Of a stretch of DNA of 64,000 nucleotides, positions 1 through 64,000 are shown in pieces; positions within the stretch are counted from its first letter, which is position 1; each line of letters opens with the position of its first letter. Origin of the DNA: Archangium lipolyticum (lineage in GTDB: Bacteria > Myxococcota > Myxococcia > Myxococcales > Myxococcaceae); NCBI RefSeq assembly GCF_024623785.1, contig NZ_JANKBZ010000031.1, positions 62,001 to 126,000 on the forward strand. The letters run 5' to 3'. A program made the translations under genes and the position numbers. The notes below the pieces were generated by a model. The model did no database searches and had not been told where the DNA came from. It saw nothing but the letters and a program-made list of their open reading frames with translations.

Positions 1-777
1 CGTGACGACGAGGCCCGCCGCCACCGCGATGCACAGCGAGGGAATCTGCGACACCAGGCCATCACCGATGGCGATGAGCGCGTAGGTGGAGGCCGCCTCG
101 GCCATCGTCATCCCATTCTGGAGGATGCCGATGCAGATACCGCCCAGGAGGTTCACCGCGACGATGACCAGGCCCGCGATGACGTCTCCCTTCACGAACT
201 TCATCGCGCCATCCATGGCGCCGAACATCTGGGACTCGCGCTCCAGGTCGCGCCGCCGGCGGCGGGCCTGCGCTTGATCGATGGCTCCCGCGCGCAGGTC
301 CGCGTCGATGGACATCTGCTTGCCCGGCATCGCGTCCAGGGTGAAGCGGGCGGAGACCTCGGCCACGCGCTCGGCGCCCTTGGCCACCACGAGGAACTGC
401 ACCAGCGTGAGGATGGCGAAGATGACCGCGCCAACGACGTAGTCGCCCCGCACCACGAACTCACCGAAGGCCTGGATGATCTCTCCCGCGTGCCCTTCCG
501 CGAGCGCCAGCCGCGTGGACGACACGTTGAGCGCGAGCCGGAACAGCGTGGTGAACAGCAGCAGCGTCGGGAAGGACGTCACCTTCAGCGCGTCCCGGGC
601 GTAGAGCGCCGCCACCAGCAGTGCCACCGCCGCCGCCAGGTTGATGGCCAGCCCCATGTCCAGCAGCCAGGGTGGCAACGGGATGATGAGCGCACCCAAC
701 ACCGCGGCCATCGCCACGGCCAGTACCACGTCCGAGGACTTGCGAGCCCTCATGAGAAGCTTCACCAACTGGTTCAT
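1..777 (-). CDS. sctV: Type III secretion export apparatus protein SctV (FlhA/YscV family), 3' part outside window
   Basis: N-terminal 259 codons of the large inner-membrane export gate that forms the nonameric ring below the SctRSTU channel. The start ATG (775-777) overlaps the stop of sctU in an ATGA arrangement. Several membrane helices are visible from residue 17 onward. The FHIPEP signature is clear: EVSARFTLDAMPGKQMSIDA, preceded by the conserved LFTTLFRLALNVSSTRLAL block. The C-terminal cytoplasmic domain that binds chaperone-substrate complexes lies beyond the left edge. Last visible gene of the secretion operon. The family is shared by flagellar FlhA and virulence SctV; the non-flagellar reading rests on the lipobox-bearing SctJ and the SctI in the same operon. 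Confidence 0.93.
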   Translation of the reverse strand, partial: MNQLVKLLMRARKSSDVVLAVAMAAVLGALIIPLPPWLLDMGLAINLAAAVALLVAALYARDALKVTSFPTLLLFTTLFRLALNVSSTRLALAEGHAGEIIQAFGEFVVRGDYVVGAVIFAILTLVQFLVVAKGAERVAEVSARFTLDAMPGKQMSIDADLRAGAIDQAQARRRRRDLERESQMFGAMDGAMKFVKGDVIAGLVIVAVNLLGGICIGILQNGMTMAEAASTYALIAIGDGLVSQIPSLCIAVAAGLVVT

Positions 778-1820
778 GACATCTGCCTCCGTGGACGGTC
801 GTCCACGTCCTGCGACTCCTGCGCCACCCGGAGGACCGCTGCGGCGGCCTGGTACAGCTCCTCGGGGATCTCCTCGCCGACGTCGTAGTGAATGAGGCTG
901 CGGGCCAGCGGCACGTCCCGAACCACTGGGATTCCGAGCCGTTCGGCCTCGCGCCTCAACTTGAAAGCGTCCTGCTCGCGCCCCTTGGCGACGAGATAGG
1001 GCGCCTCACACTCCTCCGTGGCGTAGCGGAGCGCGACCGCGATGTGCGTAGGGTTGACGACCACGACACTCGCCTTCTGCACCCCGCGTGCCGCGCCTCC
1101 TGCGGCCAACTGCCGGTGCAGCGCCTTGCGCTGGCTCTTGTGGTGCGGGTCGCCCTCGCTCTCCTTGTGCTCCCGCTTCACATCCTCGCGCGTCATCATC
1201 AGCTCCTTCACGTGCCGCCGCCGCGCGAGCGCGTAGTCCCCCACCCCCAACACCATGAGGACGCACGCGAGCCGGATGACGAGCGGTCCGAGCAGGCCCA
1301 GGGCGAGCTCCAGCCCCAGCGTTCCCTCCAGCCAGGCCGAGCGGAGCACGTCCGGCCCCGCCTCCACGGCCGCGCTCCAGACGAGCCACACCACCACCGC
1401 CGCCACGAGCAGGGCCTTGCCCACCTCGATGAAGGGTTTCACGCTGAAGAGCTTCTTCAAACCCTCCGCAGGATTGATGCGCTCGAGCTTCGGCGTCACA
1501 TGCTCCGTGCTCAGCTCGAAGCCCACCGTGGCCACGGACACCCCGAGAGACGCCACCAGCGCCCCACCGAGCGCGGGCCCCGCCAGGAGCACCATCACCC
1601 AACCCGCCTCCTGCCACGCTCCCGTGGACTCCTGATGCAGCATCAGCCGGGCCGTCCACTCCTTCAGCCGCGCGAACCCCGTTGGCGCCGACAGGCTCAG
1701 GCCGAGCAGTCCTCCGAACGTCACCACGCTGGAGGACAGGAGACGGCTGCGCGGAATCTGTCCCTTGCGGCGCGCATCGCGCAGACGCTTCGCCGAGGGT
1801 TGTTCCGTCTTCTCGCTCAC
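774..1820 (-). CDS. sctU: Type III secretion export switch protein SctU (FlhB/YscU family)
   Basis: 348 aa, usual length. N-terminal hydrophobic half with about four membrane helices, then a cytoplasmic domain. The autocleavage motif NPTH is at residues 256-259 inside VVVVNPTHIAVAL; in this family cleavage between N and P switches substrate specificity. The N-terminus EKTEQPSAKRLRDARRKGQI is the classic FlhB/SctU opening. Overlaps sctT by 4 nt at its start and sctV by 4 nt at its end, so translation is probably coupled. Confidence 0.95.
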   Translation of the reverse strand: MSEKTEQPSAKRLRDARRKGQIPRSRLLSSSVVTFGGLLGLSLSAPTGFARLKEWTARLMLHQESTGAWQEAGWVMVLLAGPALGGALVASLGVSVATVGFELSTEHVTPKLERINPAEGLKKLFSVKPFIEVGKALLVAAVVVWLVWSAAVEAGPDVLRSAWLEGTLGLELALGLLGPLVIRLACVLMVLGVGDYALARRRHVKELMMTREDVKREHKESEGDPHHKSQRKALHRQLAAGGAARGVQKASVVVVNPTHIAVALRYATEECEAPYLVAKGREQDAFKLRREAERLGIPVVRDVPLARSLIHYDVGEEIPEELYQAAAAVLRVAQESQDVDDRPRRQMS

Positions 1821-2611
1821 CGCGCCACCTGCCCAAGCTGGAGCAGCGCGGTGACCACCGAGAGGAAGCTCGCCAGCAGCCGCTCACAGAGGATGCCCAG
1901 TCCGAGCCACAGCAACGACCCTCCCGCGAGGATGCGCAGCGGTGCGCCCACGTCCTGGAGGTTCACCTGGGGCGCGGCGCGCGACACCATGCCCAGCAGG
2001 CAGTCCACCGCCATCACCGCCGCGGCGATGGGTGCTCCCACCGCGAGCCCCGTGGCCATCGCGCCCCCAGCCAGCCCCACCACGTGCATCACCGCCGCCT
2101 CGGTGGGCACGTACGTGCCCAGCCGCACCCATCCGAAGCCCCGCACCAGCCCCGAGACGACGACGGGCATGAATCCCCCCGTCACCACCAGTCCGACGAG
2201 GAGCTGGTAGAGCGCATCTCCCGTGGCCGACTCGCGCGTCCCCGCCACCGGCAGGCTCGCCTCCGCCGAGGTGCCCCGGAAGAGATCGATGAAGCGCCCT
2301 CCCATCCGCGCGGCGTCGAAGGGCAGCGCCGCCACCAGACCCACGGACGTGCCGTAGGTGAGCTCCTTCATCGCCAGGGCGGCCAGTTGCAGCGGCGTCT
2401 CCACCGGCTCGGACAGAGCCACTCCCGCCACATGGTGCAGGAAGAGCGCGAGGCTCAACACCAAGGCGAGCTTCACCGTCGTCGGAGCCGCCTGTCCTCC
2501 CAACAGCGGGCAGAGGAAGGCCACCGGCAGCAGCCGCGCGGAGCACAGGGCCACCGCGACCACGCTCGGGCCCAGCAGCTCCAGCCGGGCGTGAAGGAGC
2601 TCGAGGTTCAT
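1817..2611 (-). CDS. sctT: Type III secretion export apparatus protein SctT (FliR/YscT family)
   Basis: 264 aa, strongly hydrophobic, with about six membrane helices; forms the export pore with SctR and SctS. The start ATG at 2609-2611 (MNLELLHARLELLG) overlaps the sctS stop by 4 nt. An upstream in-frame ATG at 2713 would place 34 non-hydrophobic residues inside sctS and was not used. Internal FliR-like features include the DAARMGGRFIDLFRG region and the helical C-terminus. Confidence 0.9.
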   Translation of the reverse strand: MNLELLHARLELLGPSVVAVALCSARLLPVAFLCPLLGGQAAPTTVKLALVLSLALFLHHVAGVALSEPVETPLQLAALAMKELTYGTSVGLVAALPFDAARMGGRFIDLFRGTSAEASLPVAGTRESATGDALYQLLVGLVVTGGFMPVVVSGLVRGFGWVRLGTYVPTEAAVMHVVGLAGGAMATGLAVGAPIAAAVMAVDCLLGMVSRAAPQVNLQDVGAPLRILAGGSLLWLGLGILCERLLASFLSVVTALLQLGQVAR

Positions 2612-2877
2612 CCGCCCACCTCCGCGATGACCCGCAGCACCTGCTGCGTGAAGAGGGTGAGCTGGCCGGCGATCCATGGCCCGGCCACCACCAGCGCCAG
2701 CACCGCCGCGCACAGCTTGGGCACCACCGTGAGGGTGCTCTCCTGCAACTGCGTGGTGGCCTGGAAGAGGCTCATCAAGAAGCCCACCACCAGGCTGGCC
2801 CCGACGGGCGGCAGCGAGGCGAGGACCATCAGGAGCAGCGCCTCGCGGCCCAGCGACAGCAGGACGTCCTGGGTCAT
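2608..2877 (-). CDS. sctS: Type III secretion export apparatus protein SctS (FliQ/YscS family)
   Basis: 89 aa, the exact family size. Two membrane helices separated by a short charged loop. Typical FliQ sequence: GREALLLMVLASLPPVGASL, then the VGFLMSLFQATTQLQESTL region. Start ATG at 2875-2877 lies 4 nt after the sctR stop; the longer in-frame reading to 2928 adds an Arg/Ser-rich piece belonging to sctR coding sequence. Four copies assemble helically with SctR and SctT in the export gate. Confidence 0.92.
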   Translation of the reverse strand: MTQDVLLSLGREALLLMVLASLPPVGASLVVGFLMSLFQATTQLQESTLTVVPKLCAAVLALVVAGPWIAGQLTLFTQQVLRVIAEVGG

Positions 2878-2881
2878 GGCA

Positions 2882-3607
2882 TCACCGGTAGCCGAGGATG
2901 AGGCCGCGCGCGAGCAGCGACCATCCATCCACGGCGACGAAGAGGAGGATCTTGAAGGGCAGGCTCACCTGGCTCGGGGACAGCGACTGCATCCCGAGCG
3001 CCAGCAGGACGTTGGCCACGACCATGTCCAGCACCAGGAACGGGAGGAAGACGAGGAAGCCGATCTGGAAGGCCTCCTTCAGCTCGGTGATGACGAAGGC
3101 CGGGATGACCACGAAGAGGTCTTCCTCGTGGACCTGGTCGGCCTCCTCCGGCGGCCTCAGCTCACGTGCCAGGTCCAGGAAGCGCGCCCGCTCCTCCGGG
3201 CTGCCATGCTTCACCAGGAAGGTGCGCAGCGGCTCGGTCACCTTGCCCGCGGCGCTGAGCATCTGCGCACCCGTGCCGACGTCCTGGTAGACGGCCTGCC
3301 CCACGTCGTACATGCGCTCCATCACCGGCGCCATGATGTGACCCGTCAGCACCGCGGCCAGCCCCGTGAGGACGATGGTCGGCGGCGCCTGCTGTGTTCC
3401 CATCGCCGAGCGCGCCAGCGACAGCACCACGGCGATCTTCGAGAAGCTGGTCAGCATCAGCACCGCGAAGGGCAGCAGCGACATCAACGCCAGCATCCCC
3501 ATCATCGACACCGGGCTGCCGGCGAAGGACATCTGCGAGAGCGACGGCTCCGCCGCCAGGGCCAGCCCGGGAGCGAGGACGCCCGCCACGAGAACCATGC
3601 GGCTCAT
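2882..3607 (-). CDS. sctR: Type III secretion export apparatus protein SctR (FliP/YscR family)
   Basis: 241 aa. N-terminal signal-like helix (MSRMVLVAGVLAPGLALAAE) as in FliP, then the hallmark LLPFAVLMLTSFSKIAVVLS and the conserved FVVIPAFVITELKEAFQIGF segment. The start ATG (3605-3607) overlaps the stop of the FliO-like gene in an ATGA arrangement. FliP, unlike most virulence SctR proteins, usually has a cleavable N-terminal peptide, so this gene shares a flagellar-type trait with its neighbour. Confidence 0.95.
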   Translation of the reverse strand: MSRMVLVAGVLAPGLALAAEPSLSQMSFAGSPVSMMGMLALMSLLPFAVLMLTSFSKIAVVLSLARSAMGTQQAPPTIVLTGLAAVLTGHIMAPVMERMYDVGQAVYQDVGTGAQMLSAAGKVTEPLRTFLVKHGSPEERARFLDLARELRPPEEADQVHEEDLFVVIPAFVITELKEAFQIGFLVFLPFLVLDMVVANVLLALGMQSLSPSQVSLPFKILLFVAVDGWSLLARGLILGYR

Positions 3608-4020
3608 GACACGGTCTCCCGACCCCGCACGAGAGACACCACCTTGCGGCGCGACCGGGCCTTCACTCGCACGGGAGTACGTGCCCGGCGGATCTCCGCG
3701 AAGGAGTCTCCATAGGCCACGAGGTAGCGGCATCCCTCCACCTCCACCAGCGCCAGTCCGCAGCGCTGGGACAGCCCCGTCCGGGACACCACCCGCATCG
3801 GCTCGGAGAGCTCGAAGCGGGACTCGGTCCGTCCTCGGCGCATGAGCCACCAGCCAAGCCCCACCAGGGCCATGGCCCCCAGCAGTCCCCGGGCCACCGA
3901 GGTCGCCGACATCCCTCCCAGCGGGGCGAGTGCAGCCAGGCCCAGGAGAAGCCCGGCCGCCAGGAGCATCTTGGTCCGCGGAGACGCGGAACCGAGCAGG
4001 GTCTTCATGGGAGTGCTCAC
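3604..4020 (-). CDS. FliO-like membrane protein of the type III secretion operon
   Basis: 138 aa (134 if the second Met at 4008 is used). Two hydrophobic segments near the N-terminus, ending in WWLMRR, then a basic cytoplasmic tail with the FliO-type pattern: MRVVSRTGLSQR followed by LALVEVEGCRYLVAYGDSF. FliO helps assemble the FliPQR gate in flagella and is normally absent from virulence-type systems. The gene sits directly before sctR, the same position as fliO before fliP, and overlaps both neighbours by 4 nt. Assignment is from pattern and position; FliO is poorly conserved, so the fold should be checked. Confidence 0.7.
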   Translation of the reverse strand: MSTPMKTLLGSASPRTKMLLAAGLLLGLAALAPLGGMSATSVARGLLGAMALVGLGWWLMRRGRTESRFELSEPMRVVSRTGLSQRCGLALVEVEGCRYLVAYGDSFAEIRRARTPVRVKARSRRKVVSLVRGRETVS

Positions 4021-4232
4021 GGAATGAGGGTGAGGATGCGGGCCCCCACCTCACCATCGATGTCCACCAGCTCCGCCCTCGCCACCACCCGGTCCCCCAC
4101 GCGCAGCAGCACCGGCTCGCTCGCGTTGATGCGCAGCGGCAACAGCGCGCCTGGCTTGAGCCCCGCCAGCTCGGAGATCGGCAACAGCAGCCGCGTCAGC
4201 TCGATCTCCACCTCCACCGGCAGCGGGGGCAT
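4017..4232 (-). other. Possible internally translated SctQ-C (C-terminal SpoA domain)
   Basis: Within sctQ, an in-frame ATG at 4230-4232 is preceded by GGAG with a 7-nt gap (GGAGCGAGGGA then ATG). It would give a 71-residue protein, MPPLPVEVEIEL onward, that is exactly the C-terminal SpoA domain. In Yersinia YscQ, Salmonella SpaO and Shigella Spa33 such an internal product is made and is part of the ring. Here it is inferred from sequence alone. Confidence 0.5.
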
Positions 4233-5171
4233 TCCCTCGCTCCGCCCGTTCACGTCCACCATGTCCGACTCCTGGAGTAGTGCGCGCACATGCGCGCGTT
4301 TCAGTGAGAAACCCTTGGGGGTGAAGTCCCCCATCAGATCGAAGCCGCGCAGCACCAGCCGCCCGGGGCCGACCAGGTGCGTGCCATCCCGGCGCAGCCC
4401 CTCGAAGAGGACGACGTCCCCCCGTCCGAGCAACTCCAGCGCCTCGCGCGGCAGCGACGTGCGGCCCACGAGACAGCGCGCTCGCAGACGGGCCGCACTC
4501 ACCTCGGGTGCGATCGCGGGCTCACGCGCCACCGGTAGATCCTTCAGCGCTCCCTCGATCACCACAGAGGGGAGCACCAGCCTCCCTCCCGCCGTCGTCT
4601 GCCCCACCGTCACCATCAGATCCACACCCAGGTGGCGCTGCCGGGCATCGAGGCGAGCCAGCGCTTCCGTGCGGTTCATCGTCACCCCCGTGAGGCGCGG
4701 ACCGAACCGCCGCTGCAACTCCCGCTGCTCACGCAGCGCGCACAGCGCCGACAACCCCAGGAAGGCGAAGGACGCTTCCTCCAGGCGTGTCAGGCCCGTG
4801 ATGGGTCCGGAGCTCGTCTCCGCTCCCGCCAGACGCTCCAGCGCGGCGAAGAGCACCGGCGGCTCCAGCTCCAGCACGGCCGTCCCTCCCGTGGCCGCCA
4901 GATCCACCAGGGCGAAGGCCGCCGTATGCGCCAACCCCGTCGCCGGCATCACCACCGCATCCAACAACCGCGCCTCCGCCCGGACGGGACAGCCCAGTTC
5001 CTGGCTGAGTGACTCGCACACCAGCTCGAGCGCCTTCCTCGCCAGCCGGACCGCCTCGGGCCGCTCGTTCAACGTCACGTGGGCTCGGGACAGCCGGCGC
5101 GTGCCGAGCCGGCGCAGCTTCATCGGCTTCAACGTCGTGGACTGGGTGCCATCTCCAACAGGACTCCGCAT
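4017..5171 (-). CDS. sctQ: Type III secretion cytoplasmic ring protein SctQ (FliM/FliN-like, SpoA domains)
   Basis: 384 aa. Builds the cytosolic sorting platform or C-ring. The last ~70 residues form a clear SpoA/FliN domain (PVEVEIELTRLLLPISELAG, then GALLPLRINASEPVLLRVGD); a less conserved SpoA-like region precedes it around residues 230-305. The N-terminal half is the variable SctQ part. Start ATG at 5169-5171 has GGAG a few bases upstream; a second Met at 5123 is possible. An internal ATG at 4230-4232 with its own GGAG may yield a separate SctQ-C product (see findings). Overlaps the fliO-like gene by 4 nt. Confidence 0.85.
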   Translation of the reverse strand: MRSPVGDGTQSTTLKPMKLRRLGTRRLSRAHVTLNERPEAVRLARKALELVCESLSQELGCPVRAEARLLDAVVMPATGLAHTAAFALVDLAATGGTAVLELEPPVLFAALERLAGAETSSGPITGLTRLEEASFAFLGLSALCALREQRELQRRFGPRLTGVTMNRTEALARLDARQRHLGVDLMVTVGQTTAGGRLVLPSVVIEGALKDLPVAREPAIAPEVSAARLRARCLVGRTSLPREALELLGRGDVVLFEGLRRDGTHLVGPGRLVLRGFDLMGDFTPKGFSLKRAHVRALLQESDMVDVNGRSEGMPPLPVEVEIELTRLLLPISELAGLKPGALLPLRINASEPVLLRVGDRVVARAELVDIDGEVGARILTLIP

Positions 5172-5285
5172 GGTTCGCTCCGTGCTTCGGACGTGCCCCT
5201 CCCGTTCACGGCCGATGCCAGCGGCCGCGCGTGTGAAATCGAGGGGTTGGATGTCAGGGGGCGTCTCGGGTCGGGACGGCGGGTC

Positions 5286-5810
5286 TCAGCGCGTGGCTTC
5301 GCGAACCAACCGCTCGGCCAGCGCGCACACCGCCGGGGTGGCCGCCGCGCCGGGCGGTTCCACCTCGCGCTCCGGAAAGAGGCTGCGGTGATACGGCGGC
5401 AGTCTCCGGAAGATCTCCCGCCGCAGCACTTCTGGAGCCTCCTCCATCACCGCCCTCAGCCGGGCCGAGGCATCCGGCCGCACTCCGAAATCCACCGCCA
5501 CCCGCGCCTGCCGCCTCGCCGAGGAGAGTACGGCGAACCCGGCCAGGTAGGCCTTCGCCCGCTGCGCCTCGGGCTCCCTCAAACCCTCGAGCAGCATCGC
5601 CGCCCGCTCCCGCCCGAACACCAGGGCCACCAGGGCAATCCGCTCCAGGGGCAAGGAGACCCGAGGTGGGGTCATCACGGGCTCCGGACACGGCGGCCTC
5701 TTCGGAGGTCCGGGCAGCGGCTTCACCGGAGCCCGGACCACCACCGTCCGCGGGTCTCCCAGCCCCTTCGCACCGGGACGAGGGCTACGGATGATACGCG
5801 TTGCTTCCAT
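5286..5810 (-). CDS. Type III secretion operon protein in the SctK/FliG position, function unknown
   Basis: 174 aa. The first ~45 residues are Pro/Arg-rich and probably disordered; the rest is helical, with a segment reading IALVALVFGRERAAMLLEGL that recalls FliG N-terminal helices but is too weak for a family call. No signal peptide or membrane segment. It lies between sctJ and sctQ, where virulence operons carry sctK/sctL and flagellar operons carry fliG/fliH, so a sorting-platform adaptor is a reasonable positional guess. Start ATG at 5808-5810 has GGAGGA about 6 nt upstream; 19 nt follow the sctJ stop. A 114-nt gap separates it from sctQ. Confidence 0.55.
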   Translation of the reverse strand: MEATRIIRSPRPGAKGLGDPRTVVVRAPVKPLPGPPKRPPCPEPVMTPPRVSLPLERIALVALVFGRERAAMLLEGLREPEAQRAKAYLAGFAVLSSARRQARVAVDFGVRPDASARLRAVMEEAPEVLRREIFRRLPPYHRSLFPEREVEPPGAAATPAVCALAERLVREATR

Positions 5811-5829
5811 GACTCATCCTCCAGGAGGC

Positions 5830-6624
5830 TCACGCCACCTTGCGCGCGGCTCCGGCCGCCACGACGGGACGCGCGGGAGCCGACGGAGCGGCGGGCTTCG
5901 CTTCCGCCCTGGCCCGGTAGTGACGCAGGCGCAGCGTCATCAGACTCAGCCCCACGGCCAGCCCCGTCACCAACAGGGACAGCACCGCCAGCAGCACCCG
6001 CATCCGCATCAGCGGAGAGCCGCTCGGCGCGGGCGCCACCACCCGCGTGGACACCTCGTCCACCATGAGCGCCACCGACTCGGGGGCGAGCCCCTCCACC
6101 CCTCCGGCGATGAGCGCCCGCAGCAGCTCCCGCGAGCCCTTCACCTGCTCCGCGTGGCCGGGCGCCACGCGCAGCATGGCCGAGGCCTTCGCGGGCACCG
6201 GCTGCTGCCCGGGCCTCGGCGGCGGAGGCACCACCAGGTGCACGCGCGCGAGGATCACCCCCTCCACCGTCTGCAGCGTCTTCTCCATCCCCCGCTCCAT
6301 CACCCGCACCCGGCACAGCTGCTCCTCCACCGGAGAGCGCACCAGCCCCGCCCCGCCGAAGACGTCACAGCCCTCCTCCGCCGCGGGCCTCGGCAACCCC
6401 AGCTCCGCGAGGATCCGCACCGCGTCCGAGGACTGCTCCTCGGCCACCTCGATGGCCCACGTGGGCTTCTTGCCCGTCTCGGGCACCTTGCGCGCGTCGA
6501 GCCCCCGCTCGACGAGCACCGTCTGCAACTCGTTGGCCTGGCGCTCGTCCAGGCCGTGCTGGATGCGCTCCCCGCACCCGGTGGCGCACAGGAGCAGGAC
6601 GAAGAGACAGCGTCGGATGAACAT
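5830..6624 (-). CDS. sctJ: Type III secretion inner-membrane ring lipoprotein SctJ (YscJ/HrcJ/FliF-N family)
   Basis: 264 aa. Lipoprotein signal with lipobox ATGC (Cys17), then two ring-building motif domains: residues 20-85 (HGLDERQANELQTVLVERGL) and 105-195 (RVMERGMEKTLQTVEGVILA, ARVHLVVPPP). A single membrane helix at about 209-232 anchors the C-terminus, followed by a short basic/Ala-Pro tail. This is the virulence-type architecture (lipidated, one TM) rather than the much longer flagellar FliF. SD GAGGAG precedes the ATG by 6 nt, close to the sctI stop (10-nt gap). Confidence 0.93.
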   Translation of the reverse strand: MFIRRCLFVLLLCATGCGERIQHGLDERQANELQTVLVERGLDARKVPETGKKPTWAIEVAEEQSSDAVRILAELGLPRPAAEEGCDVFGGAGLVRSPVEEQLCRVRVMERGMEKTLQTVEGVILARVHLVVPPPPRPGQQPVPAKASAMLRVAPGHAEQVKGSRELLRALIAGGVEGLAPESVALMVDEVSTRVVAPAPSGSPLMRMRVLLAVLSLLVTGLAVGLSLMTLRLRHYRARAEAKPAAPSAPARPVVAAGAARKVA

Positions 6625-6634
6625 GGAGAGCTCC

Positions 6635-7132
6635 TCACACCTGGGTCTGCAGTACCTGCTTGACGCCGCCGGTCGCCTTCTCGACGACCTTGCCGGCGAG
6701 ATCGAGCTCCTGGCTCGCCCGGTACACGTGGGCCTGGAGCGCCAGCAGCTCCGTCGGCGAGAACGACCTGCCCGACTCGGCTAGCGCCAGGATGTGGTCC
6801 AACCGCTTCTGCGCCTCGCCCACACGGTCCAACACCTGCACCGCCTGCTGCGCACGCGCCGACTGCACCGAGTCCACCCGGCTCCCGGCCTGGACCTCCG
6901 AGGTCCCCGCAGTCGCCCGCCCCACTCCTTCCGCCTTGCACGTCCCGCGCGCCGCCTCGGCCTTGTCCGCCGGCGCCAGCTGCGGAGCGCCCTCGCTGGC
7001 GACCCGGGGCCCCGGCTGCTTCCCCGGGCCCTTCACGCCCTCCAGCACCTCGCCGAACCGCGCCTTCCCCGAGGGCTCCAGCGCGGGCGTCGCTCCCGCC
7101 CCGCCAATCGCCCCCACCTTGTCGATGGCCAT
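6635..7132 (-). CDS. sctI: Type III secretion inner rod protein SctI (YscI/HrpB family)
   Basis: 165 aa. The N-terminal two thirds are low-complexity (Ala/Gly/Pro/Glu). The C-terminal ~40 residues carry the conserved inner-rod helix: LLALQAHVYRASQELDLAGK followed by VVEKATGGVKQVLQTQV. Start ATG at 7130-7132 has a G-rich SD. SctI connects the export gate to the needle base. The N-terminal extension is longer than in most rods (about 100 aa total is common). Confidence 0.8.
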   Translation of the reverse strand: MAIDKVGAIGGAGATPALEPSGKARFGEVLEGVKGPGKQPGPRVASEGAPQLAPADKAEAARGTCKAEGVGRATAGTSEVQAGSRVDSVQSARAQQAVQVLDRVGEAQKRLDHILALAESGRSFSPTELLALQAHVYRASQELDLAGKVVEKATGGVKQVLQTQV

Positions 7133-7143
7133 GGCGTGCCCCC

Positions 7144-7611
7144 CTAGCGGATGTTGTTGATGGCCGCTTTCGCGGAGTCGTGGCGGACCTTCATGATGTT
7201 GGAGATGGCGTTGTGCGCGCGGCTCTCCTTCTGCATGTCGTTCTGCAGATCCATGTAGGCCAGGTTCATCTTCATCCCCTCGGCCTGCATCTCCTTCTGG
7301 GCCGCGAGCAGATCCCACTGGTCCCCCTGCCCCGTGGTGCCCGTCACGCCGCCCGCGCCCCCCGTCCCCCCGGGCATCGGCATCGCCGAGGCACTCCGGG
7401 CCGTCGCCGCCGTCGACACCACCTTGCTGATGCTCGACACCGCCGCGCTCACCACAGGGCCTCCGGGCACCAGCGATGCCATCACTCCGGCGCCCGACCT
7501 CACCACCTCCTGCGCCGTGCGCGCGAACACCGTGCCGAAGTCGTTCTGCGGCGTCTGCCTGCCCACCGTCGGGGTGATGGACAGCGAGCCAATCCGATTG
7601 CCGTTCTCCAC
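7144..7611 (-). CDS. Unknown first gene of the type III secretion operon; possible secreted component
   Basis: 155 aa from a GTG start at 7609-7611, chosen because a perfect AGGAGG lies 6 nt upstream; a longer ATG start at 7659 would translate the SD itself. Not recognised as a family. Central region is Gly/Ala/Thr-rich and flexible (~80-105). The C-terminal ~55 residues are a Met/Gln/Asn-rich amphipathic helix (LLAAQKEMQAEGMKMNLAYM, ending SAKAAINNIR), which resembles secreted helical filament or rod proteins in character only. It precedes sctI by 11 nt, so it is probably the promoter-proximal gene. Confidence 0.6.
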   Translation of the reverse strand: MENGNRIGSLSITPTVGRQTPQNDFGTVFARTAQEVVRSGAGVMASLVPGGPVVSAAVSSISKVVSTAATARSASAMPMPGGTGGAGGVTGTTGQGDQWDLLAAQKEMQAEGMKMNLAYMDLQNDMQKESRAHNAISNIMKVRHDSAKAAINNIR

Positions 7612-7843
7612 GTGAAGCCTCCTGCGCTTGGGTTGCGTCAGGGGCTTTTCAGCCGGCATGCCAGCCGGCGAGCGGAGTCATCCCGGGCACTTGGCGTCAG
7701 CCCCCCCTCCCCCGGCCCTCCACGCGGCGGAGTGCGCATCCACACGCGCGGACGGTCGGGTGGACGGCCCCGGACGAAAAGTTGCGACCCCCGGGGGCTG
7801 CTCCACACTCGTAGTCCCCTGTCGCACCCCGAGGAGCCCCCTC

Positions 7844-8170
7844 ATGACGCCATCCACCACCCCCGCCCGGCCCCCCGAGCGCTACCACCCGCGCGTGGAG
7901 GCCAACTGGATGGTCAAGGTGCACCTCGGCGAGCGCATCGTGCTCGTCAAGGCGCGCGACCTGTCCATGGCCGGCCTGTTCCTGCATGGCCACCCCCCGG
8001 ACACCACCCGGCAGCTCACCCTCACGCTCCCGCTGCCCGGCATCGGGGACATCCCCGCCACGTGCACCATCGTCCGCCGCGAGGCGCAGGGCGTGGCGCT
8101 CGAGTTCGAGGATATGGACTGGGATTACTTCCTGCTGCTGGCGCGCTACCTCCACCCGCGCCTGCCCTGA
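7844..8170 (+). CDS. PilZ domain protein
   Basis: 108 aa. PilZ fold with the two c-di-GMP-binding signatures: RYHPR near residue 12 (RxxxR class) and DLSMAGLF (D/NxSxxG class). Followed by beta strands and a short C-terminal helix (MDWDYFLLLARYLH). Start ATG 7844 has GAGGAG 7 nt upstream. It is divergent from the type III secretion operon, so both share the ~230-nt region 7612-7843. A role as a c-di-GMP receptor is the family expectation; a link to secretion is inference from position. Confidence 0.85.
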   Translation: MTPSTTPARPPERYHPRVEANWMVKVHLGERIVLVKARDLSMAGLFLHGHPPDTTRQLTLTLPLPGIGDIPATCTIVRREAQGVALEFEDMDWDYFLLLARYLHPRLP

Positions 8171-8176
8171 GCCGGC

Positions 8177-8566
8177 TCAGGCCACCTTGCGCAGCCGCTC
8201 CACCAGCGCCATCAGCTCCGCGCCCTTGAAGGGCTTCTGGATGTAGCCGTCCGCGCCCGCCAGCGTGGCGCTCTCCATGTCCGACTTCTTGGACTTGGCG
8301 GTGAGCATGTAGACGGGCACCTTCGACGTCGTCGGATCGCTCTTGAGCATCCGGCACACCGAGATGCCGTCCAGCTGCGGCAGCACCACGTCCATCAGCA
8401 CCAGCTGGAAGGGACGGCTCTTGGCCAGCTTCAGGCCCTCGACGCCATTGGCCGCGCACACCACTTCCACGGCCCCGTCGCTCAGCATGGAACGCACGAG
8501 CTCCCGGATGACGGGCTCGTCCTCGACCAGGAGGATGTGGAAGGGTTTCTGCGGATTGGCGACCAT
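8177..8566 (-). CDS. Stand-alone response regulator receiver protein
   Basis: 129 aa, a single CheY-like receiver without an output domain. Phosphoacceptor Asp in LVLMDVVLPQLDG, acidic pair in LLVEDEP, conserved Thr/Lys in MLTAKSKK and the GYIQKPF lysine. Begins 5 nt after the stop of the ABC permease gene on the same strand, so the two are probably co-transcribed. No histidine kinase lies nearby. Confidence 0.9.
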   Translation of the reverse strand: MVANPQKPFHILLVEDEPVIRELVRSMLSDGAVEVVCAANGVEGLKLAKSRPFQLVLMDVVLPQLDGISVCRMLKSDPTTSKVPVYMLTAKSKKSDMESATLAGADGYIQKPFKGAELMALVERLRKVA

Positions 8567-8571
8567 GGGAC

Positions 8572-11133
8572 TCACTCGTATGCGAGCGCCTCTACCACAT
8601 TCAGGGTGGCGGCACGGCGCGCAGGATACAGCCCGGCCAGGATGGCGCACAGGGTGGAAGCGACCCCCATCGTCACGGCCAGGCGGACGGGAAAAATGTA
8701 CGAAAAGCTCCATCCGGTGGCCTGACTGCCAATCACCTGGGTGATGAGGACGCCCATCCAGAGGCCCGCCAGCGCTCCGATGAGCCCTCCTGACAGGCCG
8801 ATGAAGGCAGCCTCCGCCACGAAGAGTCGGACGATGTGGGACCGGGCCGCGCCCACCGCCCGCAGCAGGCCGATCTCCCGGGTCCGGTCCAGCACCGCCG
8901 CCAGCAGCGTGTTCACCACGCCCAGCAGCGCCAGCAGCACCGCCACCGCCTCCATGGCGTAGGAGATGGCGAAGGCATCGTCGATCAGCGCGGTGGCCTC
9001 CTCGCGCAGGTCGGCGTTGCTCAACACGTAGAGCTGGTGGCGCTCCCCCCACCGCTCGGTGATGGCGTGGCGGAGCGCGTCCAGCTTCGAGCGGTCCGAC
9101 AGGTACAGCTCGAAGGTGTCCACCCGGTCGTCCTGGAAGTGCGCCTGGTACACCTCGCGGGACAGGAAGACGACGCCCTGGTCCGAGGTGTAGTCCACCA
9201 CCACGGCCCCCACCGTATAGGTGCGCGCACCGGTGGGCGTGGACATCTCGAAGGTGCTCCCCACGTGCAGGTCGCGCCGGCGCGAGAGGTTCTCCGAGAT
9301 GATGACCCGCCCGGCCAGCCGCTCCTCGCGCGTGGGCAGGCGTCCCTCCAGCAGCTCGGGCCGCCCGTACTGCTCGTAGATCTCGGGGATGAGGGAGATG
9401 ACGTAGGCACGCAGGCCGAGCACGTCATGGGGCAGCACGCGGACCAGGTCCACCTGGGCCACCCCGGGCAGCGCCGCGAGCGGCTCCGCCAGGTCCGGCG
9501 CCATGGGCTGGTTGCGGCTGCCAGCGGTGCGGGCCCCGGAGGTGAGGAAGAGATCGGCCGGCACCGACTGCTCCAGCCACCGGTGCGAGGAGGCCTGGAA
9601 CGAGCCCACGAAGCCGGAGAGGCACACGGACATGGCCACGCCGATGGCCAGCGCGGACACCGGCACCGCCGTGCGGCCGGGCGCGCGCGCGAAGTTGTCC
9701 GCCGCCAGCCGGCCACTCACGCCCAGCAATGCCTCGCCCGGGCGCTGGTACACACGCCACAGCACGCGCAGCACCAGCGGGGCCAGCAGCGTCGTCCCCA
9801 TCAGCACGAGGAAGACCGAGAGGTAGCCCCCCACGGGCAGGTTCTCCAGGGGCGGCGGCAGCCACGAGGCCGGGTAGACGAGCAGCAGGCACCCCACCCC
9901 GAGCACCGTGGGCAACGAGCGCGCGCGCACCTCCGCGCCCTGGGCCGCATCCCGGCGCAGCGCCTCCACGGGCGCCACGCTCGACGCCACCACCGCCGGG
10001 CGCAAGGCCGCGAAGCCACTGCCCAGCACCCCGAGCGCCACGCCCAGCCCCAGCTCCAGCGGGCCCACCGTCACGTCCCTCGCGTTCACCTGCACGTAGA
10101 GGCTCGAGATGGCGCTGGATACCCAGCCGATGGCGAGCCGGCCCACGAGCACGCCCAGCGGCAGCCCCAGCACCGTGCCCACCCCACCCAGCACCAGCGA
10201 CTCCAGCGTGAAGAGGGCGCGGATGCGCAGGCGCGTGGCCCCCAGCGCGCGCAGCGTCCCGATCTCCCTGCGCCGCTGCACCACGCTGATGGCGATGGTG
10301 TTGTAGACGAGGAACACCCCCACCAGCAGCGCCACCCCGGAGCCCAGGTTCAGCCCCATCTGGAAGCTGCGCACCATGGTGGCCACCGAGCCGCCCCGGC
10401 GCGACGGGCGCTCCACCTCGAAGGCGCCTCCCAGGGCCGCCCGCAGCGCCGCCTGCACCGCCTCCACGCCCACCGCCGGGTCCACCGCCACGTCGATCCG
10501 GTCCAGCATCCGCTCGCGCCCGAAGGCCGCCTGCGCCGACGCCACGTCCATCACCCCCACCGAGCCGCCGAAGGCCTTCACCGGCCCCGCCTCGCGGATC
10601 AGCGCGTGCACCACGAAGTCCTGCGGCCCGTTCCCGGTGATGAGCTGGAAGCCGTCCCCCACCTTCAGCCCGTGCTCGCGCGCGAAGCGCTCCGAGACGA
10701 GCATCCGGTCCGTCGAGTTGAGGAACTCCAGGTCGTCCGACAGCACGCCGAGCTCCCTGTCCACGCCCTCGTAGGTGCGGAAGTGGCCGTCATCCAGCAG
10801 GTCCACGCCCATGACATAGAAGCGCTCGCCCGGCGCGCCCTTCACCGGGGCGATCGTCGTCATCGAGCCCGAGGCATGCGCCACTCCGGGCACCGCCCGC
10901 ACCCGCTCCAGCACGGACTCGTCGAAGCCCACCTGCGCGCCCGCCACCGTGAGGTCCGCCTTCCCGGCGATGGCATCCACCGTGGAGCGGAAGGCCTCCA
11001 GCACCGAGCCGTTGATGGACATCACGCCCACCATGGTCGCCACGCCCACGGCCACGCCCAGCACCGTGAGGCCGGTACGCAGCGGCGCACCCAGGATGTG
11101 TCGCAGGGAGACGAGACGGAGCAGCGCGAGCAT
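8572..11133 (-). CDS. Large ABC transporter permease with two FtsX domains (YbbP/LolE-like)
   Basis: 853 aa. An N-terminal helix (residues ~15-38), a periplasmic MacB-type core to ~235, an FtsX domain with three helices (~270-400), a further helix pair around 415-470, then a second FtsX half (~485 on) with its own periplasmic domain and three C-terminal helices ending YPARRAATLNVVEAL. This tandem layout is typical of YbbP-type permeases that work with a LolD-like ATPase in lipid or lipoprotein handling or export. No ATPase gene adjoins it; the nearest LolD-type ATPase in the window is at 34177-34869. Confidence 0.85.
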   Translation of the reverse strand: MLALLRLVSLRHILGAPLRTGLTVLGVAVGVATMVGVMSINGSVLEAFRSTVDAIAGKADLTVAGAQVGFDESVLERVRAVPGVAHASGSMTTIAPVKGAPGERFYVMGVDLLDDGHFRTYEGVDRELGVLSDDLEFLNSTDRMLVSERFAREHGLKVGDGFQLITGNGPQDFVVHALIREAGPVKAFGGSVGVMDVASAQAAFGRERMLDRIDVAVDPAVGVEAVQAALRAALGGAFEVERPSRRGGSVATMVRSFQMGLNLGSGVALLVGVFLVYNTIAISVVQRRREIGTLRALGATRLRIRALFTLESLVLGGVGTVLGLPLGVLVGRLAIGWVSSAISSLYVQVNARDVTVGPLELGLGVALGVLGSGFAALRPAVVASSVAPVEALRRDAAQGAEVRARSLPTVLGVGCLLLVYPASWLPPPLENLPVGGYLSVFLVLMGTTLLAPLVLRVLWRVYQRPGEALLGVSGRLAADNFARAPGRTAVPVSALAIGVAMSVCLSGFVGSFQASSHRWLEQSVPADLFLTSGARTAGSRNQPMAPDLAEPLAALPGVAQVDLVRVLPHDVLGLRAYVISLIPEIYEQYGRPELLEGRLPTREERLAGRVIISENLSRRRDLHVGSTFEMSTPTGARTYTVGAVVVDYTSDQGVVFLSREVYQAHFQDDRVDTFELYLSDRSKLDALRHAITERWGERHQLYVLSNADLREEATALIDDAFAISYAMEAVAVLLALLGVVNTLLAAVLDRTREIGLLRAVGAARSHIVRLFVAEAAFIGLSGGLIGALAGLWMGVLITQVIGSQATGWSFSYIFPVRLAVTMGVASTLCAILAGLYPARRAATLNVVEALAYE

Positions 11134-11250
11134 GTCTCCTGCACCTTAACCGCTCCGCGTCTCTCCGGGTTGGAGGGGGCGCTCGGAGGCAGGGCAGGCG
11201 GGCCGGCGCTCTTCTCCCCGGGCGAAGGGGCATGCTAAGGCCGAAGCCCC

Positions 11251-12375
11251 GTGATGCTCGATGCTCTCAGAGGAAAGTGGAGGGGCGTCCTCGGCTCGGC
11301 GCTCCTGTGCCTGGGGCTGGTGGGGTGTGCCCCCGAGGACACCTCCGGCTCGGTGATGGCGTACGTCTTCGCGCGCGACGAGGCCACCGGCCAGTACGCG
11401 CTCGGCCGGCACCCGGTGGACAACCTGGAATCGCTGCGCGAGCTGCGCGGGCGCGACCTGGACTTCCGCATGGGCGCCGAGCTGAATCAGCTCAGCCTCG
11501 GTGGGGAGATCGACGTCGTGCGCGGCTCGCCCTTCGCGCTGGAGTACACGCGCGAGGCAGACGGCACCATCGTCCCCGGGGATCTGCACTCGATGTACGC
11601 GCTCAGCCTGTACCGGAGCCTGGACAGGACGGCCTCGCTGCTGCGCGCCCACGGCCACGTGCCGCTCAAGCGCCTGGACATCTTCTATTACCCGCGCTTC
11701 GACAACATCATCACCGGCGATGGCCGCGCCGAGTTCACCGACAACGCGGCCTACGTCTCGCTGGTGCCGTGCTTCCTGCTCGTGCCCACCTTCGTGCTCA
11801 GCGACCTGCCCATGCTGCTCAACGAGGGCGTGGTGGCGCACGAGTACGGGCACGCCGTCATCCACCAGGAGCTGTTCGGCGACGCGAAAGAGGCGCCGCA
11901 CGAGGGCGAAACGGACTGGGAGGCCGCCCACCGCCACCTGTCCTCCATGCACGAGGGCGTGGCGGATCTGCTCGGACTGGTGGCCACGGGAGATCCGGAC
12001 TTCATCCGCGCCACCGCCGACGTCGATCGCGATCTCGCCGAGCCGCGTGACTACACCGCGGCCAACCTGGAGGAGCTCATCCTCGGCGGAGACGACTTCG
12101 ATCCGCACCTCCACGGCTCCCTCATGGCCCGGGCCGTCTATGAGCTGTGGCCCAAGGACGCCCAGGGCCGCATCACCCCCGAGGGCCGCGCGCGGCTGCT
12201 CGACGCCACCCTCGCCACGCTGCGCGCGCTGAAGTTCGAGAAGGACTCCTTCACCCTCGCCTCCTTCCCCAACACGCTGGTGACCCACCTGACGGCCGAG
12301 GAGCGCGGTGCCGCGTGCACCGTCCTCCGCACCCGGCTGAAGCCACTGGCCTCCCGTTTCACCTCCTGCGAGTGA
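11251..12375 (+). CDS. Lipoprotein with zinc metallopeptidase HExxH motif
   Basis: About 374 aa. Lipobox LGLVGC near residue 26 predicts a lipoprotein. The zinc-binding motif is HEYGHAVIHQ (HExxH), followed downstream by HEGVADLLGL, which can provide the third ligand as in thermolysin-like or M4/M36-type gluzincins. Starts with GTG at 11251 immediately followed by ATG at 11254; either may be used. Its TGA overlaps the GTG of the next gene, so the three genes 11251-13630 appear to form one unit. Confidence 0.75.
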   Translation: MMLDALRGKWRGVLGSALLCLGLVGCAPEDTSGSVMAYVFARDEATGQYALGRHPVDNLESLRELRGRDLDFRMGAELNQLSLGGEIDVVRGSPFALEYTREADGTIVPGDLHSMYALSLYRSLDRTASLLRAHGHVPLKRLDIFYYPRFDNIITGDGRAEFTDNAAYVSLVPCFLLVPTFVLSDLPMLLNEGVVAHEYGHAVIHQELFGDAKEAPHEGETDWEAAHRHLSSMHEGVADLLGLVATGDPDFIRATADVDRDLAEPRDYTAANLEELILGGDDFDPHLHGSLMARAVYELWPKDAQGRITPEGRARLLDATLATLRALKFEKDSFTLASFPNTLVTHLTAEERGAACTVLRTRLKPLASRFTSCE

Positions 12376-12902
12376 CTCCCGTGAGCCGCTTCCTTTCCCT
12401 CTTCGTGATGCTGCTGGCCGGAGCGGCCGGCGCCACTCCCCTGCGCGCGGGCGTGGACGTGGCCCTGCTGCTGCGCCAGGAGGCCGGTGGCCAGCGCACG
12501 GGCCTCGTCAGCGGGGGCCCGCGTGTCTCCCTCGGCCTGGGGCGCTACCTCGCGCTGTCCGCCGACTACCGCTTCGCCTGGTCCTCCGAGGGCACCGTCG
12601 CCAGCGCCACCACTCAGTACCACCGCGCCAGCCTGCGCCCGGAGCTCCACATCCCCGTGCGCACCACGGACTTCGTGCTCGCCGCCGGCCCCGCCCTCAC
12701 CCTGCTCCACACCACGCTGGGCGGCAGTGGCTCGCGGGTCTCCACCACCTATACGCGCCTCGGCATCTCCGGCGGCGCCGCGGTGGACATCCACCTCGAG
12801 CCCCTCACCCTGCGCACCGGCGTGGACCTGGTGTGGGCCGCCCGCCGGATGGATGTCTCCGTGGGCCTCGGCGCGCTCTTCTCCTTCGGAGGGGCTCCAT
12901 GA
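12372..12902 (+). CDS. Predicted exported outer-membrane beta-barrel-like protein
   Basis: 176 aa from a GTG at 12372 that overlaps the previous stop (GTGA); another GTG at 12381 is possible. Signal peptide SRFLSLFVMLLAGAAGA. The rest alternates polar and hydrophobic residues, with repeated strands such as VSLGLGRYLALSADYRFAW and a final MDVSVGLGALFSF, fitting a small 8-strand barrel. No family recognised. Its last bases overlap the next gene (ATGA). Confidence 0.6.
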   Translation: MTPVSRFLSLFVMLLAGAAGATPLRAGVDVALLLRQEAGGQRTGLVSGGPRVSLGLGRYLALSADYRFAWSSEGTVASATTQYHRASLRPELHIPVRTTDFVLAAGPALTLLHTTLGGSGSRVSTTYTRLGISGGAAVDIHLEPLTLRTGVDLVWAARRMDVSVGLGALFSFGGAP

Positions 12903-13630
12903 AGGCCTCCGCCCTCGTCCTGCTGCTGCTGTGCTCGCCCGTGCTCGCCGCCACCCCGCGCAACGCCCTCCTGGACGTGAGCGCGGACGTGCTCGAGCCA
13001 GGTGAGTCCCAGGTGAACATCTTCTTCGGCCAGTACTCGCGCGGCATCCTGCCCGGCGTCCAGGTCTCCAGCCACCTCACGCCGCTGCTGATCTCGCTCG
13101 TCAACGTCTCCGCCAAGGTCCAGGTGCTCGACCGGCCGGAGCTGCGCGTCTCCGTGGAGGGCGGGGGCTACTGGCTCGCCGCCGGAAGCCTGCTCGGCGT
13201 GCACGTGCTCGCCTTCCCCCTGGCCGCCCGCGGCACGGTGCCCCTCTCGGACAACCTGCAGCTCAACCTCGGGGCGGGCTACCAGCACCTCGCCCTCGAC
13301 ACCGACGGGACGTCCCTCAACCGCAACCTGCTGCACGCCGAGGCCACCCTGGTGCGCCATGACTCGCGCGGCGCCTTCCTCCTCACCGCGAAGGCGCCCC
13401 TGCTCAACATCCAACGCACGCGCGCCGAGAGCGTCCTGGGCAACCGCGTCCTGGAGGGCACCCTCGCGCTGGACGACGTCTCCGCGTGGAGCGTGATGCT
13501 CGCGCGCGATCACCTCTTCGACAAGACGGGCCACGTGCGCTTCGGCATCGGCTACCGCCACCGGCCCGGCGTCATCCTGGTGGAATCCATCGGTCCCGTG
13601 ATGCTGACGTTCGACATGTACTGGCGTTGA
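12899..13630 (+). CDS. Exported protein, probable outer-membrane barrel
   Basis: 243 aa. Signal peptide MKASALVLLLLCSPVLA. The mature part is rich in alternating beta strands (LQLNLGAGYQHLAL, HVRFGIGYRH) and ends in an aromatic residue-rich strand (VMLTFDMYWR), as barrel proteins often do. Start ATG at 12899 overlaps the preceding TGA by the ATGA pattern. Downstream partner of the metallopeptidase lipoprotein and the 176-aa barrel; the set may act at the outer membrane, but no function can be read from sequence. Confidence 0.6.
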   Translation: MKASALVLLLLCSPVLAATPRNALLDVSADVLEPGESQVNIFFGQYSRGILPGVQVSSHLTPLLISLVNVSAKVQVLDRPELRVSVEGGGYWLAAGSLLGVHVLAFPLAARGTVPLSDNLQLNLGAGYQHLALDTDGTSLNRNLLHAEATLVRHDSRGAFLLTAKAPLLNIQRTRAESVLGNRVLEGTLALDDVSAWSVMLARDHLFDKTGHVRFGIGYRHRPGVILVESIGPVMLTFDMYWR

Positions 13631-13659
13631 ATCGCACCCCCACCCCACTGGAGGCTCCC

Positions 13660-14166
13660 ATGTCCGAGAAGAAGCCCGCCGCTCCGAAATCGCCGCTCTT
13701 CCGCGCCGCCGACCGCGCCCAGCTTCCCGAGCAGTCGCAGCAGCACCCGTTCAATCCGAACTCGGAGATCCGCGGTCACTCGCTGAGCGATTTCGTGGGC
13801 CTGCGGCGCACCGGCGTGCACCTGCTGCGCATCCCGCCCGGCAAGGAGTCCTTCGTCTACCACTCGCACCAGTTGGAGGAGGAGTGGATGTACGTGCTGT
13901 CCGGCCGCGGCATCGTGGAGATTGGTGACGAGCAGCACGAGGTGGGCCCGGGAGACTTCCTCGGCTTCACCACCCCGTCCGTCGGACACCACCTGCGCAA
14001 CCCCTTCTCCGAGGAGCTCGTCTACCTGTCCGGCGGCGAGCGGCGGGAGATGGAGGTCGCCGACTTCCCGCGCCACGGCAAGCGCATGGTGCGCGTCGGA
14101 GCCACCATCTCCTTCTTCCCGGTCGACACCGTGCAGAGCTTCACCATTCCCGGCATCGAGGAGTGA
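13660..14166 (+). CDS. Cupin-domain protein
   Basis: 168 aa, single double-stranded beta-helix. Cupin motif 1 in FVYHSHQLEEEWMYVLSGRG (metal-binding His-x-His and Glu), motif 2 in VGPGDFLGF followed by HHLRNP. Substrate unknown; such proteins include sugar-binding and dioxygenase-like cupins. GAGG lies 5 nt before the ATG. A terminator-like hairpin follows. Confidence 0.85.
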   Translation: MSEKKPAAPKSPLFRAADRAQLPEQSQQHPFNPNSEIRGHSLSDFVGLRRTGVHLLRIPPGKESFVYHSHQLEEEWMYVLSGRGIVEIGDEQHEVGPGDFLGFTTPSVGHHLRNPFSEELVYLSGGERREMEVADFPRHGKRMVRVGATISFFPVDTVQSFTIPGIEE

Positions 14167-14181
14167 GCTGGGCGGGAACGC

Positions 14182-14210
14182 CGCGGAGGCCCCCCCTTCG
14201 GGCCTCCGCG
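14182..14210. terminator. Terminator-like hairpin between convergent genes
   Basis: Perfect 11-bp stem CGCGGAGGCCC / GGGCCTCCGCG with a 7-nt loop, placed 16 nt after the cupin stop and 10 nt before the end of the convergent PstS-like gene. No T-run, which is common in GC-rich genomes; it could serve both strands. Confidence 0.6.
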
Positions 14211-14220
14211 CAGGCACCGC

Positions 14221-15459
14221 TCAGAGCGCCTCGCAGTAGCCGTAGTTGCAGGCGGGCGCGGACGACGGGCAGTCCGCCGGCCCGTTGCACGTCTTGCACG
14301 AGCTGGCCCCGTTGGCCACCAGGTCGAAGTAGCAGCCGCAGCGCGAGTCGGTGGAGTACGGGCTCAGCGGCCCCATCTCCGACGAGCGCTTCACCTTCAT
14401 GGCGCACTTGGGCACCAGGTGCTTCTGGATGATGACGTCCAGCAGCTCCTTCTCCAACCGGGCCGCGGCGAAGCGGCTGACGAGCGCGGCGGCGGCCGGG
14501 CCAGGCAGGCCATTCTCGGTGCGCGTGTAGAAGTGCACCGGGCCCCAGATGGGGTAGTGCCCATCCCGCACGTTCTGCTTGTCCTTGGCGAAGGCCGTGG
14601 AGTCCGGCAGGAAGCCGCAGGACTGGCCAGTGCCCTGGAACGCCAGGATGCGCAGGTTGCTGCGCTCCTCGTCCGCGATGTCCGTGGAGATGATGCCGAT
14701 GGCCTTCTCCGCCGTGCTCGAATCCAGGAGGACCTTCATGTTGCGGCGCACGCCTTCACTGCCGCCCCGGTCCACGCCCCACCACTTGTCCGCGGGCACG
14801 CCGATGGCCCGGGCGATCATCTGCTGCGTGCCGGAGCTGGCGTTGCGCACGAAGTACAGGTTCTGCTCCGTCCACGGAGCGGCCGCCCCCTTGTTGCCCC
14901 CGGTGCCGAAGACCAGGTAGGCCGCCTCGGCGCTGATGCTGCGCTGCGAGGAGGCCGCCGGCACCACGAAGGTCATCGGCTGGATGGGGCCCTCGTAGTC
15001 GGCGATCTGCACGTTCGCGGGCGCCGTGCTGTCACACGTGGAGGCGTAGACGTCCGAGACGCCCACATCCACCACGTTGCCCTCCGTCGCCAGGGAGCAC
15101 TCCTGCGCCGAGCCGTCCGCGCGGAAGAGGATGGCGTAGTTGGCCGCCCGGCCACCGCTGGCGGGAATGTCCTTGATGACGCGGGCGCTCGGATCCGTGC
15201 TGAAGATGGCCTTCACGCCCGTGCACGAGCCCTGGGACTGATAGACGATGCTCCAGGGAGGCGACTCCCGGGCGAGCAGCTGCGCCACCACGCCGAGGAA
15301 CGGACGGACGGCGGAGGAGCCCGCCACATAGATGGTGTTGGGCCCGGCGCAGCTGATGGTGGGCGTGTTGGTCTGCGCATGCGCCATGGCGCTCGTGAGG
15401 GCCAGGGCGAGCGCGCCCAGCCAGCTCCCCGGCGCGCGCCGGCGAAGGTCGTGTCTCAT
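14221..15459 (-). CDS. PstS-like periplasmic substrate-binding protein with Cys-rich tail
   Basis: 412 aa. Signal peptide ending LALTSAMAHAQ. Substrate-binding fold start NTIYVAGSSAVRPFLGVV matches the PstS-type phosphate-binding loop (GSSA). The last ~45 residues are Cys-rich (RCGCYFDLVANGASSCKTCN, then CPSSAPACNYGYC), unusual for PstS and like the neighbouring Cys-rich lipoprotein. Start ATG 15459 has GGAG 9 nt upstream; an ATG at 15474, directly after the upstream stop, is the alternative. No pst transporter genes adjoin it. Confidence 0.7.
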   Translation of the reverse strand: MRHDLRRRAPGSWLGALALALTSAMAHAQTNTPTISCAGPNTIYVAGSSAVRPFLGVVAQLLARESPPWSIVYQSQGSCTGVKAIFSTDPSARVIKDIPASGGRAANYAILFRADGSAQECSLATEGNVVDVGVSDVYASTCDSTAPANVQIADYEGPIQPMTFVVPAASSQRSISAEAAYLVFGTGGNKGAAAPWTEQNLYFVRNASSGTQQMIARAIGVPADKWWGVDRGGSEGVRRNMKVLLDSSTAEKAIGIISTDIADEERSNLRILAFQGTGQSCGFLPDSTAFAKDKQNVRDGHYPIWGPVHFYTRTENGLPGPAAAALVSRFAAARLEKELLDVIIQKHLVPKCAMKVKRSSEMGPLSPYSTDSRCGCYFDLVANGASSCKTCNGPADCPSSAPACNYGYCEAL

Positions 15460-15476
15460 GCTGCGGATCTCCATGG

Positions 15477-15833
15477 TCAAGGCTTGGGAACGAGCGGAGG
15501 CAGGCTGGCGCCGTCGCACAGCCCCAGCCGCGCGCAGTTGTCGAAGGGAACGCACTGCGCCAGGGTGCACTGGTTGCGGTACTGCTCCTCGGAGGAGGGC
15601 TCGCCCCGGAAACACCCCGGAGGGCCCAGCCCGGAGGGCACGCAGAGGCCCTCCTGGCAGATGGGATAGGAGCCGAACCGGACGCAGTCCTCGTCCGTGG
15701 CGCACTGCGCGGCGCCGCTGTCTAGGACGAGCGAGCAGCCCGTCGTGCCCGCCAGCAGCAGCACCGCCAGCAAGCCCCACCCGGGCCAGTAGCCACGGGA
15801 GGAGCACCTGTCAGGTCGAAGGTCCATACACAT
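15477..15833 (-). CDS. Small Cys-rich lipoprotein
   Basis: 118 aa. Hydrophobic signal LLAVLLLAGTTGC with a plausible lipobox, then a mature domain of about 85 residues with eight or more Cys in a pattern typical of myxobacterial Cys-rich surface proteins (CATDEDCVRFGSYPICQEGL). Probably disulfide-bonded and exported. Followed 2 nt later by the ATG at 15474 of the PstS-like gene, so the two are likely co-translated. Confidence 0.7.
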   Translation of the reverse strand: MCMDLRPDRCSSRGYWPGWGLLAVLLLAGTTGCSLVLDSGAAQCATDEDCVRFGSYPICQEGLCVPSGLGPPGCFRGEPSSEEQYRNQCTLAQCVPFDNCARLGLCDGASLPPLVPKP

Positions 15834-15882
15834 GTCTCGTGATGAGGGAGGGAAGCCGGCGGCCCGGGAGCGGGCCCCGGCG

Positions 15883-16878
15883 CTAGAAGGAGCCGGCGAC
15901 GCCCACGCCGCCCGGCCCCACCCCCACCTGCACTCCGGCGGAAGGCGCGGGCTGCGGCTCGCGAAGGGTCAGCCAGGTGGACACTCCGGCGGCCACCAAC
16001 GTGGCGCCCGCGAGCACGTCCGTGGTGAGCGCCAGGGTACGCGTCCGGCCACTGGCCTGGTCGAGATCGGCGCGGCTCACCCCGAAGGTGTCGCGCCGGG
16101 CCTTCAGGTCACCCGAGGCCTTCAGCGCGAGCACGCCGGTCACCCCCGTGGCCACCGCCAGCCCACCGGTGGCGATCCACGGCACCCAGGGAGTGCTCCG
16201 CTGGGCCTTGACGACCTCGGGCCGTGTGTCCACGGCGGACCGGGGAGCCTCGGACCGCGGGGACGGCGCGGGCGCGGCGGGCGCGGCGGACGCGACCGGC
16301 GCGGCGATCTCCAGGGACACGTCGAGGCTGTCGCGCCCCGCCACGTCCACCACCCGCGTCACCGGCGGGAAACCCGAGAGGGCAGCGGAGAGCTTCCTCC
16401 GTCCCGCGTTGAGCTGCAGCGGCGCGCGCAGGGGCGAGGTGCCGACCGGCACGTCATCCACGGAGATCTCCGCCCCGGGCTTGTTGACGGTGACGCGCAC
16501 CGTGGCCACGCGCGCCTGGAGCCGATCCACCTCGCGCTGGACCTCGTCGCGGCGCTGGGCGGGCAGCTCTCCCCCACCCTCATCGAGGTAGCGCTGGAAG
16601 CTGCCGAGCGCGCTCGCGTAGTCCTGAAGCTGATACTGCACCTGGGCGATGTTGTAGAGGAGCCGGTAGCTCGGCGCGAGCTCGTAGGCACGCTGGAACT
16701 CCACCAGCGCGGCCTGGAAGTCGTTCTCCTCGTAGAGCTCCCTGGCGCGCTGGTAGCGGCTCTGGGCCTCCTCGAGGTTGGCCTTGGAGCCCTTGGGACG
16801 CCCCGCGGCACCGGCGCTCCCGCCCGACAGCGCCAGCGCGAGGGCGAGGGCGAGCGACCTGGACAGACGCATCATCAT
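15883..16878 (-). CDS. Exported TPR protein with PEGA domain
   Basis: 331 aa. Signal peptide ([20 protein letters not shown]), two to three TPR-like helix pairs (residues ~35-110; [20 protein letters not shown]), a PEGA domain (~125-195; [20 protein letters not shown]), a Pro/Ala linker and a hydrophobic region ([20 protein letters not shown]) with one more C-terminal helix. The ATG at 16878 overlaps the kinase stop (ATGA); other ATGs lie at 16887, 16875 and 16872. Likely works with the kinase next door, which also carries a PEGA domain. Confidence 0.75.
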
Positions 16879-18749
16879 TCCTTCCATGGGTTGTTCGAAT
16901 CCAGCTTGCGGCTACCGCCGTTCCACGGGTCCTCCCCGTCGAGGCCGCGCTTGTCGCCGCCGCTCCAGGGGTTGTCCGCGTCGAGACCGCGCTTCGCCTT
17001 GCCGGAGACGGCCGCCGGCTTCGACGGCAGCTCGGAGAAACCATCGTCGGCCGGCGCCGCGGTGGGCTGCGGCGATGGGGCGGGAGCACGGGTCTTGGAG
17101 ACACGCTCCCGGCGCACCTCCACGCTCCGCCGCTGCAGGTTGAGCTCCAGCATCAGGTCCTTCTCGAAGCGGAGCTCCTTCACCAGCGGCGTGAAACCGG
17201 CGGCGCTCACGCGCAGCTGATGCACGGCGCCATCCCGGGGGAAGCTGCCCGTGTAGGGGTTGGACGGCAGCACCTCTCCGTCCAGCTGCACCACGGCGCC
17301 GCGTGGCACCACCTGGATGTGCAGCTCGATCTCCTCCGCGGGGGGCTCCTCGCGCGCGGGCGGCTCGACCGCCTCGGGCTTGGGAGGAGCCACCACCTGG
17401 GACGAGGAGGCCAGGACCTCGGCCGGGGGAGTGGGCAGCGGAGCGGGCGTGGGAGCCGCGGCGGCCACCGCCATGGCGGACACGGCCGGCGACGAGGGCT
17501 CTCGAGGCCGGGAGACGGACACCAGGGCCACGCCTCCGGCCACCAGCAGCAGGGCCGCTCCCACCGCGGGCAGCACCCAGCGCCGCTGGGGGGGGACCCG
17601 CGCCAGGGAGACATGGGAGACGATATGCGCCTCGGTGGGAGGCTCCACCTCGAGCACCCGGGAACGCGGCGCGGACAGGGAGTCCTCGGGGGGAGGAGGC
17701 GGCGGCCGCGTCGGCATCGAGGGCACGACGACCCCCAGCTGGCTCCGGCGCGGCTTGCTGCCATTGCCGGAAACCGGCGTGCCGATCGGCGCCGACATCC
17801 CTGAGGGCATCGAGAGCTGCGAGATGAGCTCCGCGAGCTGGAAGGCGCCCACCGACTGCCCACTCCCGAGCAGGAACCGCTCCAGGTCCGCCTGCATCTC
17901 CCGGCAGCTCTGGTAGCGCTCCTCTCGGTCCTTGGCCAGCGCCCGCTCGATGATGTACCGCAGGGGCTCGGGCACATCGGCGCGCCTGTCGGACACGGGC
18001 GTGAAGGGCTCGTGGAGGATCGCGTTCATCAACGCGACCTCGCTGCTGGCCTCGAAGGGCTTGCGCCCCGCCACCAGCTCATACAGCACGACCCCCAGCG
18101 CGTAGATGTCGATGCGCAGGTCGAGCGGCTCGTTGCGGAGCTGCTCGGGCGCCATGTAGGGCACCTTCCCCTTGAGCGTGCCGACACGCGTCTGGTGCAC
18201 CTGGTTGGTCGCCTTGGCGATGCCGAAGTCCACGACCTTCACGGCCCCCGTGCGCGCCAGGAGGATGTTGTCGGGGCTGACGTCCCGGTGCACCAACCCC
18301 AGCGGCTCCCCGGAGAACGGATCGGCGAACTCGTGCGCGTAGGTGAGCCCCTCGCAGATGGCGGAGACGAGCTTCGCGCAGTGGGGCAGCGGCAGCGGCC
18401 GGCCCGCCGCGTGGGCCCTGCGCATCAGCGCGCGGAGGTTCGGGCCATCGATGTACTCCATGGCCAGGAAGTACGCGCCGTCCGCCTCGCCGAAGTCGAA
18501 GATCTGGACGATGTTGGGATGGTTGAGCTGGGCGGCGAGCCGGGCCTCGGAAAGGAACATCTCCACGAACTGGGGCTCATCCGACAGATGCGGGAGGATC
18601 TGCTTCACCACCAGGGTCTTCTCGAACCCCATGGGGCCCGCCACGCGCGCCCGGTAGACCTTGGCCATGCCTCCATGCCCAAGCTCTCCCAGCAGCTCGT
18701 ACCGGCCCAACCGTGGGCTGTTCGAAACACTGTCTCGGGCGTCCGGCAC
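16875..18749 (-). CDS. Membrane Ser/Thr protein kinase with PEGA domain and PW-motif tail
   Basis: 624 aa. Hanks-type kinase domain at ~17-295: Gly loop [12 protein letters not shown], Lys49 in [12 protein letters not shown] at 154-161, DFG at 174-176, APEQ at 200-203. A cytoplasmic Pro-rich linker is followed by one membrane helix (~391-412) and an outside Pro/Ala linker, then a PEGA domain (~475-540; [20 protein letters not shown]). The last ~40 residues contain three near-repeats ending in PW ([27 protein letters not shown]). Faces the operator-like array at 18857-18927 on its 5' side. Confidence 0.92.
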
Positions 18750-18856
18750 CTGTTACCTCGGCGTCAATAATTGAAGTGCGAATAACGTGTTTTCGTCACT
18801 CTGTCGAGATGACCCAGACACAATGTATTGACTTGACCGGAACAGTGATGAAGCCA

Positions 18857-18927
18857 GTCACGATTTCGTGACACGAGCGACGTCACACTTTCGTGACACG
18901 ACTCAAAGTCACACATTCGTCACACGC
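18857..18927. promoter_or_regulatory. Three-copy operator-like repeat array
   Basis: Three 20-nt direct repeats start at 18857, 18882 and 18908 (25- and 26-nt periods). The first core GTCACGATTTCGTGAC (18857-18872) is a perfect inverted repeat; the second, GTCACACTTTCGTGAC, is near-perfect; the third, GTCACACATTCGTCAC, is weaker. The array ends 13 nt before the ATG of the DUF885 gene and lies about 110 nt upstream of the kinase start on the other strand. It looks like a cooperative repressor or activator site; the regulator is unknown. Confidence 0.6.
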
Positions 18928-18940
18928 CACAGGGGAGAGA

Positions 18941-20620
18941 ATGACGACCCTCGATGCCTTCGTCCGGCTCCGCGCCTCGTTCTTCGAGCGCTATCTCCAG
19001 ACACAGCCCGAGGAAGCCACCACGCTCGGGCTGCACCATCTGGATGACCGGCTGAAGGATCTCTCCGGGTCCGCGCTGGGGGATGAGTACGCCTTCCATC
19101 GCGACGCCCTCGCCCGGCTCGAGCGGCTGCCACCCGAGGAGCTCCCGGCGGACGCGCAGCTCGACCGGCTGTCGATGCTCGGCGTCACCCGGTTCCACGT
19201 CCACACCTACGAGGACCTGCGCGACCACCGGCGGAACGTCGAGCTATCGACCTATCCGCACACCATGTTGCAGTACCAGCTCGGCCAGGCCGAGACGGCC
19301 GGGGACTGGGCGGCCATCGCCAGCCGCGTCGCGTGCATCCCCACGTTCCTCCGGCAACAGGAGCAGCTGCTCGCCGAGGGACTCGCCACGGGCGAGACGC
19401 CCGACGTGCACGTCGTCCAGGACATCGCGGACGACCAGCTGCCCGTCATCGTGCGGTACTTCGAGCACCTCCCGGCCCTGCCCGAAGCGCACCAGGTGAC
19501 GCTCTCCCAGGCCGGAACCCGGGAGCTCCAACAGGCGGCCTGGGAGGCCCGGGAGGCCTTCGCCCAGCACCACCGGTTCCTCCTCGAGCGCGTGCTGCCC
19601 CGCGCGGGCTCCAGTGTCGTGCTGGGTGCGGACGAGTACCAGTGGCGGCTGCGAAACACCTTCGGGCTCACCACCCCCCCCGAGGAGCTGGTGCGGCGAG
19701 CCGAGGACGTGCTGGCCCGGACCCAGGCCTCCATCATCCAGCTCGCCGATCAGCTCGGCGCGCCGCTCTCCAATCTGGCCGAGGCCCGGGCGCTGCTCTC
19801 CCAGCTCGAGACGGAGAACCCGGCCCGGGACGAGGACGTCATCCCCCTCTACCGGGGGCTCATCGAGCGCGCCGAGCGCTTCATCCACGAGCGGGGGATG
19901 TTCGACGTGCCCGCGGGCTACCGGTTGGGACTGAAGGCCATGCCCCCGGGCATGGTGGACGTGCGAGGCACCAACTGGCCCGCGCCGCTGTTGGATCCGC
20001 GCAAGGTGGGCTGGTTCGTGCTGGCCCCCATGGCGCAAGCCCACCCCACGGTCTGGGCCGCGCTGCTGGCGGTGCACGAGGGCATCCCCGGCCACTTCCT
20101 GCAGAGCGTCGCCTGGCAGCGTGGCTTCTCCCAGCACCCCGCCCCGGTCCGCTTCCTCCTGGTGACGGACCACGTGGCCATGGCGCGCGGCAACTTCGGC
20201 CCCATGCTCAACATCGAGGGCCATGCCACCTACGCCGAGGAGCGGATGCGGCGCGAGGGCTTCTACACCGCCCCCGAGTCGCTCACGGCGCTCGTGGCCC
20301 GGGCCCTGCGCGCGGTGCGCGTGGTGGTGGACATCGGCCTCCACACCCGGCGCATGGACGAGGAGGCGGCGGTGCGCTACCTGATGCACCACGCCTGCAT
20401 GCCGGAGCCCAACGCGCAGCGCGAGGTGCTCCGCTACAAGCGCATCCCCATGCAGGCCATCACCTACCTGCTCGGCGCGCTCGAATTCGAGCGGTTGGCG
20501 GAGGACTGCCGGCGCGAGCGCGGGAGCCGCTTCGACGAGGCCGCCTTCCACGACGAGCTCTTCTCGTTCGGCCCGGTGTCGCCCGCGCTCCTGCGGCGCT
20601 TCATGCTGAGCGCGCCGTGA
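18941..20620 (+). CDS. DUF885 family protein, predicted metallopeptidase-like
   Basis: 559 aa, usual length for DUF885. The family's zinc-type motif appears as HEGIPGH at 379-385 (HExxxxH), followed by a conserved NIEGHATYAEE block. No signal peptide, so probably cytoplasmic here. Start ATG 18941 was chosen because GGGGAGAG sits just upstream; an upstream ATG at 18893 would read through the operator-like repeats. The 3' end overlaps the convergent pyrophosphatase gene by 20 nt. Confidence 0.8.
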   Translation: MTTLDAFVRLRASFFERYLQTQPEEATTLGLHHLDDRLKDLSGSALGDEYAFHRDALARLERLPPEELPADAQLDRLSMLGVTRFHVHTYEDLRDHRRNVELSTYPHTMLQYQLGQAETAGDWAAIASRVACIPTFLRQQEQLLAEGLATGETPDVHVVQDIADDQLPVIVRYFEHLPALPEAHQVTLSQAGTRELQQAAWEAREAFAQHHRFLLERVLPRAGSSVVLGADEYQWRLRNTFGLTTPPEELVRRAEDVLARTQASIIQLADQLGAPLSNLAEARALLSQLETENPARDEDVIPLYRGLIERAERFIHERGMFDVPAGYRLGLKAMPPGMVDVRGTNWPAPLLDPRKVGWFVLAPMAQAHPTVWAALLAVHEGIPGHFLQSVAWQRGFSQHPAPVRFLLVTDHVAMARGNFGPMLNIEGHATYAEERMRREGFYTAPESLTALVARALRAVRVVVDIGLHTRRMDEEAAVRYLMHHACMPEPNAQREVLRYKRIPMQAITYLLGALEFERLAEDCRRERGSRFDEAAFHDELFSFGPVSPALLRRFMLSAP

Positions 20621-21050
20621 AGTCGGCGAGCCATCCCAGGAAGCGCGTGTCCCCGCTCCGCCTGCCGCGCACCCGGTGCAGCCCCCGCTTGAAGAGGGCG
20701 TAGGCGCGGAAGAAGGTCTCCAGGCCCGCCCTGTCCACCGGGCGCAGCGGCCGGGTGCTGCAGATGACCTTGGGATCGGCCTCCCCCGCGTCGAGGAAGC
20801 CAATCACCCCCACCACCGGCACGCGCAGGCGATCGCCCCGGCGCAGGCGGGGACCGAGCACCACCACGTCGAGCGGATCTCCATCTCCCGAGCCCAGCCC
20901 GGGGATGCACCCGTAGTTGTAGGGACACGGCAGCGGGGAGACGAAGTCGACGCTCCCGTCCGCGCGCCGCTTCACCAGGGACCAGCGAGGGGATTCGATC
21001 AGGACTTCGGGCTCGCGCGGGAGCTCCGGAGGAAGGGAGGAGTCGGGCAC
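20601..21050 (-). CDS. Small family I inorganic pyrophosphatase-like protein with altered active site
   Basis: 149 aa from GTG 21050, shorter than the ~175-aa bacterial enzyme. Family I landmarks are present: CPYNYGCIPG, the signature DGDPLDV, and DAGEADPK (matching the D97/D102/K104 region of the E. coli enzyme). By eye alignment, positions equal to E. coli E31, R43 and K142 are not conserved (R, missing, A). It could be a divergent PPase or a related phosphohydrolase. No SD precedes the GTG and no better start is visible. Tail-to-tail 20-nt overlap with the DUF885 gene. Confidence 0.65.
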   Translation of the reverse strand: MPDSSLPPELPREPEVLIESPRWSLVKRRADGSVDFVSPLPCPYNYGCIPGLGSGDGDPLDVVVLGPRLRRGDRLRVPVVGVIGFLDAGEADPKVICSTRPLRPVDRAGLETFFRAYALFKRGLHRVRGRRSGDTRFLGWLADFTARSA

Positions 21051-21303
21051 ACGGGCTGTGTAGCATGAAGAGGCCCCTTGCTCGTCCCGCCGCCGACGGA
21101 GCGGCGAGCCCCGGACGTCCAGGCCTCCGGGCCCGCATCCCCCGCCAACCGTCCACGAGGGGACGCTCACGATGGAGAGTGCTCCACACTCGGCGCGGAC
21201 ATTGTGAACCCGGGTACTTCCGTGGAATTGGAAGCTTTGACCGCCCCTGGTCTCCACGGGGGCCGCGTCCCACCTCCTCCCGATGCGGCGAAGGAGGGCG
21301 GCG

Positions 21304-23016
21304 ATGGGGCGGCGATGGGGACTTCTGGGGCTTCTGTTCCTGACGGCGTGTTCGAACTCGGAGTACGACATCTCGGAGCAGCGCCAGAAGGCGTGCACGG
21401 ATGTGGCCGCGGGCGCCGTTCCCGAGCCGGCGCCAGCCTCGCCCCGGTCCACGCCTGAGCCCAGGGACGGCCGCGAGTCCTTCATCGTGCGCTACCGCCA
21501 GGGCGGCCGGGTGAGCGCCGCCGCGGTCCAGCGGCTGGGCGGACAGGTGAAGGCGCAGTACCGCTCCATCCCGGCGGTGGCCGCGCGCCTGACGGACGAG
21601 GAACGGGCCCGGCTCGCCGAGGATCCAGACGTGGAGCGCATCGAGCCGGATGGGGAGCTGCGGGCGCTCGGCACGCCCATATTGGCCGGCTCGGTGGAGG
21701 AGTACACCAGCGCGGTGCGCATGGTGCAGGCACCGGGGGTCTGGGACGCCAACGAGGACGGCGTGCTCGACACGGGAGCGCCGGTCGGCGCGGGCATCCG
21801 CGTGTGCGTCATCGACAGCGGCATCGACCGGCGGCACCCCGAGCTGACCATTCCCTACGTGGCCGGCTACGACTTCGTGGACGACGACGAGGACCCGAGC
21901 GACGAGACGGACGGCGTGCGGGGCATCGGCCACGGCACGCACGTGGCGGGCATCATCGCGGCCCAGCTGTCCTCGGGGGGCGCGACGTACCCGAACTCGA
22001 GCCCGAACGGCATGGTGGGCGTGGCCCCCGGCGCGGAGCTGCTGATCGCCCGGGTGCTCAACGTGCAGGAGCGCGCCAGCGTCAGCAAGGTGCTCCTGGC
22101 GCTCGAGTGGTGCCAGCGGCAGGGGGCACGCATCGCCTCGCTGTCGCTCGGCTCGCCGGTGAACATGGGGCGCACGGCGCAGGAGGCCTTCCAGGCCGCG
22201 AGCGACGCGGGGATGCTCGTCGTCGCGGCCGCGGGGAACGACAGCAGCCCGGGCAACCAGGCGCCGCTCAGCTATCCGGCGGCCTTCCCCTCGGTGCTGG
22301 CCGTGGGCGCGGTGGACGAGCTGGAAGAGGTGGCCGCCTTCTCCAACGGGGGCGAGACGCTGAGCCTGATGGCCCCCGGCGTGAACGTGCTCTCCTCCGT
22401 CACCCTCCAGGGGGCCACGGTGGCGCAGCTCGACGCGCAGGGGCAGCCGTTCGACTCCCGCTCGCTCTTCTTCGCGCCGGCGGGGGAGTACACGGGCAAG
22501 CTCATCGACTGCGGCATGGGCGAGGGCCAGGGGTGCAAGGGAGGCACGTGTGATGGCTTCGTGGCCTACGTGCGGCTCACCGGGAGCAGCTCGGCCTCGC
22601 GCATCGCGCAGAGCGTGATACGGCAGGGCGCGCGGGCCATCATCTTCGGGACGGACGAGTCCGAGAGCCAGGACTGGCAGCTGGCCCTGGATGGGCCGGG
22701 CAAGAATTGGGTGCCGACACTGGCGGTGGGCCGGGAGTCGCGCGCATCCGTGCTCAAGCACCTGGGCCGGGACACGCACGTGAACCTGCGGGGCGTGGAC
22801 TACGCCTATTTCCCGGGCACCTCGATGGCCGCTCCGCACGTGTCGGGTGTGGCGGCACTGGTGTGGAGCGCGCGCCCGGCGATGAAGGCCTCCGAGGTGC
22901 GCTCGCTGTTGGAGGAAACGGCGAGGGACCTGGGCGAACAGGGCCACGACGCGCAATCCGGCCACGGGCTGGTGCAGGCGAAGGCGGCGCTCGACGCACT
23001 CCAGAAGCGCCCGTGA
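21304..23016 (+). CDS. S8 (subtilisin-like) serine protease lipoprotein with PA-type insertion
   Basis: 570 aa. Lipobox LTAC at ~13-16. An I9-like inhibitory propeptide spans about 57-122. Catalytic triad by motif: Asp171 (VCVIDSGID), His210 (GHGTHVAG), Ser507 (GTSMAAPHVSG), with oxyanion Asn312 (GND). Between Asn and Ser there is a ~140-residue insertion, probably a protease-associated domain, with a Cys-rich loop (IDCGMGEGQGCKGGTCDG). Start ATG 21304 has AAGGAGG upstream; an earlier in-frame ATG at 21283 precedes the SD. Anchored lipoprotein, likely surface or periplasmic. Confidence 0.9.
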   Translation: MGRRWGLLGLLFLTACSNSEYDISEQRQKACTDVAAGAVPEPAPASPRSTPEPRDGRESFIVRYRQGGRVSAAAVQRLGGQVKAQYRSIPAVAARLTDEERARLAEDPDVERIEPDGELRALGTPILAGSVEEYTSAVRMVQAPGVWDANEDGVLDTGAPVGAGIRVCVIDSGIDRRHPELTIPYVAGYDFVDDDEDPSDETDGVRGIGHGTHVAGIIAAQLSSGGATYPNSSPNGMVGVAPGAELLIARVLNVQERASVSKVLLALEWCQRQGARIASLSLGSPVNMGRTAQEAFQAASDAGMLVVAAAGNDSSPGNQAPLSYPAAFPSVLAVGAVDELEEVAAFSNGGETLSLMAPGVNVLSSVTLQGATVAQLDAQGQPFDSRSLFFAPAGEYTGKLIDCGMGEGQGCKGGTCDGFVAYVRLTGSSSASRIAQSVIRQGARAIIFGTDESESQDWQLALDGPGKNWVPTLAVGRESRASVLKHLGRDTHVNLRGVDYAYFPGTSMAAPHVSGVAALVWSARPAMKASEVRSLLEETARDLGEQGHDAQSGHGLVQAKAALDALQKRP

Positions 23017-23031
23017 GCGCCACGCCAGCCA

Positions 23032-23991
23032 CTAACCACGGGGCTCTTCGAACAAGACCGTCTCGGGGAGGCTCGCCGGCAGGGGACCGAGCCACCCGAG
23101 CTTGAGGGCCGCCAGGTTCGCGCCGGCCTTCCCGCAGAGCGCTGGCGGATGACCGCGCAACCACGCGGTCAGGAAGCCGGCCCAGTACGCATCGCCCGCT
23201 CCCGTGGCATCGACGACCTGGATGGGCCTGCCCGGAATGCGGAGGGGCGTCTCGCCGCGCCGCGTGGAGATCAGGCTGCCCTCCTTCCCGAGCGTCAGAC
23301 AGACCAGGGAAGCGCCCATGTCGTGGAAGGCATCGAGGGCCTGCTCCCGCGTGAGCGCTCCCGTTCCGAAGAGCCGCTCCACGTCATCACCACTGGCCTT
23401 CACCAGCGCCCGGTGCGAGCACCAGGCGGCCACCACCTCGAGCGCCTCGCGCCGATCGGGCCAGATGCGAGGGGCGTAGTTCACATCGAGGCTCACCTGT
23501 CCCCCGGCCGCCACCGTCTCGCGGGCCGCATCCAGGAGGGAGGAGCGCGCCGGCTCGCGGCTCAGGGCGAAGCAGGTGGTGTGGAGCACGGCACACCGCC
23601 GCAACAGCTCCTGGGGGAGGTGGTGGGGTTGGAGCTGGACGTCGGCCCCCCGGTAGGCGACGAAGTCGGGCGTGCCCTCCGAGCGGGACACCACCACCAG
23701 ACTGGTGGGGGCCACGGAGTCGACGGCGATGTAACGGGTATCGGCGCCCGTGGCGGCCACCTGCTCCTTCAGGTACGTCCCCAGCGAGTCATCGCCCACG
23801 CAGGACACCACGGCGACCCGCTGACCCAGACGCGCCATGTTGGCGGCCAGATTGGAGGGACTGCCTCCCTGGAAGCGTTCGAAGGTGCGTGCCTGCCCGA
23901 GACTCCCGGCCGGCTCCTGTCCGATGAGATCCACCAGCAGCTCACCGGCGGCCACGAGGCCGTAAACCGTGTCCCCACCCTCTGTGCTCAT
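23032..23991 (-). CDS. PfkB-family carbohydrate kinase, probable fructokinase
   Basis: 319 aa. Ribokinase/PfkB fold: N-terminal AAGELLVDLIG and the GGSPSNLAANMARLG substrate loop, C-terminal signature DATGAGDAYWAGFL with the catalytic Asp. GGSPSN(L/V)A is typical of fructokinases. Its ATG (23989-23991) overlaps the stop of the invertase-like gene (ATGA), which argues for a joint sucrose-to-fructose-phosphate role. Confidence 0.88.
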   Translation of the reverse strand: MSTEGGDTVYGLVAAGELLVDLIGQEPAGSLGQARTFERFQGGSPSNLAANMARLGQRVAVVSCVGDDSLGTYLKEQVAATGADTRYIAVDSVAPTSLVVVSRSEGTPDFVAYRGADVQLQPHHLPQELLRRCAVLHTTCFALSREPARSSLLDAARETVAAGGQVSLDVNYAPRIWPDRREALEVVAAWCSHRALVKASGDDVERLFGTGALTREQALDAFHDMGASLVCLTLGKEGSLISTRRGETPLRIPGRPIQVVDATGAGDAYWAGFLTAWLRGHPPALCGKAGANLAALKLGWLGPLPASLPETVLFEEPRG

Positions 23992-25226
23992 GGCCGTGGA
24001 CCGGGTGGGCTGGAGGACGCCTCACCGAAGTAGAGGGACTTCCCCTCCAGGAAGTGGTGCAGCAACACGGCCCCGGCGGCGCTCCACGTGCAGACGCGAG
24101 TCCCCAACGGCTGGCCCGTCCGCGCATGGAAGTTCTCATAGAAGCCCCACTCGGAGCCCTCGGCATCCAGCTGGTTGAGCCTGTGGATGGCCGACAGTAG
24201 CTCCCGAGCCCGCTCCCGCTCTCCCAGGGCGCACAGCGCCGCGCCCCACCAGCCATTCCACACCGGCCAGAGGCCACCGTTGTGGAACTCGCCCGGGGCG
24301 TTCCGGAAGCCATAGCGGCAGTTGGCCTGGAGCGCGCTCCAGCCCTCCTCGCCCGGAAGGATGCTCGGCCAGAACGAGGGCAGCAGTCCCGTGGGCGGCT
24401 CCGCGAGCCGCCGCGCATGGGCGGCCAGCCGCGCGTCCTGCCCGGCCTCGCCCAGCCGCAACAGGACACACAACGCATTGGCCAGCAGATCGAACTTCGT
24501 GTCGTAGCCCCCTGGCGCCAGGGAGCTCAGCCAGTAGGACCCCGGCCCCTGCCCTTCCAGGGCCAGGCTGTACGCCCGGGGATGGTACACCTCCTCCCGA
24601 GGAGCCTCCGGCACGGGCCAGTAGTTGGTCTGGATGAGCCGGGTGAGGCGGACGGCCTGCTCGGCCACGGCCGGCTCCTGGAAGTGGTCCGCGAAGCAGC
24701 GCAGGGCCCAGAGCCGCAGCACCTGATCGTAGAGCACGTAACCGTGGAGGATGTACTCGTCGGCCCAGTCACCGGACTGTGGCACGTACACCAGACCCCG
24801 CTCGTTGAACTCCCAGGCCTGGAGCAACCGCAACCCCTTGCGCAACGCCGGCAGCAGGGCTTGGGAAAAGGAGCGGTCTCCCGTGAAGTGGGCGTACTGG
24901 CACACGCCGATGATGAACCACGGGACCGTATCCACCCGGCCAGCGAGGCCGCCGAAGCTCACCCGGCGCGTGCCGGCCTCCTCGTGGACGTTGGAGGGGA
25001 TGTGCCCCAGCGGAGACTGGTGGGCGGCGAGGGTCTCGAGGGTCCGTTTCAGTGCCTCGGCCAGACGCGCCTCTCCGGTCAGCAGCCCCGCGAGGCCGCA
25101 GACGATTCCATCCCGGGCCCAGATGCGCCGGTAGTTGGTGGTGGGCGTGAGGCTGGCCAGGAAACCCTCCCCGGTAACGGAGTCGGACAGCAGCTTCCTG
25201 GCGCGGGCATAGGCGATGTCGTCCAT
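23988..25226 (-). CDS. GH100-type alkaline/neutral invertase-like glycoside hydrolase
   Basis: 412 aa from ATG 25226 (MDDIAYARARKLLSD). (alpha/alpha)6-barrel features: TNYRRIWARDGIVCGLAGLL, DTVPWFIIGVCQYAHFTGDR, SGDWADEYILHGYVLYDQVL, FRNAPGEFHNGGLWPVWNGW and WGFYENFHARTGQPLGTR, all resembling GH100 invertases. It would hydrolyse sucrose in the cytoplasm. No signal peptide. A longer in-frame reading to 25322 overlaps the divergent FliB-like gene; the SD is weak. Precedes the fructokinase with a 4-nt overlap. A related sugar-hydrolysing GH family cannot be fully excluded. Confidence 0.75.
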   Translation of the reverse strand: MDDIAYARARKLLSDSVTGEGFLASLTPTTNYRRIWARDGIVCGLAGLLTGEARLAEALKRTLETLAAHQSPLGHIPSNVHEEAGTRRVSFGGLAGRVDTVPWFIIGVCQYAHFTGDRSFSQALLPALRKGLRLLQAWEFNERGLVYVPQSGDWADEYILHGYVLYDQVLRLWALRCFADHFQEPAVAEQAVRLTRLIQTNYWPVPEAPREEVYHPRAYSLALEGQGPGSYWLSSLAPGGYDTKFDLLANALCVLLRLGEAGQDARLAAHARRLAEPPTGLLPSFWPSILPGEEGWSALQANCRYGFRNAPGEFHNGGLWPVWNGWWGAALCALGERERARELLSAIHRLNQLDAEGSEWGFYENFHARTGQPLGTRVCTWSAAGAVLLHHFLEGKSLYFGEASSSPPGPRP

Positions 25227-25305
25227 GGGAGACCGAGAAAGATTAGCCGAGCTGCCAGGGTCGAAGCCGGGTTGGCTCCGGATGAAGGTAGACTCCGAAC
25301 ACTCC

Positions 25306-26607
25306 ATGTCCACTGAAACCACCCTGCTGCGCTACATGACCCGCTTCCGCTGCATTGCCGAGCGCTGTGAGGACACCTGCTGCACGGGACTCAAGGTGCC
25401 GGTGGGCGAGGCGCACCTGCACCGGATGCACGAGGCGGTGGCGAACAGCCCGGAGGACGCGGCGCACCTGCACCAGCACCTCCAGCCCAATCCCGGCGGA
25501 GCGCCCTCGGAGCGGGCCTTCATCCAGATGCGTCCGGACGGGCACTGCCCCTTCCTGGATACGGAGCGGCTCTGCGCCCTCCAGCGCCGTCACGGTGACG
25601 CCGTGCTGCCGGACATCTGCGCCAACTTCCCGCGCGTCGTCACGAAGTGGGGCGAGCGGGTGGAGGTCTCGGGGACGCTCGCCTGCCCGGAGGTGGCGCG
25701 CCAGTGTCTGCTGGAAGAGGACGCGGTGGAGCCGGAGCCCGTGCCCGCCCTGTCACGGTACGTCCCGCGGCCGGAGGCGGCGAGAGCCCTCCCGGTGCAC
25801 GAGAAGGACGCGTACACCTTCCATGCGGAGACGGTGCGCGCGGCACTGCTGCGACTGGTGCGGCGGCGCGAGTATCCACTGGCCTCGCGGCTCGCGATGC
25901 TGGGGCAACTGGCCCACGGGCTGGACGGCTTCTACTTCCGGGGAACGGAGTCCTTCCAAGGTGAGGCCCGTACCGGGGCCGAGGTACGGCTGAGCGAGGA
26001 GCTCCAGCGCGTCGAGTCCCCGGAGGTACTGGAAGCCGTGCACCGGGACTTCGGCGGACTGACCCTCCCCGGGGGCCCGTGCGTGGGCCTGTTCACCTCG
26101 GTGCTGAGGGCGCGGATGGCGACCGGCCGTGGAGAACGGTTCACCACCCTGGTGCGTGGCGTGCTGGAGTCGCTCCGGCTCGACGAAGGCGGCCCGGCGG
26201 ATCTGGACACGGCCTGGCGCACCTACGCCGAGCGGTGGCACCGCCTGGAAGCGCTGCACGGCGAGCGGGTGCACCGCTACTTCCACAACTCCACCCTCCA
26301 CCATCTCTGGCGGGCCCCCTTCACCGATACGCCGAGCCTGCTCGCGTACGTGTTCCGCCTGGCGCTGCGGGTGGGACTGCTCCGGTTGACGCTCGTGGGC
26401 CATCCCCGGGTGGCGGAGCTCTGCCTCGAGCCCTCCCCCACCGCCGGGTCCCGGGAGCAACTGGACCGGGCGGCGGTGGAGACCTTCCAGCTCATGGCGA
26501 AGCACGTGGAGCAGGCGCCGGGCTTCCTCACGCTCGCCGAGGGGCTCGTGGGCGAGGGGCGCGGCGCGGAGACGCTGGGCAAGGTGCTCGTCTTCGCGGC
26601 GTTCTGA
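25306..26607 (+). CDS. FliB-like lysine N-methylase family protein (Cys-rich)
   Basis: 433 aa. N-terminal Cys cluster: RFRCIAERCEDTCCTGLKVP (Cys16, 21, 25, 26), PDGHCPFLDTERLCALQ (Cys81, 90), LPDICANFPR (Cys105), TLACPEVARQCLLEE (Cys127, 134). This is the pattern of the flagellin lysine-N-methylase FliB family, which is thought to bind an Fe-S cluster. The C-terminal half is helical and variable. Divergent from the invertase gene. No flagellin or flagellar gene is in view, so the methylation substrate, if any, must be something else. Confidence 0.7.
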   Translation: MSTETTLLRYMTRFRCIAERCEDTCCTGLKVPVGEAHLHRMHEAVANSPEDAAHLHQHLQPNPGGAPSERAFIQMRPDGHCPFLDTERLCALQRRHGDAVLPDICANFPRVVTKWGERVEVSGTLACPEVARQCLLEEDAVEPEPVPALSRYVPRPEAARALPVHEKDAYTFHAETVRAALLRLVRRREYPLASRLAMLGQLAHGLDGFYFRGTESFQGEARTGAEVRLSEELQRVESPEVLEAVHRDFGGLTLPGGPCVGLFTSVLRARMATGRGERFTTLVRGVLESLRLDEGGPADLDTAWRTYAERWHRLEALHGERVHRYFHNSTLHHLWRAPFTDTPSLLAYVFRLALRVGLLRLTLVGHPRVAELCLEPSPTAGSREQLDRAAVETFQLMAKHVEQAPGFLTLAEGLVGEGRGAETLGKVLVFAAF

Positions 26608-26610
26608 GCG

Positions 26611-26628
26611 GCGGGGGCGAGGCCCCGC
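26611..26628. terminator. Weak hairpin between convergent genes
   Basis: GCGGGG at 26611-26616 pairs with CCCCGC at 26623-26628 over a 6-nt loop, just after the FliB-like stop and touching the stop of the convergent gene. Short, no T-run. Confidence 0.35.
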
Positions 26629-27764
26629 TACCCACCCGCCGGGCCCCGGTTCCCATGAGCCACCGGGCAGCCCCCGCCGGAGCGCGCGGAGAACTCCTGG
26701 ATGGCCTTGTACGCCGAGTCCGAGACCACGTCCGTCGGAGACGACAGACACTGCGTCATCCGCCGGCCGCGCTCGTCCTCGACGCCGAACACCAGACGCC
26801 CCGCGAGCCGGTCCGCCACGATGCGGCCCAACAGGTCGCGGATCTGCTCGTCGATGTTGGGACCCGTGATGCCATTGGCCACCAGCAATCGCAGGTCCAC
26901 CTCCTCGGGGTCCATGATGCTGCGGAAGATCTGCCAGCGAGGGCTGTACTCGGCCACCGGCCAGATGGTGGGAACGACGACGTACAGCTTCTTCCACTCG
27001 GCGGGCCCGAGCATCTGCTTCCACCGCAGCATGGCTGTCATCACCGCGTCCACCTGGAGCTTCCCCGCGGTGTCCATGGACAGCCGGATGAGGGGCCGCA
27101 TCGCGGTGGTGTAGGCCTCGTAATCGGCCACGGTGATACTGCGCTTGCGCAGCGTCCGCTCCACATAGCCGTCCGTGAGCTCCAGCATGGACTGGACCCA
27201 GGGCCGGTGCGCGGCGTCCAGGGACCCGGCGCCGTGCGTGAAGGACTCCAGCGCGAGCTTCACCTTCCGCTGGTAGGCCAGCATCCCCTCCATCCACGAA
27301 GTGGCGGCCGGGTTCTGGAAGTAGGGACTGACGAGGGTGAACAACCCCAGCGGCATGTGCGCGAGGCACTTGAGCAATTCGTACGCGCGAGGCGTGGGCC
27401 GCACGGAATGCGTCTCGCCGTTCTCCAGGTACAGCGTGTACGTGCCTCCCACGCCCTGGCGGCCGAAGTCGGAGCGATCCATCTCGGGCTCGGTGTCCCG
27501 CGCGATGATCAGCGGGTAGATGTTCCGGCCCACGCGGTGGATCATCTGCAGGTAGTTCTGCCGCATCGTCCGGTGCAGCTCGACGATGCAGCTGTGCAGC
27601 TCGAAGCCCGCGTCATGCTGGGTCGCGCTGGGAGGAATCAGCTCCTCCACGCCCTTGGAGTGGAGCCGCTCGACGACCTTGAAGGCCTCGGTATCGCGGT
27701 ACTCCCACGGCTCGATGAGCCCGGAGGGCTGGGGAGGGTTCGAAGAAGGGTGTTGCTCGGACAT
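26628..27764 (-). CDS. Unknown 378-aa protein with CPVAHG C-terminal motif
   Basis: Start ATG 27762-27764 (MSEQHPSSNPPQPSG); an upstream reading to 27881 was rejected as atypical. No signal peptide or membrane segment; mostly helical. His- and Cys-containing landmarks are ATQHDAGFELHSCIVELHRT and, near the end, GGGCPVAHGN. The CPVxHG motif resembles heme-regulatory CP motifs and the N-terminus of some heme peroxidases, but no peroxidase domain is present. Family not recognised. Convergent with the FliB-like gene; a small hairpin (26611-26628) lies between them. Confidence 0.7.
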   Translation of the reverse strand: MSEQHPSSNPPQPSGLIEPWEYRDTEAFKVVERLHSKGVEELIPPSATQHDAGFELHSCIVELHRTMRQNYLQMIHRVGRNIYPLIIARDTEPEMDRSDFGRQGVGGTYTLYLENGETHSVRPTPRAYELLKCLAHMPLGLFTLVSPYFQNPAATSWMEGMLAYQRKVKLALESFTHGAGSLDAAHRPWVQSMLELTDGYVERTLRKRSITVADYEAYTTAMRPLIRLSMDTAGKLQVDAVMTAMLRWKQMLGPAEWKKLYVVVPTIWPVAEYSPRWQIFRSIMDPEEVDLRLLVANGITGPNIDEQIRDLLGRIVADRLAGRLVFGVEDERGRRMTQCLSSPTDVVSDSAYKAIQEFSARSGGGCPVAHGNRGPAGG

Positions 27765-27847
27765 GTTCGCCCCAAGGGGAAGCTCTGAATGGAACAATCC
27801 AGAGCCTAGACTCCATCCCCGACACCGAGGAGACATCCTCCGGCCAT

Positions 27848-30706
27848 TCAGTCCAACGAACGCACGGGGAGGACCCACCACTCCTTGCCGGTGGCCAGGT
27901 CATCGGCGAGGAAGAAGACGTTCCTCCCGGAGCGGATGAAGTACCGGGGAAAGGGCATCGAGCCCTTCAGGCCAGGGACGAGCTCCTGAAGCAGACGTGT
28001 CCCGCGGCGCGTGCCGTCGCTCATCCACAGCTCCGCGCCATGGACGCCATCATCGGCGCCGAAGAGGAGCGTGTCCTCCACGCTGTACAGCTCGGACCAG
28101 AGGGTCGAGGAGTCCGGACCGGGACGGATGTCCTCGACGAGCACGGTGCCCGCGGCGGTGCCGTCGCTCTTCCACAGCTCCTCGCCGTAGCCGGGGGCAT
28201 GGGCGGCGAAGAAGAACATCCCCCCGTTGGCGGCACCCACTCCCGGATAGAAGACCGACCAGGAGTCACCGGGGCTCACGTCCTTCAACAGGTGGGTGCC
28301 CTCGGGCGTGCCATCGCTCACCCAGGGCTCCCGGCCGTGGACCTGGTTGTAGGCGAAGAAGAAGGCCTTCCCGTCCACGTCGGTGATCGTCGCGGGGTAG
28401 GAACCCTGGAGACCCGGTGCGAGGTCGCCCAGCATGAAGGTGCCCTCGGGCGTGCCATCGCTCCGCCACAGCTCCTCGCCGTAGCCGTGCACCCAATCCT
28501 CGGCCGTGAAGAAGAGCAGGTCCCCCACCACCTTCATCGGCTCGTACCTGAAGCCGATGTCGGTCTCCGACACGCGGAAGGTGCCCTCGGGCGTGCCGTC
28601 GCTCCGCCACAGCTCGGGCCCATGCACGGGGTCGCTGGCGAGGAAGATGAGCGAGCCCCGGAGCTCATTCAACTGGGACGGACCCGAACCGGACTCGCCA
28701 GGATGGATGTCCTCGACGAGCACGGTGCCCGCTTCCGTGCCATCACTCCGCCACAGCTCGCTTCCGTGGACGCCATCATCGGCGACGACGAAGAGCACGC
28801 CGCCCGCCACGAACGGGACGGCGCCACTCGAGCCGGAGCCGGGCAGGATGTCCTTGACGAGCCGGGTGCCCGCTTCCGTGCCATCACTCGTCCACAGCTC
28901 GTCTCCGTGAACACCGTCATCGGCGGTGAAGAAGACCCGCCTCCCGAGCGCCACCATGGCCCGGGCATAGGTGAAGGGAGAGATCGAGCCCTCGGGGCCG
29001 GGGCGGAGATCCTTGACGAGCCGGGTGCCCTCGGGCGTGCCGTCGCTCGTCCACAACTCGATCCCCGTGCTCAGGTCGCGAGCGAAGAAGAACAGCCGCC
29101 CGCCCGCGTCGACCGCCGAGTACAGGGACGGATCCGCCAGGCCGGGGATGATGTCCTGCAACGGGTACGCGGGACCCGAGCCCGAGGACATCGAGCTGCT
29201 CGCCGAGGAGAGGAGCCCGGCCCCAGCGAGGAGGCCGCGGGAGTCGAGCTTCGCGGACCACAGCTCGGCGCCCCGGTAGCGGTCCTGGGCCACGAAGAAG
29301 AGCCGCGCGCCGGAGCGCGTGAAATAGCGGGGCGAGGAGGAGAAGGCACCCGGGGCGAGCTCGTCCACCCGGTGGGTGCCCCCGCGTGTCCCATCGCTCG
29401 TCCACAGCTCATGGCCCCTGCCCGGCTCGTGGGCGGTGAAGAAGAGGCGCCCGCCCTCGGCCTTCAGGAAGGCGAGGCTGGGGCTGCGCTCTCCGGAGCG
29501 GATGTCCTTGACGAGCCGGGTGCCCTCGGGCGTGCCATCACTCCGCCACAGCTCATCGCCGAGGCCCGGCACGTACGCGGAGAAGTAGAGCACCCCGCCC
29601 AGCGCGGTCAGCTCCCGGGGATGCGAACTGTCCGGACCGGGCCGCAGGTCCACGACCCGGTGGGTGCCACCCGGCGTGCCGTCACTCGTCCACGGCTCGA
29701 CGCCAGCGGCCGGGTCACTCGAGGGGAAGAAGACGCGGCGCCCGGCGGCCGTCATCGAGAAGGCGTCGAGGTCCTCATTCGGGGTCCTCACCTCCGCGAG
29801 GGCCACCGTGCCCTCCGGCGTGCCATCGCTCTTCCACAACGTCACGGAGAGGGGCGGGTCCTCGCGATCCTCGTAGTCGAAGAACATGAAGAAGTAGAGC
29901 GTCCCGTCCGCGCCGGTCGCGGAGAGGAACGAGGGAAACTCATCCGGGTCCTCGGATTCGAACCGGCGGATGAGCACCGTGCCCGCCTCCGTCCCATCGG
30001 TCCGCCACAACGCGCGCGCGGCGAAGAAGTAGAGGTATCTCCCCGCCACCGTCAGCTCCCGGGGGTAGGAGCCCGCGGGCCCGGGGACGAGGTCCACCAC
30101 CCGGGAGGTCCCTCCGGGAGTGCCATCGCTCTTCCACAGCTCGGTGCCGTGCTCCGCGTCGGTGGCGATGAAGAAAAGCGACCCCCGGAAGGCGGTCAGC
30201 TCCGCGGACCCATACACGCTGGTGCCAGGATCGATGTCCATGACACGGGAGGTGCCATCCGGGGAGCCATCGCTCTTCCACAGCTCGGCGCGGTAGTCCG
30301 GAGTCGCGCTGACGAAGAAGAGCGTCCGGCCCACCGCGGTGAGCGCGTGCAGCTCCGAGCTCTCGGGCCCGGGAGTGAGATCCTCGACCAGGCGGGTGCC
30401 TCGGCTGGAGCCGTCGCTCAGCCACAGCTCGGTGCCATGCTCCGCGTCGGTGGCGATGAAGAAGAGTCTCCCAGCGGCATCCGTCAGCGAGGAAGGCGCC
30501 GAGCCGGGCTGACCCCGGGCGATGTCCTCCACGCGGGAAGCGTTGCCCACGCCATCACGCCATGTGGAGAGCTCCGCATGCTCCGCGGCCGAGCCCGGCG
30601 CGCCTGCCTGCTCGGATTCGGCAGGAGGCGCGGACACGGGCCCGCAGGCCAGGGCGAGGGCCAGTACCGGAAGAAGGAGCCGCGAAGTCTGCGAGATGGC
30701 CGACAT
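27848..30706 (-). CDS. Lipoprotein with 16 or more ELWxSDGTxxGT repeats
   Basis: 952 aa. Signal with lipobox LALAC (after LLLPVLALALAC), then a repeat array filling the rest: about 16 clear copies of ELWxSDGTxxGTxxVxDxxPG plus one degenerate copy (ELWSAKLDSRG) near the middle, each about 48-58 residues, with the pattern RxFFxAxDxxHGxELW. These hyalin/ELWxxDGT-type repeats likely fold as beta-propeller blades; two propellers would fit the length. SD AGGAAGG precedes the ATG by about 6 nt. Probably surface-exposed. Common in myxobacteria; function unknown. Confidence 0.88.
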   Translation of the reverse strand: MSAISQTSRLLLPVLALALACGPVSAPPAESEQAGAPGSAAEHAELSTWRDGVGNASRVEDIARGQPGSAPSSLTDAAGRLFFIATDAEHGTELWLSDGSSRGTRLVEDLTPGPESSELHALTAVGRTLFFVSATPDYRAELWKSDGSPDGTSRVMDIDPGTSVYGSAELTAFRGSLFFIATDAEHGTELWKSDGTPGGTSRVVDLVPGPAGSYPRELTVAGRYLYFFAARALWRTDGTEAGTVLIRRFESEDPDEFPSFLSATGADGTLYFFMFFDYEDREDPPLSVTLWKSDGTPEGTVALAEVRTPNEDLDAFSMTAAGRRVFFPSSDPAAGVEPWTSDGTPGGTHRVVDLRPGPDSSHPRELTALGGVLYFSAYVPGLGDELWRSDGTPEGTRLVKDIRSGERSPSLAFLKAEGGRLFFTAHEPGRGHELWTSDGTRGGTHRVDELAPGAFSSSPRYFTRSGARLFFVAQDRYRGAELWSAKLDSRGLLAGAGLLSSASSSMSSGSGPAYPLQDIIPGLADPSLYSAVDAGGRLFFFARDLSTGIELWTSDGTPEGTRLVKDLRPGPEGSISPFTYARAMVALGRRVFFTADDGVHGDELWTSDGTEAGTRLVKDILPGSGSSGAVPFVAGGVLFVVADDGVHGSELWRSDGTEAGTVLVEDIHPGESGSGPSQLNELRGSLIFLASDPVHGPELWRSDGTPEGTFRVSETDIGFRYEPMKVVGDLLFFTAEDWVHGYGEELWRSDGTPEGTFMLGDLAPGLQGSYPATITDVDGKAFFFAYNQVHGREPWVSDGTPEGTHLLKDVSPGDSWSVFYPGVGAANGGMFFFAAHAPGYGEELWKSDGTAAGTVLVEDIRPGPDSSTLWSELYSVEDTLLFGADDGVHGAELWMSDGTRRGTRLLQELVPGLKGSMPFPRYFIRSGRNVFFLADDLATGKEWWVLPVRSLD

Positions 30707-30852
30707 GGAGCACCTTCCTGGTGAGTGAAACCACTCGAATCACGAGGAGGTACGTAAACTGAGTACACGGCCTTCCCGGAACAACCGCGCCAGGGAGGGT
30801 GGTGGCTGTCGGATGCCAGACGGGCGCGCCCGCCCGGAGTTGATGCTCCGGG

Positions 30853-33800
30853 TCAACGCGGAACGAGCTCGACGGAGAGTGATGCACCAGCGGGGCGGTG
30901 GCTCCACTCCCGGAAGGACGCGTGGAAGTCGTCCACCGTCCGCGCGAGCGCGCTTCCAGGGCGTATCGAGAGAACCTCGGCGCCATCATGACCCCGCGAG
31001 GAGAGGCCGATGACGAAGGGGCCTTCGGACCGTGCATTCGGAAAGGGCCGCGCGAAGAGCCTGCGGTCGGACTCCATCCGGTACACCAGCGCCGTGAGAT
31101 GCCCGAGCACCCAGCCCGCGGTCGCCTCGCGAGCCTCGGGTGAGGGCGCCTCGACGGAGACCACCAGCCGCACGGGCAGCTCCTTCTCGAGGTCCGCCGG
31201 CTCGAACAGCGCGTCCCAGGCCTCCACGGCCCCCTCGGCACGGGCCCTCCGCACCACGTCACGCGCCCGGGCGAGCTCGTCGCCCAGCACCTGGAGCGTC
31301 GAGCGAGACACGTTGCGCGCGGTGTTGCGCGGCGGCAGCGAGGGCGCGACCACCGGCATGAGGTCTCGCAGGTTGCCGAGCTGGTAACGCGCCGTCTCGG
31401 GGGTGATCGTCACGGGGCGAGGCCACGGCCAGGAGGCGAACGTCTCGAAGAAGTGCACGAGCAGCGCGCTGTCCGAGCGGGTGGCCTCACGAGGCGCGCG
31501 CGTGCACGCCCAGGCCACCAGCACCGCCCACGACAACCCGCCCAGGTAGCCCAGCGCATGCGAGTACACGCCGCGAGCCCTGGCCCAGGCCTTCACGGCG
31601 CGCAGCACCGTGCGGAAGCGCTCGAGCCCCGCCCCTTCCCGCTCCACGCAGTCGAGCAGCGCCCGCGTATCGGTCCAGCCGTTGACCGAGCGGAAGCTCG
31701 CGGTGTCCAGCTGCGCGCCATGCAGCTCCAGCAACTCCGCGGGGGGACAGGGCGCCACACCCTCGGGCCGGCGCGCGTACGACAGGTCGAAGTGCACGCC
31801 GTCGAGCACCAGCTTCACCATGGGGATGGCGGCATCGGCCACGAAGCGCGCGCTCGCGGCTCCGCCCTGCCCTCCCAGAAGTCCGGCGAGCGCCCCCGCG
31901 AAGTCCTCGCGAGACAGACTCGCGGGTCCGATGGCCACCGCGTCCACGTCACTCCCGGCATCGTCCGTGCCGAGCAGGTACGAGCCATACGGGTGGAGCG
32001 CCGTCCCGAGCCGGGCGCACAGGGACTCGAACCTGCCCACCGCGGACTGGCGCGCTCGGCGCACCTCGTCCGAGGAGCGTCTGCCTCCGCCGAGCGGCAC
32101 GCGGCGACGCACCTCGAACGGCTCATTTCCACGCCGGCTGATGAGGCAGACCTCGCGCACCTCGAAGCGGAGCGGGCGCCATTCCTTCTCCCATGCCGCC
32201 AAGGTGCGCCGGGTCTCGGAGGCCGCCGCGCGTGGGAGCTGCCCGATGCTCAGGTGCGGTGTGAAACCGCGCTCGGACTTGCGGCCCTGCTCGTCGCAGT
32301 GGGGGAGCGCTGCTTCGAGCGCGGATTGCAGCGCCTTCAGAGCGCCGTGCGGCCGGTCCTCCGGGCGGAGCCAGGCCGTCACGCTGGCGCGGTGCTCGAA
32401 GTGCTCGAAGCCGGCGAGCATCACCTCGAAGGGCTCGATGTCCCGGAGCGCTTCCGCGATGAGCGCCTCCGCCTCGCCGAAGTATTCCTCCGGCACGAAG
32501 GGGTAGAGCAGCGTCACGTGCGGCATCCAGCGCTCGTACTTCGAGTCGTGCACCGCGCGCAGGGCCTGGATGGGGGCCCACGCTTCCTCGGGTGGGATGA
32601 GCACCACGGCGGACTGGTGGACGGGCGGTACCGTGAGCACCCGGGGTGAGGCCTCACGGGGCTCGTGAGCCGGGGTCCGGACGGATGCGGCACCACGGTG
32701 CAGCACACAACTCAACCCGAAGTGGTCCGACGCGAAGAGCGCATCCCCTCCGGGAGCCGGGGGACCCGAGAGTGGCGCCTCGGCGAAGAGGCCCACCTCG
32801 CGCGGGACGAGCCGGCCGGATGCCGAACGCACGAGCACCCGGTCATAGCGCTGGCACTGACCAGAGGTGGTCGTGAGCGCGGCGAGTGAGTTGCGGGACG
32901 GGTCGAACGTGTACCCCGCGTCGCCCGGCCGCAGCGCCGTCCAGGCATCGACGAAACCGGCCTTCTCGAAGTCCTGGGCCTCGGGCGCGCCGTCGCCGAA
33001 ATTGAAGTCACCCACCAGCAGCACATCGGGCGCCCCACCCTCTTCGTTCCCGAGCGACCGTGTCCAATCGATGAGCGCCCGGACCTGAGCAGCTCGAGCC
33101 GCGCTGCCCGATGGAGCGCGATTGCTCGTCAGGTGCGGCGTGGCCACCCAGAGCGTGCCGCCCGGGAGCGTGAGCTCGCCCGCGATGACGCGCTTGTCAC
33201 GGGAGAAGACGCATTGGCTCAGTGAAGTGAACGGGAAGCGGGAGAGAAGGAGTTGCCCGTAGGGTTGGACGGTAGCCGCGGAGGGTCCTTCCGAGAGGAA
33301 GTAGTGCTCACGCACCCACGGCTTCTCGAGCAACGCGCGGAGGAAGGGCTCGGTGACTTCCTGCAGGGCGATGATGTCCGCATCGACCGAACGCAGCAGG
33401 GAGATCGCCGCGGAGGTCCGCCGGCCCGTGTCGAGCAACTCCGGGTCGTACAGGTCATATAAGACGTTGAACGTGGCGACCGTGAGCTCCGCCGGAGAAG
33501 GAAGGGCCTCGGTGCCGCCGATCATCCGTTCTGCCCCGGCCCAGGCATTGGCTCGCGTGTCGTAGCGGTAGAACGGCAGCGGCGTGAAGCGTGGAGTCGT
33601 TTCGACCGGGAGAGGAGGAGGAAGAGCCGGCGGCGGTGCGGGCTCTTCCGGAGGATCGAAGGTGAGGGTCGATAGCCGGTCGATGCGTTCGCGACGGTCC
33701 CACACCTTTTCGTGGCCACGCCGGAAGTACCAGACGCGGTGCCAGGGAATCTCCCCATCGGGGACGAAGGCCACGAAGGGAATCTCCTCCAGGGCCTCGC

Positions 33801-33903
33801 CGTGCGCGTCGAAGCCGATGACGAACTCACGCCCGTCGAATCGGGGGTCCCAGCGGATGCGATGGTACACCTCTCGGCTGGTCTGGAATCTGTCTTGAGA
33901 CAT
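30853..33903 (-). CDS. Multidomain predicted RNA end-repair protein: MJ1316 + EEP + 2H phosphoesterase + poly(A)-polymerase-type nucleotidyltransferase
   Basis: 1016 aa from ATG 33903 (GAGGAC 7 nt upstream; the longer frame to 34029 runs through a palindromic repeat). Residues 1-80: MJ1316/DUF504 domain (RIRWDPRFDGREFVIGF, EIPWHRVWYFRR). ~140-402: endonuclease/exonuclease/phosphatase domain with Asn146 (TFNVLYD), Glu182 (ALQEV), GDFNF at 298-302 and SDHFGL at 392-397. ~430-600: 2H phosphoesterase with HVT at 462-464 and HLS at 550-552. ~615-1016: nucleotidyltransferase with GSYLLG at 640-645, D652/D654 (GSDVDAV), third Asp in HFDLSY (706), then poly(A)-polymerase central and C-terminal regions. 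All catalytic motifs look intact. The domain set is that of predicted RNA-repair proteins handling 2',3'-cyclic ends. Confidence 0.88.
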   Translation of the reverse strand: MSQDRFQTSREVYHRIRWDPRFDGREFVIGFDAHGEALEEIPFVAFVPDGEIPWHRVWYFRRGHEKVWDRRERIDRLSTLTFDPPEEPAPPPALPPPLPVETTPRFTPLPFYRYDTRANAWAGAERMIGGTEALPSPAELTVATFNVLYDLYDPELLDTGRRTSAAISLLRSVDADIIALQEVTEPFLRALLEKPWVREHYFLSEGPSAATVQPYGQLLLSRFPFTSLSQCVFSRDKRVIAGELTLPGGTLWVATPHLTSNRAPSGSAARAAQVRALIDWTRSLGNEEGGAPDVLLVGDFNFGDGAPEAQDFEKAGFVDAWTALRPGDAGYTFDPSRNSLAALTTTSGQCQRYDRVLVRSASGRLVPREVGLFAEAPLSGPPAPGGDALFASDHFGLSCVLHRGAASVRTPAHEPREASPRVLTVPPVHQSAVVLIPPEEAWAPIQALRAVHDSKYERWMPHVTLLYPFVPEEYFGEAEALIAEALRDIEPFEVMLAGFEHFEHRASVTAWLRPEDRPHGALKALQSALEAALPHCDEQGRKSERGFTPHLSIGQLPRAAASETRRTLAAWEKEWRPLRFEVREVCLISRRGNEPFEVRRRVPLGGGRRSSDEVRRARQSAVGRFESLCARLGTALHPYGSYLLGTDDAGSDVDAVAIGPASLSREDFAGALAGLLGGQGGAASARFVADAAIPMVKLVLDGVHFDLSYARRPEGVAPCPPAELLELHGAQLDTASFRSVNGWTDTRALLDCVEREGAGLERFRTVLRAVKAWARARGVYSHALGYLGGLSWAVLVAWACTRAPREATRSDSALLVHFFETFASWPWPRPVTITPETARYQLGNLRDLMPVVAPSLPPRNTARNVSRSTLQVLGDELARARDVVRRARAEGAVEAWDALFEPADLEKELPVRLVVSVEAPSPEAREATAGWVLGHLTALVYRMESDRRLFARPFPNARSEGPFVIGLSSRGHDGAEVLSIRPGSALARTVDDFHASFREWSHRPAGASLSVELVPR

Positions 33904-33974
33904 GGGCGTGGTCCTCGCGAGCCGCACCAGACGCCACGCTCGTACCGGGACTGACAAACACCGTGGGACGAAGA

Positions 33975-34016
33975 CCCTCACCCTAGCCCTCTCCCAGAGG
34001 GAGAGGGGACCTACAC
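33975..34016 (+). repeat. Palindromic intergenic repeat, copy A
   Basis: Begins CCCTCACCCTAGCCCTCTCC and contains the palindrome CCCTCTCCCAGAGGGAGAGG; 42 nt identical to copy C (34131-34172). Lies upstream of the RNA-repair gene. Confidence 0.85.
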
Positions 34017-34035
34017 AGTGACCAATCAAGTTAGA

Positions 34036-34068
34036 CCCTCTCCCTTTGGGAGAGGGACGGGGTGAGGG
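34036..34068 (-). repeat. Palindromic intergenic repeat, copy B (inverted)
   Basis: Same element in opposite orientation to copies A and C: CCCTCTCCCTTTGGGAGAGG then GACGGGGTGAGGG. A, B and C form a clustered direct/inverted set of about 200 nt. Confidence 0.8.
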
Positions 34069-34130
34069 TCTGGGGAGCGCTCGGGTTGCCCCTGTGCGCT
34101 GTCACACGGGTGAGGGCAATGGAACAAATA

Positions 34131-34172
34131 CCCTCACCCTAGCCCTCTCCCAGAGGGAGAGGGGACCTACAC
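34131..34172 (+). repeat. Palindromic intergenic repeat, copy C
   Basis: Identical over 42 nt to copy A. Ends 5 nt before the stop of the ABC ATPase gene, so it may also stop transcription of the Bat operon through its hairpin. Confidence 0.85.
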
Positions 34173-34176
34173 GGAT

Positions 34177-34869
34177 TCAAGCAGCCTGAGCCTGGACCCG
34201 CTCGTCGCCGACGATGCGCCCGTCCGCCAGGCGCACGATGCGATCTCCCACCGCCGCGGCCTTCGGATCGTGCGTCACCATCACCACCGTCAGCCCGCGC
34301 TCCCGCGTGGCCTCGCGCAGCATCCGCAGCACCTCCGCGCCCGTGCGCGAGTCCAGGTTCCCCGTGGGCTCGTCCGCCAGCAGCACCGCAGGCTCCGCCA
34401 GCAGCGCCCGAGCCACCGCCACGCGCTGCATCTCTCCACCGCTCAGCTCGTCCGGCCGGTGGTGCGTGCGGCCTCCCAGGCCCACCGTCTCCAGCAGCAC
34501 CTCGGCCCGCCGCCGCAGCTCCGCCTGCGCCTTGCCCGACAGCAGGCCCGGCAGCATCACGTTCTCCAGCGCCGTCAGCGTGGGCATCAGGTTGAAGAAC
34601 TGGAACACGAAGCCCAGCCGCTCGCGGCGGAAGGCGGACAGCTCGTCGTCCTTCATCCGCGACAGCTCCCGCCCGTCGATCTTCAGCGACCCCGAGCCCG
34701 CCACGTCCAGCGCGCCCAGCAGGTTCAGCAGTGTGCTCTTCCCCGAGCCCGAGGGCCCCATCACCGAGAGGAACTCCCCTCGCGGCACCGTCAACGACAC
34801 ACCCGCCAGCGCACGCACTTCCATGCGCCCGCGCCGGTACACCTTCGCCACGTCGACGGCTTCGATCAT
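34177..34869 (-). CDS. LolD/MacB-type ABC transporter ATPase
   Basis: 230 aa. Walker A GPSGSGKST (39-47), signature LSGGEMQRVAVARAL, Walker B VLLADEPTGNLDS with the LolD-type TGNLD, and H-loop VTHDP. Family members drive FtsX-type permeases. Its ATG overlaps the batE stop (ATGA), so it is the last gene of the MoxR/Bat operon, with no permease beside it. The only FtsX-type permease in the window is at 8572-11133. Confidence 0.92.
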   Translation of the reverse strand: MIEAVDVAKVYRRGRMEVRALAGVSLTVPRGEFLSVMGPSGSGKSTLLNLLGALDVAGSGSLKIDGRELSRMKDDELSAFRRERLGFVFQFFNLMPTLTALENVMLPGLLSGKAQAELRRRAEVLLETVGLGGRTHHRPDELSGGEMQRVAVARALLAEPAVLLADEPTGNLDSRTGAEVLRMLREATRERGLTVVMVTHDPKAAAVGDRIVRLADGRIVGDERVQAQAA

Positions 34870-35615
34870 ATCTCCGCCACCCCGTCCCGCTCGGCCCAGC
34901 CCTCCAGACCGTTGGGCAGGCGGATGCGCACGTAGCGTCCCGTCTCCTCCATGACGCGCACCTTCAGGCCGGGGTGCACCTCGAAGGACACCTTGGCCTC
35001 GTCGCGAGGGAACTCACGCGCGCGCAGCGTGGGCGCGACGACCACGGCCTCGTGCAGCGTCTCGTGCACCCAGACGTGCGCGGCCAGCAGCGCGCCGGAC
35101 GGCAAGGAGGCGACCAGGAACACGGCCCCCACCACCGCCGCCCAGGTGCGCCGGCCCGGGCGCAGGAAGCGGAAGAGGAGCAGGAAGGCGAAGCCCACGA
35201 GCCACGTCCCGAGGAAGGCCCACGCCACCAGGTTGCCACTCGTGGCGCCCACCACGCGCTGCACGAAGGGCTCCTCGGGGGCGTTGCCCACCACCTTGTC
35301 GAGCTGTTGCGCCCGGGCGAGCGCGAAGTTCGCCTCCAGGTCCGGGCCATCCCCGCCAGCCCGGCGCGAGCGCTCGAAGGAGAGCACCGCGCGCCCCAGG
35401 TCGCCCTGCGCCAGGTACGTGGTGCCCAGGTTGTAGTGGATGTCCGCGCCCCCGAAGCCACGGGACACGAGCTTCTCGTAGCCCTCGCGCGCGGCGGCAT
35501 AGTCCTGCTTGTAGAAGGCCTCGTTGGCCTGCTGGAAGAGGGTCTGGGCCTCCTCGGGAGAGTAGTAGCCCTGCCCCAGCAGCGTGGCCACGAGGATGGC
35601 GGTGATGGCGCTCAC
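34866..35615 (-). CDS. batE: BatE-like protein (TPR plus SH3-like domain)
   Basis: 249 aa. N-terminal signal or anchor, two to three TPRs (~20-110; FQQANEAFYKQDYAAAREGY, IHYNLGTTYLAQGDLGRAVL), two membrane helices (~130-185), then a bacterial SH3-like domain (VVVAPTLRAREFPRDEAKVS, ending GLEGWAERDGVAEI). Position and domains match BatE of the aerotolerance operon. Overlaps batD by 4 nt. Confidence 0.8.
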   Translation of the reverse strand: MSAITAILVATLLGQGYYSPEEAQTLFQQANEAFYKQDYAAAREGYEKLVSRGFGGADIHYNLGTTYLAQGDLGRAVLSFERSRRAGGDGPDLEANFALARAQQLDKVVGNAPEEPFVQRVVGATSGNLVAWAFLGTWLVGFAFLLLFRFLRPGRRTWAAVVGAVFLVASLPSGALLAAHVWVHETLHEAVVVAPTLRAREFPRDEAKVSFEVHPGLKVRVMEETGRYVRIRLPNGLEGWAERDGVAEI

Positions 35616-37510
35616 TTGTCCCAGCCCTCCATGACGGCCGCGGCATCATCGAGAATCCGCTCGCGGGCGGCCGGCTCGGCACCCGGGGCGAAGCGGCCGG
35701 CGTCACACGCCTCCAGCACGAAGCGCACGCGCTGGCGGCGCTCCGCGTCCACTCCGGACTCGGCCAGCTTCGCCTCCAGCGCGTCGCGGGTGAGGCCACC
35801 CACCGGCACCTTCAGCCGGGCCTCCAGGAAGTTCAGCACGGCCTTCTCCACCTCGCCGTAGAAGGCGCTGGAGCTGCCACCGCGCAGCTTCTCCGCCTCG
35901 GCCAGCCGCTTGCGCGCGGCCTTGGCCCGCTGCCGGTTGCGGCTGCCCTCGTCCTCGCGCGACATCCGGCCGCGCACCAGCCCCACCACGCCCAGGGCCA
36001 TCAGCAGCCCCACCGGCGTCAGCACCGCGGGCACGAAGAAGGGCCGCTGCCACACCGCCGCCGCGGGCTCCTCGAAGCGGGCCTGGTAGCGCAGCGGGCG
36101 CAGGCCTCCCGCCGTCAGCACGTTCTTCTGCTCGGCCGCGGCGTCCGCCAGCTGCGTGGGCGAGGCGGCCGGAGCGGACGCCACCCCACCCGCCCCGGGC
36201 TCCACGGTGAGCGCCACCGGCTCGGTGCGGGACACCTCGTAGCGGCCCGTCTTCGGGTCGAAATAGGGGAACTCGAGTGCCGGCAGGGTGAAGGAGCCCG
36301 TGCGCTGCGGCATCACCAGGTACTCCTGCACCCGGCTGCCCTGGATGCGCCACTTGTTGGGCACCACCTTGTCGCTCGTCTTCGGCTCGTACACCTTGAG
36401 CGCGGCGGGGGCCTCCAGCCTGGGCGGGGTGACGTTCTTCACGTTGCCCGAGCCCTCGAGGATGACCTTCACCGTCACCGGCTGGCCCAGCTCCACCTTC
36501 GTCTGGGACACGTCCATGGACAGCTTCCAGTCACCCACGTTGGCGCCCGACATGCCCTTGGGCGCCCCCGGCGGCAGCGGCTTCACCTCCACGTTCAGCT
36601 CGTTGGAGACGCGGTGCACCCGGTGGCCGGCGAAGAGGAAGCCGGTGGTGATGTCCGCCTCGGCCGGGGTGATGGGGAGCGTGCCGCTCTTCACCGGGAA
36701 GATGGCGCGGCGGCGCAGCAGGTAGGTGCGGTAGGGAACGCCGTTGACGATGCGCTGCTCACCGGAGAGCTGCGTGGGACTGTCCACGTCCTCGCTCCAG
36801 AAGCCCTCCAGCTTAGGCATGGTCACCGCGTCCACGCTGGACAGGTCCACGCGCGAGTAGATGTAGAGCGACAGCGTCACCTGCTCGCCCACGTACACCT
36901 GCTTCTTGTCGAGCGTGGCGCGCAGGAACAGGTCCGAGTCCCCGCGCGGAATCCGCATGTCCTCGCGCGCCGGGTCCCGCGGGTCCTCCTCCTGCTCCTC
37001 CTCATCCGCGAACGGGTCCGGCATGTTGCCGAAGCCCGGGAAGTTGCGGAACGGATCCGGCAGCTGCTGGCGCTGGCGCGACGCCTGTCCGGGCGGAGGC
37101 CCCACGTGGCCCTTGCGCACCGTCATCTTGATGGGCTCGGTCCGATAGGTACGGCCTCCCGAGGTGAGCACGGCCGGCGGAATCGTCAGGTTGCCCGCCC
37201 GGTTGGCCCGCATCATCAGCACGTGCTTGCGCACCGTCTGGATTTGAGGCGGACCGCTCCCGCTCATCTCGATGGAGCGCTGGGTGCTCTGCGAGGACGA
37301 CAGCACCTCGAAGTCGTCGGGCGCCGGAAACTGCACCTGGGCGTTGTCGGGCGGATCCACCACCACCACGGTGAGCTGGAAGACGTCCTCCGTGCCCACC
37401 TCGTTGCGGTCCACCGCCTGGTAGAACTCGATGGCCGCCCACGCCGGCATCGCCGTGAGCAACAGGGCGATCGCGGCCAGCGCCGCATGGCCGCTACCAG
37501 TCCTTCTCAT
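35612..37510 (-). CDS. batD: BatD-like oxygen-tolerance protein
   Basis: 632 aa. Signal peptide (LAAIALLLTAMPAWA), then a string of Ig-like BatD modules: AIEFYQAVDRNEVGTEDVFQ, DSDLFLRATLDKKQVYVGEQ, LSMDVSQTKVELGQPVTVKV. One membrane helix near residue 500 (VPAVLTPVGLLMALGVVGLV) and a basic cytoplasmic tail with helical regions. Large envelope protein of the Bat complex. Its start overlaps the end of batC by 17 nt. Confidence 0.88.
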   Translation of the reverse strand: MRRTGSGHAALAAIALLLTAMPAWAAIEFYQAVDRNEVGTEDVFQLTVVVVDPPDNAQVQFPAPDDFEVLSSSQSTQRSIEMSGSGPPQIQTVRKHVLMMRANRAGNLTIPPAVLTSGGRTYRTEPIKMTVRKGHVGPPPGQASRQRQQLPDPFRNFPGFGNMPDPFADEEEQEEDPRDPAREDMRIPRGDSDLFLRATLDKKQVYVGEQVTLSLYIYSRVDLSSVDAVTMPKLEGFWSEDVDSPTQLSGEQRIVNGVPYRTYLLRRRAIFPVKSGTLPITPAEADITTGFLFAGHRVHRVSNELNVEVKPLPPGAPKGMSGANVGDWKLSMDVSQTKVELGQPVTVKVILEGSGNVKNVTPPRLEAPAALKVYEPKTSDKVVPNKWRIQGSRVQEYLVMPQRTGSFTLPALEFPYFDPKTGRYEVSRTEPVALTVEPGAGGVASAPAASPTQLADAAAEQKNVLTAGGLRPLRYQARFEEPAAAVWQRPFFVPAVLTPVGLLMALGVVGLVRGRMSREDEGSRNRQRAKAARKRLAEAEKLRGGSSSAFYGEVEKAVLNFLEARLKVPVGGLTRDALEAKLAESGVDAERRQRVRFVLEACDAGRFAPGAEPAARERILDDAAAVMEGWDK

Positions 37511-38507
37511 TGGGATTCCTCGGCCGCTTCTTCTGCTGGAAACGCCACAGCTGGAGATTCTTCTCGTTCTGCTTCATCGCATCCAGCAGGCGCTCGGCCT
37601 CCTGGCGATCGATTTCCTCCGGGTTGACACCCGCGTCGCCCACCTCCTGCGCCTCGCCCTCGGTGCCACCGTCGGACTCCTGGCCCTCGTCCTCGCCCTG
37701 GCCCCCGTCTCCCTGGCCGCCATCGCCCTGGCCCCCGTCCGCGCCCGCATCGCCCTGGCCGCCGTCCCCACCCGCATCGGCGCCCCCATCCTGCTGGCCG
37801 CCGTCCCCCTGGCCTCCATCGCCCCCGCCACCATCTTGCGGACCCGCGTCACCAGCGCCGCCGTCCTGCCCGCCGTCCTGGCCCCCATCCATCCCTCCGT
37901 CGCTGCCGCCGTCGGAGCCCCCATCATTGGGCGTACCACCATCCTGCTGACCCGCATCCGGGCCCGCGTCCGGGCGGCCGCCATCCTGGCCCCCGTCCTG
38001 GCCTCCATCCGTGCCACCGTCCGCGCCGCCCTTCTGGGGCGGAGGCAGGTTCTTGAGCAGCACCTCGTAGTTGTGCCGGGCCTGCGCGTCCGACGGATCC
38101 AGGGTGAGCGCGCGGCGGTAGGCCTTCAGCGCCTCGCGCGTGTTGCCCGTCATCGCGTGGACGTTGCCCAGGTTGTAGGTGGCCTTCTGGCGGAGCTCGG
38201 GCCGGTTGGCGTTGGCCTCCGACACGCTCTGGAAGGCCTGCTTCGCCTCGTCGTAGCGGCCCAGCTTCATCAGCGCGTCGCCCCGGTTGAACTCCACCGC
38301 CGGGTCGTTCGGCCGCTCCTTCTTCGCCTGCTCGAAGGCCGACAGGGCGTCCTCGAAGCGGCCGGCGTCGTAGGCCTGCCGCCCCTGCTGAATCAGCGGG
38401 TGCTCCTTCTCCAGCAGCCCCGCGGCCCCCGCCCCGGACGGCAGCGCCAGCGCCACCGCCAGGAGCGCCCAGACTCCCGCGCGCATGCCCATGACTCCCC
38501 TGCTCAC
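37494..38507 (-). CDS. batC: BatC-like TPR protein with long Gly/Asp/Gln repeat region
   Basis: 337 aa from GTG 38507, which overlaps the batB stop (GTGA) and has GGAGG 5 nt upstream; ATGs at 38492 and 38486 are alternatives. Signal peptide, three TPRs (~35-145; YNLGNVHAMTGNTREALKAY), then about 120 residues of DGGQDGG-type low-complexity repeat, then a helical C-terminus (EEIDRQEAERLLDAMKQNEK) ending in a basic RPRNPNEKDW as in Bat proteins. The repeat tract is long and internally repetitive in DNA (37680-38040). Confidence 0.82.
   Translation of the reverse strand: MSRGVMGMRAGVWALLAVALALPSGAGAAGLLEKEHPLIQQGRQAYDAGRFEDALSAFEQAKKERPNDPAVEFNRGDALMKLGRYDEAKQAFQSVSEANANRPELRQKATYNLGNVHAMTGNTREALKAYRRALTLDPSDAQARHNYEVLLKNLPPPQKGGADGGTDGGQDGGQDGGRPDAGPDAGQQDGGTPNDGGSDGGSDGGMDGGQDGGQDGGAGDAGPQDGGGGDGGQGDGGQQDGGADAGGDGGQGDAGADGGQGDGGQGDGGQGEDEGQESDGGTEGEAQEVGDAGVNPEEIDRQEAERLLDAMKQNEKNLQLWRFQQKKRPRNPNEKDW
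37680..38040. repeat. GC-rich tandem-like repeat tract inside batC
   Basis: Imperfect short repeats built on CCATCCTGGCCC / CCGCCGTC units encode the Gly/Asp/Gln-rich linker. Copy number could vary between strains by slippage. Confidence 0.6.
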
Positions 38508-39559
38508 GACGACCTCCGGCGTGAGGACGGCAGCAGCAACATCCCCATCACCAGCAACGCCAGCCCCGGCAGGGCGAACGTCTGGAAGCGCTCGTCGTAG
38601 CGGACGGTGACGCGGCTCTCCAGCTCGCTCTTCTGCATCTTCTCGATGCGATCCAGCACCTGCGCCATCGCCACGCCGCGAGGCTGGTAATAGAACTCGC
38701 CGCCCGTGCCCTCCGCGATGCTGGTGAGGCCCCCGCGGTCCATGCGGGTAATCACCGTCTCCCCGCTCGAGTCCTTCTTGTAGTCCACGAACTCGCCACG
38801 GCGGTTGTAGACGGGGATGGGCTCGCCCTGCTCGGAGCCCACGCCCACGGTGAGCACCTGGATGTTGGCCTCCTTGAGCGCGGCCACGGCCTCCTTCACC
38901 TCGCCCACCAGGTCCTCGCCGTCCGACAGCAGCACCACCACCTTCTCCTTGGCGCCCCGGTCCGCGTTCTCCAGCAGCTGCTTGCACAGCATCAGCGCGT
39001 CGCCGATGTTGCTGCCCCCCTGGGGCATCTGCTCCGGCTCCACCGCGCGCAGGAAGAGCTTCACCGCCGAGTAGTCCGAGGTGAGGGGCGACTGGATGAA
39101 GGCATCGCCCGCGAAGGCCACCAGGCCCACCCGGTCTCCCTTCAGCTCGTCCAGCAGCGTGGTGAGCTCCAGCTTGGCGCGCTCCAGGCGGCTGGGCTGC
39201 ACGTCGCGCGCGAGCATGGACTTGGAGGCGTCCAGCGCCACCACCACGTCGATGCCGCGCCGCTTCGTCAGCTCGCTCTTGGTGCCGCACTGGGGCTGGG
39301 CCAGCGCCAGCCCGAAGAGGAGCAGCCCCAGACCGTAGAAGCCGCCCTGCACCGCCGGGCGCCAGCGCGAGGTGCCAGGGGCCAGCTTGTCCACGAGCCG
39401 CTCATTCAGCAGCGCGCGCACGCGGCCGCGGCGGCGCAGCGCGGACACGAGGGCCAGGGTGCCCACCAGGGCCCCCACCGCGCACAGGCCGAGGAAGGCG
39501 GGCTTCGCGAGCCCCACCTGGTAGCCGAGGATGGAGAAGCGCCAGGGGTCCGTCAGCAT
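38504..39559 (-). CDS. batB: BatB-like von Willebrand factor A membrane protein
   Basis: 351 aa from ATG 39559 (GTG 39562 also possible; both overlap the batA stop). Two N-terminal membrane helices, then a vWA domain with MIDAS motif DASKS (in VVVALDASKSML), the Thr/Ser in QSPLTSDY and Asp in LLSDGEDL, and a C-terminal membrane helix. Part of the membrane-associated Bat complex. Confidence 0.88.
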   Translation of the reverse strand: MLTDPWRFSILGYQVGLAKPAFLGLCAVGALVGTLALVSALRRRGRVRALLNERLVDKLAPGTSRWRPAVQGGFYGLGLLLFGLALAQPQCGTKSELTKRRGIDVVVALDASKSMLARDVQPSRLERAKLELTTLLDELKGDRVGLVAFAGDAFIQSPLTSDYSAVKLFLRAVEPEQMPQGGSNIGDALMLCKQLLENADRGAKEKVVVLLSDGEDLVGEVKEAVAALKEANIQVLTVGVGSEQGEPIPVYNRRGEFVDYKKDSSGETVITRMDRGGLTSIAEGTGGEFYYQPRGVAMAQVLDRIEKMQKSELESRVTVRYDERFQTFALPGLALLVMGMLLLPSSRRRSS

Positions 39560-40569
39560 CACGGGAACACCCTCAGGATGGTGGCGCGCAGGAAGAGCTC
39601 CAGCGCGGCGAGTCCGAAGGCCAGCAGCAGGTACGGGTGGTAGTCCTCGCGGTAGTTGGCCGTGGCCCCACCCTCCATCAGCTTGGAGCGCTCCAACGAG
39701 TCCAGCACCTTCTGGAGGCCCTGCTTGAGGCCCTCCGGATCCGTGGCGCGGTAGTACTCGCCGCCGGTGGAGTCGGCGATGTCCTGCAGCAGCTCGGGGT
39801 TGATGGGAATCTCCGTCTCGCGCCAGACGGTGTTGCCGAACAGGTCCGTGCCCTGCGGGAAGGGCACCTTACCGCCCTTGCCCACGAGGATGCTGTAGAT
39901 GGGGATGTTCAGCGACTTCGCCATGTGCGCCGCGTCCAGCGGAGAAATCTTGCCGGAGTTGTTGTCGCCGTCGGTGATGAGCACCACCACGCGGCTCTTG
40001 GCCTCGGAGTCCCGGAGGCGGTTGAGCGCGGTGGCGAGCGCGTCACCGATGGCGGTGCCGTCCTCGAGCACGCGGGTGCGCAGCTGCCGCAGCACCTCCT
40101 TGAGCACGCCGTAGTCGAGCGTCAGGGGCGCCTGCGTGTAGGCGGCGCCGGCGAACACCACCAGGCCGATGCGGTCGTTGACGCGGTTGGAGATGAACTC
40201 GGCGAGCACCTCCTTGGCCACGTGGAGGCGGTTCTGCGGACGGAAGTCGCCGGCCTCCATGGAGGTGGACAGGTCGAGCGCGACGACGATGTCGATGCCC
40301 TCGACGCTCAAGTCCCGCACGCGCGCGTCGCGGGACTGGGGCCGGGCGAGCGCGACGATGGCGGCGGCCACCGCGAAGGCGCGCATGAAGGGCAGCATCG
40401 GCAGCATGTACGTGCGCAGGCCGCGGCCCTGGCGGGCGAGCACGTGCGCCGCGGAGAAGCGCAGCGCGGCACGGGAGCGCCGCTCACGCCAGGCCCATGC
40501 CAGCAGGACCGGCACGAGCAGCAATCCCCACAGGTACTCGGGGCTATGGAACGCGAGGTCCGGAAGCAT
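39559..40569 (-). CDS. batA: BatA-like von Willebrand factor A membrane protein
   Basis: 336 aa. Two N-terminal membrane helices (WGLLLVPVLLAWAW; FAVAAAIVALA), a vWA domain with MIDAS DLSTS (VVALDLSTSMEAG), TQAPLTLDY and LITDGDNNSG, and a C-terminal helix. BatA and BatB are paralogues; both retain an intact MIDAS. The start lies 26 nt inside the 3' end of the upstream DUF4381-like gene, suggesting coupling. Confidence 0.88.
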   Translation of the reverse strand: MLPDLAFHSPEYLWGLLLVPVLLAWAWRERRSRAALRFSAAHVLARQGRGLRTYMLPMLPFMRAFAVAAAIVALARPQSRDARVRDLSVEGIDIVVALDLSTSMEAGDFRPQNRLHVAKEVLAEFISNRVNDRIGLVVFAGAAYTQAPLTLDYGVLKEVLRQLRTRVLEDGTAIGDALATALNRLRDSEAKSRVVVLITDGDNNSGKISPLDAAHMAKSLNIPIYSILVGKGGKVPFPQGTDLFGNTVWRETEIPINPELLQDIADSTGGEYYRATDPEGLKQGLQKVLDSLERSKLMEGGATANYREDYHPYLLLAFGLAALELFLRATILRVFP

Positions 40570-41557
40570 GGGACACGGAGGGGGCGGCCCCGGGGGGCGG
40601 TGGAGGGGGCCAGGTCTTGTCCAGCAACTCGTAGCCGAAGGCCAACGCCGCGCCGCAGGACTCCGGCGAGGACTCGGCGCGGGCGTACTTCACCATGTCG
40701 GATTCGGAGACGAAGCGCAGCAGTCCATCCTCGGGCAAGCCGGGGGTGTGCATGCGCCGCAGCTTCGCCATCAGCTCCGAGCTGGTGCACTCGAGGGCGT
40801 CGAAGCCGTAGCGCTCGCCGAGATAGCCACGGACGATCTCCGACAGCCGGAAGTAGAAGTCCTTCACCCGGCCCTGGGCGTGCAGGTTCTCGGCCTTGAG
40901 TGCCTCGAGCGCCCGGCGGGTGCGTACGTCCAGGGGCGCGGGCGGCTCCACGGCCACCTGGGGACGGTTGCGGTACTTCTGGAAGAGCCGGTACGCCACC
41001 CATCCGAGCACGGCGGCGGCCAGCACCCCCAGCAGCGCCCAGAGGAGCATCCAGGAGCGGATGGCCACCTCGGTGGGCGGCTGGATGTCCTTGAGGTCGG
41101 CGCCCTTGGACTCGGCGTCCTCGGGCAGGGTGGAGCCCACCTCGAGGGTGCGGCCCGGGGCCACGAAGCGCTTGGGGCCGTCCGGCGTGGACACGAGGAA
41201 GGGCACGTCCGGCAGCGTCACCATGCCCAGGTTGAAGGCGGACAGCTTCAACCGGAACAGGGTGACGGCGGGCTCCTTGCCGGGCTGCGGAGGCGTGCGC
41301 GCCTGGGACAGCAGCTCGAAGTCCCCCAGGTCCGGCGGCAGCTCCAGCTCGTAGCGCTGGTTGGCCGGGTGGGTGATGACGAGCTCGTAGGTGAAGGGCT
41401 CGCCGAGCAGCACCCGCTCGGGCTGCACGCTGGCCTGGAAGCCCGAGGGCTCCACCTCCGGCAGCTTCGCGGCGGCCTGGGCCGGAGCGGGAGCGGCCGG
41501 GGCCTGGGCCTGGGCCGGCGAGACGAAGAGAACCGCGGAGAGCGCCAGCCACCTCAT
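40544..41557 (-). CDS. DUF4381/BatD-like membrane protein of the Bat operon
   Basis: 337 aa. Signal peptide (MRWLALSAVLFVSPAQAQ), an Ala/Pro-rich linker, an Ig-like domain (ASVQPERVLLGEPFTYELVI), one membrane helix (~175-200; LLWALLGVLAAAVLGWVAYR), then a cytoplasmic helical domain with DFYFRLSEIVRGYLGERYGF and ECTSSELMAKLRRM, a pattern found in DUF4381-type proteins encoded next to MoxR/DUF58. Pro-rich tail. Confidence 0.75.
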   Translation of the reverse strand: MRWLALSAVLFVSPAQAQAPAAPAPAQAAAKLPEVEPSGFQASVQPERVLLGEPFTYELVITHPANQRYELELPPDLGDFELLSQARTPPQPGKEPAVTLFRLKLSAFNLGMVTLPDVPFLVSTPDGPKRFVAPGRTLEVGSTLPEDAESKGADLKDIQPPTEVAIRSWMLLWALLGVLAAAVLGWVAYRLFQKYRNRPQVAVEPPAPLDVRTRRALEALKAENLHAQGRVKDFYFRLSEIVRGYLGERYGFDALECTSSELMAKLRRMHTPGLPEDGLLRFVSESDMVKYARAESSPESCGAALAFGYELLDKTWPPPPPPGAAPSVSHASGPRVP

Positions 41558-42435
41558 GCCGCCATCCTCCGGGACCGGGCGCGGAAGAAGCGCACCAGGG
41601 CCATGCCATGGTCATCGCCCGTGCTGAGCTCCACGTGGTCCAGCTCGAACTTCTTGAACAGCTTGCGCCGCTCCTCGCGCTGCGCCTGCATGGCGCGGGC
41701 GAAGCGGCCCCGGACGAGCGGGTCGCTCGTGTCCACCACGAAGCGCTCGCCCGTCTCGGGGTCCTCCATCTCCACCAGGCCCAGCCGGGGGAACTCCTGC
41801 TCCAGCGGATCCGCGATGACCACGGGCACCAGGTCGTGCTTGCGGCCCACCAGGCGCAGCGGCTGCTCGTAGCCCTGGGTGAGGAAGTCCGAGATGAGGA
41901 ACGTCACCGTCTTCCGGCGCGCCACGCGGTTCAGGTAGGTGAGCCCGGCGGCGAGGTCCGTCCCCTTGCCCTTGGGCTGGAAGGTGAGGATGTCGCTCAC
42001 CAGCCGCATCACGTGCGTGCGGCCCTTGCGCGGCGGCACCACCTTCTCCACCCGGTCCGAGAAGAGGATGAGCCCCACCCGATCGTTGTTGGCGATGGCG
42101 CTGAAGGCGATCTGCGCGGCCACCTCGGCGGCGACCTCGGACTTGGAGCGCTCGCGAGAGCCGAACTCCTTGGAGGCGGACACGTCCACCAGGAGCATCA
42201 CCGTGAGCTCGCGCTCCTCGGTGAAGACCTTGACGTAGGCCTCGTTCATACGGGCGGTGACGTTCCAGTCGATGATGCGGATTTCATCACCGGGCTGGTA
42301 CTGCCGCACCTCGGAGAAGGCCATGCCCCGGCCCTTGAAGACCGAGTGGTACTGGCCCGCGAGCATGTCCGACACCACCTTGCGGGTGCGGATCTCCAGC
42401 TTGCGGATGCGGCGGATGATGTCCTTGGCGAGCAC
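41554..42435 (-). CDS. DUF58 domain protein of the MoxR/Bat operon
   Basis: 293 aa. DUF58 hallmark VFKGRGMAFSEVRQYQPGDE followed by IRIIDWNVTARM; the vWA-like part has DVSASKEFG. No membrane segment, so cytoplasmic, unlike BatA/B. A classic partner of MoxR ATPases. Overlaps the next gene by 4 nt; 33 nt follow the moxR stop. Confidence 0.9.
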   Translation of the reverse strand: MLAKDIIRRIRKLEIRTRKVVSDMLAGQYHSVFKGRGMAFSEVRQYQPGDEIRIIDWNVTARMNEAYVKVFTEERELTVMLLVDVSASKEFGSRERSKSEVAAEVAAQIAFSAIANNDRVGLILFSDRVEKVVPPRKGRTHVMRLVSDILTFQPKGKGTDLAAGLTYLNRVARRKTVTFLISDFLTQGYEQPLRLVGRKHDLVPVVIADPLEQEFPRLGLVEMEDPETGERFVVDTSDPLVRGRFARAMQAQREERRKLFKKFELDHVELSTGDDHGMALVRFFRARSRRMAA

Positions 42436-42468
42436 GGCGCGCTCCCTCGGCCTCTCTCCTGCGACGGG

Positions 42469-43458
42469 TTAAGGGACTTCGACGCGGTCGAAGACGCGCT
42501 GGATGAGCTTCTCGGTGGTGAGCTCCTCGGCCTCGGCCTCGTAGGTGAGGGCGATGCGGTGGCGGAGCACATCGAAGGCCACGGCCTTGACGTCCTCGGG
42601 GGTGACGAAGCCCCGGTGGCGCAGGAAGGCGTGGGCCCGGGCCGCCTGGCTCAGCGCGATGGTGGCGCGAGGGCTCGCGCCGAACTGGATGTAGTCCGCC
42701 TGGTCCTTGAGGCCGTAGCGCCCCGGCTCGCGCGTGGCGAAGACCACGTTGAGGATGTAGTCCTTCACCTTCTCGTCCATGTAGATCTGATGGACGAGCT
42801 CGCGGGCGCGCACGAGCTGCTCCAGCCCGATGACCTTCTGGGCCTGCGGGGCCTTGCCGCCGCCCATGCGGTCCATGATGACCTTCTCCTCCTCGCGCGT
42901 GGGGTAGCCGACCCGCACCTTGAGCATGAAGCGGTCCACCTGGGCCTCGGGCAGGGGGTAGGTGCCCTCCTGCTCGATGGGGTTCTGGGTGGCCAGCACG
43001 AGGAAGGGCGAGGGCAGCGGGAAGGACTGGTCGCCGATGGTGACCTGGCGCTCGGCCATGGCCTCCAGGAGGGCGGACTGCACCTTGGCCGGGGCGCGGT
43101 TGATTTCGTCCGCGAGCACGATGTTGGCGAAGATGGGGCCCTTGCGGACGGAGAAGTTGCCCGCCTGCTGGTTGTAGATGGTGGTGCCCACCACGTCGGC
43201 CGGCAGCAGGTCCGGGGTGAACTGGATGCGCATGAAAGACGCGCTGAGCGTGTCGGCGATGGTCCGCACGGTGAGCGTCTTGGCGAGGCCGGGGACGCCC
43301 TCGAGGAGGACGTGGCCGTTGCACAGGAGCCCGATGAGGATGCGCTCCAGCATGTAGCGCTGGCCGACGATGACCTTGCCGGCCTCCTGGTTGAGGAGCT
43401 CGACGAAGCTGCTCTCCTGTTGGACGCGCTCGGTAAGTGCTCGGATGTCCGTGTTCAT
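42469..43458 (-). CDS. moxR: MoxR-family AAA+ ATPase
   Basis: 329 aa. Walker A GVPGLAKT (54-61), Walker B IVLADEIN (113-120), sensor 1 in LVLATQNPIEQEGTYPLPEA, plus the lid domain (YIQFGASPRATIALSQAARA). First gene of an eight-gene Bat operon plus ABC ATPase. Family members act as chaperones for vWA proteins such as BatA/B and DUF58. Promoter must lie in 43459-43562, shared with the divergent hydrolase gene. Confidence 0.93.
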   Translation of the reverse strand: MNTDIRALTERVQQESSFVELLNQEAGKVIVGQRYMLERILIGLLCNGHVLLEGVPGLAKTLTVRTIADTLSASFMRIQFTPDLLPADVVGTTIYNQQAGNFSVRKGPIFANIVLADEINRAPAKVQSALLEAMAERQVTIGDQSFPLPSPFLVLATQNPIEQEGTYPLPEAQVDRFMLKVRVGYPTREEEKVIMDRMGGGKAPQAQKVIGLEQLVRARELVHQIYMDEKVKDYILNVVFATREPGRYGLKDQADYIQFGASPRATIALSQAARAHAFLRHRGFVTPEDVKAVAFDVLRHRIALTYEAEAEELTTEKLIQRVFDRVEVP

Positions 43459-43562
43459 ATGTGCCGTCTCTACCGTCCCTGAGGAGGCGGGCAGCCTAGG
43501 GGGGATGGGGTACGCCGCTCAACAGCGCATCTCGCCGGACATTCCAGTAATTTCGGGGCTCC

Positions 43563-44546
43563 ATGGCCCCGGAAAGCCTCGGGAAGGACCGGCGGGAACA
43601 CCCCAAACCACATCGCGGCGCCGGACGCCAACCTTCTGCCGTGGAGGAGCCCCGCCTCCGGGCAGACGGTGGCCTGGTCGCCCCCCGTGGGCCGGGTCCA
43701 GTGGAGGCGGAACTGCTGGGGGAGCTGGGCCCGAGGTGGGAGTCCCGGATGTACCCGCTCCAGGGGGGCGGGACCCTGCGGGTCCTCGAGGGGGGTGAGG
43801 GCCCTCCGGTGGTGCTGCTCCACGGCCGGGGGAACGCGGCGAGCATGTGGTTCCCCCTGCTCCCGGAACTGGCCCGGAAGCACCGGGTGCTGGCGGTGGA
43901 CCTGCCGGGATTTGGGAGCTCCTCGGTGCCCCAGGGGCCGCTGCGGACGGACGAGGACGGGCTGCGCTACTTCGTCGAGCCGGTGGAGGAGGTGCTGTCC
44001 ACGCTGGCTCCAGGGCCGATGACGCTGGTGGGGCACTCGCTGGGCGGGTTGGTGTCGCTGGAACTGGCGCTGAGGGGCCGCGTGCCGGTGGAGCGGCTGG
44101 TCCTGGTGGACGCGATGGGGCTGGGCCCGGAGATGGGGCTGGACGCGCGCCTCTTCTTCCGCGTGGGCCCGGAGCGGGTGGCGCGAGTGCTGGGACCGAA
44201 GCTCTTCGGGCGCATCGCGCCGCTGCCGGACAGTCCGGTGAACCGGCGACTGATGGCGCTGGCCCATGAGCTGCTGACGGTGCCTGGAGGCAGACCCGAG
44301 GCCACGCGCGCCTTCAACTCACTGGTGCCACTCACGGGAGACGTGTTCCACCGCTTCGCGCGGTTGGGCGAGGTGAAGCAGCCCACGCTGCTCTTCTGGG
44401 GCGAGCACGACACGGTGCTGCCCGTGTCACTCGCCGAGGCCGCGCTGAAGCTCATGCCGGGTGCGAGGCTCGTGCGGGTGCCGGCCGGGCACAGTCCGCA
44501 CCTGGAGCAAACGGACGGTTCTTTCTCTGCGGACTGGTTCCGCTGA
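43563..44546 (+). CDS. Alpha/beta hydrolase
   Basis: Up to 327 aa; the fold proper begins around residue 63 (MYPLQGGGTLRVLEGGEGPP). HGRGN oxyanion loop, nucleophile elbow GHSLGG, acid in LLFWGEHDTVLP, catalytic His in VPAGHSPHLEQ. The true start may be a downstream GTG (for example near 43641 or 43701), since the first ~45 residues are unlike the family. Ends 7 nt before a leftover fragment of the neighbouring toxin gene. Confidence 0.8.
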   Translation: MAPESLGKDRREHPKPHRGAGRQPSAVEEPRLRADGGLVAPRGPGPVEAELLGELGPRWESRMYPLQGGGTLRVLEGGEGPPVVLLHGRGNAASMWFPLLPELARKHRVLAVDLPGFGSSSVPQGPLRTDEDGLRYFVEPVEEVLSTLAPGPMTLVGHSLGGLVSLELALRGRVPVERLVLVDAMGLGPEMGLDARLFFRVGPERVARVLGPKLFGRIAPLPDSPVNRRLMALAHELLTVPGGRPEATRAFNSLVPLTGDVFHRFARLGEVKQPTLLFWGEHDTVLPVSLAEAALKLMPGARLVRVPAGHSPHLEQTDGSFSADWFR

Positions 44547-44552
44547 GTGGGT

Positions 44553-44593
44553 CAAAGGCTCACCAGGTTCGACGCCGTTCCGGAGAGGCTCTC
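44553..44593 (-). pseudogene. Remnant 2 of the SitA-like toxin 3' end
   Basis: Directly after the second immunity-like gene, the minus strand reads ESLSGTASNLVSL then TGA, matching the toxin's C-terminal EILSGTASNLARHG for its first ten residues before diverging. Too short to be functional; marks a recombination joint. Confidence 0.65.
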
Positions 44594-44600
44594 GTCTGAA

Positions 44601-45251
44601 TCAGTAGACGATGAAATCGCATTTCTCGATGGCGGCTTTGAACGCCTCTTCCGAGATGCCCAACCGCCTGGCCTCTGCGGGCGCGTAGTAGCTCAAGGCC
44701 ATCGTGGAGCGCGGGTGCTTGATACGTTTCTCCGGACTCTGATCCAACAGGGATGCCAGCGACCTGCCAAACCGGTCCGGCCACTTGAGGTTGCGGAGCT
44801 CGTCGGCTCGACGGACAGGGTCCAGGAGGGTGAAGCAGGGCCACTTGGGAAACCGGAGGGTGCGGGGGTCATCCCCGTGAAAGCGGCACTCGTCCAGGCG
44901 GGCCTCGGTGAAGTCGCAGTCCTCGATGGCGCCCATCTGGTACTCCGGTTCCTTCCCGTACTCTGGCCAGTGCCCGAAGTCGCACCCCGACAGGCGCCCC
45001 TTGAACCGACAGCCCTTCAGCGAGGCTCTTATCCACTGTTGATGGTTCTTCAATTCCTGCTTCACCTCGAAGGTGCAGTCGATGAACCGGACGTCACGGA
45101 TGAACAGGTTGCTGGCGGCCACCTTCAGCACAAGGGTGCAGTTCTTCAGCGTCAGCTCGCGGCCCAGGAAGTAGATGGCGCCCTTGTACGTCAATTCCAG
45201 CCGCTCGTCCTTGAGCTGCTTGTTCTCGTAGAAGACTTTTCTGGCAATCAT
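44601..45251 (-). CDS. Immunity-like protein, paralogue of the next gene upstream (second copy)
   Basis: 216 aa, no signal peptide. Beta-rich, with pentapeptide-like strands (FIDCTFEVKQELKNHQQW, SLKGCRFKGRLSGCDFG, EDCDFTEARLDECRFHGD). Close paralogue of the protein at 45354-45986, most alike in the central ~100 residues and different at both ends (LYKGAIYFLGRELT... versus ...). It lies downstream of a SitA-like toxin gene, the position of sitI immunity genes. Preceded by a leftover toxin 3' end. Confidence 0.7.
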   Translation of the reverse strand: MIARKVFYENKQLKDERLELTYKGAIYFLGRELTLKNCTLVLKVAASNLFIRDVRFIDCTFEVKQELKNHQQWIRASLKGCRFKGRLSGCDFGHWPEYGKEPEYQMGAIEDCDFTEARLDECRFHGDDPRTLRFPKWPCFTLLDPVRRADELRNLKWPDRFGRSLASLLDQSPEKRIKHPRSTMALSYYAPAEARRLGISEEAFKAAIEKCDFIVY

Positions 45252-45262
45252 CCGCAGTTTCT

Positions 45263-45346
45263 CTAGAAGGTGAGCATCCGGAAGAACTCGCCCGCCATAC
45301 GCCAGCCATGCCGCGCCAATCTCAATGCCGTTCCCGAAAGTATCGC
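45263..45346 (-). pseudogene. Remnant 1 of the SitA-like toxin 3' end
   Basis: An 84-nt minus-strand stretch reads AILSGTALRLARHGWRMAGE then FFRMLTF and a TAG stop. Of the last 26 residues of the intact toxin (from ILSGTASNL to MLTF), 23 are the same. It sits between the two immunity-like genes, right after the stop of the first one, and no start or upstream part is present. Confidence 0.85.
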
Positions 45347-45353
45347 GGCTGCA

Positions 45354-45986
45354 TCAATAGACGATGAAATCGAATTGCTCGATGACGGCTCTTATCTCTT
45401 CCGGGGTGGTCTCAAACTGCCTGGCAATAGTAGGAGCATATTCAGTCAAGGATCTGGTGGCGAATGGACGCTTGTGGAGGTTCTCCACGACCACACGGCC
45501 GAACCGGCCCGGCCACTTGACCCTGCTCAGCTCAGAGGCTCGTCCAACAGGCTCCAGAATGGTGAAGCAGGGCCACTTGGGAAAGCGCATCGTGGCAGGG
45601 TCGGAGCCCATGATGCGGCAGCCGTCCAGGCGGGCTTCTGAGAAGTCGCAGTCCTCGATGGCTCCCATCTGGTACTCCGGTCCATCCCCATACTCTGGCC
45701 AGTGCCCGAAGTCACACCCTGACAGCCGCCCCTTGAACCGGCAGCCCTTCAGGGACGCACCTATCCACTGTTGATGGTTCTTCAACTCCTGCTTCACTTC
45801 GAAGGTGCAGTCGATGAACCGGGCTTGATTGATGATCAGGCGACTGGCGGGAACTTTCAGGACGACGGTGCAGTGGCGCAGCGTCAGGTTGGTGCTGAGA
45901 TAGTAGAGCGAGTTCTTGTCAGTCAGCTCCAACCGCTCGTTTTCGATCTCCTGATTCTTGTAGATGACGTTCTCAAGCCACGCCAT
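45354..45986 (-). CDS. Immunity-like protein, first copy, next to the toxin
   Basis: 210 aa, no signal peptide. Same architecture as the 44601-45251 protein: MAWLENVIYKNQEIENERLE start, central block identical over long runs (FIDCTFEVKQELKNHQQW; DFGHWPEYG; YQMGAIEDCDF), C-terminus FDFIVY in both. Starts 11 nt after the toxin stop, so it is most likely co-transcribed and is the cognate immunity candidate. Confidence 0.75.
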   Translation of the reverse strand: MAWLENVIYKNQEIENERLELTDKNSLYYLSTNLTLRHCTVVLKVPASRLIINQARFIDCTFEVKQELKNHQQWIGASLKGCRFKGRLSGCDFGHWPEYGDGPEYQMGAIEDCDFSEARLDGCRIMGSDPATMRFPKWPCFTILEPVGRASELSRVKWPGRFGRVVVENLHKRPFATRSLTEYAPTIARQFETTPEEIRAVIEQFDFIVY

Positions 45987-45997
45987 GTCAGTCCCCT

Positions 45998-47656
45998 TCA
46001 GAAAGTGAGCATCCGGAAGAACTCGCCCGCCATACGCCGGCCATGCCGCGCCAGATTCGACGCCGTCCCGGAGAGAATCTCGTACTGGCGATTGTTTTTC
46101 GGGTCAATCACGTCGACACCCTCGTGGCGGAATCGAAGGATCCCCTCGAACTGCTTTTTCACCTGAGCATGCACGAAGCGGCCCCGGGCCTCGCGCTCCA
46201 GCAGGTGCGCCAGCCAATACTCGCCCTTCTCGAGGGCGTCGTCGATGGCCTTGGCTTCCTTATCCGAGAGCCTGTGTCGCCCCCAGAGTTGGGCCGCCTC
46301 GGTCACCGCCATCTGGAGCATGTCACCCACCTCGTCCTCGGCCGGGATGTCGTGGATGGACTTGCCCGGAGGCAGGTGCCACCTCTGCCCATCGGGCAGA
46401 ATCACCTGCTGGTTGCCTCCCCGGTGACGGATGGCGACGGTGCCCGAGGCGCCACCTCCAGAGGACGCCCCGCCGCCCCGCCCCTTCTTGAGCATCACCA
46501 CCGCCAGAGGGCCGTGCGAGGTGGCCGCCACCGTCTCCACCGCCGCCACCGCCCGCGCCAGCGCGCCCTCCTGGGCCGCCAGGGTTTCCACCCGCTCCAG
46601 CACCGCCGCCCCCCCCTGCGCCTGCCATCGCGCATTGGCCACGCCATAGCCCGGCAGCGCGCGCACCCGCACCGCCACGTCCCCCAGCGTGCGCCCCGTC
46701 AACGCCCCCACCGCCAGAATCATCGCCCGCGCCGCGTCCGTGCCCAGCACCCGGGCGAAGCCCTCGCCCGCCTCGCGCAGCTCGCCGAAGGTGGTGGCCT
46801 CGTGCGCCCGGGTCGCCATGGCCGCCCAGCCGTCCATCAGCCCCCACAGGGTGTCCACCCCCAGCCAAGCCACCAGCGCGACCGACAGCCCGGCGGCCAC
46901 CAGCTTGGTCGTCGGCTCGGGCACCAGCCAGAGCGCCAGGTACGCCCCGAGCGTCCACATGCACGAGGCCACCAGCACCTGCGGGTCCAACTCCCGTCCC
47001 AGCGCCTGCTTCGTCTCCTCCAGCACCGAGCCAAAGGACAGGGCGAGCGCCAGCGTCCGCCGGTCGTCCGCCTTGAGGTAGGGCGCGTCGTCCAGCAGGC
47101 GCAGGCAGTCGCCGCCTCCCTGGCCACGGGCGCACCACGCCAGGTAGTGGCGGCGCACGGCCTCGTTCGCCTCGGTCGTCAGGCCGCCCTCCTCGTCCAT
47201 GGGCACCAGCGACAGCACGCTGCCCTTGTACACCTCGGCCACCCACGTCCCACTCCTCTGCTCCCATTCCGGGTGCTGCTCCACCTGTCCCTTCAGCCAC
47301 TCGCGCGCGGCCTCCCGGGGGCTCTTGCCGTCAAGCTGTGTCCTCCGGGCGTTGTCCCGCACCGCGCGCAGGAAGTCTTCCCGGCTCACCAGCACGGCTC
47401 GGCTGGCGCCCGAGCCCGGCTCCAGCACCACCACCTCGTACTGCACCCCTCCCTCCTGGCCCACACCCGCCTGCGCGAAGGACTCCTGCTTGGGTGCCGC
47501 TGGGGGCGAGAGCGACAAGGGGCGCCTGCTCCCCATCAGCATGCCGCCCGGCGGGTGTCCCGTGGCACATGCCGCGAGGAGCAAAAGGACGGGCAGCATC
47601 CAGCAACGATGCGGCAGCAGGCCCACCTGGTGGGGACTCTTCCGACGGGCAAACAT
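45998..47656 (-). CDS. SitA-like polymorphic toxin lipoprotein
   Basis: 552 aa from ATG 47656 (GGAAGAGG upstream); a longer ATG at 47767 adds 37 residues before the signal. Lipoprotein signal LPVLLLLAAC with lipobox Cys30. The middle carries a hydrophobic cluster of two to three helices (LGAYLALWLVPEPTTKLVAA; GLSVALVAWLGVDTLWGLM) and Ala-rich helices. The C-terminal ~60 residues, with VIDPKNNRQYEILSG then LARHGRRMAGEFF, resemble the D-x(n)-ExK-type restriction-fold toxin tips, though the Lys is Leu here. In Myxococcus, SitA lipoproteins are moved between kin by TraAB outer-membrane exchange. Toxin activity is inferred. Confidence 0.72.
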   Translation of the reverse strand: MFARRKSPHQVGLLPHRCWMLPVLLLLAACATGHPPGGMLMGSRRPLSLSPPAAPKQESFAQAGVGQEGGVQYEVVVLEPGSGASRAVLVSREDFLRAVRDNARRTQLDGKSPREAAREWLKGQVEQHPEWEQRSGTWVAEVYKGSVLSLVPMDEEGGLTTEANEAVRRHYLAWCARGQGGGDCLRLLDDAPYLKADDRRTLALALSFGSVLEETKQALGRELDPQVLVASCMWTLGAYLALWLVPEPTTKLVAAGLSVALVAWLGVDTLWGLMDGWAAMATRAHEATTFGELREAGEGFARVLGTDAARAMILAVGALTGRTLGDVAVRVRALPGYGVANARWQAQGGAAVLERVETLAAQEGALARAVAAVETVAATSHGPLAVVMLKKGRGGGASSGGGASGTVAIRHRGGNQQVILPDGQRWHLPPGKSIHDIPAEDEVGDMLQMAVTEAAQLWGRHRLSDKEAKAIDDALEKGEYWLAHLLEREARGRFVHAQVKKQFEGILRFRHEGVDVIDPKNNRQYEILSGTASNLARHGRRMAGEFFRMLTF

Positions 47657-47837
47657 GCCGCACCTCTTCCGCCAACCGCTGGGGGCTGGCGCGGGTTGTT
47701 TCCCGGAGTACACGGAAGCCCGGATGCGGTCGTCAAGCCAATGGGTAGGGAGAGGAGTGGAGGACATAAAGGTGGACTTCAGCGGGGATGGGCTTGAGCT
47801 GGTTCACGTAGAGGGTGGCTGGACGTACCTCCCACTC

Positions 47838-47975
47838 AGGACGTCAGTGCGTCCGAGCTGGTCGGGCTGCTGGTGGACGCCGAGTGGATGCAGCGGGAGA
47901 ACCGCGAGCTGTCCCTGCGGTTGAAGAACGCGAAGCTGCGGTAGCCGGCGTGCGTGGAGGACATCGACCTCAAAT
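47838..47975 (+). pseudogene. istB: IS21-family istB remnant with in-frame TAG
   Basis: In the frame of 47843 the sequence reads SASELVGLLVDAEWMQRENR then ELSLRLKNAKLR, a TAG at 47942-47944, then PACVEDID. This matches the N-terminal helper-domain end of IstB ATPases (LLVxAExxyRENRxLxRLLKxAKLR, then ACVEDID), with the stop standing where Gln or similar is expected. The ATPase core and istA are missing. Confidence 0.65.
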
Positions 47976-48495
47976 CACTCCCAGCAACCTGCAAACGGAG
48001 CACTGTTACCGCACACGCTTGTTGATGGAGATTTAGCCCGGCTGGTTGATGGGCATCGATGAAGATGAGCGGGCCTGGAGCAGGCCCGGTGATGGAGCCC
48101 TCATCATCCATGCGAGCGGGGAGGGCACGGCCGATGAGGGTCCATGGCTGGGGGTCCAACTGGTGCGCTGCTGCTGGCGTTGGACTCGCATCAGATTGGG
48201 ACTGACGGCGTCGACGTGCCGTTGAGGCCGAGGGTCCCGGCCGGTGCCGTCAGCGGCTCCCGCCAGCCAGGGGGCGGGCAGCAGCCATGGCCCGCGGAGC
48301 ACGAGTCGGACTCCATGCCGTGAGGGTCGACTGCATGTGCTGCCTCCGGTGAGGCCCTGTCGGCTCCGGGGCCGACAGGGCCTGGGCGCAGGACATACCT
48401 TGAGCGTGCCCGGCCCAGAGCGGAGCGGGAAGGGGACTTGTCGGGTGGGTGAAGCTGTCGGGCCCTGGGCTCGAGGTCTGTCCCTCACCCGCCGA
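47976..48495. other. Non-coding or degenerate stretch
   Basis: No supported gene. Codon-like order is weak in all frames and no recognised motif was found. It is bounded by two gene fragments, so it is probably decayed mobile or defence DNA. Confidence 0.6.
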
Positions 48496-48616
48496 GAAGT
48501 GGGTTCGCGCCGTGAACCACCACGGCGGTTTTGGCACCTGGGCGTTCATGGTCTGCAAGGAGCCCAACCGGCTTGGCGAGATGCTCGACGCGTTCAAGGT
48601 GGACATGGCCGCGTAG
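48496..48616 (+). pseudogene. C-terminal remnant resembling a DEAD-box/type III restriction-type helicase
   Basis: Reads EKWVRAVNHHGGFGTWAFMV then CKEPNRLGEMLDAFKVDMAA and a TAG stop (48614-48616). The AVNxHGGFGxWAF motif is found near the C-termini of a family of DEAD/DEAH helicases associated with restriction systems. No upstream coding sequence survives. Confidence 0.45.
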
Positions 48617-48783
48617 AGAAGAAGTCACAAGGCCAGGCGCACTTCATCGAGGCAGGCCACTGGCCGCTGCCGGGTCGAACCTCAACGCGCGACCGCGTCT
48701 CCGTGCTCATGTTTGGAGCTCCATACTGAGGCCGACATCTTAGCTTGGCCGCGGCAATCTGTCTTGTTAGGTTACCTCGCGCC

Positions 48784-49701
48784 ATGCGGAACCTCCTACT
48801 TTTCCGGTCTGCCTTGCTTCTTGTCCTCGTGGCCACTGAGGCCATGGCCAAGGAACACGAACCTGTTGAGCGGAGCATCTACCTCTCTGACCACCCAAGG
48901 AGCGAAGCGCCCAACGTGTACGTCGCTGGTCGCATCGCGACCATCCTCCGCTTCGAGCAGCCCTGTGACCCGGAGCGGACGAAGATGCTGGGCTGGGAAG
49001 GTCGCTTCGAGCCCTTGCTGGTTGGAGGGAAATCCGTGGTCCTGGTGCCACTCCTGGATCTTCAGCCTGAAGACCGCCTGCTGCTGCTGGTAACGCTCTC
49101 GGACGGAACGGAGCTACCCTTCACCGTGACCTCACGGAAGCAGCTCGTCACCGACCGGGACGGAGATCAACAGATCAACGTGTTCCGCGACCGCAAGGCA
49201 CCGGATGCGGTGCTCGCGTCCCTCTATGACTCCCTCGGAAGGGAACGGGAACTCAGGGAAGAAGTCGAACGCTACCGGAAAGAGGACTCCGTAGACCACG
49301 CGCTCGCCGCGCTTTTATTGAAGGGCGCTGTAGGGATGACACCTTTCCTTCCCAGGCGCTCCTGGGTGCTCAAAGGTGATGGGGTGGACATGGAACTCCA
49401 AACCTTTCGAAGCAAGCACAAGGCCGCGGTCGTGTTCCGCATCACGAACAAGAATCCAGACGAATCCTGGAAGTTTCGGGAGGCCCGCCTCGTGAATCCG
49501 CACACGGGACAGTCGCGGCCGTTCGCGCTCCGCCTGGAGCGGGACTCGATATCCCCAGGAGCTTCGGGTGGTATCGCGGTCGTCGCCGACAAGAGTGCAT
49601 TCACCTCGGAGGAAGTGACCGACCAACTCGTCCTCCAACTCTTCCAGTCTGACGGGCTGCAGCAGGCTTACGTGGTCCTGGAACGGCCGATCGGGCGTTA
49701 G
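48784..49701 (+). CDS. DUF2381 family exported protein
   Basis: 305 aa. Signal peptide (LLLFRSALLLVLVATEAMA). The central blocks RIATILRFEQPCDPERTKML, GWEGRFEPLLVGGKSVVLVP and LLLLVTLSDGTELPFTV mark the myxobacterial DUF2381 paralogue family, which is often near kinases in other members. C-terminal part is beta-rich. Followed 14 nt later by a small lipoprotein gene on the same strand. Confidence 0.82.
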   Translation: MRNLLLFRSALLLVLVATEAMAKEHEPVERSIYLSDHPRSEAPNVYVAGRIATILRFEQPCDPERTKMLGWEGRFEPLLVGGKSVVLVPLLDLQPEDRLLLLVTLSDGTELPFTVTSRKQLVTDRDGDQQINVFRDRKAPDAVLASLYDSLGRERELREEVERYRKEDSVDHALAALLLKGAVGMTPFLPRRSWVLKGDGVDMELQTFRSKHKAAVVFRITNKNPDESWKFREARLVNPHTGQSRPFALRLERDSISPGASGGIAVVADKSAFTSEEVTDQLVLQLFQSDGLQQAYVVLERPIGR

Positions 49702-49715
49702 TAGATCCAGTCGCC

Positions 49716-50207
49716 ATGATCATGAATCGAGCGTTCGTCCTCTGCTCCGCCATCCTGCTCGGCACCTGCTGGGGCTGCGCGACTTCCGGCGGCGTGGCCT
49801 TGCGACCGGACGGGACCCCAGGACCACAGGAATGCCCAGCGAAGGCGCTGGAGGCAATGCGCATTCTGCGCTTGCACGTGGGCGATGGAGCCATGGTGGA
49901 TCTCGACGTGAACCAGGCCGACGTCAGCCCCATCAGGCTGTACGACGGACCCCTTGAGAGCATGCTGAACGATGACCTCGGGCCGCTCGAATCGCCCACC
50001 CGGCTTTACGGGCAGGTCTGGACGGGGGGGCCGCAGGTCGTCATCCGCTATTACGAGGCCCACCCTCCGAATGGTGACAAGATCCCCATCTGCGCGGTGG
50101 CCCGGCTCGCGAAAGGCCAGCTCAAAAAGCTGCCCGGGTCCGTGCCGGGCATGGCCATCGTCGAGTTCTCGGTCGCGGGGGTCTACGTCGTCGACTCGTT
50201 CCGCTAG
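49716..50207 (+). CDS. Small lipoprotein of unknown function
   Basis: 163 aa. Signal with lipobox CWGCATS (Cys21); an alternative ATG at 49722 is also possible. The mature part is mixed alpha/beta with no family recognised. Follows the DUF2381 gene closely and probably shares its transcript. Confidence 0.65.
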   Translation: MIMNRAFVLCSAILLGTCWGCATSGGVALRPDGTPGPQECPAKALEAMRILRLHVGDGAMVDLDVNQADVSPIRLYDGPLESMLNDDLGPLESPTRLYGQVWTGGPQVVIRYYEAHPPNGDKIPICAVARLAKGQLKKLPGSVPGMAIVEFSVAGVYVVDSFR

Positions 50208-50335
50208 CGGGTGACAGACACCCTCTCCACACCCCAGGACATGAGGGCAACTGTCCTGGGAGGACAGCATAAAGAGTTCTACTCAAGAGGTCATGCGGTG
50301 ATAGGGTCGTGCCGGACAAAACATGGAGCCCCTTC

Positions 50336-50767
50336 ATGCAGATCACGACCTGGTTCATCGCGAAAAAAGAAGAGGTGGAGGCGCTCGAGTCGATCGTCAC
50401 GACCGAGGAGCACTCCCCGGAGGACTGGACGCACCTCGAGATCCCGCTCATCGAGATGGAGCTGATGGCCCTGTCCGCCGCGCTCCGGGGAACGGAAGAC
50501 ATCACCGGCGAGCGCACCCTGGAGGATCCGCTCATCTTCCGGGAGGAAGACGGGTTGATCATCGCGCGCGTGGTGGAGCCCTTCATCCAGATGCTGGCGC
50601 GTGTGAAGGACGCGGACGTGCCCGGCCTCACCCAGGCCTGGGCGGAACGGATCGACCAGGAGAACCACGCGCCGGAGGAACTGCGCGAATTCCTCTCGGA
50701 GATGGTGAAGTTCGCCCGGCAGGCGGTGGCGCGTCGCAGCCCGGTGCTGTCGCTCGCGACATTCTGA
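50336..50767 (+). CDS. Unknown small acidic cytoplasmic protein
   Basis: 143 aa from ATG 50336 (GGAG 8 nt upstream); a GTG at 50309 would lengthen it by nine residues. No signal or membrane segment. Glu/Leu-rich helices, including EVEALESIVTTEEHSPEDWT and LREFLSEMVKFARQAVARRS. Not recognised; its size and isolated place near decayed defence genes leave a role open. Confidence 0.6.
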   Translation: MQITTWFIAKKEEVEALESIVTTEEHSPEDWTHLEIPLIEMELMALSAALRGTEDITGERTLEDPLIFREEDGLIIARVVEPFIQMLARVKDADVPGLTQAWAERIDQENHAPEELREFLSEMVKFARQAVARRSPVLSLATF

Positions 50768-50848
50768 TGTGGGTTTGAGAGGGTGTCAGTCAGGAGCCCG
50801 CGCCTGTAACGTCCATGAGAACCTTGTCCCCTTCACCCGGAGGCACTC

Positions 50849-52153
50849 ATGACCCGCGGACCCAAGACACCCGAGCAGGACCGTTCCGAGGGAACCACCC
50901 GCCCCCGGGGTTATGAGCAGGTGGACAAGCTCTCCGTCCCCCTCCCCCACGGCACCGAAGTCACGACCCGCGTGGAGCGTGTGGCCGGTGACCGGCACAT
51001 CCCCCAGGGCGTCGTGGGCCGCGTGGTGCGCGCCCGTGGCGGCGGCTTCGACGTCCAGGTCGTCGGCGTCGGCGAGCTCTGGTACGCCCGCGATGAGCTG
51101 GTGCCTCGCAAGCCGGGTCAGCTCCAGTTCGCCCTCCGGCGCGCCGCCACCTGGGATGCCCTCCGTCCGTGCGTCGTCGTGGAGACCGTGGTCGGCTCTC
51201 AGGCCTGGGGCCTCGCCAACGAGTCCTCCGACGTCGACCTGCGCGGCGTCTTCGGCCTCCCCCTCCCCTGGCACTTCGGCCTCGCCGACAAGCCGCGGGA
51301 TCTCGTCAGCGCCGACGGCAGTCACACCTACTGGGAGCTCTCCAAGGCCGTGGAGCAGGCCCTGCGCGCCGACCCCAACACCCTCGAGATGCTCTTCGTC
51401 CCCAGCGCCCGCGCCTCGGACCCGCTCGGCGAGTGGCTCCTCGCCGAGCGCGATGCCTTCGTCTCCAAGGCCATCTTCGGCAGCTTCGGCCGGTACGCCA
51501 TGAGCCAGCTCGACAAGCTCACGCGCAGCCAGCGCCTCGCCGAGCACCGCGACCTGGTCCTCGAATGGTTGTGCGAGGAGCCCGCGCCAGGTCTCGACGA
51601 GGTGGCCCGAAGGCTCGCCGCCATCTCCCCGCGCTCCGCCCCCACTCCCGAGGACGGGCTGCTCGCGGCCAAGACGTACCTCAAGCAGCTCTACCGCTCG
51701 CTCTCGGACCAGGGCCTCATCGAGGCCAACGACTTCGCCGCCCTCACCCGCTACGCGCGCAGTGGTGGCGGCCGTCCCCCGAGCGCTCGCGAGCTGCGCC
51801 CGAAGAACGCCTACAACCTGCTGCGCCTGGTGGTGCTCGCCACCGGGTGGTTGCGCGACGGTGTCCCCACCTTCGAGGTCTCCGGACACCACAAGGCTCG
51901 CATGCTCGACATCAAGGCCGGGCACGTCCCGCTGGAGGAGGTGCTGCGCGACGCCGAGGCCCTCGCACCCGAGCTGGAAGAGGCCCACCGCACCAGCCGG
52001 CTGCCGCAGTTCCCTGATTACGGACGCGCGGACAGGCTGCTGAGGCGCGTGGGCGAGGAGCTCGCGCGCCGGTGGGTCATGCGCGAGCCCGGGCCTCTCG
52101 GCCGCGACGCTCCCGCGCCGCCGGCCGTCGAATGGACGGAGGAGCAGTCATGA
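50849..52153 (+). CDS. RlaP-like DNA-polymerase-beta superfamily nucleotidyltransferase with N-terminal SH3-like domain
   Basis: 434 aa. Residues ~30-90 look like a KOW/SH3-type small barrel (PQGVVGRVVRARGGGFDVQV). Nucleotidyltransferase core from ~105: GSQAWGLANESSDVDLRGVF with GS at 117-118 and DVD at 128-130. Helical C-terminal domain with conserved ARELRPKNAYNLLRLVV and HKARMLDIKAGHV. Similar to RlaP-type enzymes linked with RNA-repair systems. Next gene overlaps by 4 nt (ATGA). Confidence 0.78.
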   Translation: MTRGPKTPEQDRSEGTTRPRGYEQVDKLSVPLPHGTEVTTRVERVAGDRHIPQGVVGRVVRARGGGFDVQVVGVGELWYARDELVPRKPGQLQFALRRAATWDALRPCVVVETVVGSQAWGLANESSDVDLRGVFGLPLPWHFGLADKPRDLVSADGSHTYWELSKAVEQALRADPNTLEMLFVPSARASDPLGEWLLAERDAFVSKAIFGSFGRYAMSQLDKLTRSQRLAEHRDLVLEWLCEEPAPGLDEVARRLAAISPRSAPTPEDGLLAAKTYLKQLYRSLSDQGLIEANDFAALTRYARSGGGRPPSARELRPKNAYNLLRLVVLATGWLRDGVPTFEVSGHHKARMLDIKAGHVPLEEVLRDAEALAPELEEAHRTSRLPQFPDYGRADRLLRRVGEELARRWVMREPGPLGRDAPAPPAVEWTEEQS

Positions 52154-52932
52154 CGGACCACCTGATGACGGAGCACCAACTGCGCGTGGCCAACCGCGTG
52201 CTCGACGAAGAGGCCACCCGCCGATGGCACCTCGTCGTGTCCCTCTCGGGCGCGCACGCGTATGGCTTTCCCTCTCCCGATAGCGATCTGGACCTCAAGT
52301 GCGTCCATGTCGCCTCCACCTCGGAGCTGCTCCGGTTGGACCCGCGTGGCCCCACACCCGCCGAGCGTCTGGAGGTGCTGGACGGCGTCGAGGTGGACTA
52401 CTCGTCCAACGAGCTCGGCCCCGTGCTGCAAGGCGTGCTTCAGGGCAATGGGAATTACATCGAGCGGCTGCTCGGGGCTCATGTCCTGCGCGGCTCGCCC
52501 GAGCTGGAGGCCCTGCGTCCCCTCGTGCGGCAGGTACTGTCGCGCCGCCTCCACCGCCACTACCGCGGCTTCGCCACCAGCCAGCTGCGCGAGTGGGAGA
52601 AGACGGGCTTCCTCTCCACCAAGAAGCTCCTCTATGTGCTGCGCACCACGCTCACGGGTACTCATGCGCTGCTGACTCGTGAGGTGGAGACGGACCTCAC
52701 TGCGTTGATGGACCGGTATGGCTTTGGTCAAGCGGGCGAACTCGTCGCGTGGAAGCGGCGTGGCGAACGCAGTGAGTTGCCCGACGCGCTCTCCGAGCAC
52801 TGGCGCGGTCAGGTGGGCCGCGCCTTCGAACGCCTCGATGCCGCGTGTGCGAGCTCCGTGCTCCCGGAGGAGCCCGAGGGTACCGCGGACCTGGAAGCGT
52901 GGTTGCTCGAGGTCCGTCGCTCCCGGTTCTGA
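52150..52932 (+). CDS. Second RlaP-like nucleotidyltransferase
   Basis: 260 aa. Core motif SLSGAHAYGFPSPDSDLDLK; the usual GS is GA here (34-35), with DLD at 46-48. C-terminal part helical (SQLREWEKTGFLSTKKLLYV, FERLDAACAS). ATG overlaps the previous stop, so the two are made together. Paralogous to the upstream gene but lacks the N-terminal SH3-like part. Substrate is unknown. Confidence 0.75.
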   Translation: MTDHLMTEHQLRVANRVLDEEATRRWHLVVSLSGAHAYGFPSPDSDLDLKCVHVASTSELLRLDPRGPTPAERLEVLDGVEVDYSSNELGPVLQGVLQGNGNYIERLLGAHVLRGSPELEALRPLVRQVLSRRLHRHYRGFATSQLREWEKTGFLSTKKLLYVLRTTLTGTHALLTREVETDLTALMDRYGFGQAGELVAWKRRGERSELPDALSEHWRGQVGRAFERLDAACASSVLPEEPEGTADLEAWLLEVRRSRF

Positions 52933-52962
52933 GATAGACGGGTGGGAGGACGGGGTTGGATA

Positions 52963-52996
52963 CCCTCACCCCGTCCCTCTCCCAGAGGGAGAGGGG
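52963..52996 (+). repeat. Palindromic intergenic repeat, copy D
   Basis: CCCTCACCCCGTCCCTCTCC then CAGAGGGAGAGGGG; same element as copies A-C. Between the second RlaP-like gene and the convergent hydrolase gene, where its hairpin could end both transcripts. Confidence 0.8.
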
Positions 52997-53012
52997 AAGT
53001 GGGTGCGCGGAT

Positions 53013-53747
53013 CTACGGGCCCTGGGTGTCGGCTACGTCCAGGTGCTCTCGCAACGCCTTCGTGAAGGCCTCCGGACGGTCCAGGTTCGAGAAGTGTGAG
53101 GCTCCCGGCAGGTCCACCAGTCTCGCCGAGGGCAGCGCCTTCTGGATGCCCGTGAGCAGCGGGCGCGTCGGCGTCAGCCGGTCCTTCTCTCCCCCTACCA
53201 GCAGCACGGGGACCCGAATGCTCGGGACAACCGGGCGCAGATCCACCTTCATCATCTCGCGCCAGCAGGCCAGGTACGCCTCCCGCTCCTTCCGGCTCTC
53301 CACCGACACCGCCCGCTCGATGATGTCCTGCCGCGTCTCCGGCGCGAACAGACCCGGCATGTTCATCCGCGAGAACTCGGCCAGCGTCATCTTCCCGAGC
53401 ATCTCCTCGACCCATTGGCTGCGCGCCGCTCCCTCGGGCTGGAAGGTCCACGTGTTGGCCAGCGTCAACGAGCGCACCCGCTCCGGGTAGCGTCGGTACA
53501 GCTCGAGCGCCACCACTCCCCCCATGGAGTGGCCCACCAGGTGCGCGTCCTCGTGGCCCGTCGCGACAATGGCGCGCATCGCGTCCTCGGCGAAACCCGC
53601 CATCGAGACTCGCGAGGCGCTCCGCACCAGATCGATCGGCAGTGGTGAGCAGGTTCCCCGGAGCGCTTCCACCTGCGGCTCCCAGAACGTCGAGTCACCA
53701 CCGACAGCGGGAAGGAAGAGCACCAACGACGGACGTCTCTTGCTCAT
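53013..53747 (-). CDS. Alpha/beta hydrolase
   Basis: 244 aa. Nucleophile elbow GHSMGG, acid in VLLVGGEKDRLTP, catalytic His in LPGASHFSNLDRP. ATG 53747 has GGAGG 5 nt upstream; an upstream in-frame ATG at 53768 is less likely. No cofactor or substrate evident. Confidence 0.85.
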   Translation of the reverse strand: MSKRRPSLVLFLPAVGGDSTFWEPQVEALRGTCSPLPIDLVRSASRVSMAGFAEDAMRAIVATGHEDAHLVGHSMGGVVALELYRRYPERVRSLTLANTWTFQPEGAARSQWVEEMLGKMTLAEFSRMNMPGLFAPETRQDIIERAVSVESRKEREAYLACWREMMKVDLRPVVPSIRVPVLLVGGEKDRLTPTRPLLTGIQKALPSARLVDLPGASHFSNLDRPEAFTKALREHLDVADTQGP

Positions 53748-53804
53748 GAGAACCTCCATGTTCACCAAGTGTGAACACAGACATTCAACCGCTGGAAATG
53801 GCTC

Positions 53805-54539
53805 TCATGCAACCGGCCGCGAGGATCGGATTTTCAGGTAGTGTTCACGCCGCGCTGGACTGAATTTTTCAATGGCATAGCGCAGCATCGTCCTCGGCAT
53901 CTCCCACGCATGTCGGTCGAGGAAGGTTTCCTCCACTGTCCGGTCCCTGTTGCCTACCTCGCGCAGCATCCAGCCCACCGCCTTGTGCATCAGGTCGTGC
54001 GGGTCGTGCAGCAGCATGCCGGCCAGCTTCAGCGTGTCCGTGAAGTCCCCCGCGCGGATGAACGCCAGCGTCGACATGATGGCGATTCGCCGCTCCCACA
54101 ACACCCGTGAGCGCGCCCAGTCGTAGAGCAGCGGTTTCAGCTCGGGATGCTCGAGCAGGTACGCGCCGATGAGCGGGGGCGCCACCGTGTCCACCAGGTC
54201 CCAGTTGTTCAGCCTGGACAGGTGCTCCCGGCAGAATTCGAAGAGGCGCCCGCGTCCGGCCTCGTCCGCCCTCCCGAACCGCGCCACGAGGATGATGAAG
54301 CCGGTGAACCGGTGCTCGTGCACCTCGCTCCTCAACAGTTGACCCACCTGCTCCAGGGACAGGTCCTTGTGGCGGCGAGCGATGCGCCGCTGCTCCGGCA
54401 CCGTCACTCCGAGGAACACGTCCCCTTCCCCGTACTCCCCAGGGCCCGTCTTGAAGAACCTCGGAAGGAAGGCCGCCTTCTCCGGATCTGCCGCCCGCGC
54501 CAGCTCGTCGAGGAGGGTTTCCAGGGACATGTCCGTCAC
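53805..54539 (-). CDS. DNA alkylation repair protein (AlkD-like HEAT repeats)
   Basis: 244 aa, all-helical. VFLGVTVPEQRRIARRHKDL, NNWDLVDTVAPPLIGAYLLE, VLWERRIAIMSTLAFIRAGD and HKAVGWMLREVG match the AlkD/AlkC-type glycosylase family. It would excise alkylated bases without base flipping. Stop of the methyltransferase gene upstream overlaps its ATG. Confidence 0.88.
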   Translation of the reverse strand: MTDMSLETLLDELARAADPEKAAFLPRFFKTGPGEYGEGDVFLGVTVPEQRRIARRHKDLSLEQVGQLLRSEVHEHRFTGFIILVARFGRADEAGRGRLFEFCREHLSRLNNWDLVDTVAPPLIGAYLLEHPELKPLLYDWARSRVLWERRIAIMSTLAFIRAGDFTDTLKLAGMLLHDPHDLMHKAVGWMLREVGNRDRTVEETFLDRHAWEMPRTMLRYAIEKFSPARREHYLKIRSSRPVA

Positions 54540-55318
54540 GCGGGCCGGAGGACGAAAATGCTGTCGAGACGGATCTCCCCTCGCTTCCGCGGTGCCTCCA
54601 CCTGGTAGTCGAAGTCGAAGACCTCCAGCACCTGGAGCCCCGCCCGCCGGAAGAGGCGCCGCGCCTGCGCCAGGTCATACGTGCGGAAGTACCAGTGCGT
54701 CTCGATGAGCAGGTCCTTCCCCGGCCCGGTGATCCGCAGCCGGTTGCGCATGGCCGAGCGTCTCAGGCGCCGGTCCGGCAGGCCCTCGTGCGTGTTGCAC
54801 ACCACCGTGTCCTTCCCCAGCTTCTCCACCCAGCGCTCGTGCTCCGCCTTCCTCCGTCCGTAGTCCGTGAGGTGGAAGCCGAGCACGTACAGGCCCTCGG
54901 GATGCAACAGCCGCCGCGTCCCCTCCAGGTGCTCCAGCGCCGCCTTCTCGCTGTCGAGGTAACGGAACGTGGACACCAGGTTGAACGCCAGGTCCACCCT
55001 CCCCTCCAGCTCCGGCCGGAAGAAGCTCTCCATGCGTGACGGGTAGAGCCGCACCCTCCGGCGCTCGGCCGGCGTCAGCCGCTGGCGCGCGTGCTCCAGC
55101 ATCTTCTCGGAGATGTCGTAGCCCACCACCTGAAGGCCCCGGCGCGCCGCCTCCGCCACCAGCCGGCCCGCTCCGCACGCCGGCTCGAGCAGCCTCTTGC
55201 CTCCCGTCCCGTAGCGCCGGTTCACCTCCAGCAGGAAGTCCAGCTCCCGCTCGGTGTCCGTACCGAAGATGGCCTCGTAATACTCGGGGTGGTCGTACCA
55301 GTCGGAGCGTCGTTCCAT
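54536..55318 (-). CDS. SAM-dependent class I methyltransferase
   Basis: 260 aa. Motif I LLEPACGAGRLVAEAARRG, motif II region VVGYDISEKMLEHARQRL, then a beta-rich C-terminal extension. ATG 55318 (MERRSDWYDHPEYY) preferred over 55354. Substrate unknown; 4-nt overlap with the AlkD-like gene suggests co-translation. Confidence 0.85.
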   Translation of the reverse strand: MERRSDWYDHPEYYEAIFGTDTERELDFLLEVNRRYGTGGKRLLEPACGAGRLVAEAARRGLQVVGYDISEKMLEHARQRLTPAERRRVRLYPSRMESFFRPELEGRVDLAFNLVSTFRYLDSEKAALEHLEGTRRLLHPEGLYVLGFHLTDYGRRKAEHERWVEKLGKDTVVCNTHEGLPDRRLRRSAMRNRLRITGPGKDLLIETHWYFRTYDLAQARRLFRRAGLQVLEVFDFDYQVEAPRKRGEIRLDSIFVLRPA

Positions 55319-55390
55319 GGGGCCGGGGTGCCGCGCTCTCGCGGCGGCGCGCATCCTCGGCCCTGCCCGCCGAAAATCAAGCCGGGGACG

Positions 55391-55795
55391 CTACCGCTCT
55401 TCCCGATCCAACAGCTTCCCGGCGAGCCGGATGAGGTCCGTCTCCGTGAGGATGCCCACCAGCCGGTCTCCATCCTCCACCACCGGCACGCACCCGAACT
55501 TGTGGTCCAGCATCTTGTGGATGGCCTCGCGCACCGAGCTCCGCGGCTTCAGCGTCTCCACCGAGCGCGTCATGATGTCCCGCACCTGCTGGGGCGGCGT
55601 TCCCGGTGCCCGCTCATGCCGGGCCAGCGCGCGAATCAAATCCCGGTGGCTCACCAGCCCCACGAGCCTCCCGTCCTTCACCACCGGAAGGTGACGGATG
55701 TCGTACTCGGCCAGCAGGTCATCCCCCCGGACGACGTCGTCGTCCTCCTTCAGGGTGACCAGATCCCGCGTCATCAGTTCCTCGACGGTCAGCAT
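55391..55795 (-). CDS. Tandem CBS-domain protein
   Basis: 134 aa, almost entirely two CBS motifs (residues ~8-60 and ~72-130): MTRDLVTLKEDDDVVRGDDL, HLPVVKDGRLVGLVSHRDLI and CVPVVEDGDRLVGILTETDL. Such stand-alone pairs often bind adenine nucleotides and regulate partners. No partner domain attached. Confidence 0.9.
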   Translation of the reverse strand: MLTVEELMTRDLVTLKEDDDVVRGDDLLAEYDIRHLPVVKDGRLVGLVSHRDLIRALARHERAPGTPPQQVRDIMTRSVETLKPRSSVREAIHKMLDHKFGCVPVVEDGDRLVGILTETDLIRLAGKLLDREER

Positions 55796-55936
55796 GGTGT
55801 CCTCCCAGTGGCGCCCTCGAACAGGGTGGACCTTCGCGGCGCCCCATGCACCCGCGGGGCATCCGAGCCGGCCAGCGCTGCTCGTTCCGGCCGCTCATAC
55901 CATGGCCGTCCGCCCGGCAGGACCTCCGGCGTGCGC

Positions 55937-56692
55937 TCAGTGTCCGGGTAATTCCGTCACCTGTGCCAACGCCAACATCAGCAGCAGGCCCGCCGCCAGC
56001 GCCACCAGGTTGCGCCCCCGGTTGTCCTTCCCGTGCCGGTTCACGTACGGCAGCAGGTCCGACACCGACACGTACAGGAAGCTGCCCGCCGAGAACGCCA
56101 GCGCCCTCGGCGCCAACGCCTCGAAGCGCAGCACCGCGTCGAAGGCGATGTACAGCACCGCCCCCACCGGCACCATCAGCCCGTACACCACCGACAGGCC
56201 CAGGATGCTCCGCGTGCTCTTCCCCTCCGCCTTGAGGATGGACGCCAGCGACAGCGACGAGGGCACCTTGTGCGACGTGATGGCCAGCAACGCCATCAGC
56301 CCCACCCCCTCCTTCACCGCCGAGCCCAGCGCGATTCCGTCGAACAGCGTGTGCGCCGACAGCCCCAGGAACGCCGTCAGCCCCAGCGTCCTCCCGTGCA
56401 AGTGCTCCGCGCACCCCGGCGGCTCCTCGCACGCGTGCGTCAACACGTACCGCTCCAGCACCAGCAGGAAGACGAACCCCGCCGGCACCAGCGCGAACGC
56501 CCAGAAGCCTCCCCCGTGGTACGCCTCCGGCAGCATGTGGAAGAACGCCGCCCCGAACATCACCCCCGCCGCGAACGCCAGGAACGTCACCAGCTTCGTC
56601 GGCGCCCGCGTGAGCACCACCACCAGCGCTCCCACGACCGCGCCCAGCAGGATGACCAGTGAATAGGAGGAGAGGGCTACCGCGAAAGGCAT
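55937..56692 (-). CDS. ZIP-family metal transporter
   Basis: 251 aa, about eight membrane helices. Metal-site motifs: FFHMLPEAYHG, LSAHTLFDGIALG (helix 4) and ITSHKVPSSLSLASIL (helix 5), matching the HxxPE and SHxxxDG signatures of ZIP proteins. ATG 56692 chosen by the membrane start. Likely Zn2+ or related divalent uptake. Confidence 0.9.
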   Translation of the reverse strand: MPFAVALSSYSLVILLGAVVGALVVVLTRAPTKLVTFLAFAAGVMFGAAFFHMLPEAYHGGGFWAFALVPAGFVFLLVLERYVLTHACEEPPGCAEHLHGRTLGLTAFLGLSAHTLFDGIALGSAVKEGVGLMALLAITSHKVPSSLSLASILKAEGKSTRSILGLSVVYGLMVPVGAVLYIAFDAVLRFEALAPRALAFSAGSFLYVSVSDLLPYVNRHGKDNRGRNLVALAAGLLLMLALAQVTELPGH

Positions 56693-56760
56693 GGGGGGCC
56701 CGACACCTAGCACAGAATCTCTTCGGGTGTAGGGGACCGGGTCTTCTCGGACCGCGAAGA

Positions 56761-56794
56761 CCCTCACCCCAGCCCTCTCCCAGAGGGAGAGGGG
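56761..56794 (+). repeat. Palindromic intergenic repeat, copy E
   Basis: CCCTCACCCCAGCCCTCTCC then CAGAGGGAGAGGGG; tandem with copy F 34 nt later. Confidence 0.8.
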
Positions 56795-56827
56795 GCATAC
56801 TCCGGGTTCAACCCGGGCAACGAGATA

Positions 56828-56860
56828 CCCTCACCCCGGCCCTCTCCCGGAGGGAGAGGG
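56828..56860 (+). repeat. Palindromic intergenic repeat, copy F
   Basis: CCCTCACCCCGGCCCTCTCC then CGGAGGGAGAGGG. Ends 3 nt before the stop of the MscS-like gene; probable transcription end. Confidence 0.8.
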
Positions 56861-56863
56861 AGA

Positions 56864-58495
56864 TCAGGCCCTCGGAGTGGCGGGCGGCGCGGCCTGTGCC
56901 TGCTCCCCTACGGGTGTCGGCGCCACCGTCTGCCGGGGCTCGGTCCGGGTGGTGGGCAGCCACTCGGGCTTCGCTCGCAGGTACACCATCATCTTCTCCC
57001 TCACCAGCGCCCTCAGATCGAACAGGACCCCTGGCGGTCCGCTGACCAGCACCCGCACCTTCAACGTCCGGTCCAGCACATCCTCCACCACCACGTTGCC
57101 CACCCGCCCATCCCACAACGCCTTGCCCTCGTTCTCCAGGATGCGCCTCAGCTCCGCCCTCAACGCCTCCATGTCCGCCGTGAAGTCCACCAGCAGTTGC
57201 ACCGGGCCCAGCATGCTCGGCCCTCCCTTGCTCCAGTTCTGGAACGTCTTGTCCAGGAACTGCGCGATGGGCACCACCAGCCTCCGCTCGTCCCACACCT
57301 TCACCACCACGTACGTCAGGGTGATCTCCTCCACCGTGCCGAACTCGTTCTCCACCACCACCTGATCCCCGATCCGGATCGGCTGGGTGATCGACAGCTG
57401 GATGCCCGCCAGCAGCGACGAGATGGACTTCTGCGCCGCCAGACCGATGACCAGGCCCGCGATACCCGCCGAGGCCAGCAGCGACACTCCTACGTTGCGC
57501 ACCGTCTCGAACTGCATGAGCAGCAGCGCCGCCGAGATGATGTAGGTCGCCGCCTCGAACACGCTCCGCAGCACCACCAGCTGCGTGTGCAGCCCTCGGG
57601 CCCTCGCGGCGTCCTTCGGATCCTTCGTCACCGTCTGCTGCACGAACTGCGACATCACCCGCAGGAAGCGCAGCACGAACCACGCCACCGCCACGATGAT
57701 GAACGAGGTGACCAGGTGGGTCGCCACGAACTGGGCCGTGGGCGGCAGTTGCAACAGCGCCGTCCCCAGCGCCCCCAACAGCGCGAAGTACAGCAGCTTC
57801 AGCGGCCCCTGGCCCGCCGGCACCAGCGCGTCATCCCACGTCACCCGTGTCCAGCTCGCCAGCCTCGCCATCAGCCCCAGCGTCAGCCGCTCCAACACCG
57901 CTCCCAGCAGCCCCGCCAGCACCACCGTCATCAACAGGCCCAGCCACCGCCACGGCTCCAGCCCCAACACCACCCGCTCGAAGAGCACCGGCGGCACCGG
58001 CACCCCCAGCACCTCCGGCTCGTACGAGTCGTAGATGGCGTCGATCGCCTTCACCGTCGACTGGCTGAACACCCACACCCGCGCACCTTCGTCGATCGTC
58101 ACGCGCGACAGCTGGATGGGGTAGCGGTTCTTGCCCACCGTCAGGACGGTGAGCTTCTCGAAGCGGCCATCCTCCGGGTCTCCGTCCGGCTCCTTGCTCA
58201 GGTGGTCGAGCAGCTCCGGCTCCAGCTTGTCGTCCAGGATGAGCCGCAGGCGCCAGGCCAGGCGGGCCCCTTCCTTCTTCTGCTCGGACGTGGGCAGGTA
58301 GTCCAGGTCCAGGAAGTGCGCGGCCAGCGGGTAGTCGCCCCGCTGGGCCGCGGTGAAGAAACCATTGGCGGCGGTATAGGGCGTCTGCCTGTCCACCGTG
58401 GACGGGGGAGCCCCCAACCCGGCGTTGAAGGCCTGGGCCTCCGGCAGGAACACGAGGGACAGCAGCACGCACAGTCCGGTCAGAGCGCGACGCAT
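56864..58495 (-). CDS. MscS-family mechanosensitive ion channel
   Basis: 543 aa. Signal peptide (LLSLVFLPEAQA), a periplasmic region (~25-165), about five membrane helices (~180-375) and the MscS beta domain with NEFGTVEEITLTYVVVKVWD then VVPIAQFLDKTFQNWS. Pore-helix segment is IAGLVIGLAAQKSISSLLAG. C-terminal alpha/beta domain. Opens under membrane tension. Starts 174 nt from the divergent receiver gene. Confidence 0.9.
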   Translation of the reverse strand: MRRALTGLCVLLSLVFLPEAQAFNAGLGAPPSTVDRQTPYTAANGFFTAAQRGDYPLAAHFLDLDYLPTSEQKKEGARLAWRLRLILDDKLEPELLDHLSKEPDGDPEDGRFEKLTVLTVGKNRYPIQLSRVTIDEGARVWVFSQSTVKAIDAIYDSYEPEVLGVPVPPVLFERVVLGLEPWRWLGLLMTVVLAGLLGAVLERLTLGLMARLASWTRVTWDDALVPAGQGPLKLLYFALLGALGTALLQLPPTAQFVATHLVTSFIIVAVAWFVLRFLRVMSQFVQQTVTKDPKDAARARGLHTQLVVLRSVFEAATYIISAALLLMQFETVRNVGVSLLASAGIAGLVIGLAAQKSISSLLAGIQLSITQPIRIGDQVVVENEFGTVEEITLTYVVVKVWDERRLVVPIAQFLDKTFQNWSKGGPSMLGPVQLLVDFTADMEALRAELRRILENEGKALWDGRVGNVVVEDVLDRTLKVRVLVSGPPGVLFDLRALVREKMMVYLRAKPEWLPTTRTEPRQTVAPTPVGEQAQAAPPATPRA

Positions 58496-58669
58496 GGGCG
58501 CCTCTTACTGCGCCTCCCTGACCCATCCGGCAACACCTATGTGCCGGTAGCCCGCCCGTCATGCAAGGTACCTACCGGCATGGCCCTCCCCTGGATTCCA
58601 ATGGGACGGGAAACCCTTGGTGTCATAAGGATTCGTAGGCTAGAAGAAGCCCCCCAGGAAGAGGGCGCC

Positions 58670-59053
58670 GTGCAAGAGAAGCGAAAAATCCTGCTCATCG
58701 ACGACAGCGAGATCACTCTCGCCATGGAGAAGGCCGTGCTGGAGGCGCGCGGCTATGAGGTCGTCGCCACCTCCACGTTGATGGAGTTCGAGAAGACCCT
58801 ACAGACGTGGAAGCCGGACCTCATCCTCACCGACATCCACATGCCCGAGGCCAAGGGCACCGACATCTGCCGGACGTTGAAGAACGAGTACGGCACCCAG
58901 GACATCCCCATCATCCTCTTCTCCAGCCTCCCGGACGACGAGCTGAGCAAGCTGGCCGAGCAGGTGGGTGCCGATGGCAGCCTCTCCAAGGTGAACGGGC
59001 TCGAGAAGATGGGCGAGAAGATCGACGAGCTGGTGCAGAGCATCATCTGGTGA
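58670..59053 (+). CDS. Stand-alone response regulator receiver protein
   Basis: 127 aa from GTG 58670 (GGAAGAGG upstream); an ATG at 58580 is possible. Receiver features: LLIDDSE acidic pair, phosphoacceptor in LILTDIHMP, IILFSS Thr/Ser position, and SLSKVNG. No output domain. Separated by 4 nt from the cytochrome gene, with which it is probably co-transcribed. Confidence 0.85.
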   Translation: MQEKRKILLIDDSEITLAMEKAVLEARGYEVVATSTLMEFEKTLQTWKPDLILTDIHMPEAKGTDICRTLKNEYGTQDIPIILFSSLPDDELSKLAEQVGADGSLSKVNGLEKMGEKIDELVQSIIW

Positions 59054-59057
59054 CGCG

Positions 59058-60590
59058 GTGAGACGGCTCCTTCCCGGACTGTTCCTGCTGGCGGCGCTCT
59101 CGGGATGCTCGCGCAAGGAGTCCGCCCCGGCGCCCACGCCCCCCCCGGCGTCGGCGCAGGCCCCCGGCGCCATCCTCTTCTTCTCCGCCGACACCCGCGG
59201 CTACCTGGGACCCTGCGGGTGCAGCGAGAACATGCGCGGCGGCATCGCCCGCGCGGCCTTCCAGATTCAAGAAGCACGCAAGGGCGCCCTGCCCGTCCTC
59301 TACGTGGACGGCGGTGACAGCCTCTTCGGCTCCCCCACCCTCAAGCCGGACCAGGTGCCCCAGGAGGAGCGCAAGGCCCGGGCGCTCGCCGAGTCCATGA
59401 AGCGCATGGGCCTGGTGGTGCGCGCGGTGGGCGAGCTGGACGACACGCGGGGCGCCGACTTCCGCCGCGGCCTGGGTCTGCCCGAGCTGGAGCCCGGCGG
59501 GGTGAAGGTGCTCCCCGCCGGCAAGCGCGAGGTGGGCGTGGTGAGCGCCTCGGACGCCGCCGGGCTGAAACAGGCCAGCGCCAAGGCTCGTGCCCAGGGC
59601 GCCGACTTCGTCGTGGGCCTCTTCCACGGCACCCTCGAGGAGGCCCAGCGGGCCGCCGCCACCCCGGAGCCGGGCGTGGACCTGGTGCTCGCCACCCACA
59701 CCGCCTCCGAGTTCGACGGCGAACAGAACAAGCTGACCCGTGACGCGGTGCCCGTCGTCGGGCTGCAGAGCAAGGGCCGCTCGCTGCTGCGCGTGGACCT
59801 GGCCTACGGCGCGAAGCCGGGCCCCTTCACCCCGCAGAAGACGGCCGAGGACACCGAGCGCGAGGCCGCCTCCATCGACCGGCGCATGGCGCTGCTGGAC
59901 AAGGAGATCAACCTCCCCGGCATCGCTCCCGAGCTCAAGAGCCTCAAGCAGCAGAAGCGCGAGGAGCTGGTGGCGCGCCGTCAGGCCCTCCTCACCGCGC
60001 CGGTGACGGCCACGGGCGACACGGACTCCTTCTCCGTCCGCTTCGTCCCCCTGGAGTCCAACCTCGCCTCGAGCCCCGAGGCCGTGGCGGTGGTGAACGC
60101 CTATGACGCGGACGTGGGGAAGATGAACCTGGAGTGGGCCAAGGCCCACGGCCAGGACTGCCCCGCCCCCGAGAAGGGCCAGGCCGCCTTCGTGGGCAGC
60201 GCCGCCTGCGCCGACTGCCACAAGGAGACCTTCCCGGTGTGGGAGGCCTCCAAGCACCACCGGGCCATCGAGACGCTGGTGGAGGTGGGCAAGCAGTACC
60301 ACCTCAACTGCACCGGCTGTCATGTCACCGGCTGGGAGCAGCCCGGCGGCGTGTGCCGCCTGGACAAGATGGCCGGCCGCGAGAACGTGGGCTGCGAGAG
60401 CTGCCACGGCCCGGGCTCGCTCCACGTCGAGGACCCCTCCTCCGACAACATCACCGCCCGCCCCGGCCAGGCCGTCTGCGTCACCTGCCACAACCGGGAG
60501 AACTCCCCCCACTTCGACTTCGCCACCTACGTGCCGAGGATCCTCGGCCCCGGTCATGGCCAGCCACAGGAAGTGAAGCGGAAGCCCTAG
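59058..60590 (+). CDS. Lipoprotein multiheme cytochrome c with metallophosphatase-like domain
   Basis: 510 aa, GTG start. Lipobox LAALSGC (Cys17). Residues ~40-255 are a calcineurin-like domain with ADTRG (D45), a Cys pair in GPCGCS (51-56), VDGGDSLFG (D84/D87), FHG (H190) and ATHT (H214). A helical linker (~260-310) follows. The C-terminal ~130 residues contain four CxxCH heme motifs at 384-388, 418-422, 446-450 and 474-478. Related to cytochrome c554-type proteins; partner of the receiver gene upstream by position only. Confidence 0.8.
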   Translation: MRRLLPGLFLLAALSGCSRKESAPAPTPPPASAQAPGAILFFSADTRGYLGPCGCSENMRGGIARAAFQIQEARKGALPVLYVDGGDSLFGSPTLKPDQVPQEERKARALAESMKRMGLVVRAVGELDDTRGADFRRGLGLPELEPGGVKVLPAGKREVGVVSASDAAGLKQASAKARAQGADFVVGLFHGTLEEAQRAAATPEPGVDLVLATHTASEFDGEQNKLTRDAVPVVGLQSKGRSLLRVDLAYGAKPGPFTPQKTAEDTEREAASIDRRMALLDKEINLPGIAPELKSLKQQKREELVARRQALLTAPVTATGDTDSFSVRFVPLESNLASSPEAVAVVNAYDADVGKMNLEWAKAHGQDCPAPEKGQAAFVGSAACADCHKETFPVWEASKHHRAIETLVEVGKQYHLNCTGCHVTGWEQPGGVCRLDKMAGRENVGCESCHGPGSLHVEDPSSDNITARPGQAVCVTCHNRENSPHFDFATYVPRILGPGHGQPQEVKRKP

Positions 60591-60741
60591 AACACATCCA
60601 CGGGGTGCGTTTCTTCCCGTTTGGACCGTCCGGAGAGAGAATGGCCCGTCCGGATGCTTGTTCCAGGTTCGCGCGAAACGTCGAATACTTGACCTTCAAA
60701 CCACTCGCCCGGTCCTTCCGGCAGCCGAATCCCAGGTGACC

Positions 60742-62679
60742 ATGCCGCACTTCAGCCTGCTCCTCCTGGTCCTCACCTCGGTCCCGACTTCCAAGGACGC
60801 GCTGACGATGCCCCCAGCGCCTCCCGGCATGAGGGTGCTCGGCACGGAGGACAAGCAGCTGCTGCTGGGCTCCGCCGAGGAGCCCGAGGCCACGCCCGAG
60901 GAGGACTCGGCGGAGGAGGTGGAGCCCGAGTCCACCGAGCTCGAGGAGATGCGGGCCCTGGAGGGTGCCACGTTGGATCCGGGCGCCCGTCCCAACGCCG
61001 AGGTGCTCCAGTCGCTGCGCCGCCTGGGCCTGGCCAACCCGCTGCGCCAGCGCATGCTGGACGCGCTGGAGGAGCCCACCTTCCGCGAGGACGAGGCCGA
61101 GGGCGAGCTGGCCCTCATCACCGACCTGGCCAGCTTCGACGTCTCGCGCATCCAGGGCAAGTACGACATCCCCGTGGAGATGCAGCCGCTGGTGGCCCAG
61201 TACATCCAGTTCTTCCAGGGCCCGGGCCGCAAGTGGTTCCGCAAGTGGATGGAGCGCTCCACCCGCTACCTGCCGGTGATGCAGCCCATCCTCGAGGCCA
61301 ACGGGCTGCCTCGCGACACGGTGTACCTGGCGATGATCGAGAGCGGCTTCTCCACCAACGCCTACTCGTGGGCACACGCCTCGGGGCCCTGGCAGTTCAT
61401 CGCCAGCACCGGCCGCCAGTACGGGCTGCACCAGGACTTCTGGGTGGACGAGCGGAGGGATCCCATCAAGGCCACCAAGGCCGCCGCGCGCTACCTGAAG
61501 GATCTCCACAACGAGCTGGGCCACTGGTACCTGGCGTGGGCGGGCTACAACACGGGCAGCGGCCGGGTGCGCAGGCTGGTGGAGCGCCTGGGCACGAAGG
61601 ACTTCTGGGTCATCTCCGCCCCCGAGGAGAAGGGGCTGGCGCTGGAGACGCGGCACTACGTGCCCAAGCTCATCGCCGCGGCGCTCATCTCCAAGCACCC
61701 CACCGCCTTCGGCTTCGACGAGAAGGACTTCGCCTACGAGCCGCCCCTCTCCTTCGACGAGGTGAAGATCAACGACGCCACCGACCTGGACGTCATCGCC
61801 CGGGCGGCCGGCGTGGACGTGAAGGAGGTGCAGGAGCTCAACCCCGAGCTGCGGCGCTGGTGCACCCCTCCGGCGAGCGCGAAGAACCCCTACACCCTGC
61901 GGCTGCCCAAGGGCTCGGCGGAGCGCTTCGCGGAGAACTTCGCCCGCATCGCCCCCAAGGAGCGGCTCACCTTCCGCGTCCACAAGGTGAAGAAGGGCGA
62001 CACGCTGTCGCAGATCGCCCTCAAGTATGGCAGCGCGGCCGAGGCCATCCTGCAGATGAACCGGCTCAAGAGCGTGAAGACGCTCCGGCTCAACGCGGAG
62101 CTGGTCATCCCGGTGCCGAACGGGCGCGGAGGTGGCGAGGGCTCGGGGCAGAACAGCGCGCTGGCGCGCAAGGTGGCGCAGGCGCGCAGCAGCGGCGTGA
62201 CGGTGCTGCGCCCCGAGGACGAGGTGCCGGCGGGCACGCCTCGCGGTCCGGTGGCGACGGGCCCCATCAAGACGGAGGTCATCAACGGCCGCAAGCGCGT
62301 CACCTACGGCGTGCAGTCGGGTGACAGCCTGTGGGCCATCGCCCAGCGCTTCCAGGTAAACGCGGAGGACATCCGCAAGTGGAACAACCTGTCGGCGCGC
62401 ACCAGCAAGCGGGCGCTCAAGGTGGGCTCGGTGCTGTACGTGTATCCGGACAACGCGCCCAAGCAGGTGGAGGAGCGCGCGGGCACGGTCATCGCCCAGC
62501 GCGCACCGGCCGGCAACGCGGGCCGCCCCGGCACCGTGCACGAGCTGGCCGCCGGTGAGTCCATCTGGAGCGTCGCCCAGCGCTACGGCGTCACCGTCGA
62601 GGACATCAAGCGCTGGAACAACATCAAGGACACCACCCGCCTGCCCACCGGCCTGCGGCTCGTGGTCAAGGCGCCGTAG
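60742..62679 (+). CDS. MltD-like lytic transglycosylase with three LysM domains
   Basis: 645 aa from ATG 60742 (AGGTG upstream). Weak signal peptide (HFSLLLLVLTS), an acidic Glu/Pro linker, a helical region to ~165, then SLT domain with catalytic Glu200 (YLAMIESGFSTNAYSWAHAS) and WAGYNTGSGRVRR. LysM modules at ~413-457 (HKVKKGDTLSQIALKYG), ~522-567 (YGVQSGDSLWAIAQRFQ) and ~599-643 (HELAAGESIWSVAQRYG). Acts on peptidoglycan in the periplasm. Confidence 0.9.
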   Translation: MPHFSLLLLVLTSVPTSKDALTMPPAPPGMRVLGTEDKQLLLGSAEEPEATPEEDSAEEVEPESTELEEMRALEGATLDPGARPNAEVLQSLRRLGLANPLRQRMLDALEEPTFREDEAEGELALITDLASFDVSRIQGKYDIPVEMQPLVAQYIQFFQGPGRKWFRKWMERSTRYLPVMQPILEANGLPRDTVYLAMIESGFSTNAYSWAHASGPWQFIASTGRQYGLHQDFWVDERRDPIKATKAAARYLKDLHNELGHWYLAWAGYNTGSGRVRRLVERLGTKDFWVISAPEEKGLALETRHYVPKLIAAALISKHPTAFGFDEKDFAYEPPLSFDEVKINDATDLDVIARAAGVDVKEVQELNPELRRWCTPPASAKNPYTLRLPKGSAERFAENFARIAPKERLTFRVHKVKKGDTLSQIALKYGSAAEAILQMNRLKSVKTLRLNAELVIPVPNGRGGGEGSGQNSALARKVAQARSSGVTVLRPEDEVPAGTPRGPVATGPIKTEVINGRKRVTYGVQSGDSLWAIAQRFQVNAEDIRKWNNLSARTSKRALKVGSVLYVYPDNAPKQVEERAGTVIAQRAPAGNAGRPGTVHELAAGESIWSVAQRYGVTVEDIKRWNNIKDTTRLPTGLRLVVKAP

Positions 62680-63312
62680 TCACGTGAAGACCCCGGCGCG
62701 GCGCCGGGAGAAGTCGTGCTCCGTGACGAGCCGGAGGATGGCCGCGGAGATCTTCTCCCCGCCGCGCACGGAAGGCTCGATGGGGTTGGCGTAGTCCTCC
62801 GCCCTGTCGCAGATCAGCCGGAGATCGACCAGCGGCAGACCCCGGGCGAAGGCCTCGCGGGTGATGCAGTCGTTGAAGACCGACAGCGCCGTGACGACCA
62901 GCCGCTGCCGCCCGGCATCCGGATAGTTCGCGTCATAGATGGTGCAGACGGCCGTGGGCAGACCCAGGGCCAGCACGTGGTCGAGCATCGCCTGGTAGCT
63001 CCGCCCGAACTCCTCCTGGATGTCGGCGAGCTTGCCGACCGCGTCGGCCACGGATCTCGCTCCGCGCTCCAGGACGCTCGACTGGCCCAGGGCATCGTTG
63101 CCCCCGACGCTGATGACGAGGTGGCTCGCGTCCTTGGGAAGCCGGTGGAGCTGCCCCTTGACGCCGCTCGTCACGCTGCCGTCGACGGCCCGCAGCGTCG
63201 CCTGCCAACCAGCGGGCAGCCGCTCGCGCAGCTGCTGGATGACGTCGGGCCCTCCCGACACGTACGCGCCGTTGTCGAAGATCGAATCGCCCAGGAGCAC
63301 GATGTGTTTCAC
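62680..63312 (-). CDS. SGNH/GDSL hydrolase
   Basis: 210 aa, no signal peptide. Block I GDSIFDN (nucleophile Ser10), Gly in block II (GSVTSGVKGQL region), block III VISVGGNDALG with Asn. The last block reads DRAEDYANPIEPSVRG, where the usual catalytic His of DxxH is replaced, so activity may rely on a dyad. Convergent with the transglycosylase gene, ends directly next to its stop. Confidence 0.8.
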   Translation of the reverse strand: MKHIVLLGDSIFDNGAYVSGGPDVIQQLRERLPAGWQATLRAVDGSVTSGVKGQLHRLPKDASHLVISVGGNDALGQSSVLERGARSVADAVGKLADIQEEFGRSYQAMLDHVLALGLPTAVCTIYDANYPDAGRQRLVVTALSVFNDCITREAFARGLPLVDLRLICDRAEDYANPIEPSVRGGEKISAAILRLVTEHDFSRRRAGVFT

Positions 63313-63346
63313 GAGCGCCTCACCCTTCCCGAGAGGAGAGGAATGT

Positions 63347-64000
63347 TCACGCGAGGCGCCCCGAGGAAGTCCCTCTCAGCCCGTCACCTGCGTCCGGGCC
63401 TCCGCTGCTCGCGGCTTCCTCCGAGAGCAGCCGGACGAGCCGCCGGCGGACCACCTCGATGTGCTCGCGGAAGAAGTAGAGATTCTCCGCGTACGACAGG
63501 GGCGTGGGAATCCGGTTCACCGCGCGCTCGGTCTCCTCGAGCCGCTTGAGCATGTCCTCGAGCATCTGCCGTCCGGGGTTCTCCTCGAGCTGGAGCTCGA
63601 TCTCCTTCAGGCGCGCGTACCACCGGAAGATGCGGGAGCGGACCCGCCACAGGAACAGCGCCGGCACGGCCCGTCCGAGCGGCACCACCACGGCGATGAT
63701 CGGCACGAGCATCACCCAGAGCCGGTCCACGAGGTTCGCGGCCCAGAACGGCAGGTAGCGTTGCAGGAACGGAATGCCGGCCTGGTAGTAGCGGCGGGCC
63801 TCGTCGCTGAGCGGAAAGCCGGTCTCGAGCGGCGCGGGGAATTCTCCCGAGCGGTCGAGCAACCCGGCACTGCCGTGGATCTCGCTCGCGGCGCGCATGA
63901 GCAGGTACGCGAGCGCCGGATGCAGCGTGTCCTGCGCCAGGAGGTTCGCGGTCGGCGCGAGCAGCACCACGTCCTGCTCCGGAACGTCCGCCGCGAGATT
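63347..64000 (-). CDS. TAXI-family TRAP-type protein, C-terminal part (5' end outside window)
   Basis: At least 217 codons, open to the right edge. C-terminal end of a TAXI substrate-binding-like protein: LLAPTANLLAQDTLHPALAY, SEIHGSAGLLDRSGEFP, YYQAGIPFLQRYLPFWAANL. It has a membrane helix (VDRLWVMLVPIIAVVVPLGR) and a cytoplasmic coiled tail (RIFRWYARLKEIELQLEENP), a two-part layout found in some bacterial TAXI proteins that carry their own anchor. The stop is at 63347. Confidence 0.75.
   Translation of the reverse strand, partial: NLAADVPEQDVVLLAPTANLLAQDTLHPALAYLLMRAASEIHGSAGLLDRSGEFPAPLETGFPLSDEARRYYQAGIPFLQRYLPFWAANLVDRLWVMLVPIIAVVVPLGRAVPALFLWRVRSRIFRWYARLKEIELQLEENPGRQMLEDMLKRLEETERAVNRIPTPLSYAENLYFFREHIEVVRRRLVRLLSEEAASSGGPDAGDGLRGTSSGRLA

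Follow-up and report, generated by a model that had tools for sequence, protein, structure and literature searches.

In Desulfovibrio vulgaris, the PhoB regulator DVU1083 controls the pstS-C-A operon, and a repeated (c/t)GT(n)AC is described as the PhoB box; the motif is reported at only 14 of 30 PhoB targets, with EMSA as the general means of motif validation (PMC3333781). PHO boxes are described as 11-nt direct-repeat units, and several PhoPR systems are on record for Myxococcus xanthus (PMC4415409). Among the titles of open-licence papers, neither a myxobacterial PHO box nor a PHO-controlled kinase operon was found, which is weak evidence of absence. Here, we consider an array of three dyads in the window, i.e., the whole stretch of 64,000 nucleotides of Archangium lipolyticum DNA that was analyzed; the genome of the window (assembly of 12.6 Mb) is termed G000, and other G numbers denote relatives.

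The array shares with the DVU1083 box a repeated (c/t)GT(n)AC half-site whose central base is free, but its step is 11 nt rather than that of 6-bp repeats with a 4-bp spacer, and its boxes are repeated two to five times at the kinase operon (PMC3333781). The 11-nt register and the TGTCA-like core are reminiscent of the E. coli PHO box (CTGTCAT in 11-nt direct-repeat units), whereas the inverted second half-site of copies 1 and 2 and the distance of 25-26 nt between boxes, which breaks the 11-nt register, are not (PMC4415409). As in the complex PhoP operators of Streptomyces coelicolor, the repeat units are variable in number and organization, although the half-site is GTTCACC there and GTNAC in the array (PMC4415409). 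Like the Pho-regulated pst operons, the operon considered here has a phosphate-binding-protein-like product under putative PHO boxes; unlike them, its PstS-like protein comes without permease and ATPase genes and is coupled to a Hanks-type kinase. The array is an ordinary kind of regulatory element whose spacing, multiplicity and target are unusual.

A repeat search of the window recovered the three 20-nt repeats of the preliminary description (18857-18876, 18882-18901 and 18908-18927; identities of 100, 90 and 75%, spacings of 25 and 26 nt). The first copy had been called a perfect 16-nt inverted repeat; it is indeed inverted, GTCACGA-TT-TCGTGAC, but with 7-nt arms around an unpaired 2-nt center it pairs at 14 of 16 positions, and the alternative half-site reading, GTGAC-N9/N10-GTCAC, agrees with the window sequence. 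Copy 1, GTCACGATTTCGTGAC (18857..18872, without assigned strand), lies nearest to the kinase gene and has half-sites 11 nt apart; copy 2, GTCACACTTTCGTGAC (18882..18897, likewise without strand), recurs as an identical 16-mer in G005, where phoB1 and a Porin_O_P gene flank it; and copy 3, GTCACACATTCGTCAC (18908..18923, plus strand), is a true direct repeat and lies nearest to the DUF885 gene. Copies 1 and 2 accordingly read GTCAC/GTGAC and copy 3 reads GTCAC/GTCAC, the half-site GTNAC being itself quasi-palindromic. All three copies keep the 11-nt register within the dyad, and the half-site step between copies is 14-15 nt. Open frames as long as 517 codons run across the array, so that frame length does not separate genes from intergenic sequence here and is uninformative about the other single-site matches. 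Because the conserved part is a GTNAC pair in 11-nt register, the recognition unit is probably this pair and not the 16-nt palindrome.

The window contains three GTNAC-N6-GTNAC sites, all inside the array, and 60 dinucleotide shuffles of the window gave a mean of 0.4 sites and in no case three within 60 bp; the array is therefore not due to chance, and the view that it is an operator array is supported. A two-copy pattern, GTCAC-N6-GTSAC-N{6,14}-GTCAC-N6-GTSAC, occurs in the 12.6-Mb assembly at the array locus only (three overlapping matches), with no match to the reversed pattern used as a control. Among 96 genomes of the family, the pattern matches in three, namely G000 (array locus only), G006 (same locus) and G065, and the reversed control matches in one, G001. 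Extending the search to the phylum (195 genomes) adds G181 and G186, the listed matches being mostly simple 11-nt repeats, with controls matching too. A three-copy scan of all genomes returned at least 119 stretches, and the 80 examined (L050-L129) consist for the most part of minisatellites with an 11-nt unit and of unrelated tandem repeats. In two of them, L051 and L112, from two Cellulomonas species, a further GTCAC accompanies two GTCAC-N6-GTCAC pairs, and the surrounding sequence is similar. The array in G065 (L036:1501-1545) consists of two copies, GTCACGGAATTGTGAC and GTCACAGACTCGTGAC, and is flanked by a LysM/GH19 gene and a SCO1/SenC gene, which might form a further PHO-controlled pair. 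A run of three half-sites at 11-nt steps in G005, GTCAC-N6-GTCAC-N6-GTGAC (L195:1490-1516), immediately precedes a DUF2378 reading frame or coincides with its start.

The preliminary description placed the array before the DUF885 gene (18941..20620, plus strand), the divergent neighbor of the kinase cassette. As to position this is right: the likely start is the ATG at 18941, with AGGGGAGAG in front, and the array ends 13 nt before it. As to ownership it is misleading. DUF885 orthologues (E <= 1e-60) were found in 11 of 96 genomes, and among their 11 upstream regions the array appears in only two, G000 (three copies) and G006 (four copies), so that this comparison, which the preliminary description had itself proposed, speaks against a DUF885 element; upstream of the other nine, there is no exact dyad within 1500 nt and none with one mismatch within 400 nt. 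The DUF885 gene follows a cupin gene at about 50 bp in G003 and about 0.7 kb in G002, with no kinase cassette between them, and the interval of about 4.8 kb in the window as against about 50 bp in G003 would mean that the cassette was either inserted in the window lineage or lost in G003. This difference in length also raised the idea of mobile-element end repeats, which was dropped as the arrays precede the kinase in other contexts. Convergent to DUF885 lies a gene of the inorganic pyrophosphatase family (PF00719; 20604-21140, minus strand), another phosphate-related neighbor.

On the other side of the array, four genes run on the minus strand. The first cassette gene (16875..18749) encodes a Hanks-type Ser/Thr kinase, scoring 147.1 bits against Pkinase PF00069 (cutoff 31.7), with a C-terminal PEGA-like stretch below the Pfam cutoff. 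It is followed by a TPR/PEGA protein gene (15883..16887), the start of which overlaps the end of the kinase gene, by a gene for a small lipoprotein-like protein (15477..15833) with a lipobox recognized by eye and no family match above cutoff, and by a gene (14221..15474, start codon inferred) for a stand-alone substrate-binding protein with a weak PstS-family match. This last protein scores 27.4 against PBP_like_2 of Pfam (cutoff 27) and 43.7 bits against NCBIfam TIGR02136, below its cutoff of 206.6, and is therefore labeled only 'PstS-like'. A PDB search with its profile gave five matches at E <= 0.01, all of them to phosphate-binding proteins and all weak (best E 1.8e-5), and its AlphaFold model, with a mean pLDDT of 50, is too poor to use. 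The cassette contains no permease or ATPase gene. In blastp searches against the neighborhoods of eight genomes, PstS, PstC and PhoU gave no match at 1e-10, PstB matched at no more than 35% identity, and PhoB1 matched in three of the eight at no more than 44%. The PstS-like protein may have a role in sensing or signaling rather than transport.

Matches to the PstS-like protein (E <= 1e-40) occur in 13 of the 92 genomes searched, and stretches were taken from 11 genomes and from G006. The four-gene cassette is recognizable in nine genomes, with the window as query (G000, G006, G041, G079, G073, G063, G067, G056 and G011); in G080 it is cut by a contig end, and in G088, G028 and G039 only the PstS-like gene is present in the stretches examined. 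A separate search with the TPR protein matched in 4 of 16 genomes, closely only in G000 and G006. Eight of the nine cassettes carry an array of two to five GTNAC dyads upstream of the kinase, the one without it being the most divergent, that of G011 (42% identity across 280 residues of the kinase); DUF885 and cupin genes adjoin the cassette only in G000 and G006 among the stretches searched. Since eight of nine cassettes have the array and nine of 11 DUF885 orthologues lack it, the array goes with the divergent kinase operon rather than with DUF885.

Within the arrays of relatives, the 11-nt half-site step inside a copy is near-universal, apart from some degenerate copies. From one copy to the next, the step measures 14-15 nt in G000 and G006 but for the most part 5-7 nt in the other genomes, where degenerate copies in G063 and G067 produce longer steps and G041 ends with a step of 13 nt; the box spacing is accordingly 25 and 26 nt in the window versus 16-18 nt in most relatives. 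Read on the kinase strand in the six more distant genomes, the left half-site is mostly GTCAC and the right one GTAAC, GTCAC or GTGAC. G000 and G006 have arrays with different numbers of copies and different spacers, whereas 105 of the 107 bases from the array to the kinase start (18750..18856, minus strand), the presumed kinase promoter, are identical. This stretch also contains a lone additional half-site (18795..18799; GTGAC when read on the kinase strand), which lies 50 nt before the kinase start and is kept in G006. A degenerate GTNAC-N6-GTNAC-like match with one mismatch (18752..18767, minus strand) covers the kinase ribosome-binding site; it is kept in all eight array-bearing genomes and scores low with the pho-locus matrix described below, and it could be just the ribosome-binding site. 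In five relatives (L234-L238, from G079, G073, G063, G067 and G056), the kinase-proximal copy ends in GTRAAC instead of GTAAC and leads into an A-rich stretch, a possible -10 region for a PhoB-dependent promoter.

The route to PhoB led through a single site in G005, one of 29 single-site matches, which was chosen post hoc for adjoining phoB; the examination of 17 loci came later. This site has the 16-mer of copy 2, with a phoB-like gene on one side and a Porin_O_P gene on the other; the product of the latter has matches only in G005 among the 17 loci, G000 having a separate Porin_O_P gene (by Pfam) after phoB1. The 17 pho-pst loci are those of phoB orthologues from 17 genomes that we selected, G000 included, and two PhoB paralogues (E <= 1e-60) are found in all 17 genomes, so that a PhoB-type regulator is encoded in G000 itself. 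There, the gene order is phoB2, a PhoR/PnpS-like sensor kinase gene, unassigned genes, phoB1, Porin_O_P, pstS, pstC, pstA, pstB and phoU. The pst and phoU products pass their NCBIfam cutoffs, and both PhoB proteins and the sensor fall below theirs: the best model for the paralogues is PhoB TIGR02154 (255 and 246 against a cutoff of 296 bits), and the sensor kinase lies just under the PnpS and PhoR cutoffs.

The 17 loci hold 46 GTNAC-N6-GTNAC sites in 311 kb, with at least one site in every locus, versus a mean of 1.4 and a maximum of five in 20 shuffles, a count that is partly circular given that the sites were first picked by a consensus derived from the arrays; 14 loci flanking cassettes (230 kb) have none. 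The ranking of 5-mers uses the arrays only for the gap length, and in it GTCAC (with its complement GTGAC) is the most enriched of 1024 5-mers as an 11-nt direct repeat, with 37 occurrences against 0.98 expected, spread over 16 of 17 loci; second in enrichment ratio comes GTCCC (eight occurrences, 8-fold). A scan of gap lengths for GTCAC peaks at N6 (37) and N17 (13, i.e., 22 nt) in the pho-pst loci, with an N6 count of zero in 14 control loci. The boxes of the pho loci are nearly all GTCAC/GTCAC, and inverted GTCAC-N6-GTGAC pairs occur there only twice. In G000, dyads lie upstream of phoB2, before the Porin_O_P gene and before pstC, and the same genome therefore has the motif at its phoB and pst genes. 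Triplets resembling half-sites in 11-nt register are found about 65 nt before phoB1 in all 17 loci (10-11 of 12 positions, the middle half-site being degenerate) and 77-90 nt before phoB2 in eight of the 17 (11-12 of 12), the other nine having none above 9 of 12.

A 17-column matrix was trained on 39 of the 46 pho-locus sites, the other seven, far from any pho gene start, having been dropped. Applied to the window, it gives its six best scores all in the array (13.1-21.1; next 9.7), a result that is circular through the same choice of sites. Copies 1 and 2 score better toward the kinase (21.1 vs 13.1 and 20.9 vs 17.1) and copy 3 toward DUF885 (20.9 vs 14.4). In relatives such as G079 and G056, the score is often better on the strand opposite to the kinase, and no clear orientation rule emerges.

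These orientations bear on the question of whether the array, in the lineage of the window, now serves mainly DUF885, a reading that overlaps with the one we prefer, as the regulator may still be PhoB. The end of the array lies just in front of the gene, copy 3 faces it and, in G006, six of eight half-sites read GTCAC on the DUF885 strand; however, copies 1 and 2 face the kinase, the kinase side is almost the same in G006 (105/107), and a promoter would not fit between copy 3 and the DUF885 start, so we hold DUF885 as the main target to be unlikely. A dedicated local repressor that binds the 16-bp palindrome GTCAC-N6-GTGAC cooperatively, with a convergent likeness to PHO boxes, which comes close to the view of the preliminary description, would account for the near-palindromic copies 1 and 2 and for the two-copy palindromic array before the SCO1/SenC gene in G065. 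Moreover, among 92 genomes, all five exact matches to a pattern with a 17-nt period lie at kinase arrays, as expected of a nearly single-target operator, and the 13 one-mismatch matches divide into six at kinase arrays and seven elsewhere. Yet the right half-site of relatives varies among GTAAC, GTCAC and GTGAC, so that the palindrome is not conserved, and the 11-nt dyad also marks the pho loci; we give such a repressor very little credence.

A further alternative is ownership of the array by another OmpR-family regulator of the MtrA, RegX3 or PhoP kind with an overlapping half-site preference. Other members of this family have similar half-sites, RegX3 and MtrA rank first among full-length solved structures related to PhoB1, the DNA-binding domain of PhoB1 scores 67.2 bits with RegX3 against 61.3 with E. 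coli PhoB, and MtrA is the second-best NCBIfam model for the PhoB-like protein. Against this stand the concentration of the same dyad at pho-pst genes, including the fronts of phoB genes, and the PstS-like protein encoded in the operon, and we consider such an owner distinctly improbable. Of the other kinds of element considered, a CRP/MrpC-type site was rejected as its spacings do not fit, and a sigma-54 enhancer array as no GG-N10-GC was seen by eye near the kinase; an RNA element was judged unlikely, since 100-200 nt separate the array from the kinase downstream and since, in most relatives, the array precedes the conserved presumed-promoter stretch.

We are thus confident, if not certain, that the array represents three PHO boxes for a PhoB-type response regulator, which would most likely activate the kinase operon under phosphate starvation. 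PhoB itself is the most likely regulator, to judge from the motif and its genomic distribution. What we observed directly is the array itself, the way it accompanies the kinase cassette, the 11-nt rule, and the occurrence of the same dyad at pst, phosphate-porin and phoB genes in G000 and its relatives. Several features count against PhoB: the inversion in copies 1 and 2 and the placing of copies 25-26 nt apart, not at the 22 nt of tandem 11-nt units, and further the weak PstS-like score, the PhoB and sensor scores below cutoff, the arrayless G011, the mixed orientation and the presence of the D. vulgaris motif at no more than 14 of 30 targets. No 22-nt tandem of adjacent boxes is present. We did not treat such a tandem as obligatory, since a PHO box is defined as two units in PMC4415409; its absence makes the array less similar to a classical tandem operator.

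In the mechanism that we infer, phosphate starvation would lead the sensor kinase to phosphorylate PhoB, of which the pho-pst locus encodes two PhoB-like paralogues, and phosphorylated PhoB would bind the array, each pair of half-sites offering at 11 nt the register that seats two effector domains of a PhoB-type (OmpR-family) regulator. Activation rather than repression of the divergent operon would follow, with production of the kinase, the TPR/PEGA protein, the lipoprotein-like protein and the PstS-like protein. The array may also act on DUF885, which starts 13 nt away and adjoins the array in G006 too. The periods of about 17 and of 25-26 nt correspond to 1.6 and 2.4 turns at 10.5 nt per turn, roughly half-integral values, so that successive PhoB dimers would occupy nearly opposite faces of the DNA, unlike the same-face arrangement of a 22-nt tandem. 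We speculate, tentatively and with more doubt than belief, that the operon of the kinase and PstS-like sensor has an adjustable phosphate-starvation input, in which the number of boxes (two to five) and the gap between them evolve while the 11-nt box is kept, and that the mixed orientations in G000 and G006 reflect a two-way operator that captured DUF885.

With these results, an orphan array gains a candidate regulator. The group also gains a usable PHO-box consensus, GTCAC-N6-GTCAC, which recurs at phoB, phosphate-porin and pst genes and makes the phosphate regulon readable from genomes. The Hanks-type kinase operon with its PstS-like protein offers a testable link from phosphate starvation to Ser/Thr phosphorylation.
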